Virus record (IMG/VR): IMGVR_UViG_3300035670_001203
Span: 1-24,425 of that record
DNA length: 24,425 nt
Reading direction: 5' to 3' (one strand)
DNA from: a virus
The notes under the pieces were generated by a model, which was not told the origin of the DNA, did not search any database, and saw only the letters and a list, made by a program, of their open reading frames with translations. The translations under genes and the position numbers were made by a program. Positions 1 through 24,425 of the stretch are shown here, in pieces; within the stretch, counting starts at the first letter, position 1; each line of letters opens with the position of its first letter.

Positions 1-68
1 TTCGCAACCTTTTTGCTTCCAGCAGCAGCATACATGAGCCGCTGTTGAGCCTTTGACTTGATCGGCAT
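1..68 (-). CDS. Small phage protein, N-terminal part only (runs off left edge)
   Basis: Only the first 22 codons are present; the gene continues beyond base 1. The start is MPIKSKAQQRLMYAAAGSKK. The pattern P-x-x-SKAQQRLMYAAA-G-K is the conserved opening of a small basic protein common in tailed phages near the head genes; I recognise the family but know no function. A GAGGA Shine-Dalgarno lies 7 bases before the ATG, and the gene begins 3 bases after the stop of the upstream gene, so it belongs to the same leftward operon. It suggests that virion genes follow to the left. Confidence 0.7.
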   Translation of the reverse strand, partial: MPIKSKAQQRLMYAAAGSKKVA

Positions 69-71
69 ATC

Positions 72-731
72 TCAGTCCTCGACGATGTGTTCAAGATGCC
101 CAATCCTACCTCGAACCCCAATTTTATCAAGAAACTGGCATTTTTGGTGGTCCAAATGCTTGTACAGCCCGTGCTCTATATCGAAAACCTTACCAGACAA
201 CCATCTCTGCCAGTGCTCTGATTCAATCTTTTCCAGAACAGACTTGAGATATTGCGCCTGATTTGTTGGAAACCCAAACAACCGAGTCATCAACATCCCC
301 TCAGTCCCAACCTGACTCATGCTGAACCCAGTCCGTAATGGATGTTTGAACGTAAACTTGTCCAGGTCGTGAGCGTTTGGATTGAAGTGATCTGTCAACT
401 GATACCTGCCAGACAGTTTGTAGGTCCGGTCGTTCCAGAACGGCAGATCCATCATCCTCTGGAGCGACTGCATCTCAATCGCATTCTGGACGAACCCAAT
501 TGGTAGACCGGTATCGTGCGCTCTGTCAATCCATTCTGCGCCCCAGAACCCTATCACCTCCACACGATTCGGGATATGGCTCAGAAACGCATCAGACGGG
601 CGTATACGCGACGTTTCAGACAAGTGAATGGTAGACAGCGGAAAACGGTTCCAGACGCTCTCAAACGTCTTTAGAAGCTCCTGGAGACGTCTTGCGTCTT
701 GATTGATAGCCGATGTGACCAAAAAATTCAC
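72..731 (-). CDS. Hypothetical protein, probably glycan-related, paired with glycosyltransferase
   Basis: A 219-residue soluble protein with no signal peptide or membrane segment. The start is taken as GTG at 731, because this gives a GTGA overlap with the glycosyltransferase stop and has GGGGG just upstream; the ATG at 755 would overlap the upstream gene by 28 bases. The segment KLSGRYQLTDHF resembles a motif that I recall from bacterial surface-polysaccharide proteins of unknown mechanism, and the extended N terminus (VNFLVTSAI) could open a Rossmann-like fold. Position directly after a DXD glycosyltransferase supports a joint role in sugar transfer. The function itself is inference; the reading frame is secure. 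Confidence 0.65.
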   Translation of the reverse strand: MNFLVTSAINQDARRLQELLKTFESVWNRFPLSTIHLSETSRIRPSDAFLSHIPNRVEVIGFWGAEWIDRAHDTGLPIGFVQNAIEMQSLQRMMDLPFWNDRTYKLSGRYQLTDHFNPNAHDLDKFTFKHPLRTGFSMSQVGTEGMLMTRLFGFPTNQAQYLKSVLEKIESEHWQRWLSGKVFDIEHGLYKHLDHQKCQFLDKIGVRGRIGHLEHIVED

Positions 732-1330
732 CAGGACCCCCTTGTACTTTTCCATCCTTGTTTTGCAAATACCTGACCTTTGCCCTGATAGCTTGAACCA
801 CTAAAGTGATCTGGAAGGAAATAGTGCGAAGGATAGATCGTAATGTCACGGTACTTGTGCCTATGGATTGTTTCTGTGAGCCTGACTGGACCTGTGAATT
901 GCCATGCCATCCGGCCTTCTGGCTTTTCGTTTGCTAGATCCTGGATGATCTGACCGATGAGTGGATGTTGCGGGGTTGCTCCGACAATGCCGTTTGCGAT
1001 CAACCCAGGACGGGTGATCTCATTCTCCCAGCAGGCAAAGACATCCGGCTGCAGTAACCAATCCTCCAGTGGACGAACGCACTCGGAATCCGCATCCATT
1101 GCAATCCCGCCGAACTCGTAAAGAATCTCCCACCTCATACAGTCGGCAACACCCGCTTTTTGATTCTCCCAGTAGTGTGCCATGTGCTCTGCCAACCTCC
1201 ACCCACGCTTGAGACTGTCGTTGCCCCAGACTTGGACCTCGTACTCTGGATTGAGTTTGTGCCATGACTTGATTTCCTCCGGCTCTGGTTGATCACCGAC
1301 CCAAACAATGTGGATGAGCTTTGGAACCAT
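728..1330 (-). CDS. Glycosyltransferase with DXD motif (Gly_transf_sug/OCH1-like)
   Basis: A 200-residue protein starting MVPKLIHIVWVG, the typical opening of DXD-containing sugar transferases (PF04488-like). The segment RWEILYEFGGIAMDAD around residues 66-81 carries the metal/nucleotide-sugar binding DxD (D79-A80-D81). It probably transfers a sugar from a nucleotide-sugar donor; the acceptor (host surface glycan, virion protein or DNA) cannot be told from sequence. The ATG at 1330 is preferred over a TTG at 1345 because GGGGG of the hairpin at 1339-1343 lies 8 bases before it. The gene stands directly behind a terminator hairpin, so its expression may be set apart from the upstream operon. 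It overlaps the next gene by 4 bases. Confidence 0.85.
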   Translation of the reverse strand: MVPKLIHIVWVGDQPEPEEIKSWHKLNPEYEVQVWGNDSLKRGWRLAEHMAHYWENQKAGVADCMRWEILYEFGGIAMDADSECVRPLEDWLLQPDVFACWENEITRPGLIANGIVGATPQHPLIGQIIQDLANEKPEGRMAWQFTGPVRLTETIHRHKYRDITIYPSHYFLPDHFSGSSYQGKGQVFAKQGWKSTRGSW

Positions 1331-1388
1331 AAAAAAATCCCCCAACGATAGGGGGATAACGGGGGGAGGAGAGTCCCACCATTATCCC
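1331..1388 (-). terminator. Intrinsic terminator with overlapping alternative hairpin and RBS
   Basis: Read on the minus strand, CCCCC (1355-1351), a 7-base loop and GGGGG (1343-1339) are followed by A and seven Ts (1337-1331), ending immediately at the ATG of the glycosyltransferase. The GGGGG arm is also the best Shine-Dalgarno for that ATG. A second perfect 7-bp inverted repeat, GGGATAA (1388-1382) with TTATCCC (1359-1353), shares three Cs with the terminator's 5' arm, so the two hairpins exclude each other. This is the geometry of an attenuator; what would switch it is unknown. Confidence 0.7.
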
Positions 1389-1394
1389 GAATTT

Positions 1395-1574
1395 TTAAGC
1401 TCGTGCAAACAGCGGATATGTGTGTTCGATTGCCCCAAGTTTTTGTAGACGCTTTCGATCAAACTCGACTTGGTGAACCCTTGGATACCCAGGGCTGACC
1501 CAGATTCCTTTTTTTAGCCAGTGGGGGACGTACATGATGTTTCGATACGTCCAGACGCTTTGTGCTGTTCTCAT
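1395..1574 (-). CDS. Small hypothetical phage protein (59 aa)
   Basis: A 59-codon gene beginning MRTAQSVWTYRNIMYVPHWL and ending in LFARA. The ATG overlaps the MazG-like stop as ATGA, and AAGGA stands 6 bases upstream, so translation is probably coupled. The protein is basic and aromatic-rich with no signal or membrane segment; I do not recognise the family. It is the last gene before the terminator at 1331-1355. Confidence 0.65.
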   Translation of the reverse strand: MRTAQSVWTYRNIMYVPHWLKKGIWVSPGYPRVHQVEFDRKRLQKLGAIEHTYPLFARA

Positions 1575-1888
1575 GCTACGTCCTTAATGAATACACCATT
1601 CGGCATCAGAAAGCCTTTGCGGTCCTTGATCTGCTGGTATGCACCCTCCAGACACTCAACGATGTCCAGGTTTGCCAGCGCACAGAAGTTGATCAGGCAG
1701 ACCATGACATCACCCACAGCATCAGCGGTCAGAGCAATGTCCTTTTTTGCCAGACCATCTGCAAGCTCACCCATCTCTGACACTGCTTTCAGGAATTGAG
1801 CGTTGGCGGTTGAATTTGGGATGATCTGCCGATCCCTGCTCCACTGGATGATTTTGACGTGGAGTTCATCGAAAGACATTCTTTGCAT
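1571..1888 (-). CDS. MazG-like nucleotide pyrophosphohydrolase
   Basis: A 105-residue all-helical protein of the MazG/dUTPase-like (all-alpha NTP-PPase) type. The first metal-binding motif is E38-M-G-E41 in KAVSEMGELADGLAK and the second is the acidic helix DAVGDVMV (D56, D60), the usual ExxE...(E/D)xxxD arrangement. The family hydrolyses (d)NTPs to monophosphates; in phages it has been linked to nucleotide-pool control or lowering of ppGpp, but the substrate here is not known. The length fits single-domain phage members. AGGAA lies 7 bases before the ATG at 1888. It sits 2 bases after the previous gene and overlaps the next by 4. Confidence 0.85.
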   Translation of the reverse strand: MQRMSFDELHVKIIQWSRDRQIIPNSTANAQFLKAVSEMGELADGLAKKDIALTADAVGDVMVCLINFCALANLDIVECLEGAYQQIKDRKGFLMPNGVFIKDVA

Positions 1889-1890
1889 GA

Positions 1891-2388
1891 TCAGTTTCCT
1901 GAATTAACTTTATGGTATTGGACAATAGCCTCGATTCCGTTTGAATATCTAATAAGATTTCTTGGGCTTTCGTCGAATCCTTTTCTTGCAACACCTTCCA
2001 CAGTGTGCCAATTTTTTGATGAAGAGCTAGCCACCCGGCCACCCAGTCGTTCATACTCGTGTTCCCATAGCTTCTTGTTAATCCTGAATGCTCGTCTGTC
2101 TTTCGGATAAAACAGTCCAATTGTTTTCTCTGAGTCATCCCCCATCGTTTTGATTAAGTTTCTCCTGAAATACTCAACGTCGATATTCAGCCAATGCAAA
2201 TACGAGTCGAGTGATTCAGTCCACAGGAAATCGTGCGCTGTAGTGCAGTCCCAGGCCATTTTCAGATGCTTTTCGTCCTTGAATGGTGGAATGCAAGCAT
2301 CTCTGACTGCTAGGGCAACCACCGCACTGATCAGCGATTGCTCTGGAATCTTGTGTGTGGATATGTCATCCAGCGGTATGTCAATCAT
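1891..2388 (-). CDS. Hypothetical phage protein (165 aa)
   Basis: A soluble protein beginning MIDIPLDDIS, with a helical N-terminal half (SAVVALAVRDACIPPF; LDSYLHWLNIDVEYFRRNLI) that resembles unannotated proteins in other Proteobacteria phages; the C-terminal half is basic and polar. No catalytic motif is visible. The start overlaps the upstream zinc-ribbon gene as ATGA with a purine-rich leader. A function cannot be given. Confidence 0.7.
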   Translation of the reverse strand: MIDIPLDDISTHKIPEQSLISAVVALAVRDACIPPFKDEKHLKMAWDCTTAHDFLWTESLDSYLHWLNIDVEYFRRNLIKTMGDDSEKTIGLFYPKDRRAFRINKKLWEHEYERLGGRVASSSSKNWHTVEGVARKGFDESPRNLIRYSNGIEAIVQYHKVNSGN

Positions 2389-2576
2389 TTTTTCAATCTT
2401 CCGTTTGGGTTGATGGGTTCTGGTGGCGTGATGTGTTCTGTGCTGATCTCGTAAGTCTCAAATTTGTGCCCGCAGGTTTGGCATTCTTTCGCCCTCCAGG
2501 TCCAGTTGTATCTTGTGTCTTTTCTTGTTGCCAGTGTTTTGCTCTTCCATCCGGCACACTCAGGACAGACCGACAT
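2385..2576 (-). CDS. NrdR-type/Ogr-like zinc-ribbon protein
   Basis: A 63-residue protein with two CxxC knuckles: C4-P-E-C7 and C32-Q-T-C35, followed by GHKFETYE. The spacing, the R/K-rich strand between the knuckles and the closing G-x-x-F-x-T-Y-E match the N-terminal zinc ribbon of the NrdR regulator, which also resembles the phage Ogr/Delta activators. The NrdR ATP-cone is absent. A nucleic-acid-binding or transcription-modulating role is inferred. GGGAG stands 5 bases before the ATG; the gene overlaps its upstream neighbour by 17 bases and its downstream neighbour by 4. Confidence 0.7.
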   Translation of the reverse strand: MSVCPECAGWKSKTLATRKDTRYNWTWRAKECQTCGHKFETYEISTEHITPPEPINPNGRLKK

Positions 2577-2823
2577 TTTTCTCCCTCAGCTTTGCTTCGA
2601 TGGCGCGGGCAAACTCTTTGAATTCATTAAGATCAAACTCGTTATGGCAGTAAGGCATGATTGCGTTGATCTCCTCATCAGTCAGTGAAACCCACGGACG
2701 TTTGTCTGGGTGGTAACACGGCCCATCCTGACGATGAACAATGCCGAGTGTCGTCAAGTCTCCGCAGGTGCAAATCCAATCAGGGTAAAAGTCGTTTTGC
2801 TGTGCATTGTGATCTCCGCTCAT
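2560..2823 (-). CDS. Hypothetical protein with LTDEEI...FARAIEAKL C-terminal module
   Basis: An 87-residue protein starting MSGDHNAQQNDF. The ATG at 2823 overlaps the upstream stop as ATGA and has AAAGGAG 8 bases upstream; a longer frame to 2898 is rejected. C18/C20 and a CYH segment may bind a metal. The C-terminal half (PWVSLTDEEI ... FARAIEAKLREKN) matches the end of the 129-residue protein at 3392-3781, so the two share a module. The module is common at the ends of small Burkholderiales phage proteins; its function is unknown. Confidence 0.75.
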   Translation of the reverse strand: MSGDHNAQQNDFYPDWICTCGDLTTLGIVHRQDGPCYHPDKRPWVSLTDEEINAIMPYCHNEFDLNEFKEFARAIEAKLREKNVGLS

Positions 2824-3017
2824 AAGTTGCGCTCCTTTAGTTTTTGGGTGCTGTAGTAAATCTGGACGTCGCGACGGACAAAATAGTCTTCGCCGCAACT
2901 ATTGCAGCAGGTCTCTGTATCGCCGTCGAAGCATTCGCCAAAGTTGATTTCCCAAGCGTCTTTTTCTTCGTGGCCGCAATGCGGGCAGATTGGAAAGTCT
3001 GTTAAATCATGATTCAT
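2820..3017 (-). CDS. Small zinc-ribbon protein (65 aa)
   Basis: Starts MNHDLTDFPICPHCGHEE. Two pairs, C11-PH-C14 and C36-C37-NS-C40-G, form a probable rubredoxin-knuckle zinc ribbon, with acidic loops between. The start at 3017 is chosen because the upstream extension in this frame is hydrophobic and is better explained by another gene (3007-3117) in a different frame. GGAG lies 9 bases before the ATG. The gene overlaps the tiny membrane gene by 11 bases and the next gene by 4. A role in binding nucleic acid or protein is inference. Confidence 0.7.
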   Translation of the reverse strand: MNHDLTDFPICPHCGHEEKDAWEINFGECFDGDTETCCNSCGEDYFVRRDVQIYYSTQKLKERNL

Positions 3018-3117
3018 TTTTTTCCACTCCATGACCAAAAACAAAACCAAAAATACCTCCAAGGCAAAATACAAAAAGTAAAAACGCGATTTGCTCGTGA
3101 AAAGACCATTCACTCAT
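3007..3117 (-). CDS. Tiny single-span membrane protein (36 aa)
   Basis: A 36-codon gene beginning MSEWSFHEQIAFLLFVFCLG. Residues 9-28 form one hydrophobic helix with a GxxxG-like stretch (LGGIFGFVFG), followed by a short charged tail. The ATG overlaps the upstream stop as ATGA and GGAG stands 8 bases before it; the stop lies 11 bases inside the following zinc-ribbon gene. Perfect placement in the overlap chain argues that it is real. The role is unknown; small inner-membrane peptides in early phage operons can affect host membrane proteins or superinfection. Confidence 0.6.
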   Translation of the reverse strand: MSEWSFHEQIAFLLFVFCLGGIFGFVFGHGVEKNES

Positions 3118-3317
3118 GTGTTCTTCTCCCGCCATTTAAATCCTAAAAGCAGGCTCATCATCTTGCGATGGAACCAATTAGGCCGACTATATGCCGCAAA
3201 CATGGTGGCGTAGGCGTCTTCTTGGCATGGAAATACCCAGTACCCACAAATGGGCGGTGAGGCTTTGATTGCATACACACCATCTGCGATATATCTCTTG
3301 TCTGTTTCTATGTTCAT
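3114..3317 (-). CDS. Hypothetical phage protein (67 aa)
   Basis: Starts MNIETDKRYIADGVYAIKAS. The ATG at 3317 has a strong GGAGGG 7 bases upstream, so a TTG at 3332 is rejected. It is a mixed, basic, soluble protein with aromatic residues (YWVFP, PNWFHRK) and no recognised motif. It begins one base after the stop of the 26-residue membrane protein and overlaps the next membrane gene as ATGA. Confidence 0.65.
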   Translation of the reverse strand: MNIETDKRYIADGVYAIKASPPICGYWVFPCQEDAYATMFAAYSRPNWFHRKMMSLLLGFKWREKNT

Positions 3318-3318
3318 C

Positions 3319-3399
3319 TCACATCCCTCCAATCCGGTAACCCGCGAGAAAGCACATCATCCCGATCAGGGTGATCGTTGCCCAGTGAAGTTCAACCAT
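3319..3399 (-). CDS. Tiny membrane protein (26 aa)
   Basis: A 26-codon gene, MVELHWATITLIGMMCFLAG followed by YRIGGM, essentially a single transmembrane helix. AAGGA lies 8 bases before the ATG, the start overlaps the upstream gene by 8 bases, and its last codons (GGA GGG) supply the Shine-Dalgarno of the next gene. This is the second one-helix peptide within 400 bases. Such short genes are easily missed; support is positional plus hydrophobicity, with no family recognised. Confidence 0.5.
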   Translation of the reverse strand: MVELHWATITLIGMMCFLAGYRIGGM

Positions 3400-3781
3400 G
3401 ATTTTTTTCCTTCAGTTTTGCTTCGATGGATCGGGCAAATGAAGTGATTGACAGAGGTTTTGTTATTGGAATTTCGTACAAAATTTCCTCATCCGTCAGC
3501 CCGACCCATTGGCGCGGTGCGGCGTAGAGTGGCGTTGACTTATTGAAATGCGGATGCGCCTGCTCTACAAACCGTTGATCTGTGAAGGTAAGGTGCTTTC
3601 TGCCGTCCCATTCATACACCCACGCCACCGGCTCCTGCTTCTCTGCCTGTTCGATAGCGGCGCGGATGTCGTCCATTGCCGCGTCAATCTCACCAGGCAA
3701 AGGGATAGCATTCTCGCCAATGCTGAGTCGATTGATCTCCTCCAACACTTCCAGCGCCTGCTTCATTGCTTCAATGCTCAT
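3392..3781 (-). CDS. Hypothetical phage protein with shared C-terminal module (129 aa)
   Basis: Begins MSIEAMKQALEVLEEINRLS, a helical N-terminal segment, followed by AIEQAEKQEPVAWVYEWDG, TPLYAAP and then RQWVGLTDEEI...FARSIEAKLKEKN. This order is a recurrent architecture in Burkholderiales phage early regions, but no biochemical function is known to me. The C-terminal about 40 residues are paralogous to those of 2560-2823. ATGA overlap with the upstream gene. Confidence 0.75.
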   Translation of the reverse strand: MSIEAMKQALEVLEEINRLSIGENAIPLPGEIDAAMDDIRAAIEQAEKQEPVAWVYEWDGRKHLTFTDQRFVEQAHPHFNKSTPLYAAPRQWVGLTDEEILYEIPITKPLSITSFARSIEAKLKEKNHG

Positions 3782-4107
3782 CTCTCACCCCTTGCTCTGA
3801 TTTCGTCGGCGCACAACTGTCCGTCTAATGACGGCGCTTCCTCAAGGCACACCTGAGCACACGCCTCTCGCTCCCGCTCCACCGCGTTCCTAGTCGCCAC
3901 ACACGCCGGTCGCTGGCACTGGTCGTGACAAGTGTGGATACCGTCGTAACGCATATGCTGCTGAAAAAGCTCAGCAAAACGCATCACTTTGAAAAGGATG
4001 TTTTCATCTTCGACATAAACCCCACCTTCGCCGTCTACGGTTTCGGATCGCAGTAATACCGCGAATCCAGCTTCCCGCGCCATCCTGATGATTTCGTCTG
4101 GTGTCAT
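3778..4107 (-). CDS. Hypothetical phage protein, EREACAQVC...IRARGER type (109 aa)
   Basis: Starts MTPDEIIRMAREAGFAV and ends with EREACAQVCLEEAP...CADEIRARGER. Both ends are hallmarks of a frequent small phage protein of unknown function. Cysteines and histidines in the middle (HTCHDQCQRPAC) could hold a metal, which is inference. It overlaps both neighbours by ATGA. Confidence 0.75.
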   Translation of the reverse strand: MTPDEIIRMAREAGFAVLLRSETVDGEGGVYVEDENILFKVMRFAELFQQHMRYDGIHTCHDQCQRPACVATRNAVEREREACAQVCLEEAPSLDGQLCADEIRARGER

Positions 4108-4406
4108 TCCTGCATCTCCTTCATGTAAAACTTCATCTCAACAATCCGAGCACACTCGCGCAACTTCCCCACGTTCGTCCGACGCATCACCTCAATCGCT
4201 ATCGCAACAAACGTCTCGACTTCTGCTCGCTCGTCATCACCCCATCCGATCAGCGCCGCCACGCAGGACTTCAGCCGCTCATCTTTTAACTTCTCGATTC
4301 GCTCAGCCAGGTATTCCAAGTCCTCGTGCGGCAGCGCCGCCCTCATCTGGAGCAACTCGGTCATTCTCCGAGCCTGCTCCTCGACAAAGTGCTTGTCTGG
4401 CTTCAT
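4104..4406 (-). CDS. Hypothetical helical phage protein (100 aa)
   Basis: Begins MKPDKHFVEEQARRM. Almost entirely charged amphipathic helix (LEYLAERIEKLKDERLK; ETFVAIAIEVMRRTN), with no signal, membrane segment or catalytic motif. It overlaps its upstream and downstream partners as ATGA. I do not recognise a named family. Confidence 0.65.
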   Translation of the reverse strand: MKPDKHFVEEQARRMTELLQMRAALPHEDLEYLAERIEKLKDERLKSCVAALIGWGDDERAEVETFVAIAIEVMRRTNVGKLRECARIVEMKFYMKEMQE

Positions 4407-4633
4407 AGATACTTAGCGATTTCAGACTCAATCCTGGTGACATCCTCACTCGTGAGTTTCCGTTGCAACCATGGTGCGTTATAGCCCTTCCTGTCCAACA
4501 CCTCGAAATCAATCTCCTCGTACCCGTAATAGTCCCAGTCGCTTGCAGCATCCCTGCTGTACGAACCACGGTTGACGCAAACCCGAGCGACGATGATGCA
4601 AGGGATGCCTTGGATGTGTGATTGGATTTCCAT
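4403..4633 (-). CDS. Hypothetical phage protein, IQGIPC family (76 aa)
   Basis: Starts MEIQSHIQGIPCIIVARVCV. The IQGIPC opening, an acidic strand (EEIDFEVLDRKG) and APWLQRKLT near the C terminus are shared with a small phage family of unknown function. AGGAG lies 6 bases before the ATG. It is the first gene downstream of the hammerhead ribozyme: predicted cleavage would leave a 42-base leader, beginning with a hairpin, in front of this gene. The Shine-Dalgarno also pairs in the outer part of ribozyme stem II, so its translation may respond to cleavage. Confidence 0.75.
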   Translation of the reverse strand: MEIQSHIQGIPCIIVARVCVNRGSYSRDAASDWDYYGYEEIDFEVLDRKGYNAPWLQRKLTSEDVTRIESEIAKYL

Positions 4634-4647
4634 GTTGCTCTCCTGTT

Positions 4648-4697
4648 GGACTCATCAGTACCGGCCTGACCAGCAGACCCCCGCAGGGGTTTCGTCC
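4648..4697 (-). ncRNA. Type II hammerhead self-cleaving ribozyme
   Basis: On the minus strand, 5' to 3': stem II strand GGAC (4697-4694), core GAAA (4693-4690), stem III CCCC/UGCG loop/GGGG (4689-4678) closed by A4690-U4677, cleavage nucleotide C4676 (GUC), stem I UGCUGG (4675-4670), loop UCAGG, CCGGUA (4664-4659), core CUGAUGA (4658-4652), stem II GUCC (4651-4648). Every invariant core base is present and all three helices form, two stem I pairs being G-U. Stem II can continue past an AAA/AAC internal loop with CCU (4703-4701)/AGG (4644-4642), touching the upstream UAA and the downstream Shine-Dalgarno. Cleavage is predicted between 4676 and 4675. Type II forms are known from bacteria and phages. 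Confidence 0.88.
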
Positions 4698-4698
4698 T

Positions 4699-5004
4699 TT
4701 AGGCTGCTAGTAACTGTGTAAAAACACCAAGTCCGTGGTTCTTACCTCCACACTGGCACTCGCAAACACCGTCATGCTTACCGTTAAGGCATTTAGCGTT
4801 GCACTTATGCAGGCTAGGAAACTTTTTGTACTCAATCTTGCGCTCAACCGGAAGAACTCGACCGTCAGCAGTCTTGCCAGCCAATCTTTGAAAGCTGTCG
4901 TACCGATTAGCCGAAGACTTAACGCCGCCAAGAGCAACAAATTCAGCATTCATTACCGGATGGACGCTTACAAGCTGCTCATCACCGTTGAAGTATTTGA
5001 TCAT
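4699..5004 (-). CDS. Hypothetical phage protein with Cys-rich CGGKNHG motif (101 aa)
   Basis: Starts MIKYFNGDEQLVSVHPVMNA. The C-terminal part has C68-x3-C72 and C81-x-C83-x-C85 followed by GGKNHG, a recurring Cys/His signature in phage proteins of unknown function that probably binds zinc. AGGAG is 6 bases before the ATG. The stop codon lies 1 base before the hammerhead core, so ribosomes finishing here would cover the 5' strand of ribozyme stem II. After cleavage this mRNA would end in the stem III hairpin. Confidence 0.75.
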   Translation of the reverse strand: MIKYFNGDEQLVSVHPVMNAEFVALGGVKSSANRYDSFQRLAGKTADGRVLPVERKIEYKKFPSLHKCNAKCLNGKHDGVCECQCGGKNHGLGVFTQLLAA

Positions 5005-5041
5005 TTTGCTCTCCTGTTGTCGATGGAATAATCATCTCACA

Positions 5042-5148
5042 TTAGTTCTCGTTTGTGTAAACTTTTTTGATTGTATTTTTTAACTTATCAACTTGTTCCG
5101 ATAGCAAATCCCTAACGTGGAAGTCATCGCACAGCGGACACAGGAAGA
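5042..5148 (-). other. Open frame tail after the helicase-loader stop, no clear start
   Basis: Between the loader stop (5149) and a TAA at 5042 the minus strand is open in the -1 frame. It encodes a protein-like stretch with a CxxC (FLCPLCDDFH) followed by a lysine-rich possible coiled coil (LLSEQVDKLKNTIKK). No ATG or GTG with a Shine-Dalgarno opens it; only CTG or TTG codons are available. It may be a degenerate gene, a tail reached by frameshift, or chance. Confidence 0.3.
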
Positions 5149-5688
5149 TCAGACCAACACTGACACTCCCCGGCTCTCGATGATGTACGCAAGCTGCTTC
5201 CTGGCTTCCGGTTGGCAATTCGCACCTCCGTCTGCAATGTGTTGATCTAGGATGTCTGCAAGCCTGTTGTCTTCCTTCGCTCCTCTTGCCAGCAGCAGGA
5301 TGGCCTGTGCTGACTTGGGAAACTTGGCCCAGTGCATATAGTCGAACCCTTTGGTACGCATCTGGGAGACAGCGGACTCGATGATCTCGCGACCTGCTTC
5401 TGTGATCTGCTTTGGCGGAGGCAACGCAGCAGGCTTGTGTTCTGCCGCTCTGAACTGCTTGCAAAGCTGTATCCACTGAGCAAGGCTTGGGGGCCAATCT
5501 GGAGGATCTCGCTGTAGGTGGTCTAGCACCATCCTGATCGTGTCAGCAGGGACTGATCTCAACTGAGCTTCCCAGGCTGCTTTAGCCTGATCAATCTCCT
5601 CTGCTGTCTTGCCAAATTTGGACAGAACCTTTTGCTTGCCCCACAGGAGCCCAAAACGGTCGATCAGCCGTTCGCAATAGCTTTGCAC
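5149..5688 (-). CDS. Lambda-P-like replication protein (helicase loader)
   Basis: A 179-residue protein. The region RLIDRFGLLWG, then a helical segment (EEIDQAKAAWEAQL) and PPDWPPSLAQWIQLCKQ, follows the pattern of phage replication protein P relatives, which recruit the host DnaB helicase to the origin. The chosen start is GTG at 5688 with GGAGG 7 bases upstream; an ATG at 5736 would overlap the upstream gene by 73 bases. The C-terminal third (ILLLARGAKEDNRLADILDQ) is helical. It lies directly after the replication-domain gene 5664-5954, overlapping by 25 bases, as O and P do in lambdoid phages. Confidence 0.65.
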   Translation of the reverse strand: MQSYCERLIDRFGLLWGKQKVLSKFGKTAEEIDQAKAAWEAQLRSVPADTIRMVLDHLQRDPPDWPPSLAQWIQLCKQFRAAEHKPAALPPPKQITEAGREIIESAVSQMRTKGFDYMHWAKFPKSAQAILLLARGAKEDNRLADILDQHIADGGANCQPEARKQLAYIIESRGVSVLV

Positions 5689-5954
5689 TTGGCTTCCTCC
5701 ATGTCGATGATGTTCTTGCCTGTAAGGTGGTTCCAAAGGTCTTGCTTAACCTGTTTTTTCTCAACCCAGTCAGCCTTAAACCCTCTCCAGCCCATCATCA
5801 CCATGTGATCGAGTGCCTGTTCCAGAGTCCATCCAGCAAGCTGTGCCTCCTGCCTGATAGTGTTGATCACCCTGGGCGTGACAATGGCCCTCTTTGCCTT
5901 CCTGTGTGCTAGGAAGTCATCCCAGCAGTCCTGTGATACGTCTGTCGGTTTCAT
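5664..5954 (-). CDS. Replication protein C-terminal-like domain, stand-alone
   Basis: A 96-residue protein, MKPTDVSQDCWDDFLAHRKA onward. The pattern W-x-DFL-x-x-RKAKRA...TLEQALDHMVMMGWRGFKADW matches the C-terminal module often found at the end of phage replication initiators (lambda-O-like and similar), where it follows a DNA-binding HTH. Here the HTH half is missing, so the protein is a single module. GGAG stands 5 bases before the ATG. It is the first gene of the second early group and lies beside about 360 bases of non-coding, hairpin-rich DNA where an origin could be. The assignment rests on motif memory. Confidence 0.5.
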   Translation of the reverse strand: MKPTDVSQDCWDDFLAHRKAKRAIVTPRVINTIRQEAQLAGWTLEQALDHMVMMGWRGFKADWVEKKQVKQDLWNHLTGKNIIDMEEAKCKAIANG

Positions 5955-6314
5955 ACGCTCTCCTTTTTTGAGAACTGTAAACCTGTTTTTGTGTCTTGTG
6001 TTGTGATTTATTTCTATCGGAATTCACTCACCTATAGTCTCTGATCTCTTGAGACATAACTTCCCCAGGGTGGAGCCGAGTACTTTTGCGAAGCACTGGG
6101 ATTTCCACCTCTCCCGCCTGTGTCATCCTGTGACAGGGCCAGAGTACCCGGAGGCTGCGATTGTTTCGATGTTGGAGTGGTCTTCCACCGCTGGCTCCAA
6201 CGTCTACACCAGTCCCTCGCAGACAGGCTGGTCGGCTCGCAATCAGGGTGAGGATTGGCCGGTGTTTTCTCCCTCGCAGCCCATGCAGGCTCTTGCTATC
6301 GTGAGGGGAACGGC
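5955..6314. other. 360-base gene-poor region rich in inverted repeats; possible promoter/origin
   Basis: No gene is convincing on either strand. Visible structure: GTTGGA (6173-6178)/TCCAAC (6195-6200) enclosing GTGG/CCAC; a TGTCA/TGACA hairpin near 6121-6135; GTCTC/GAGAC with a nested TCTC-TT-GAGA near 6037-6055; a repeated TCCCTCGCAG (6213-6222, 6270-6279). The last 70 bases before the replication gene are AT-rich with no strong promoter match. Position ahead of the replication genes makes an origin or leader RNA plausible, but this is inference. Confidence 0.35.
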
Positions 6315-6327
6315 TGGCGTAGAAATG

Positions 6328-6421
6328 AAAAAAGCCACTATCTGCTGCCCCCCGGTAGGAACCCACCTTAGTGGGCGAGGAGCATGAGATAGTGGCCTTA
6401 CTCTTGTCGGTTCCTACGCCA
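6328..6421 (-). ncRNA. Structured RNA with interleaved stems (pseudoknot) ending in a U-run
   Basis: Read on the minus strand: A' GTAGGAACC (6417-6409), B GCCACTATCT (6396-6387), small hairpin CCCAC/GTGGG (6375-6362), A GGTTCCTAC (6363-6355), B' AGATAGTGGC (6343-6334), then six Ts (6333-6328). Stems of 9 and 10 perfect pairs cross, so they form a pseudoknot or alternative folds. A further 8-bp outer repeat TGGCGTAG (6421-6414)/CTACGCCA (6322-6315) competes with A'. The B stem plus U6 would work as an intrinsic terminator for the ThyX operon. The order of strands is also that of HDV-like ribozymes, though no P4 hairpin is evident. Confidence 0.7.
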
Positions 6422-6437
6422 ACAAGGATAGTTTACA

Positions 6438-6584
6438 TCAGAAGCAAGTAGTCGTGCAATTGGTTCCATAACAACACGTTGTACAAACCACCATTCTCCC
6501 GTTGTAAAAGTACGTACTGGTTACACAGTTGGCAACAGCAGCACTGGATAGCAACATTCCGACAACAAAGATGAATTTACGCAT
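6438..6584 (-). CDS. Secreted Cys-rich small phage protein (48 aa)
   Basis: MRKFIFVVGMLLSSAAVA is a signal peptide with a likely signal-peptidase I site after AVA (A18); the residue before C20 does not fit a lipobox. The mature 30 residues hold seven cysteines (NC, CTTCCYGTNC, TCF), suggesting disulfides in the periplasm. The start at 6584 has GGAG 6 bases upstream and overlaps the ThyX stop by 8 bases. Similar tiny secreted Cys-rich proteins recur in Proteobacteria phages, function unknown. It is the last gene before the structured terminator. Confidence 0.7.
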   Translation of the reverse strand: MRKFIFVVGMLLSSAAVANCVTSTYFYNGRMVVCTTCCYGTNCTTTCF

Positions 6585-7221
6585 GACTGTCTCCAAAAAA
6601 AGCGTCCATAGTGATCGGCGCAACAGTCCTGAGTTGCCCCAGGATCTGCTCTGCTAGCTCCCTGTGTTCCTTCTGTGTAGTGGGGTCAAGCCTCTGCTTT
6701 AGGTAATGGATCCAAGATCTCATCGACCCGTTTACAAACAGCCTGGACATCGTTAGACCCTCTGGAAGCACTGCTCGGGCCTGCTCTTTGGCAATCCCTC
6801 TCGACAAGGCTTCCGAGTACGCTCTGTCCGCAGTCTGGATGATGTTGGCCTGGACAGAATCCCACCATCTCTGTAGTTCTGGATCTTTGTTCTCCAGACT
6901 GTTCTGACGGTTGGTGACATCCTGCAACCGTGCCTCTCTCGTGACCTGTGCGCTCTCAAGATAGTGAACGCTCGCATATCTTTGGGAGAACTCCTGAAAG
7001 CTGAACGATCTGTGGCGCAAGATCTGCCGACCGATGTCCCTGGTCGTTTCAAGCTCCATACATACATTGGCCATCTCGAAAGGTGAAACGTGACCATGCT
7101 CCATCAGGTAACGCAACAACCCTGTTTTGCCGGATGACTGATCTCTAGGGTTGCTCACTCTTGTGATGTACAGGATCTGCTGGTCGATGTCGGGTGTAGC
7201 CCATTGGATACGTGCTTTCAT
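6577..7221 (-). CDS. thyX: FAD-dependent thymidylate synthase
   Basis: A 214-residue protein with the diagnostic ThyX motif RHR-x7-S (R69-H70-R71 ... S79) in RHRSFSFQEFSQRY. It also has the N-terminal LLRYLMEHGHVSPFE segment and the C-terminal RSWIHYLKQRLDPTTQKEHRELA segment, which in the family bind FAD/dUMP. ThyX methylates dUMP to dTMP using methylene-tetrahydrofolate, NADPH and FAD, supplying thymidine for phage DNA synthesis. Length is normal for the family. The start overlaps the upstream nuclease stop as ATGA; a GGTGA stands 7 bases upstream. Confidence 0.97.
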   Translation of the reverse strand: MKARIQWATPDIDQQILYITRVSNPRDQSSGKTGLLRYLMEHGHVSPFEMANVCMELETTRDIGRQILRHRSFSFQEFSQRYASVHYLESAQVTREARLQDVTNRQNSLENKDPELQRWWDSVQANIIQTADRAYSEALSRGIAKEQARAVLPEGLTMSRLFVNGSMRSWIHYLKQRLDPTTQKEHRELAEQILGQLRTVAPITMDAFFGDSHA

Positions 7222-7502
7222 TTGATGTTCACCAATCCTGATTCAAACAACACAAGCATGGTCTTGCGCCATGCCGCTTCCCACAATTCCTTCCGCTCCT
7301 CGTAGGTCAGCTTGTTGCCCTGGTCAATGCTGGAGTGACAGGACACACACAGCGCAGCGGAATAGACGTCGTGCGCCTTCATTCCCATGCCTTTACCGTA
7401 CTCTGACCAATTGGCATGAGCCGCTTGTGTCTCACCTTCGCGTCCGCACAACTGGCAAGGAAGACTAGCCACTGCTCGCAATAGAGCCTTGTTTCTGTAC
7501 AT
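7218..7502 (-). CDS. DUF1364/YbcO-like zinc nuclease
   Basis: A 94-residue protein with C16-QL-C19, H29 in QAAHANW, the conserved GMGMKAHD loop and C52-VS-C55-H56. This matches DUF1364, whose E. coli prophage member YbcO has a nuclease-like fold. In lambdoid phages it lies among the nin-region recombination genes, as here beside NinB. A DNA-processing role is expected, with the zinc site formed by the four cysteines. It overlaps the next gene (ThyX) as ATGA and the preceding gene by 38 bases. Confidence 0.85.
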   Translation of the reverse strand: MYRNKALLRAVASLPCQLCGREGETQAAHANWSEYGKGMGMKAHDVYSAALCVSCHSSIDQGNKLTYEERKELWEAAWRKTMLVLFESGLVNIK

Positions 7503-7743
7503 TCCACCACCTCGTTATCTCTTGTTGAAGTTCCTCTCGCCCCGATATCCCGCGTGATTTTTCTACCTTCTCCAAATACTCCCGCCTTTTTTCCTTGCTT
7601 CTCTTACTCAAGACGTATTGAGCCTCGCAGTACAACGCAAATTCCTTGCTCTGCAAGCCCACTACACTTCCGTCTGGTAGACGCTTGGCAATCGCTGAAT
7701 CGTGTCTCTCTCCGCACGCATAGCACGTAAGTCGTCCGTCCAC
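7465..7743 (-). CDS. Phage protein of DUF7696-like type with N-terminal CxxC
   Basis: Recognised by LPDGSVVGLQSKEFALYCEAQYVL and a charged helix (EKRREYLEKVEKSRG), a small family common in Burkholderiales phages with no known function. A CYAC pair near the start may be half a zinc knuckle. Start choice is uncertain: GTG at 7743 has AAGGG 6 bases upstream; ATG at 7767 and GTG at 7662 (TAGTG overlap with ninB) are alternatives. The first keeps the CYAC and LPDG segments but means about 80 bases of overlap with ninB. Confidence 0.65.
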   Translation of the reverse strand: MDGRLTCYACGERHDSAIAKRLPDGSVVGLQSKEFALYCEAQYVLSKRSKEKRREYLEKVEKSRGISGREELQQEITRWWNVQKQGSIASSG

Positions 7744-8093
7744 ACCAGACCCTTCTCCGTCGCCCATGCAATCACCCGTTCCACATAGTCAGAAAACGCA
7801 GCAGTCGTCATCCCTGTCGTCGTTGGTTCCTGCTCGATCACGTTTCCATTGGGAAGCTCAATCACCCTGCCATTCAGGAACAGAGTCTTAAAGTACGAGT
7901 GCCAAATCTCAGCGCTGTATTCCGACCCAGGCTTGATCTGATCTGCGATCTCATGCAAAACAGCCCAATAAAGCGCGTTTTGAGCCGTTGTCCTGTTGGG
8001 TTTGGACACAGACACCACCCAGCCCAATTTAGCGTCTCTGACAGCCTCTAAAGCCTTCTCACGAGCATCGTGGTTGATGAGCGGAATGATCAT
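7662..8093 (-). CDS. ninB: NinB-like recombination protein
   Basis: A 143-residue protein beginning MIIPLINHDAREKALEAVRD. It has the family signature VSVSKPNRTTAQNALYWAVLHEIADQI, the central SAEIWHSYFKTLFL segment and the C-terminal DYVERVIAWATEKGLVW. NinB (Orf of phage lambda) binds single-stranded DNA and SSB and helps recombination in the absence of RecFOR. The start at 8093 is set by an ATGA overlap and a run of seven Gs 4 bases upstream. It is placed with nuclease genes of the nin type. Confidence 0.88.
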   Translation of the reverse strand: MIIPLINHDAREKALEAVRDAKLGWVVSVSKPNRTTAQNALYWAVLHEIADQIKPGSEYSAEIWHSYFKTLFLNGRVIELPNGNVIEQEPTTTGMTTAAFSDYVERVIAWATEKGLVWTDDLRAMRAERDTIQRLPSVYQTEV

Positions 8094-8641
8094 AGACCCC
8101 CCCATTGGTTAGCCATCGCTTCTGCAATGCCTTGGTACGTTTTGCTGCGCTCCTTCCAACGATTAGGGCTTGGCGGCATCCTGTGAATCCGCGCATCTCT
8201 GCCACTAACAATGTTTGTCGGGACAAGTTTTGGAAGCTCTTTAAGCCACAGACAAGTAGCTTTTGTCTCTCCATGACCAAACATCCAAGGCTGAATCACT
8301 TGATCTGGCTTTCTGATTCGGCTTGAGATGATCGACACCGGGTTCTCTAGGGCTATCCGCGAGATCGGAGCAGTCAACAGCAGCCTAACAAAATCGATAG
8401 CTTCGGCTTGTTCTACCTGCTTGTCCTTGAACCATCTAGCACCGCTTACAGCCAGATGAGTGCATGGGGGGTGGGCAATCATCAAATCCCATCCTTGATC
8501 AAGCACATCTTTGACATCACCTCGATAGTGCGGCCCCGGCATATCAGTTGGCAATAGATCGCATGACATCGCATCATGCCCAGCACGAATAAACGCATCT
8601 CTAACCGTCCCGCTGTACTCACAAGCAACAAGAACCTTCAC
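8090..8641 (-). CDS. C5-cytosine-methyltransferase-like protein
   Basis: A 183-residue protein. The AdoMet-binding opening VLVACEYSG (residues 3-11), CDLLPTD (27-33), the catalytic-type motif HPPC (57-60) and ENPVS (99-103) correspond to motifs I, II, IV and VI of C5-cytosine methyltransferases. It is about half the length of a full enzyme and lacks a recognisable target-recognition domain, as in a common phage subfamily. It may methylate phage DNA for protection or act on nucleotides; activity is not proven. GTG start at 8641 with GGAGG 4 bases upstream and GTGA overlap with the nuclease gene. Confidence 0.8.
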   Translation of the reverse strand: MKVLVACEYSGTVRDAFIRAGHDAMSCDLLPTDMPGPHYRGDVKDVLDQGWDLMIAHPPCTHLAVSGARWFKDKQVEQAEAIDFVRLLLTAPISRIALENPVSIISSRIRKPDQVIQPWMFGHGETKATCLWLKELPKLVPTNIVSGRDARIHRMPPSPNRWKERSKTYQGIAEAMANQWGGL

Positions 8642-8943
8642 AACTCCTCCTCTTTGAGTTTCCAGCGATTGTTTTCCTTGTACCAACCATGCAGGATCAC
8701 CCTCCAGCCTGATCTCAGCATCTCTGGGTAGGCTTCCGCTTCCTCGATCTTGTGTCGCCTGGCTGATAGGTTGGACTTGCTGGTCACCTGGACTGCTACA
8801 GTCTCACCGTTCCCGATGGCCAGCAGGTCGATACACCCAAAAAGATCGTGCTTGCGCTTAGTGAAAGCGTTGTAATGCTCGACTGTGGCCACGATGTAGC
8901 CCTGCTCAGACAGATGCGCTTTGCTTCGTACGGTCAGGCTCAT
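8638..8943 (-). CDS. PD-(D/E)XK-like nuclease fold protein
   Basis: A 101-residue protein. HDLFGCIDLLAI followed by GETVAVQVTSKSN has the shape of a restriction-endonuclease-like core: an acidic residue in FGCID and a beta strand ending in Q-V-T where E-x-K is expected. The QVT variant occurs in a set of phage proteins of this size. It may cut or only bind DNA. GGAG lies 6 bases before the ATG. It overlaps the regulator gene by 38 bases and the methyltransferase gene as GTGA, a nuclease-methylase pairing. Confidence 0.65.
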   Translation of the reverse strand: MSLTVRSKAHLSEQGYIVATVEHYNAFTKRKHDLFGCIDLLAIGNGETVAVQVTSKSNLSARRHKIEEAEAYPEMLRSGWRVILHGWYKENNRWKLKEEEL

Positions 8944-9139
8944 TGAACACTCCAGGACACAGATCAGACGCCTTGACTCGACCCTCTGTCAGTCGCTCAA
9001 TCTCCAACGCCCTCTTGAGCGGAATCCCGTTGTCACGCCACTTGTAGATCGCCTGTCGAGACAGATCCAGCTTGAGAGCCAGTCGACCCAATCCACCCAG
9101 ATATGCTGCTGCTACCCTAAGACTTGTGTTTGCGTCCAT
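8906..9139 (-). CDS. YdaS/Cro-like helix-turn-helix regulator
   Basis: A 77-residue protein starting MDANTSLRVAAAYLGGLGRL. LALKLDLSRQAIYKWRDNGIPLKRALEIERLTEGRVKASDLCP is a classical YdaS/Cro helix-turn-helix (about residues 19-60), with the recognition helix in SRQAIYKW. It is the first gene of the leftward early operon and sits at the divergent promoter, the usual place for an early switch regulator that binds the intervening operators. AGGAGGT lies 6 bases before the ATG. No CI-like partner or integrase is seen in the window. Confidence 0.85.
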   Translation of the reverse strand: MDANTSLRVAAAYLGGLGRLALKLDLSRQAIYKWRDNGIPLKRALEIERLTEGRVKASDLCPGVFNEPDRTKQSASV

Positions 9140-9186
9140 GTTGACACCTCCTGACGCGATGGTACACTACGGGTTGAGATGTTGCA

Positions 9187-9237
9187 AACAAACGTCAAAA
9201 AAAAGTTGTTGACAACCCAAAAACAAGTGTGCAGAAT
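9187..9237. promoter_or_regulatory. Divergent promoters with a shared dyad operator
   Basis: Plus strand: TTGACA (9209-9214), 17-base spacer, CAGAAT (9232-9237), a good sigma70 promoter for the recombination operon. Minus strand: TTGTCA (9215-9210), 17-base spacer, TTTGTT (9192-9187), a weaker match for the regulator operon. The dyad GTTGT-TG-ACAAC (9205-9216) covers both -35 boxes, so one bound repressor could block both directions. The plausible ligand is the adjacent YdaS/Cro-like protein, which is inference. Confidence 0.6.
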
Positions 9238-9268
9238 GACAACCATCGCAACACAACAGGGGATTGAG

Positions 9269-9439
9269 ATGATTGACGTTAAGACCTTAGCAACAGCACT
9301 CGAAGTCTTGGAGTGGGCAGACAAGTTGCCGTTCGACGAGCGTTGCCCGATCGACTTCCTGTCACGGGTTGACGCTGCGATTGACATCAAGATTTGTCTT
9401 AAAAATATCAAAGTCGAGGTTAGCCATGAGGGAGAATGA
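9269..9439 (+). CDS. Hypothetical small acidic protein (56 aa)
   Basis: First gene of the rightward operon, MIDVKTLATALEVLEWADKL. It is helical and acidic, with PFDERCPIDFLSRVDAAIDI in the middle; the N-terminal part resembles the ALEVLE helix of other small phage proteins. The start at 9269 is chosen for AGGGG 6 bases upstream; earlier ATG or TTG codons lie in or before the promoter. Function unknown. Confidence 0.55.
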   Translation: MIDVKTLATALEVLEWADKLPFDERCPIDFLSRVDAAIDIKICLKNIKVEVSHEGE

Positions 9440-9575
9440 CCAAAACCGCTGGGAGTACGAGGTCCAGCAGTGGGAAGAGCGTCAGCAGAACAAACGCAAG
9501 CTCCTGGAGTACAGCATTGGCGGTGCTCTGTGGATCTTGTTTGCAGCGGTGATGTTCGGGTTCCTTGCTCTGTGA
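9426..9575 (+). CDS. Small single-span membrane protein (49 aa)
   Basis: Begins MRENDQNRWEYEVQQWEERQ, a charged, Gln-rich N-terminal helix, followed by one transmembrane segment (residues about 30-48, SIGGALWILFAAVMFGFLAL). GAGGT lies 5 bases before the ATG. It overlaps the previous gene by 14 bases and the next as GTGA. The probable topology is N-in; role unknown. Confidence 0.6.
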   Translation: MRENDQNRWEYEVQQWEERQQNKRKLLEYSIGGALWILFAAVMFGFLAL

Positions 9576-9769
9576 ACGATCCTGAATTCGTCTGGGTGTG
9601 CGCCGCCGCCACAGACGTAACCCAAACATGGCGCAAATTCGGTTGGAAACCTATTTCGGAGAGGACAGATCATGAAGCAAATCGCATCCGCGCTCGTCAA
9701 AGCTCAGCAAGCATTCGGGCCAGCACTCAAGACCAGCAGCAACCCGCACTTCCGCAGCAAGTACGCTGA
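9572..9769 (+). CDS. Small phage protein, FVWVCAAATDVTQTWRKFGW type (65 aa)
   Basis: GTG start overlapping the previous stop as GTGA. Residues 1-30 (VNDPEFVWVCAAATDVTQTW, then RKFGWKPISE) resemble the opening of a small phage family found upstream of recombination genes. The rest is low-complexity (SSASIRASTQDQQQP) and lies over the first 98 bases of the ERF gene in another frame, so the original C terminus may have been lost or overprinted. No Shine-Dalgarno is clear; translation is probably by coupling. Confidence 0.5.
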   Translation: MNDPEFVWVCAAATDVTQTWRKFGWKPISERTDHEANRIRARQSSASIRASTQDQQQPALPQQVR

Positions 9770-10226
9770 TCTTTCCGCAGTCGTCGAGGCTGTCATCGAC
9801 GGACTCAACAAGAACGGAATCTTCCTGACTCAACTCACCCATGAGTGCGACAACGGAGTCATCGTCGAAACCATGCTGATCCATGAGTCCGGTGAGACTC
9901 TTTCCGGTGGCAAGCTCCACGTTCCTGCTACCAAACAGGATGCCCAGGGTTACGGGTCGGCACTGACCTACGCTCGCAGATACAGCCTGATGGCCATCAC
10001 CGGCATCGCTCCAGAAGATGACGACGGCAACGCTGCATCCAAAAAGCCTATGAAACAACTGGATGCCTCATCAGCCGTTAAAACGCTCTCAGAGGCTCAA
10101 ACGATGGAAGATCTGAAATCCATCTATGCCAAGGCTTTCAAAGCCTTCCAGGGAGATTCTGAGGCTCTCAAGGCTATCGACGCAGCAAAAGATGCTCGCA
10201 AAACGCAACTGATGGAGATTGCATGA
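9672..10226 (+). CDS. ERF-family single-strand annealing protein
   Basis: A 184-residue protein. MKQIASALVKAQQAFGPALK, SNPHFRSKYADLSAVVEAV and especially QGYGSALTYARRYSLMAITGI with PEDDDGN are the conserved segments of the ERF superfamily (P22 Erf-like). These proteins anneal complementary single strands in phage recombination and circularisation. The C-terminal third is a charged helical tail. AGAGG lies 7 bases before the ATG. Directly followed by the YqaJ exonuclease, forming a two-component recombinase pair. Confidence 0.93.
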   Translation: MKQIASALVKAQQAFGPALKTSSNPHFRSKYADLSAVVEAVIDGLNKNGIFLTQLTHECDNGVIVETMLIHESGETLSGGKLHVPATKQDAQGYGSALTYARRYSLMAITGIAPEDDDGNAASKKPMKQLDASSAVKTLSEAQTMEDLKSIYAKAFKAFQGDSEALKAIDAAKDARKTQLMEIA

Positions 10227-10825
10227 TGGAACAGCGGACCGATGATTGGTTCGCTGCCAGGCTTGGATCTGCTACCGCATCACGCATGAACGATGCGCTG
10301 GCAGGTCCAGACACAGCAGCCAGACGGAACTACCTCATCCAGCTTGTGACAGAACGGTTGACAGGACAACAGCAGGAGTCATTCTCATCCGCAGCCATGC
10401 AGAGAGGTGTAGACCTGGAGCCTGTCGCACGAATGGCATACGAGGCCAAACACGGGTTTGTGGACAAAGCAGGGTTCTACAAGCATCCAACTATAGAGTG
10501 GTTCGGGGCATCACCCGATGGACTGGTTGGTGATGAGGGGCTTGTCGAAATAAAGGTTCCAAATAGCATTACACACGTCGACTACATCTTGGAGGGCAAA
10601 GTCCCAACAAAGTATAAGCGGCAGATGCTTGCTCAATTGTCCTGCACAGGTAGGAAATGGTGCGATTTTGTGTCGTTTGATGACCGTTTACCTGAGCATC
10701 TTCAGCTTTTTGTGGTCAGATTCGAGCCAAAACCAGAAGAAATCGCCAAACTGGAACAAGGCGTGATTGCATTTTTAACCGATGTTCAAAAGGAGTTTGA
10801 CAAGTGCCAGTCCTATACGAAGTGA
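10223..10825 (+). CDS. YqaJ/lambda-exonuclease-family recombinase nuclease
   Basis: A 200-residue protein. RTDDWFAARLGSATAS is the family opening. RGVDLEPVAR carries an active-site glutamate (E66), and GASPDGL with VEIKVP gives D99, E109 and K111 of the PD-(D/E)XK core. It probably degrades the 5' strand of duplex DNA to make 3' tails for the ERF protein. Two overlapping ATGs exist (10223, 10226), the first as ATGA with the ERF stop; GGAG lies 5 or 8 bases upstream. It overlaps the next gene by 22 bases. Confidence 0.93.
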   Translation: MMEQRTDDWFAARLGSATASRMNDALAGPDTAARRNYLIQLVTERLTGQQQESFSSAAMQRGVDLEPVARMAYEAKHGFVDKAGFYKHPTIEWFGASPDGLVGDEGLVEIKVPNSITHVDYILEGKVPTKYKRQMLAQLSCTGRKWCDFVSFDDRLPEHLQLFVVRFEPKPEEIAKLEQGVIAFLTDVQKEFDKCQSYTK

Positions 10826-11037
10826 CCGCAGCGGGTGAGAAGTACCAAGCCAAAGACGGATCAGAGAAAACCAAGTGGATTCGCATCGGATCTGTCATCC
10901 AAACCAAGTCAGGCAAAATGTCGCTCAAACTTGAAACTATCCCTCTCAACTGGGATGGCTGGGCAAGCCTGATGGAACCACGGGATGAGCCTAAGAAATC
11001 CAGAGAGCCGGGGATGGACGATGACCTCCCATTCTGA
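10804..11037 (+). CDS. Probable ssDNA-associated protein with SSB-like acidic tail (77 aa)
   Basis: GTG start with AAGGAG 8 bases upstream. The first 60 residues (VLYEVTAAGEKY, KTKWIRIGSV, GKMSLKLETIP) look like a small beta-sheet protein seen in phage recombination clusters. The last residues, GMDDDLPF, closely match the DDDIPF tip of bacterial SSB proteins, which docks host repair and replication enzymes. A single-strand-binding or SSB-mimic role next to the ERF and exonuclease genes is inferred; no OB-fold can be proven by eye. Confidence 0.65.
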   Translation: MPVLYEVTAAGEKYQAKDGSEKTKWIRIGSVIQTKSGKMSLKLETIPLNWDGWASLMEPRDEPKKSREPGMDDDLPF

Positions 11038-11239
11038 TCCAGTCAACCCAACCCACTACAAACAGGGTGAGATCGAGTGTATAGACGCTCTAGCCGCTGC
11101 TTGCCATGACCTCCAAGGACTCGATGCGATCTGCACTGCAAACGCAATCAAGTACCTGTGGAGGTGGAAGCAGAAGGGTGGTGTGGAGGATCTGAAAAAG
11201 GCTCAGTGGTACATTAACCGACTGATCAACACTCAATAA
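11021..11239 (+). CDS. DUF3310 (SaV-like) phage protein
   Basis: A 72-residue protein. DPVNPTHYKQGEIECIDAL, ANAIKYLWRWKQKG and VEDLKKAQWYINRLI are the conserved DUF3310 blocks; the family is widespread in phages beside nucleotide and recombination genes, without a settled function. The start at 11021 has GGGG 7 bases upstream and overlaps the preceding gene by 17 bases. It is the last gene of the plus operon; its final 14 bases overlap the end of the convergent metallophosphoesterase gene. Confidence 0.85.
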   Translation: MTSHSDPVNPTHYKQGEIECIDALAAACHDLQGLDAICTANAIKYLWRWKQKGGVEDLKKAQWYINRLINTQ

Positions 11240-12158
11240 TGTCGCCCAGGTACTCGACTTCGCCCTCAGACCGCACCTGTGCGATCTGTGGGTAAAGTAG
11301 CTTTCCGTCCCTAAAGGACAGAACAACAAAGCCTGACCGCCAGTCAACAGGACTGTCCTCCAGGTACTCAAACTGAGGTCCATACAGATCAGCCAGAGTG
11401 CCTGTGTCAATGCCGTATCGAATGCCGTTGTAGTCAGTGATCGGGGTGATCTTCAGTTGATGGAGGTGGCCTGTAACCGTAGTGCGGCCAGAGTTCAGCG
11501 TGTTGTTACGAGTGGCATGGACACCACCACGGATGCGATGCTTCACGACAACATCATTGATATGGACCGACCAGCAAAACGTCCAGAATGGGAAGTGGTC
11601 CTTCAACTGAAAGCCTGGAACACCCTCGAACTCACCTACTTGGTTGGATAATTTGGACTCGAACCTTGCGTCGTGATTGCCAATAGGCCAGTACAGTTTG
11701 GCTCCCTTAGCAATCTTCTCGATGTTCTCTAGGCTCTCAACAACCGCCTTCAGTTCGTCCCTGACAGATGGAGGCTTTGCCCATTGTTGCCTGCCGAATC
11801 GAGAGATGGAAGCCCCGTCAAACGCATCACCGTTGCAGATGATTATGGATGGCTTTTCCTTCTCGATCACCTTCAACAAAGCACGGTAGGCTGTAGAAAC
11901 ATATCCAGGCCAGAAATGAGCATCGGAAAACACAACCACCTTTCCGTTCTGTAGCTCGGTTTCAAGCCTGCCAGTCGCTCCCATCCTTGACTTGAGAGCC
12001 TCCACACGATCTGATGGACGATCCAGTGCTGGAATCCCGTGTCGCCTGAGCCTGTCGATCACCGATCTGACATGGAGTCCAGTGCGCTTGGACATTGCTG
12101 CTGGACTGGGGTCCATCTCATATGCAGCCCAGAACTCATCGTCGGAGATCAGCTTCAT
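11226..12158 (-). CDS. Metallophosphoesterase with N-terminal helix-turn-helix
   Basis: A 310-residue protein. Residues 8-45 form an HTH-like segment (FWAAYEMDPSPAAMSKRTGLH followed by VRSVIDRLRRHGIP). The calcineurin-like phosphoesterase core follows: D79-A-H81, N109-G-D111, G160-N-H-D163, H207, and G230-H-L-H233. All metal ligands are present, so it should be active on a phosphodiester or phosphomonoester; the substrate is unknown. The start at 12158 (MKLISDDEF) overlaps the metalloprotease gene by 23 bases; its Shine-Dalgarno is weak. It is the last gene of the late arm. Confidence 0.88.
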   Translation of the reverse strand: MKLISDDEFWAAYEMDPSPAAMSKRTGLHVRSVIDRLRRHGIPALDRPSDRVEALKSRMGATGRLETELQNGKVVVFSDAHFWPGYVSTAYRALLKVIEKEKPSIIICNGDAFDGASISRFGRQQWAKPPSVRDELKAVVESLENIEKIAKGAKLYWPIGNHDARFESKLSNQVGEFEGVPGFQLKDHFPFWTFCWSVHINDVVVKHRIRGGVHATRNNTLNSGRTTVTGHLHQLKITPITDYNGIRYGIDTGTLADLYGPQFEYLEDSPVDWRSGFVVLSFRDGKLLYPQIAQVRSEGEVEYLGDIIEC

Positions 12159-12438
12159 GCTTGAAAAGCCATTTCCTGACCGTAGGATTGTCAGCAAGAA
12201 ATGCGTACACTCCTCGCTCAACTTCTGCGACCTGCTCCTCGGTCAGAGATGGGCAAGCAGCGTGAATCATCTCGTGAAATAACGTGTCTTGAAGTGTCCC
12301 GAGTTCACCTTTTTTGATGTATATCTTTCTCTGACCAGGGTCACACAATCCAATGCAGTCAATATCACAGTCAATGTAATCGACAACCTCAATCGACCAC
12401 TTCCTACCGTTCAGTTTGACTGTCTTTACTGGAATCAC
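12136..12438 (-). CDS. HExxH zinc metalloprotease-like protein (100 aa)
   Basis: A 100-residue protein with H55-E-M-I-H59 in TLFHEMIHAACP and a downstream acidic helix (EEQVAEVERGVYAFL) able to give the third ligand, a minimal SprT/ImmA-like zincin. The N-terminal half is a beta-strand region (KTVKLNGRKWSIEVVDY). GTG start overlapping the endolysin stop as GTGA. Similar stand-alone zincins are found in many phages; the target is unknown. Its position after the lysis genes gives no clear clue. Confidence 0.75.
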   Translation of the reverse strand: MIPVKTVKLNGRKWSIEVVDYIDCDIDCIGLCDPGQRKIYIKKGELGTLQDTLFHEMIHAACPSLTEEQVAEVERGVYAFLADNPTVRKWLFKHEADLRR

Positions 12439-12944
12439 GGTTCAGCCATTTCACTCGCTGTTTTTGACACTTCCAAGACCCTGCGTGTCCAACCCCTAGC
12501 AAAGGTCGGGAAGTGTGGCAAACCCTGGAGAAACTCCAGACGCTTGTCGCACAACTCTTTTGCCAATTCAGCCGCGTCACGCGCTTTTACAGCTTCCAAG
12601 GTCTTAGGACCAATCGCACCGTCTTTCGTGGCTCCTACGCATTCCTGGAGCGTTCTAGCAGCCCTTGCTGGGCCACTGTTGACCGCGTAGTCAAACACAG
12701 CATAGTCAACACCGGGAGGCAGGTCATCTGCTTTAACCCGGTCCCAGTAGTTCTTGCGATAGAACGGTTTGACTTTCTCAACGGTGAGATCACGCATCTC
12801 CTGCTCTGTGACCTCTCGACCAAGATACTCTTCCCACGCTGCCTTAGTGACCCCAAGGTTAGTAATGCCACCTGGGTCAGCCTCGTGAGCAACGAAACCC
12901 CCTTCGTGCTTGATCACCATCGGAAAGCAAATATCGAACTTCAT
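12435..12944 (-). CDS. Endolysin, GH108 N-acetylmuramidase with PG-binding domain
   Basis: A 169-residue protein. The N-terminal GH108 domain has the catalytic E14 in IKHEGGFV and the conserved DPGGITNLGVT. RKNYWDRVKADDLPPGVDYAVFDYAVNSG is typical of the family. The C-terminal PG_binding_3 part ends with RLEFLQGLPHFPTFARGWTRRV. It cleaves the glycan backbone of peptidoglycan for lysis. There is no signal peptide, so it depends on the holin encoded upstream, which overlaps it as ATGA. Confidence 0.95.
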   Translation of the reverse strand: MKFDICFPMVIKHEGGFVAHEADPGGITNLGVTKAAWEEYLGREVTEQEMRDLTVEKVKPFYRKNYWDRVKADDLPPGVDYAVFDYAVNSGPARAARTLQECVGATKDGAIGPKTLEAVKARDAAELAKELCDKRLEFLQGLPHFPTFARGWTRRVLEVSKTASEMAEP

Positions 12945-13330
12945 CGCTTGATTGCCTCAGCAACAGTCGGCGCAATCTTTTCGATGGACCGGCCCACAAC
13001 ATATCCTCCAAGACCGAACTCTACAATCGACCAGAGCTTTATGTACTCGGCTTCTGACAGATTGGGAGCCGCCCATCCAAACCATCGAGCGACAATCAGG
13101 CACACAAACACAATCATTGTCAGTGGCCGCCAATTGCTCGCCAGCCAATGAGACGATGCCGCCTCAGTCTTGATAATGTCGGCAGCAGCAGCATTGAGTT
13201 GATGGGCGTTCTGCCATAGCTGAGTTGTCATCTCTGCTTCTGCTTTTGCCGCTTCAGCAGGATCAGGGAACTTTGCAGCCACGATCTTACCGAGGATCGG
13301 AGCAAGAACAGGAATTAGGGCTTGAATCAT
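12941..13330 (-). CDS. Holin, 3TM family
   Basis: A 129-residue protein. Hydrophobic segments are at 2-18 (IQALIPVLAPILGKIVA), about 67-87 (RPLTMIVFVCLIVARWFGW) and about 102-118 (IVEFGLGGYVVG), separated by a charged helix (DPAEAAKAEAEM) and ending in a basic tail. The pattern matches the phage/GTA 3TM holin family. It forms the inner-membrane lesion that frees the GH108 endolysin, whose gene follows with an ATGA overlap. Confidence 0.85.
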   Translation of the reverse strand: MIQALIPVLAPILGKIVAAKFPDPAEAAKAEAEMTTQLWQNAHQLNAAAADIIKTEAASSHWLASNWRPLTMIVFVCLIVARWFGWAAPNLSEAEYIKLWSIVEFGLGGYVVGRSIEKIAPTVAEAIKR

Positions 13331-13521
13331 TTGACCCAGCTTTCTATTGCTGTTTTAAGCACGAGCAAAGCAGCACCAATACCTGCAAGCCACTTCATAA
13401 ACGCAACAAGCGTCTGGGCCGTTTTCCAGGCTTCTGCGAGGTCTTTGATGCTGTCGTTGAGCGTATCCACCTTGTGCTCCAACTTCTCAACGTGCGCTCT
13501 CAATTGCTCGACTTCGCTCAT
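13327..13521 (-). CDS. XhlA-like coiled-coil/membrane lysis accessory protein
   Basis: A 64-residue protein. Residues 1-35 form a heptad coiled coil (MSEVEQLRAHVEKLEHKVD then TLNDSIKDLAEA) followed by one transmembrane helix (LAGIGAALLVLKTAI), the XhlA/hemolysin-like plan. The ATG at 13521 with GGTGA upstream is used; GTG at 13530 (GTGA overlap with the fibre stop) and ATG at 13527 are alternatives. It probably helps holin function or membrane attachment. Overlaps the holin gene as ATGA. Confidence 0.7.
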   Translation of the reverse strand: MSEVEQLRAHVEKLEHKVDTLNDSIKDLAEAWKTAQTLVAFMKWLAGIGAALLVLKTAIESWVK

Positions 13522-13526
13522 GGTCA

Positions 13527-14447
13527 TCACCAGTAAACGGCAAAAAACACCCCACCCTGGAGAGTGGACGAACTGAAAATGGTGAACTGCGTCGTGCTAC
13601 TTATAGCACCAATACACGCATATCGTGTTGCACCGGAACTTCCATATCCACCAAGCACCACAGCATAGTTCGTGTTTGGCGCAGCAGTGGTCATCGTAAC
13701 AGTCGCAGGATTGGTCCCACTGACAGACGCAACATTGCCACCAGCAAGAAGGTTCCCAGATCCGTCAATCACACCCCATGCCCTAGCACCGAACACAGGA
13801 GCAGATCCAGATTGAGCACCACTCAACTTCGCTCCGGTGATTGCACCATCTGCCACCGTTGTCGCGGTTGTTGCAGTCGTTGCCGTTGTTGCAGTTGCAG
13901 CATTGCCTGAGATGTCGATCCCCCAGGTTCCGCTTGCACCCGTTCCGGTTTTGGTCGGAGCATCGTCAGCAATCTGGGCAACAACAAACGCAGTGGATGC
14001 TGCTTTGGTCGTGTTGTCATCAACAGATGCAGTCGGAACAACAGGAGAGTCTGAAAAAGTCTTAACTCCTGCAATCGTCTGCGCGCCAGTTGTATAGACA
14101 CCGTTGGTGACTGTAGCGGCATTGCCAGTAATGTTTCCGGTAAACCCAGATGAGGCAAACGTGCCAACAGACGATCCGTTGACAGCAACACCGATAACAT
14201 TTGCACCCCCGGAGTAAAACCCGGTATCCGTATCACCATTGAACGTCCAAGATGGCGCAGCAGCAGTCCCAGCGGGAGCGATGTACTTGTCATCAGCACC
14301 AGATTGCCAGTCCTTCAGGTCTGACATCAACTGTCGAATAGCATTGTTGATTCCAGCAGGGGAGCAACCCTCTGCGATGTTGATTGAGTTGATGTCTGTG
14401 TTCAGGTCTGGATTGGTATCGAATTCACTGATCTTTGTCTTTGCCAT
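13527..14447 (-). CDS. Tail fibre protein (306 aa)
   Basis: Starts MAKTKISEFDTNPDLNTDIN. The N-terminal segment GINNAIRQLMSDLKDWQSGAD is a common virion-attachment opening in fibres. TDTGFYSGGANVIGVAVNG and GNITGNAATVTNGVYTTGAQ are beta-helix fibre repeats; a run of Ala-Thr-Thr triplets sits near residues 184-195. The Gly/Ser-rich C-terminal domain (VSGTNPATVTMTTAAP...) is probably the receptor-binding tip. GGGG lies 7 bases before the ATG. It follows the 678-residue virion protein and precedes the lysis genes. Confidence 0.85.
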   Translation of the reverse strand: MAKTKISEFDTNPDLNTDINSINIAEGCSPAGINNAIRQLMSDLKDWQSGADDKYIAPAGTAAAPSWTFNGDTDTGFYSGGANVIGVAVNGSSVGTFASSGFTGNITGNAATVTNGVYTTGAQTIAGVKTFSDSPVVPTASVDDNTTKAASTAFVVAQIADDAPTKTGTGASGTWGIDISGNAATATTATTATTATTVADGAITGAKLSGAQSGSAPVFGARAWGVIDGSGNLLAGGNVASVSGTNPATVTMTTAAPNTNYAVVLGGYGSSGATRYACIGAISSTTQFTIFSSSTLQGGVFFAVYW

Positions 14448-14448
14448 G

Positions 14449-16485
14449 TCACGGCCCCATCAAAAGTCCGGAGGGAAGGATATTCTGTACTGCGCCTGTA
14501 TCAGACATCGACCCACCTAGTTGACCTGCTGCAAACGGGCTGACAGGCGCGCGGCCAATGGCTCCAATGATCTGCGGGACTCGCTGACGCAATACATCCA
14601 TCGCATTACGTCCCTGCAAGTCACGAATGATCTTCTCAATTTCTTGTGGGCTTTGCTGGATGAGCATTCTAGCGATTTCGTTTGATGCCGCCTGTACTTG
14701 CTGCTCTTCCAAAGCCCCCATATCCCGCCTGAGAGCATTAGCCACAATCCCTGCCACAGTGGTAGATGTCGGCAATTCTCGCGCAGCCTCGCCACGAATC
14801 CGACCCATTGCAGCCTGTCGTCCAGCAGTTTGTGATCCAGCCGTGACTTGCTGACTGGTAATCTTCATCTCCAGTTCACGAGTCAGATTGTCCACAAACT
14901 TGTCGTAAGACTCTTTGCCGAGTCTGGTGTTCGGAAAGGTCAGTTCAATCGCTTTCAACGTCCTGCGATCCAATAGCTTTTTAGCATCAGCCATTGTGCC
15001 GCCAAGCACAGTTTCACCGACTTGCTCACCACCCATCCGATCAAGCAAGCCTTGCATCGCTCCGAGACGGAATGCTTCCTTCTCAGAACCGCTCATCTTG
15101 CGAACGTCACCAGTGATTTCGTCGATCTGCTTTGCAATGGTCTGCGGAGCAGAAGACATGATCTTTCTGCCTTCTGTCATAGCATCCATCACAGCAGTTT
15201 CATCTGCCCAATAACTCCGAGCGCGAGCATAGGACGGATTATTGCGATCCACCATGTTCAACAGACGCTGACGAACATCCTTCTGACCAGCAAGCTCTGT
15301 GCGACCAATCCCACTCTGTGGAGCCTTTCCAGTGAACACAAGGTCATCAAGACCCATCTTGATAAAATGCAAAAACTCGGTGTTGATGCCTTTTACCTCA
15401 TCACCGGCTTCTGTGATCAACTTGCCATCAGGAGCAATCGACACCTTCGGCAATGGAATGTTTTTGTCGGCAGCAATCCTGACTGCTCGCTCATACGCAG
15501 ACTGAGCAGTCGGAGTCCGGAGAATGTCTGTCAATTCTTTATTGACTGGAACCTCAACACGGAATGCTCGCTTGTACAGCTTGCCACCGAGGTCAGAACG
15601 AGCCTCTTTCAGCGCGTTGAATTCATCAAAAAACGATGCTCGACTACCGAATGCGTCTTGCAGATCGGATGTCAATCGAGACAGCATCCCTCGGTCACGC
15701 TCACGCAAGAATTTTTCCGCAGCCTGTTTTCCAGGCCCAGGAAGCTGTGCAGCAGCATCCAGATAGGCACGAGTATTCGGACCAATATCTGCGAGCGTAT
15801 ACGGCTTTCCTGAGCGTTCTAGGACGGTTTGCAGGGCAGCATCCAGCGATCCAACGTCAGACTCGATTGCTTCTCTAACTGCTTGCCTAGCAGAATCAAC
15901 ACCGGCCCTCGTTGGAGTCCTGAACATGGAATCAGCGAGCGATGTCGTTGCCTTGCCTGCAACTCGACCAACCAACTGACCAATAGGAGCGCCAATAGCT
16001 CCAAGCGTAGCACCAACACCAGCGCCGGGAAGACGCTCGGTAATGCCACCCTCAGCCTGTCCTGCGCCACTTACAGCACCAAACCCAGCACCAGCCAATG
16101 CAGCGCGGCCAAGGCTCATTCCTGGTAACAAAAGACCTGGAAGGACTGCTCCACCCAATTCTGCTGCCATCGCAGTACCGGGAGACTCTTGGCGATACCT
16201 TTCAAGTGCACCACGCTCCATCGCAATACCGGCTTCACGAGGTGTCATACCAGGAAAATACGATGCAACCTCGCCAGGAACAGGTGAGACAAATGACCTG
16301 ATTGCACCAATCGCTTCGTCTGAAAGATTCAGCGACAAGCCTTGCATGAATGCGCCAAACGAGCCAGCAGACTTACCGCTTTGCAAGGATTGCAGCACCC
16401 TTTCACCATCAGGGGTCAGTTTCCCAGCCTGTTTAGCAGCCGAAAGCTCTTGCTCAAGCTCTTGGATTTTTTGCATTGGGGTCAT
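14449..16485 (-). CDS. Internal virion/DNA-ejection protein (678 aa)
   Basis: A large helical protein beginning MTPMQKIQELEQELSAAKQA. A Gly/Ala-rich hydrophobic region at about 105-185 (AELGGAVLPGLLLPGMSLGR; GAGFGAVSGAG) could insert in membranes, followed by long charged helices to the end. No transglycosylase motif is seen. In podoviruses such proteins are ejected to extend the tail channel. It is the third and largest of the ejection-type genes in a row; AAGGG lies 6 bases before the ATG. Assignment is by composition and gene order. Confidence 0.6.
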   Translation of the reverse strand: MTPMQKIQELEQELSAAKQAGKLTPDGERVLQSLQSGKSAGSFGAFMQGLSLNLSDEAIGAIRSFVSPVPGEVASYFPGMTPREAGIAMERGALERYRQESPGTAMAAELGGAVLPGLLLPGMSLGRAALAGAGFGAVSGAGQAEGGITERLPGAGVGATLGAIGAPIGQLVGRVAGKATTSLADSMFRTPTRAGVDSARQAVREAIESDVGSLDAALQTVLERSGKPYTLADIGPNTRAYLDAAAQLPGPGKQAAEKFLRERDRGMLSRLTSDLQDAFGSRASFFDEFNALKEARSDLGGKLYKRAFRVEVPVNKELTDILRTPTAQSAYERAVRIAADKNIPLPKVSIAPDGKLITEAGDEVKGINTEFLHFIKMGLDDLVFTGKAPQSGIGRTELAGQKDVRQRLLNMVDRNNPSYARARSYWADETAVMDAMTEGRKIMSSAPQTIAKQIDEITGDVRKMSGSEKEAFRLGAMQGLLDRMGGEQVGETVLGGTMADAKKLLDRRTLKAIELTFPNTRLGKESYDKFVDNLTRELEMKITSQQVTAGSQTAGRQAAMGRIRGEAARELPTSTTVAGIVANALRRDMGALEEQQVQAASNEIARMLIQQSPQEIEKIIRDLQGRNAMDVLRQRVPQIIGAIGRAPVSPFAAGQLGGSMSDTGAVQNILPSGLLMGP

Positions 16486-16486
16486 G

Positions 16487-17833
16487 TCAGTCCCTTACCC
16501 ATCCTTGTTGACGAGCAACTCCACCAGCAGCAGGACGAGCAACAGCTTGCGGCAACCATCGACCGCGCTCATCTTCAGTCAACAGCGCACCAAGACTTTC
16601 GTCGTAGTCTTGAATGGCAACCTCACTAAACCTGCCTTCCATCGCAAGTTTATTAACGTAATCAGACAGTTTTGCGTTTCTGCGAGCAATCCGACGAGCA
16701 TAATCTGCCATAAATTGACGACCCTCTTCAGTCCTAGAAAGTGAAGGAATGGCATTGATAAATGCGCGGAACTCAAGATCAGATGTCGCTCCAGAACCTG
16801 TTGCACGAATACCAACAGCAGCAGTCGTTGCCAAGGCTTGAGCCAAGTCATCACGAGACGCCGTGTCGCTCTTAATACCAAGGAATCGCTGAACGTCGGT
16901 GGTCAGCTTGACCAAACCACCTCCGCCCGCTCCTTTAAGCAAGTTGTTAACTGTTTCAGCAACTTGAGCTTGTCGCATCGAGGATTTTGCGTCTTCTGAA
17001 AAACCGGCAATTCTAGGAACAATAACCTTATTGAAAATTGCATCCTCTTTAGGCATATTGATCTGCGTAGCATTGGCAGCAGCAGATTGAAGCGCAGCCT
17101 GACCGATTTCTGCTCGTTGTTGCGGACTCAACTGACCGATATTAGGAGTTCCAAATTTTACTCTGGCAATGTTTGCATACTCACCTGTAAATTGCTCTGT
17201 TTCAGTCGGTCTGAGAACAGAGTAATCCTTTGTCCTCGAAAATTCTGAAATTGACTCCGGGGTGTACTTGGATGGATCAACCGCAGCAAATAACGATTTT
17301 TCCTCCTTTGGCTGACCCAATGCGACCCTAGTTTGGATCGCCTCAAACACCGTTTTCAGCTTGTCTGGATCGCCGCCCAGAGCGCCACTCAGCGCACTCA
17401 GCGCAGCCTGATTGACGGTGGGTCGATCCAGCGTACCTCTTTCTGCTGCACCAATTAGCGCAGCCAAAGGATCGGGAGCCTGTGCGCCTGTAGTAAGTGC
17501 TTGCTGACGCTCAGTCGTCATCACCTGTGGCAACAGTTGGCTGACAAGTTGCTGCTGTTGGCGCTGACGCTGTGCCTCTTGCAACTTCTGCATAGCTCCA
17601 GCCTGTTGAATCTGCTGGTTGACTGCTTGCTGATACATCTGTTGCCCGGAGAGCAATCCAGAACCAATTGCCTGACCGATATTCGTGCGAGTCCTGCTAG
17701 GACCACCCGCTTGCAACAAGCCAGCAGCAAGACCCAACAAACCCTGTTGTCGAGCCTGTTGGAGCATATTTTCATCACCAAGCAGACCCATTACTGGATT
17801 GGCAGGAAACAGACGATCAAGAATTCCGTCCAT
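16487..17833 (-). CDS. Internal virion protein (448 aa)
   Basis: Starts MDGILDRLFPANPVMGLLGD. It is helical, with an Ala/Gln-rich N-terminal part (GLLGLAAGLLQAGGPSRTR; QQMYQQAVNQQIQQAG; QRQRQQQQ) and a charged C-terminal half ending in WLPQAVARPAAGGV. Gln/Ala-rich helical proteins just before the largest ejection protein are typical of podovirus internal core components. GGAGG lies 6 bases before the ATG. No enzymatic motif. Confidence 0.6.
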   Translation of the reverse strand: MDGILDRLFPANPVMGLLGDENMLQQARQQGLLGLAAGLLQAGGPSRTRTNIGQAIGSGLLSGQQMYQQAVNQQIQQAGAMQKLQEAQRQRQQQQLVSQLLPQVMTTERQQALTTGAQAPDPLAALIGAAERGTLDRPTVNQAALSALSGALGGDPDKLKTVFEAIQTRVALGQPKEEKSLFAAVDPSKYTPESISEFSRTKDYSVLRPTETEQFTGEYANIARVKFGTPNIGQLSPQQRAEIGQAALQSAAANATQINMPKEDAIFNKVIVPRIAGFSEDAKSSMRQAQVAETVNNLLKGAGGGGLVKLTTDVQRFLGIKSDTASRDDLAQALATTAAVGIRATGSGATSDLEFRAFINAIPSLSRTEEGRQFMADYARRIARRNAKLSDYVNKLAMEGRFSEVAIQDYDESLGALLTEDERGRWLPQAVARPAAGGVARQQGWVRD

Positions 17834-17835
17834 AC

Positions 17836-18411
17836 TTACCTCCGGCCCGGAAAGTAGTTCAACAACATTTCATCTTCACCGGGTCTGACTTGCGTCCGAA
17901 ACATGGTGGGAACACCAAACGCACCGAGATCCTCTCTCAGCGGAAACATCTCACCGTATCGCCCAACAGGTGACATGGCCATCGGAGGAGGCTGGAATGC
18001 CATCGGAATCGGTCTTCCTGGAGTTGCTTGCATAGGAGCCGTCTGCGCCTGTTGCGGAGTCATTGAACCCGCAAGTTGAGCACCAGCAAGCAATGCCTGC
18101 GGACTTGCAAGACGAGACATCAGAGTCGGAGCAGCAGCAGATTGGGCAGCGCCAGACAACAGAGCACCACCACCCGGAACAGCAGCAGGGATTGCCCCAA
18201 GGCTTCCAGCAGCTTGTACGCCCATCGGGGTAATGCCAGCCAACAAGCCAGAACTAGGCGCAGCAGCAGCACCAGCAGCACCAGCCCCGGCCAACATACC
18301 GCCACCACCGCCCAAAGCAGCACCCAGCAGAGCACCCTTCAGCGGATCTTTCTTGTTGGTGACAGCGCCAGCAGCAGCGCCAACCATTGCCAAGGTCATC
18401 GGATCAGCCAT
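17836..18411 (-). CDS. Gly/Ala-rich virion protein (191 aa)
   Basis: Starts MADPMTLAMVGAAAGAVTNK. Dominated by Gly/Ala hydrophobic stretches (ALLGAALGGGGGMLAGAGAA), then a Pro/Met-rich region (QATPGRPIPMAFQPPPMAM) and a C terminus with YGEMFPLREDLGAFG. GGGGA lies 5 bases before the ATG and the gene starts one base from the upstream stop. It probably belongs to the internal/ejection group, which is inference from context. Confidence 0.55.
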   Translation of the reverse strand: MADPMTLAMVGAAAGAVTNKKDPLKGALLGAALGGGGGMLAGAGAAGAAAAPSSGLLAGITPMGVQAAGSLGAIPAAVPGGGALLSGAAQSAAAPTLMSRLASPQALLAGAQLAGSMTPQQAQTAPMQATPGRPIPMAFQPPPMAMSPVGRYGEMFPLREDLGAFGVPTMFRTQVRPGEDEMLLNYFPGRR

Positions 18412-19335
18412 TTAATTCCCCTGAGCAGTCAAACCAAGATTTGTCCTTGGCTGATTAAAGGCGCCAATTAACGCAGCGCCACCCAATGCAGTTGCGGCAG
18501 GATTGGTATATTCAGGCGTAACCTGCTGAGATCCCGCAGGTACACCACCCAGATAGGACAAATACTGCTGGAGAGCCTGGAAAGGTGCTTGCTGCTGAAA
18601 ATTGAATCGGTTGATAGCGTCCTGGAGTTCCTGTTGTTGATACTGCTCACCCAACTGACCAGCCTGCAACAGACGCTGTGCACCAAGATAATCCTGTTCA
18701 GCAAGACCGGGAGCCAACTGAGCCGCTTGCAACATTGCAGCCTGTTGCCGAGCCAGAGCCTGTTCCTGCAAACCACGTTCTTGCTGGTAGCCTGCAAAGC
18801 CAAGACGCTCACCCAGACCAGCAAGGTTGGCGGCGAGACTCTCAGCCGCACCAGACTGGAGTTGACCCATCGCACCAGATCCGTATCGACCAGCGCGAGA
18901 GGCTTGGGATTCGATATTCTGGATCTGTTGTTGGAACTGAGAGGTGATCGGTCGCGCAGCAGCCTCGAACGTGCCCTGTAGAAATGGATTCATTCCCAGA
19001 TACGCACCCGCAGCAGTAGCAGCACCAGGACCACCACCCGCGGCAAGTTGTTGGACACTCTGCTGTGCCTGACTGACCAGCGGAGAGCCTGCCTGAGCCC
19101 TCTGCGCTGCGAGTTCCATCGCTTGCTGAGTGTACTGAGACGGTCCGACATAGGTCTGTCCACCGAAATACTGTGGGACATACCCTGCTCGCATCTCACC
19201 CGTCTGCGGATCTCGATACTGTAGCTGTCCAGTCTGAAACAGATTCTGTGCTGCACCCAGACCCTGCTCAACAAACGGAACAAGCCTTGGGTCAATCCTT
19301 GTTTCAGTCGTGCTAGGACTCGATCTGCTAGCCAT
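18412..19335 (-). CDS. Virion-associated protein, Gln/Ala-rich (307 aa)
   Basis: Starts MASRSSPSTTETRIDPRLVP. Contains DPQTGEMRAGYVPQYFGGQTYVGPSQYTQQAMELAAQRAQ, then long Gln/Ala-rich helices (RGLQEQALARQQAAMLQAAQ; EQYQQQELQDAINRFNFQQQ). I recognise the architecture from podovirus structural clusters but not a defined role; a tail-tip or internal core part is likely. GAGGT lies 5 bases before the ATG; the start overlaps the GNAT gene by 8 bases. Confidence 0.6.
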   Translation of the reverse strand: MASRSSPSTTETRIDPRLVPFVEQGLGAAQNLFQTGQLQYRDPQTGEMRAGYVPQYFGGQTYVGPSQYTQQAMELAAQRAQAGSPLVSQAQQSVQQLAAGGGPGAATAAGAYLGMNPFLQGTFEAAARPITSQFQQQIQNIESQASRAGRYGSGAMGQLQSGAAESLAANLAGLGERLGFAGYQQERGLQEQALARQQAAMLQAAQLAPGLAEQDYLGAQRLLQAGQLGEQYQQQELQDAINRFNFQQQAPFQALQQYLSYLGGVPAGSQQVTPEYTNPAATALGGAALIGAFNQPRTNLGLTAQGN

Positions 19336-19732
19336 TTAACACCTCTTTCGCCCATTTGACGGGCCTGTAGCCGTGTTTCTCAGCCATTTTCGCCCATCCT
19401 GGACGGTTTGACTCAAACGTGATTTTACGCACCCCACCCAATTTAGCAATTTCCTCTGCATGACGGAAACCATCTCCCATCAGAAACTTTCCATATCCTG
19501 CCCAGATATGCAGAGAATCGCCAACAGGCTGAAGCACACCAAAACCTACAGGCTGACCGTCTTCCAGCATCAGCCATAACATTGATTTTCCGGTGTAACA
19601 GTCGCAGTAGATGTCTTCAGGTATCCAAGGATCTAAACTCGCTTCCTTGACCTTGATTAGACCCTCTCGAACATAATCCCAGACCTGTCGCAGGTTCTGA
19701 GGCTCGATAAAGACCCTAACCGAGGATGACAT
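19328..19732 (-). CDS. GNAT-fold acetyltransferase-like virion-cluster protein (134 aa)
   Basis: Starts MSSSVRVFIEPQNLRQVWDY. The core (LWLMLEDGQPVGFGVLQPVG; LHIWAGYGKFLMGDGFRHAE; KITFESNRPGWAKMAEKHGY) follows the GNAT beta-alpha pattern, but the usual acetyl-CoA P-loop R/Q-x-x-G-x-G/A is not clear. Similar proteins occur at the T7 gp13 position in podovirus virion clusters. Start at 19732 overlaps the preceding gene by 17 bases; the Shine-Dalgarno is weak. It may be a structural protein or a real acetyltransferase. Confidence 0.65.
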   Translation of the reverse strand: MSSSVRVFIEPQNLRQVWDYVREGLIKVKEASLDPWIPEDIYCDCYTGKSMLWLMLEDGQPVGFGVLQPVGDSLHIWAGYGKFLMGDGFRHAEEIAKLGGVRKITFESNRPGWAKMAEKHGYRPVKWAKEVLNG

Positions 19733-20495
19733 ACTTGTAAGACTTGTTCGCGGTGCTGTTTGCAAAGTGATTGACGGTACACTGGCCTTGCGTCTGATTG
19801 GATGCGTATACATCCGACGTTGAAGACTCAGAAACCATCTGGATTGTTGCAATCACAGAAGGCGTTGCAGGAACATCCGGCCCCGTTCGTGACGGCAAAT
19901 ACTCTAGTCTGATTGACGTATCAGTCACTGCCCACATGATTTCAACGTAGTCACCAGAATCCAGATCAACAAAAAAATTCAACGCAGCAATAAGATGACC
20001 ATCAATTGATCCATGTCGTTCATTGACGGAAAATCGACTATTGCTGCTTGCGATGTTGGTCCCATTCTTTCGGAACCAAACATCTACGTCGTGGATCTGT
20101 GAGTCTGTATTCGTGAACTGAGCAGAGAACTGGAGGTTGTATACCCCAGGACTTGATACAGTAATCTGCGAGTTTGAGACAATCGAAACCCCATTGCTGA
20201 AGTCGGTCGTGCTGAACGACATCGCATACGCATCAACAGTCGTCGTCGCAGACTGGTCTGTGTCGTCTTGAAACGCTCCGTATGGCACTCCATCGGTAAA
20301 CGCAGACGCAGAGTACGGAGCGAACAGGATGATGCTGTCCTCACTGATACGCTCATCCAGCAGCGTAGTAGTGGTCGCACCACCTGTGTCGAGAGTGATC
20401 AACCCAACAGAGTTGATCTTGCCGTCAAGAATCCGGTTGACGATCTCGGATACGTCTCTCGGACTACCACCCTGTTGAGGCAGTCTCCGAAACAT
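19716..20495 (-). CDS. Tail/virion protein with beta-sandwich domain (259 aa)
   Basis: Starts MFRRLPQQGGSPRDVSEIVN. The N-terminal RDVSEIVNRILDGKINSVG and DERISEDSIILFAPYSASA form a segment frequent in podovirus tail clusters. The middle (SPGVYNLQFSAQFTNTDS; VDVWFRKNGTNIASSNSRF; DSGDYVEIMW) resembles a C1q/TNF-like jelly roll. It may decorate or join the tail. TGATG overlap with the tail-hub gene upstream. Confidence 0.65.
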   Translation of the reverse strand: MFRRLPQQGGSPRDVSEIVNRILDGKINSVGLITLDTGGATTTTLLDERISEDSIILFAPYSASAFTDGVPYGAFQDDTDQSATTTVDAYAMSFSTTDFSNGVSIVSNSQITVSSPGVYNLQFSAQFTNTDSQIHDVDVWFRKNGTNIASSNSRFSVNERHGSIDGHLIAALNFFVDLDSGDYVEIMWAVTDTSIRLEYLPSRTGPDVPATPSVIATIQMVSESSTSDVYASNQTQGQCTVNHFANSTANKSYKYVILG

Positions 20496-21916
20496 CAGCG
20501 ACCACCAACCGCTTTGACCTCAACATCCACACCGACAGCAGTATTCCAAGACTCCGTAGGCGTCAACGAGATCCGGTGATACTTACCCCTAGATCGCAGC
20601 GGAATCCTGTTCTCGCTGTCAGCAGCAACCGGAGACGTATAGTTAAGATTCCCGTCAAGCCTGGATCGTGCAGCAACAGAAACCGTGGCAGATCCATTAT
20701 CAACAATGGGCCTAGCAAGCGTCAGAATCGTTTCTGTGGCTTCAACCTCAACATCCCCTGTGGTGAGTACAGCAGTCTGATTAGCGCCTCCAAAGGTCAC
20801 TAATTGATCTGCCGTAACACCACCGAGAACCAGCTTGCCACCAGCCCATAGCCGGGAATCCAGGGAGGCTGGCAAAGCATCAAGGCTGGCTGATACGTTT
20901 GCCAATTGTTCAAGCGTATAACTGGCAGTCGCAAGCGTTGAGATGAAATCAGCGGTTGTGTTTCCATGACTCCACTTGTCCACTGAGTAGTTATAAATCA
21001 ACAGTTGCTGAACATTGAAAATGTCTTTGAAACACCAGACCACAACTTTATTCACCGGATCGACAGCAGCGCTCATCTTGTCAAACTGAGACGGGTCTGC
21101 ATTGTCAAAGAACCAGCGATCAACAATCTCATTCCCAATCGGTCGGACACTTTGACCGTCGGTCACAAAGAACCCATCGTCACTCAGGAAGTACGTCAAC
21201 GGCCCAACCTGGACAACTGACCTAGACTCAAAGCACCCGAGATTCCGAGAGATGATGTCAAACTGGAAAAACAGCGGAGAGCCGATATACGTCATCCGCG
21301 CAATCGCTCTCTCCAGCAACACAATCCCGAACTCACCACCAGTCAACCCACGGATCTCACCGCCATCGGGAATCACCTGGGAGTCCGACTGACTGCCAGC
21401 ACCAGGAGTCCAGTTCGTCTCGTCGTTAATATCCGACCAGTAGACCTCTGAAACATTGCTCGCAGTCTTGGCAGCAACAACAAAATCCCGGACAACGGTC
21501 ACAAACTGAGCAGTTGGCGCAGCAGCAGCAAGGTCAGCAAACGCTGTACTCGATCCCATGTCCCACGCTTGAATCTCATCTATCCCATTCGCAGCGATAA
21601 CCACAGATCCAAACTGAGTCGTCGTCCAAAACGTAGTTGACGTATACGCCGGAGATGCTCGGCTGACATCATCCAACCCAGAGTCCGCTGGATCGAATCT
21701 AAACAGCTTTGTTGCGCCTGCTGCGAACAGGGTAGTGGTAGTGCCTAGCCTTCCGATAAAACTCGTCAGAAGGCTTTCTGAGGCACTTGTGGAGAGGTCT
21801 GCATTGGACGGCAGTGGAGCATACCCAGAAGCTACAGGAAGGCAGTTGAGAGCCTCTGTCAGACCTCCTGCGATACCAGGACGGTCAGGTGTCCACTTGC
21901 CGAATGCAATCCTCAT
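20495..21916 (-). CDS. Tail hub/stabilisation protein (P22 gp10-like)
   Basis: A 473-residue beta-rich protein. MRIAFGKWTPDRPGIAGG (a W-x-PD-x-P opening) with ALNCLPVASGYAPLP is the usual start of podovirus tail-hub proteins of the P22 gp10/T7 gp12 type. The central blades (GSVVIAANGIDEIQAWD; DFVVAAKTASNVSEVYWSD; GEFGIVLLERAIARMTYIG) look like a beta-propeller. It forms part of the tail tube that closes the portal. ATGA overlap with the 47-residue gene upstream. Confidence 0.7.
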   Translation of the reverse strand: MRIAFGKWTPDRPGIAGGLTEALNCLPVASGYAPLPSNADLSTSASESLLTSFIGRLGTTTTLFAAGATKLFRFDPADSGLDDVSRASPAYTSTTFWTTTQFGSVVIAANGIDEIQAWDMGSSTAFADLAAAAPTAQFVTVVRDFVVAAKTASNVSEVYWSDINDETNWTPGAGSQSDSQVIPDGGEIRGLTGGEFGIVLLERAIARMTYIGSPLFFQFDIISRNLGCFESRSVVQVGPLTYFLSDDGFFVTDGQSVRPIGNEIVDRWFFDNADPSQFDKMSAAVDPVNKVVVWCFKDIFNVQQLLIYNYSVDKWSHGNTTADFISTLATASYTLEQLANVSASLDALPASLDSRLWAGGKLVLGGVTADQLVTFGGANQTAVLTTGDVEVEATETILTLARPIVDNGSATVSVAARSRLDGNLNYTSPVAADSENRIPLRSRGKYHRISLTPTESWNTAVGVDVEVKAVGGR

Positions 21917-22056
21917 TTTTCCTCGTCAGCCTGCTGCTGAACCTGTTCTCGCAATTTGGTCCAGATTGCAACGGAGAGTTCTAGGGGCAGCTTGCCCAGG
22001 CCCATTGCAATGATGTTGGCCTCTTCAACCGTGACGGTGATCGTGAACTCTTTCAT
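21913..22056 (-). CDS. Small conserved phage protein (47 aa)
   Basis: MKEFTITVTVEEANIIAMGL then GKLPLELSVATWTKLREQVQ-like helix and an acidic end (QQQADEEK). The opening FTITVTVEEAN-I...GLGKLP is a recurring tiny protein in podovirus tail regions, function unknown. Its start forms TGATG with the previous stop and its stop forms ATGA with the tail-hub start, so it is clearly an inserted coding unit. Confidence 0.75.
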   Translation of the reverse strand: MKEFTITVTVEEANIIAMGLGKLPLELSVAIWTKLREQVQQQADEEK

Positions 22057-22385
22057 CAGGCAGCCCACGGCAGAGGAGGTTGAATTTCTTTCGGGTTCTT
22101 TTGGTTCTCGATCTGACCGGCCACAGCCGCTTCGGTTGCGTCCTTGTTGACACCGTTCTCCCAGACCCAGCCGAGCACTTGCTCTTGCGTGAGTTGGCTG
22201 TACGGGGTGAACGACGCAGGATCGGCAGCAGGCAGGCTGACGGTCGAGTAGACCGTGCCGCTGTAGGTTTTGTCACCGTCCACTTCCGTGCCGTTGCAGC
22301 GCCAGCCTACAGTGATTACTGCCTTTTCAGGGTTTGCTGATTCGGGGGTTGTCTTCATCCATTCGATAATCCATTGAACGCTCAT
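22056..22385 (-). CDS. Hypothetical phage protein of tail-fibre region (109 aa)
   Basis: MSVQWIIEWMKTTPESANPE, a beta-rich middle (KAVITVGWRCNGTEVDGDKTY, SGTVYSTVSLP) and a helical end (LTQEQVLGWVWENGVNKDAT). I recognise it as a DUF7936-like protein that often follows tail-fibre genes; its role is unknown. ATG at 22385 has GAGGA 6 bases upstream; the alternative ATG at 22391 overlaps the fibre stop as ATGA but has no spacing for a ribosome site. Confidence 0.7.
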   Translation of the reverse strand: MSVQWIIEWMKTTPESANPEKAVITVGWRCNGTEVDGDKTYSGTVYSTVSLPAADPASFTPYSQLTQEQVLGWVWENGVNKDATEAAVAGQIENQKNPKEIQPPLPWAA

Positions 22386-22387
22386 TT

Positions 22388-23569
22388 TCATTCCTCTACA
22401 AATTCTTTGACCGCATCGAGGCCAAAGTGGTCGTTAACAAAACGGAGCAGACGCTCCACATCAATCCGCAGGACTTTTCCTGTCGGGGTGTGCTTGGAAC
22501 GGAAAATCCATTCGTTCGTTTCAGAATCGTGCGGAGACAGCAGCGTGGCATTCCCGGCTGCGTCCATGACGTTTGCTTCACCGGAGGCTGAGTAGAAAGA
22601 CACACCGTTTGCCAAAGTGCCAACAGGGGCTGTGCCGTCGAAAATGTCGATTCGGTTTGTCCCTGCCGTTGTCGCACGAGCCGCCGTGCCGCCGACCTGA
22701 ACACTGCCGCCCGACGAGACTTGAACATCCCCACCGCTGGTAATACGGGCGCGTTCGGTGTTGTTGGTGAGGAAAACTAACGGGATATTTGTAACCGTTG
22801 CAAGCTCGACAGTAGATGCCGAACCTCCAAAATAGGCAGTTTGTGCATCACCAATTTTTCCGGCGTAAAGAAACGAGGAAGACCCGTTCACCTCTATAAG
22901 GCCACGACCTGCCGCACTATAAGATGCACTCGTCGTCCCCACCAGCAAATTTCCACTCGCATCCAGCGTCATTGCTTGGGTGAAGCTGATCGCATTGCCT
23001 GCGGTGCCGGAGGGGGCGGTGAACCAAGCGTGAGCACCTGACCCAGTGTCATATTGAGTAGCATGACCGTCGTTAACATAAGCCCACGCATCTGGAGCTT
23101 CTTTTAGGTACGCATTCTGCGTAATGCCTTTTCCAGTTGTGCTGAAGTCATATATTGCACCAGCAGTCCCTTGAAAGGCTTTGGTTGTGCTTCTCCAAGC
23201 ACTCGGTGTCACCCCCAAGCCGAGGTTGCCGGAGGAGTCGAGGGTGGCGCGAGTCGTTCCTCCTGTACCAAGGCGCAAGATACCAGCAGTCGGGTCGGTT
23301 GATGATGTCCCGATAAATGCGCCATTAGTAAACTGCCCAAGCTGGAGATAACCAGAGCCACTAGTATTGACGCGAATGTCTGTGTTTGTACCAGCGTCTA
23401 CTTCCAGCTTCGCACCCGGCGAACTCGTCCCAATCCCCACATTCCCAGTAACGGTCATGTTGGCATTGACCGCAATGTCCCTCGGGACGACGTATGTGTC
23501 ACCCGCCTGTGCAGCTTGGATCTGCGGTACGGCTGTGTTGAGAAGAAGCACCTCGTATGCTGGTGGCAT
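22388..23569 (-). CDS. Tail fibre protein (393 aa)
   Basis: Starts MPPAYEVLLLNTAVPQIQAA. Repeated fibre elements (NMTVTGNVGIGTSSPGAKLEV; GNLGLGVTPSAWRSTTKAFQ; TLDASGNLLVGTTSASYSAA) fit a trimeric beta fibre. The end, SPHDSETNEWIFRSKHTPTG, then KVLRIDVERLLRFVNDHFGL, resembles an intramolecular-chaperone-like C terminus but lacks an obvious self-cleavage site. AGGAG lies 6 bases before the ATG and is located within the last codons of the HNH gene. It probably binds host surface glycan. Confidence 0.85.
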   Translation of the reverse strand: MPPAYEVLLLNTAVPQIQAAQAGDTYVVPRDIAVNANMTVTGNVGIGTSSPGAKLEVDAGTNTDIRVNTSGSGYLQLGQFTNGAFIGTSSTDPTAGILRLGTGGTTRATLDSSGNLGLGVTPSAWRSTTKAFQGTAGAIYDFSTTGKGITQNAYLKEAPDAWAYVNDGHATQYDTGSGAHAWFTAPSGTAGNAISFTQAMTLDASGNLLVGTTSASYSAAGRGLIEVNGSSSFLYAGKIGDAQTAYFGGSASTVELATVTNIPLVFLTNNTERARITSGGDVQVSSGGSVQVGGTAARATTAGTNRIDIFDGTAPVGTLANGVSFYSASGEANVMDAAGNATLLSPHDSETNEWIFRSKHTPTGKVLRIDVERLLRFVNDHFGLDAVKEFVEE

Positions 23570-23570
23570 G

Positions 23571-24140
23571 TCAAGCTCCTAAATGTTTCCAGACTTTACG
23601 GTTCTTTACCATGCTGATCAAGCCTGGAGAAACACCGTATTGTTTAGCAATGGCATAGCAAGAACGACTGTCTTGCCGGATTGAGATTACCTGATCATCA
23701 GTCAGCTTTGCATGGCCAGACTTCTCTCCATGAGCAAAACTGTTTGGCTTTCTAGACGCTCTATCAACAGCATTGTTTTGATGCGTTCCAGCATACAGAT
23801 GATGAGGATTTACGCATCTAGCATTGTCGCAGTGATGCAGGACCAGCTTGTCTTTTGGCAGTTCGCCATTCAAAAACTCATACGAAAGCCGATGCGCCAA
23901 ATAACTTTTTCGATTGACATTTACTCGTCCATATCCAAGGCCTGTCGTCAATACATTGCCAGTCCACAGCCAGCACTTATCAGGCTCATCAACCTCAACA
24001 GACTCGGCGAACATCTCAAACAATGACTTCTTTTTCGGCAGGTCAAACGATCCATACCGACGCAGCCGAGAGCGATGCGCCCAGCACAAGCCAGCATTAT
24101 TTGCTGCGCTCATACATCCAGGTGCACTACAAGCGGCCAC
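23571..24140 (-). CDS. Free-standing HNH homing endonuclease
   Basis: A 189-residue protein in three parts: an N-terminal zinc knuckle (C4-x4-C9...C19-x2-H22, MAACSAPGCMSAANNAGLCW); an HNH_3 core with HRLSYEFLNGELP, H102-H103-C104, C109, N111-P-H-H114; and a C-terminal HTH (HAKLTDDQVISIRQ; YAIAKQYGVSPGLISMVKNR). It cuts DNA and mobilises its own gene. GTG start with AGGAG 7 bases upstream. The gene looks more AT-rich than its neighbours and is bracketed by ATTTAGGAG on both sides, consistent with insertion between two tail genes. Confidence 0.92.
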   Translation of the reverse strand: MAACSAPGCMSAANNAGLCWAHRSRLRRYGSFDLPKKKSLFEMFAESVEVDEPDKCWLWTGNVLTTGLGYGRVNVNRKSYLAHRLSYEFLNGELPKDKLVLHHCDNARCVNPHHLYAGTHQNNAVDRASRKPNSFAHGEKSGHAKLTDDQVISIRQDSRSCYAIAKQYGVSPGLISMVKNRKVWKHLGA

Positions 24141-24156
24141 GGCTTAACTCCTAAAT
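23576..24156 (-). repeat. Direct repeat ATTTAGGAG flanking the HNH gene (23576-23584, 24148-24156)
   Basis: The 9-base ATTTAGGAG occurs at 24156-24148, where it holds the stop codon of the upstream gene and the Shine-Dalgarno of the HNH gene. It occurs again at 23584-23576, where it ends the HNH gene and forms the Shine-Dalgarno of the fibre gene. Removing the HNH cassette plus one copy leaves a normal gene junction. Only the two 9-base copies are meant. Confidence 0.65.
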
Positions 24157-24354
24157 TGGGTAGTATTCCGTCCCGTCGCTTGTCTTGACGGAACTGGCAA
24201 CAGTGTAGTCAGCACCTGAACTGTCTCTGACAGGCAGGCTGATGGTGTATTGAGTGCCGTTGGAATCATCAACAATAAACGGAGCACCCGGCACAGGTAC
24301 ATACCCACCCATTGACCGCAGGTTGGGTAGCTTTATGTTGAGTCCCAGCAACAT
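24151..24354 (-). CDS. Small tail-region protein (67 aa)
   Basis: Starts MLLGLNIKLPNLRSMGGYVP. Beta-rich with a repeated pattern (GTQYTISLPVRDSSGADYTV; KTSDGTEYYPI), like small fibre-associated or capsid-decoration modules; no named family recognised. It overlaps the upstream stop as TAATG; the Shine-Dalgarno is weak, so translation may be coupled. It is followed by the inserted HNH gene. Confidence 0.6.
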   Translation of the reverse strand: MLLGLNIKLPNLRSMGGYVPVPGAPFIVDDSNGTQYTISLPVRDSSGADYTVASSVKTSDGTEYYPI

Positions 24355-24425
24355 TAGATCAGTCCGACAATGTTGCTTGCGCTCGTGCCAGTTGCCCAGA
24401 TACGCCGAGCCATGACAGGCAGGAT
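24354..24425 (-). CDS. C-terminal end of a gene running off the right edge
   Basis: Only the last 23 codons are in the window: ...LPVMARRIWATGTSASNIVG then LI and TAA, sharing one base with the next ATG (TAATG). It is in the late operon and so probably another virion gene. Nothing more can be said from this fragment. Confidence 0.5.
   Translation of the reverse strand: MLPVMARRIWATGTSASNIVGLI

Follow-up and report, generated by a model that had tools for sequence, protein, structure and literature searches.

Why phages carry hammerhead ribozymes has been described as an open question (PMC6155905). A short intergenic RNA in the window, i.e. the whole stretch of 24,425 nucleotides of viral DNA analysed here, raises it for one particular junction: what would such a ribozyme do between two small phage genes? 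Read directly, the minus strand at 4697-4648 gives GGAC GAAA CCCCUGCGGGGG UC/UGCUGGUCAGGCCGGUA CUGAUGA GUCC, and at the level of its letters this segment is confirmed as a complete type II hammerhead ribozyme. The invariant core of the hammerhead (CUGANGA, GAAA and NUH at a three-stem junction) is fully present, loops close stems I and III, and stem II is left open, which corresponds to the type II permutation. The cleavage site is predicted between 4676 and 4675. An earlier sequence-only reading had proposed the intact core with three stems, this cut site and the two flanking genes; the first agrees with the sequence and the covariance model described below, the second follows from the layout of core and stems, and both genes are open frames as claimed. 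The parts of the locus are listed in the order of transcription.

4699-5004, minus strand: upstream gene, an open frame of 101 amino acids with no family match, stop codon UAA at 4701-4699
4698, minus strand: A just outside stem II, likely in tertiary contact with U4669 (A in 97% of 550 relatives)
4694-4697, minus strand: stem II, 5' strand GGAC (sequence and own covariance model)
4690-4693, minus strand: core GAAA, i.e. G12, A13, A14 and A15.1 (sequence and own covariance model)
4678-4689, minus strand: stem III hairpin CCCC-UGCG-GGGG with a UNCG-type tetraloop (sequence, relatives compared)
4676-4677, minus strand: U16.1 (U4677) and C17 (C4676) of GUC (established hammerhead numbering and own covariance model)
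4659-4675, minus strand: stem I hairpin of 6 bp with the loop UCAGG at 4669-4665 (sequence and own covariance model)
4652-4658, minus strand: core CUGAUGA, C3 to A9 (sequence and own covariance model)
4648-4651, minus strand: stem II, 3' strand GUCC (sequence and own covariance model)
4640-4644, minus strand: Shine-Dalgarno sequence AGGAG of the downstream gene, expected to be retained on the 3' product (sequence)
4403-4633, minus strand: downstream gene, an open frame of 76 amino acids, Pfam PF20788 (YuA phage Gp49), start at 4633

The judgement that such an arrangement is very unlikely to arise by chance was borne out. Chance can be excluded, because none of 400 first-order Markov-resampled copies of the window, searched on both strands with dinucleotide frequencies kept, held a match with stems of at least 4, 4 and 6 bp; with the minimum lowered to 3 bp per stem, only 4 copies gave any match. 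Furthermore, our own covariance model, built from 28 phage relatives with the window left out, scored the ribozyme with 61 bits (E 8.6e-15) as the sole match in 141 kb, which included 13 loci encoding relatives of the two flanking genes. The Rfam search of the window gave no match at the gathering threshold. At a loose threshold the family RF02276 (Hammerhead_II) matched end to end, with a score of 24.1 bits that stayed below the gathering score of 37 (E 1.5e-4 for the whole record). This family shares the permutation with open stem II, the core bases, the cut site as well as the bacterial and phage context with the window ribozyme; however, its model fits a short stem II, whereas the group of the window has a stem II of 4 bp. 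Of about 85 relatives defined by descriptor in 18 loci, just 3 passed the gathering score. A search of named phages for the window region returned no match.

By pattern scans, hammerheads of the same design were identified in considerably more than 100 viral contigs, and a single phage can carry up to a dozen of them. The pattern GGACGAAAC...GTC...CTGATGAGTCC, in which only stem II and the core are fixed, had at least 119 matches in viral contigs, and the CTGACGA and GGTC/GACC forms gave at least 120 viral matches each. Since bacterial and archaeal genomes totalling 257 billion bases contained the first GGAC pattern in just 19 stretches, the design appears to be mainly viral, although the viral base count is not stated and no exact ratio can be given. 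In five phage contigs (L112, L109, L120, L021 and L017), hammerheads occupy consecutive gene junctions, with 4 to 12 of them per contig. The type II pattern also occurs in an archaeal genome, the Halorarius litoreus chromosome (L247, 4260-4307), and in a named phage, Xanthomonas phage Xp15, between the annotated genes gp02 and gp01 (L094, 396-456).

Compensatory changes in related phages, which had been named as a way to check the ribozyme, were found in stems I and III. Among the matches listed for the two GGAC patterns, in which only core and stem II are fixed, 267 distinct sites were compared: stem I (5 bp) pairs in 96% and stem III (4 bp) in 94% of them, despite 141 different 5' strands of stem I. 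When partner halves were swapped between the same sites, pairing fell to 5% for stem I and 10% for stem III. The swap test is unbiased, whereas pairing counts on the alignment of relatives are partly due to selection.

Two bases outside the classical core are conserved as well. Among the matches listed, an A directly 5' of stem II is present in 534 of 550 distinct copies (97%), and loop I starts with U in 500 of the 510 copies with stem I hairpins of 17-18 nt (98%). The A is a structural base, because it is kept in 90 of 94 copies in which the stop codon is distant. The window has both bases, and A4698 and U4669 likely form the A-U contact between loop I and the stem II side that is known from other hammerheads. 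A different contact belongs to the published type II consensus, namely a pseudoknot between loop I and the 3' tail (PMC3088659). In contrast, it was not enriched among 361 relatives of the window, and the window loop UCAGG is not complementary to the tail AACAGGAG. An alternative in which AGUC pairs with a GACU of the tail was also rejected, because stem II variants show no matching change. The same applies to the outer extension of stem II (CCU/AGG) that the sequence-only reading had included: it is absent from the two closest relatives, L027 and L135, and the family shows no enrichment of pairing between 5' flank and 3' tail.

In L027, which is syntenic, the ribozyme precedes the same downstream gene (57% amino acid identity) behind a different upstream gene. 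In L135, ribozyme and ribosome-binding site are 91% identical to those of the window and lie between genes unrelated to it, hence the ribozyme module seems to move or recombine. The stem III tetraloops of window, L027 and L135 (UGCG, GAAA and UUCG) are interchangeable. The mobility of the module might point to a mobile or circular RNA element of the retrozyme kind. However, with a single copy in the record no unit-length RNA could be excised, tandem ribozymes bounding a repeat unit were sought there and only one copy was found, and Perreault et al., who looked for circular products from bacterial arrays, saw none (PMC3088659); we regard this explanation as the least credible of all.

Orthologues of the upstream gene mostly lack a ribozyme behind them, so it is not essential at this position. 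In two of them (L003, L004) and in a more distant relative (L012) a plain G+C hairpin is found instead between stop codon and Shine-Dalgarno sequence. The window ribozyme and these hairpins would be compatible with a common role for structure at the ends of messages. It could also be argued that the window element is itself non-catalytic, i.e. a terminator or plain G+C hairpin, since relatives carry hairpins of the GGGGC-UUCG-GCCCC type at this place and the next Rfam match in the window is Mu-gpT-DE RNA (RF03012). This match reached only 15.6 bits against a cut-off of 49, though, a search for an intrinsic terminator at the ribozyme found neither a terminator-like site nor the T run that should follow the G+C hairpin, and a plain hairpin would have no use for the core bases, which makes this a very improbable reading. 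An exchange of hairpin and ribozyme in front of a downstream gene shared by L004 and L119 was discarded, because the proteins are unrelated and only the ribosome-binding sites are alike. A nearly identical ribosome-binding sequence, CAACAGGAGAGCAA, precedes both flanking genes of the window (5019-5002 and 4648-4631, minus strand); it recurs 3' of the L027 and L135 ribozymes and, without a ribozyme, in L115.

The position between genes is conserved as well. Among the matches listed, both flanking frames are co-directional in 305 of 376 copies, the upstream stop codon ends between -3 and +1 of stem II in 311 of 519 (60%) and past stem II in only 29, and the median distance from stem II to the start codon is 22 nt. 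In the window, the stop codon ends 1 nt 5' of stem II (offset -1), and the start codon lies 14 nt 3' of stem II. Many relatives have offsets of 0 and +1, so that the stop codon's own A fills the conserved position. Copies within one phage have a median spacing of 644 nt, which is gene-sized; hence, multiple copies tend to separate single genes. Most of the 20 downstream genes sampled are of unknown function. The genes upstream in the window phage include those for an O-like initiation protein and a P-like helicase loader, which makes an early region plausible for the ribozyme.

Collectively, the sequence, the covariation among relatives and the conserved intergenic position support the earlier proposal that the mRNA is split between the two genes, and the element is very probably a cis-acting type II hammerhead that would cut the co-directional phage transcript into single-gene messages. 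Once transcribed and free of ribosomes, the RNA would fold via stems I, II and III, held by the A4698-U4669 contact, and cleave itself after C4676. The stem III hairpin would then close the upstream message about 25 nt past the stop codon, with a 2',3'-cyclic phosphate at the end. The downstream message would carry a 5'-hydroxyl, open with the stem I hairpin and retain its own Shine-Dalgarno sequence and start codon. Because the stop codon stays on the upstream piece and Shine-Dalgarno sequence and start codon on the downstream piece, complete messages are expected from each cut. The outcome would be single-gene messages made without a host nuclease, with a hairpin capping both ends of each. 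Protection of both products by these hairpins would follow from the anatomy of the ribozyme; we infer cleavage in the cell and a benefit from it, such as stability and expression independent of the neighbouring gene.

The tight spacing between stop codon and stem II can also be explained in another way, in which the terminating ribosome would mask stem II and GAAA and delay cleavage until translation of the upstream gene ends or stalls, and the ribozyme would act as a regulator rather than a constitutive processor. This translation-gated switch is compatible with the stop codon distribution in the family, including the offsets at which it supplies the conserved A, and with the offset in the window. 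However, two other reasons explain the same placement. A ribozyme inside a frame would yield stop-less messages, and having to leave the stop codon 5' of the cut may be a sufficient reason; the dense arrangement of phage genes is another. Gating is considered unlikely, though not negligibly so. The link between translation and cleavage had been drawn via the CCU/AGG outer stem, where it is not supported; it might be possible via the stop codon that abuts stem II.

A further element is found in about one fifth of the group, where RUCAG, directly or closely 3' of stem II, is complementary to the core CUGAY. In distinct sites with RUCAG directly after stem II, the pairs between N7 and R were U-A in 50, U-G in 2, C-G in 11 and C-A in 0 cases (Fisher p ~1e-10, uncorrected for relatedness); the corresponding counts in the GGTC set were 15, 2, 4 and 0 among the matches listed. 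Four loci hold both kinds of N7-R pair, all of them matched. Carriers of RUCAG include L109, L120, L073 and L133. This covariation supports a hairpin that would exclude the active core, perhaps serving product release or shut-off. The claim is limited to the RUCAG subset, because the pairing energy of 3' tails with the core, compared with swapped tails over all tails, showed no significant excess. The window tail AACAG lacks RUCAG and hence this hairpin. Pairing of GUCAG from window loop I with the core in the 3' product is absent in L027 and L135 and is probably due to chance. It is conceivable, at rather long odds, that the group represents translation-aware cutters, in which a ribosome at the stop codon holds the ribozyme open and the cut occurs upon its release; in the one fifth of relatives mentioned, the CUGAY/RUCAG hairpin would then take the core and make the cut one-way or free the products.

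Returning to single-gene processing, the main caution about activity of the window ribozyme comes from predicted folding. The isolated 62 nt fold into the hammerhead shape with a stability not unusual compared to shuffles (z -0.9), but in a context of 220 nt other folds are preferred, and the native stems do not belong to the predicted minimum (about 0.1-0.15 for stems I and III, 0.0 for stem II). The energy models used take neither hammerhead tertiary contacts nor ribosomes translating the upstream gene into account. The 3' cleavage product is predicted to refold in such models. Exposure of the Shine-Dalgarno sequence by cleavage was rejected as an effect, since the predicted values of 0.50 before and 0.53 after the cut do not clearly differ. 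The predicted misfolding might indicate a relic that cleaves very slowly or not at all and survives as a pair of hairpins, and 4 of the 18 consensus hammerheads assayed in the published work did not cleave (PMC3088659). Against this, the core bases of the window are all intact, and L027 and L135 likewise have an intact core, with changes in stem III loops and stem I bases; a relic is hence improbable.

Clustered prophage hammerheads and their proposed role in mRNA processing have been published by Perreault et al. (2011; PMC3088659). In that work, 14 of 18 consensus hammerheads were active in vitro, and tandem bacterial copies cleaved in vitro, one of the sets in E. coli as well. In these prophage clusters, single genes of differing identity are bordered by multiple copies, and processing of long phage RNAs into gene-length mRNAs was proposed as it is here. 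In the haloviruses HF1/HF2 of the same paper, a mapped mRNA 5' end lies no more than 3 nt from the hammerhead cut site, which fits cleavage. That hammerhead is found 13 nt upstream of an early phage gene start, compared to 14 nt in the window; unlike the window ribozyme, it has core insertions near C3 and an extreme halophile as host. A hammerhead-based leader raised transcript levels about twofold in E. coli (PMC6206723). This RiboJ insulator resembles the present proposal in leaving a 5'-trimmed message headed by a hairpin with increased expression, but it is an engineered derivative of a plant satellite RNA and sits behind a promoter, whereas the window ribozyme lies between genes.

In this regard, the window ribozyme is a further copy of a known kind of hammerhead, in a large phage group mostly missed by public RNA libraries. 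What appears to be new at the family level is the placement at the stop codon together with the covarying core-borrowing hairpin, the latter absent from the window. The sections of PMC3088659 consulted do not describe the placement, and neither feature was found in the literature searched, which leaves most subscription journals outside. The family provides a set of 550 distinct copies, among the matches listed, which mostly fall under the Rfam cut-off in the loci tested and have a fixed geometry between stop and start codons; hence, the mRNA-processing idea becomes directly testable. Finally, the core-borrowing hairpin, if working as a switch, would represent a natural off or release device within a ribozyme.

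Follow-up and report, generated by a model that had tools for sequence, protein, structure and literature searches.

A conserved kissing-loop leader with a putative terminator precedes diverse structured noncoding RNAs in phages

The DNA analysed here, hereafter referred to as the window, is a stretch of 24,425 nucleotides (positions 1 to 24,425 of virus record IMGVR_UViG_3300035670_001203) whose genes are those of a tailed phage, with endolysin, holin and virion proteins among the products. Downstream of thyX and a 47-aa frame, and upstream of an O-like replication initiation protein and a P-like helicase loader, there is a minus-strand element whose parts run from 6426 to 6328 in the order H1 hairpin, linker, B, C, apical hairpin, A, C', B' and U6. 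The features of this locus, along with the basis on which each was assigned, are as follows.

6430..6459, minus: promoter-like site, -35 TTGCAC (6459-6454), 18 bp, -10 TAAACT (6435-6430); weak, 7/12
6426-6419 / 6410-6403, minus: H1 hairpin, 8-bp stem CUUGUUGG/CCGACAAG; sequence; predicted RNA 5' end
6418-6411, minus: 8-nt loop of H1, CGUAGGAA, containing A'; sequence
6417-6409, minus: A', GTAGGAACC; coordinates match the sequence
6411..6417, minus: 5' strand of the kissing helix, in A' (GUAGGAA); pairing with A in relatives
6334..6396, minus: rod, made up of the B stem, inner C stem and apical hairpin; sequence and folding
6396-6387, minus: B, GCCACTATCT; sequence
6384-6376 / 6354-6346, minus: inner C stem, 9 bp, continuing B inward; sequence
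6375-6362, minus: apical hairpin of the rod; sequence and folding
6363-6355, minus: A, GGTTCCTAC; sequence
6355..6361, minus: 3' strand of the kissing helix, in A (UUCCUAC); sequence and pairing in relatives
6343-6334, minus: B', AGATAGTGGC; sequence
6328..6333, minus: U6 (T-run), putative intrinsic-terminator tail; sequence
6315..6322, minus: A2, outer repeat CUACGCCA (partner 6421-6414); alternative partner of H1 strand plus A'
6036..6324, minus: conserved structured noncoding RNA of ~290 nt, the cargo; 31-sequence alignment and profile search

The minus-strand RNA is predicted to fold with an energy of -62.4 kcal/mol (z = -7.7), a stability that none of 200 dinucleotide shuffles equalled; the plus strand folds too (z = -3.5), without a U-run. 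The rod has an energy of about -42 kcal/mol and U6 follows it directly, an arrangement of stable GC-rich stem and immediate U-run that is predicted to act as an intrinsic (Rho-independent) terminator, and all aligned relatives have 4-9 U exactly after the GC-rich stem. Strand A (6361-6355) lies between the apical hairpin and C' and abuts both with no unpaired spacer. Since A' forms the loop of H1, the stem that crosses B is a "kissing" interaction of 7 bp between a hairpin loop and an internal strand. An earlier note on this DNA had located A', B, A, B', the T-run and the outer 8-mer, all of them correctly, and had described a crossing stem of 9 bp; the crossing is real, but the helix is 7 bp long in the family because the final two C of A' pair inside the H1 stem. 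The same note missed the H1 hairpin, the inner C stem with its apical hairpin, the upstream promoter-like site and the downstream conserved structured RNA.

Conservation of this leader was examined by pattern searching, which returned 76 stretches for the first pattern, some of them visibly chance matches, and 102 stretches for a second-subtype pattern (CCAGCGGGG is one of the variants that were met). These searches divide the leader into two subtypes: type I, to which the window belongs, has one apical hairpin, and type II has two hairpins. The closest ThyX relative, L001, has the same layout written in other letters, with A'/A reading GUGGAAG/CUUCCAC. In the type I alignment of 18 sequences 97.6% of cells are paired and 18 pairs are changed on both sides, with a covariation of 0.432 against 0.167 in shuffles that ignore relatedness (0/500), a signal that is lost when the partners are slid. 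The kissing helix itself is paired in 18/18 type I sequences (100%) with compensatory changes in 4 columns, and its 18 double-changed cells compare with 3.8 in shuffled alignments, again ignoring relatedness (0/500). Compensatory changes also occur at 11/19 pairs of B and C in type I, and H1 is kept in aligned relatives with the core GUUGG/CCGAC. The type II alignment of 11 sequences is 99.3% paired with 15 pairs double-changed, and here too the kissing helix is paired throughout (11/11) with compensatory changes in 4 columns. In a wider set of 70 distinct type II modules, 68 have an upstream segment to which A is perfectly complementary over 7 bp, as compared to a mean of 12.7/70 and a maximum of 24 over 500 shufflings of A among loci. 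As relatedness was left in, none of these shuffle figures should be read as a probability. The comparisons support the pseudoknot as a genuine RNA structure, given that every aligned relative pairs the crossing helix with compensatory changes, and the covariation in homologues that the earlier note had called for is present in both subtypes. That note had also held that homologues retaining just the B stem and U-run would indicate a plain terminator; the outcome favours the pseudoknot, with A'/A paired in 29/29 aligned relatives.

Helices that cross in the order P1-P2-hairpin-P1'-P2' recall the HDV-like ribozymes, and the earlier note had listed a small-ribozyme-like fold among its options. 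Such an assignment, or one to another small ribozyme with self-cleaving activity, is extremely improbable, as the strand that would have to serve as P1 is the loop of the conserved H1 hairpin rather than a single-stranded 5' strand, the helices and U-run account for the conserved bases, and the Rfam ribozyme and HDV-like covariance models returned no match at E up to 10.

The location of the leader within its transcription unit is indicated by what lies just upstream of H1. Among distinct homologue upstream regions, 42/78 contain a sigma-70-like promoter that reaches at least 9/12 consensus positions just before H1, where about 1 would be expected from control positions. The -10 element mostly ends 12-18 nt ahead of the H1 loop, which predicts that transcription begins approximately with the first bases of H1. 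By comparison, the five positions tested after the U-run yielded 0/90 loci at 9/12 as opposed to 41/90 upstream, and the median distance from the U-run to the first downstream gene that has a ribosome site is 340 nt (90 loci). The leader therefore sits between a promoter and a region that has no promoter of its own, an assignment that is based on consensus matches and in which the promoter of the window is weak; a generic scan of the window at 9/12 reported no promoter, and a generic scan for terminators reported none in the window, the apical part of the rod being beyond the loop limit of that scan. Two side observations concern the same region. The 47-aa frame (6438-6581, minus) would encode a small, Cys-rich, secreted-peptide-like product; it overlaps the promoter-like site at its 3' end, and an ending similar to that of this frame precedes the leader in several relatives. 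Additionally, divergent leaders in L125, L203 and the L177/L175 group have A'/A matches of 9-14 bp that overlap promoter-like hexamers, for example TTGTCA-17-GACAAT in L125.

Because a strong sigma-70-like promoter immediately precedes H1 in homologues, we regard the element as opening a transcription unit of its own, and the earlier placement at the end of the ThyX operon is not supported. It is very unlikely that we are dealing with an ordinary intrinsic terminator of that operon: the element does follow thyX and the 47-aa frame and does end in U6, but such a terminator does not explain the conserved kissing helix, the promoter or the cargo, H1 and A are kept in most homologues, and the module occurs in contigs that were found independently of thyX (in L326, for instance, it is preceded by a primase gene and small frames). 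The earlier argument that an ordinary terminator would not need a crossing stem is supported.

The vicinity of a promoter raises an alternative in which A' and A are inverted protein-binding sites in the DNA, with the RNA pairing a by-product. The kissing helix is free of G-U pairs in both alignments while H1, B and C have them, and this absence appears unusual for a constraint that acts purely at the RNA level; moreover, the longer pairing in L125, L203 and L177 overlaps promoter-like hexamers. Nevertheless, A' is located in a hairpin loop and A lies between two stems without spacers, and the B, C and H1 stems vary through G-U pairs as RNA does, so that binding sites in DNA are an improbable explanation. 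A double constraint on A', which would have to match both A and A2, could be the cause of the missing G-U pairs.

What follows the leader in the window is a conserved structured RNA. In L001, DNA past the U-run is 84% identical to window positions 6337-6040 and noncoding in appearance, and an 18-base pattern taken from this L001 region retrieved 54 viral contigs, all of them containing the region and mostly with a U-run just before it. A sequence profile, as opposed to a covariance model, located about 90 loci of the family (91 counted), such as L001:3792-4080. An alignment of 31 diverse sequences has 37 predicted pairs, 30 of which show compensatory changes. Conserved stretches in this family are CCUGCAUGGG, AAACACCGGC, CCUGUCUGCGAGGGAC, AAUCGCAGC and CACCCUNGGGG. 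A coding function for 6315-6040 was considered and rejected, as no frame is shared with the 84%-identical L001 region on either strand and the helices covary. Neither the leader nor the window cargo matched any Rfam family at the gathering score.

The same leader is shared by at least 10 other cargo clusters (11 at the threshold used). The second largest cargo family (GGGGGCAGUUCCCGAA..AAUCCGUG) folds as well, with 13/35 pairs compensated; its members are found at L251, L259, L265, L288, L297, L304, L311 and other loci, and it has a 5' subdomain in common with the window family. On one phage contig the RNA directly behind the leader (L266:488-604, minus) is the Rfam motif Betaproteobacteria-1 (RF02932; 86.3 bits, E 1.6e-14); the match spans the L266 cargo alone, with the window cargo constituting a separate, unlisted family. 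At L251, L265, L266, L289 and L311 there is a recurrent TGTTAGACT behind the cargo and just before the next gene; its resemblance to an extended -10 promoter indicates that cargo and next gene seem to be separate units.

Leader and cargo adjoin in most loci, which is compatible with a reading in which the leader is the 5' domain of a single ncRNA of ~400 nt, with A'/A2 closing this first domain and the U-run serving as a structural linker and not as a terminator. However, the run of 4-9 U is positioned exactly after the GC-rich stem in all aligned relatives, the leader stays constant while the cargo families vary, and the two can be separated by genes or a tRNA, making a single long RNA unlikely. 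For example, a conserved ~90-aa gene lies between leader and window-type cargo at L083, L084, L096, L111, L153 and L155, and a tRNA gene does so at L085:5790-5855; such insertions indicate that the leader is part of a longer unit. The inserted ~90-aa gene comes right after the leader U-run and contains DFTYYAVEIKHRVGIERGKPVD.

The outer repeat A2 is present solely in RNA that extends past the U-run, and its pairing is compatible with the B stem. As a fixed stem the outer repeat was rejected, since its pairing was no better than shuffled on the 18-sequence alignment and borderline over 30 distinct combinations (27/2000). In the wider set of 70 loci, complementarity was 6.35 for loci with their own partner against 5.86 when shuffled, a value that 0/500 shuffles reached, and runs of at least 7 occur in 26/70 loci. 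Long examples are found at L278, L314, L273 and L154, and additional compensated cases at L083 (GCAUAG/CUAUGC) and L084 (GGUGUAG/CUACACC). A2 is weak or absent in many loci, among them those with the post-U start CGCCCGTACTCC, which have no long match. On the basis of the 70-locus test A2 is accepted as another partner for A', confined to a subset of loci, a role that these comparisons establish in part, and the competition for A' that the earlier note had attributed to the outer repeat is borne out to that extent.

From the hairpins, kissing helix, U-run, promoter position and cargo, and from the absence of any consensus promoter downstream of the U-run, all as read from sequence comparison, we consider it somewhat probable that a phage noncoding-RNA transcription unit begins here with a promoter-proximal terminator leader, in which the kissing helix and A2 influence the choice between stop and readthrough. 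Transcription would start at H1, and the H1 loop (A') would kiss strand A within the long rod, the base of which precedes U6. Polymerase would then either stop at U6, releasing a compact RNA of ~100 nt, or read on into the structured cargo RNA. In the readthrough RNA, A2 could replace A as the partner of A', unfolding H1 and fastening the RNA 5' end to the bases immediately ahead of the cargo. We infer that termination at the U-run is regulated with some readthrough, that it is tuned by the kissing helix and that A2 acts as a switch. Energies calculated for the full-length segment were -52.6 kcal/mol with H1 kept and -62.4 kcal/mol with A'/A2 formed, and the kissing duplex contributes about -8.0 kcal/mol; thus, when the kissing duplex is added to the H1 form, the two folds are roughly balanced. 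A terminator/antiterminator switch had been among the options of the earlier note, and a switch between termination and readthrough is indeed the best fit, but the antiterminator part did not stand: no classical antiterminator hairpin that excludes B was found, and A'/A and A'/A2 both leave the B stem intact. As no mutually exclusive terminator and antiterminator stems were found, the leader is classed as conditional-terminator-like rather than as a classical attenuator. A nuclease-resistant 3' end, also suggested earlier, is conceivable but leaves the promoter, the outer partner and the downstream RNA unexplained.

The leader could instead be a complete small-RNA gene that acts in trans, with the cargo expressed from another promoter or by leaky readthrough and A2 perhaps a trans target of the H1 loop. 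All parts of such a gene are present, namely a promoter, a predicted kissing-loop RNA of ~100 nt and a terminator, and there is a precedent in IsrK of Gifsy-1, whose short and readthrough isoforms are known to interact in trans (PMC4825925). Nonetheless the leader is near-constantly and tightly linked to noncoding cargo, the cargo has no consensus promoter, and A2 lies solely in the readthrough RNA, so that we view a separate small-RNA gene as possible but doubtful in comparison with a terminator leader.

Several phage systems share individual aspects of this arrangement. The pR'-6S RNA-tR' region of lambda is a Q-dependent promoter-terminator leader of the phage late operon. The present locus likewise consists of a promoter, a short leader RNA, an intrinsic terminator (here a predicted one) and then a regulated region; it differs in having noncoding cargo and a covarying kissing loop with a second partner, and no Q-type factor has been identified. 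The C4 antisense RNAs of P1/P7 and the CI antisense RNA of P4 have a short leader segment that is complementary to two sites of the same transcript. Two partners in one transcript are also found here, located inside the terminator and just after it, and the leader matched no Rfam family. The put element of HK022 is a nascent RNA of ~70 nt whose two stem-loops follow closely on a phage promoter; it acts on termination by suppressing later terminators, and an RNA triplex as well as binding to the zinc-binding domain of beta' have been described for it (PMC9378689). Our leader likewise has two stem-loops immediately after a promoter, but the second of these is itself terminator-like. In IsrK, a single promoter gives rise to two RNAs, one short and terminated and the other produced by readthrough, the latter being an mRNA; the abstract mentions neither a kissing loop nor a large ncRNA cargo, both of which are present here (PMC4825925). 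By analogy, the leader would appear to work most like a lambda-late-type promoter-terminator leader or IsrK, with a put-like placement. A search of the literature, mostly of freely readable papers, found no description of such a leader.

Leader-bearing phages are of freshwater type. Besides viral contigs, the search of known phages and plasmids yielded a single carrier, MW202545 of the annotated phage collection, an uncultured phage from Manatee Spring. In seven virus records that were checked, the leader is present once per record and on the correct strand. Matches in genome contigs are mostly chance in appearance, with L203, from a Burkholderiales bin, carrying the cargo family. No leader was found by pattern in 399 genomes of the order of L203; a model match of 31 bits in these genomes is weak and was taken as chance, and weak matches to DNA of a Listeria phage and a Methanosphaera plasmid were set aside. 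The resemblance of the window thyX to thyX of Acidovorax phages, the Betaproteobacteria-1 cargo and the presence of L203 in a Burkholderiales bin are hints of a host among the Betaproteobacteria.

Large phage noncoding RNAs are mostly orphans, and a conserved, testable leader now marks their beginning. It ties together many cargo families that are otherwise unrelated and connects phages with the orphan motif Betaproteobacteria-1, and the leader models R1 and R2 provide a search handle for more such RNAs. That at least 10 different uncharacterised RNAs are preceded by the same leader suggests that phages turn on RNAs by a mechanism not described so far. Were readthrough under the control of the kissing loop, noncoding RNA would be regulated by termination, which specialists would find unexpected. 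We tentatively extend this to a common start cassette, consisting of promoter, kissing-loop leader, terminator and anti-loop A2, that in many phages may control at least 10 unrelated large structured ncRNAs, with termination or maturation governed by a three-strand RNA switch (A', A and A2). Should this prove true, the cassette would represent a general and previously undescribed platform for RNA expression in phages.
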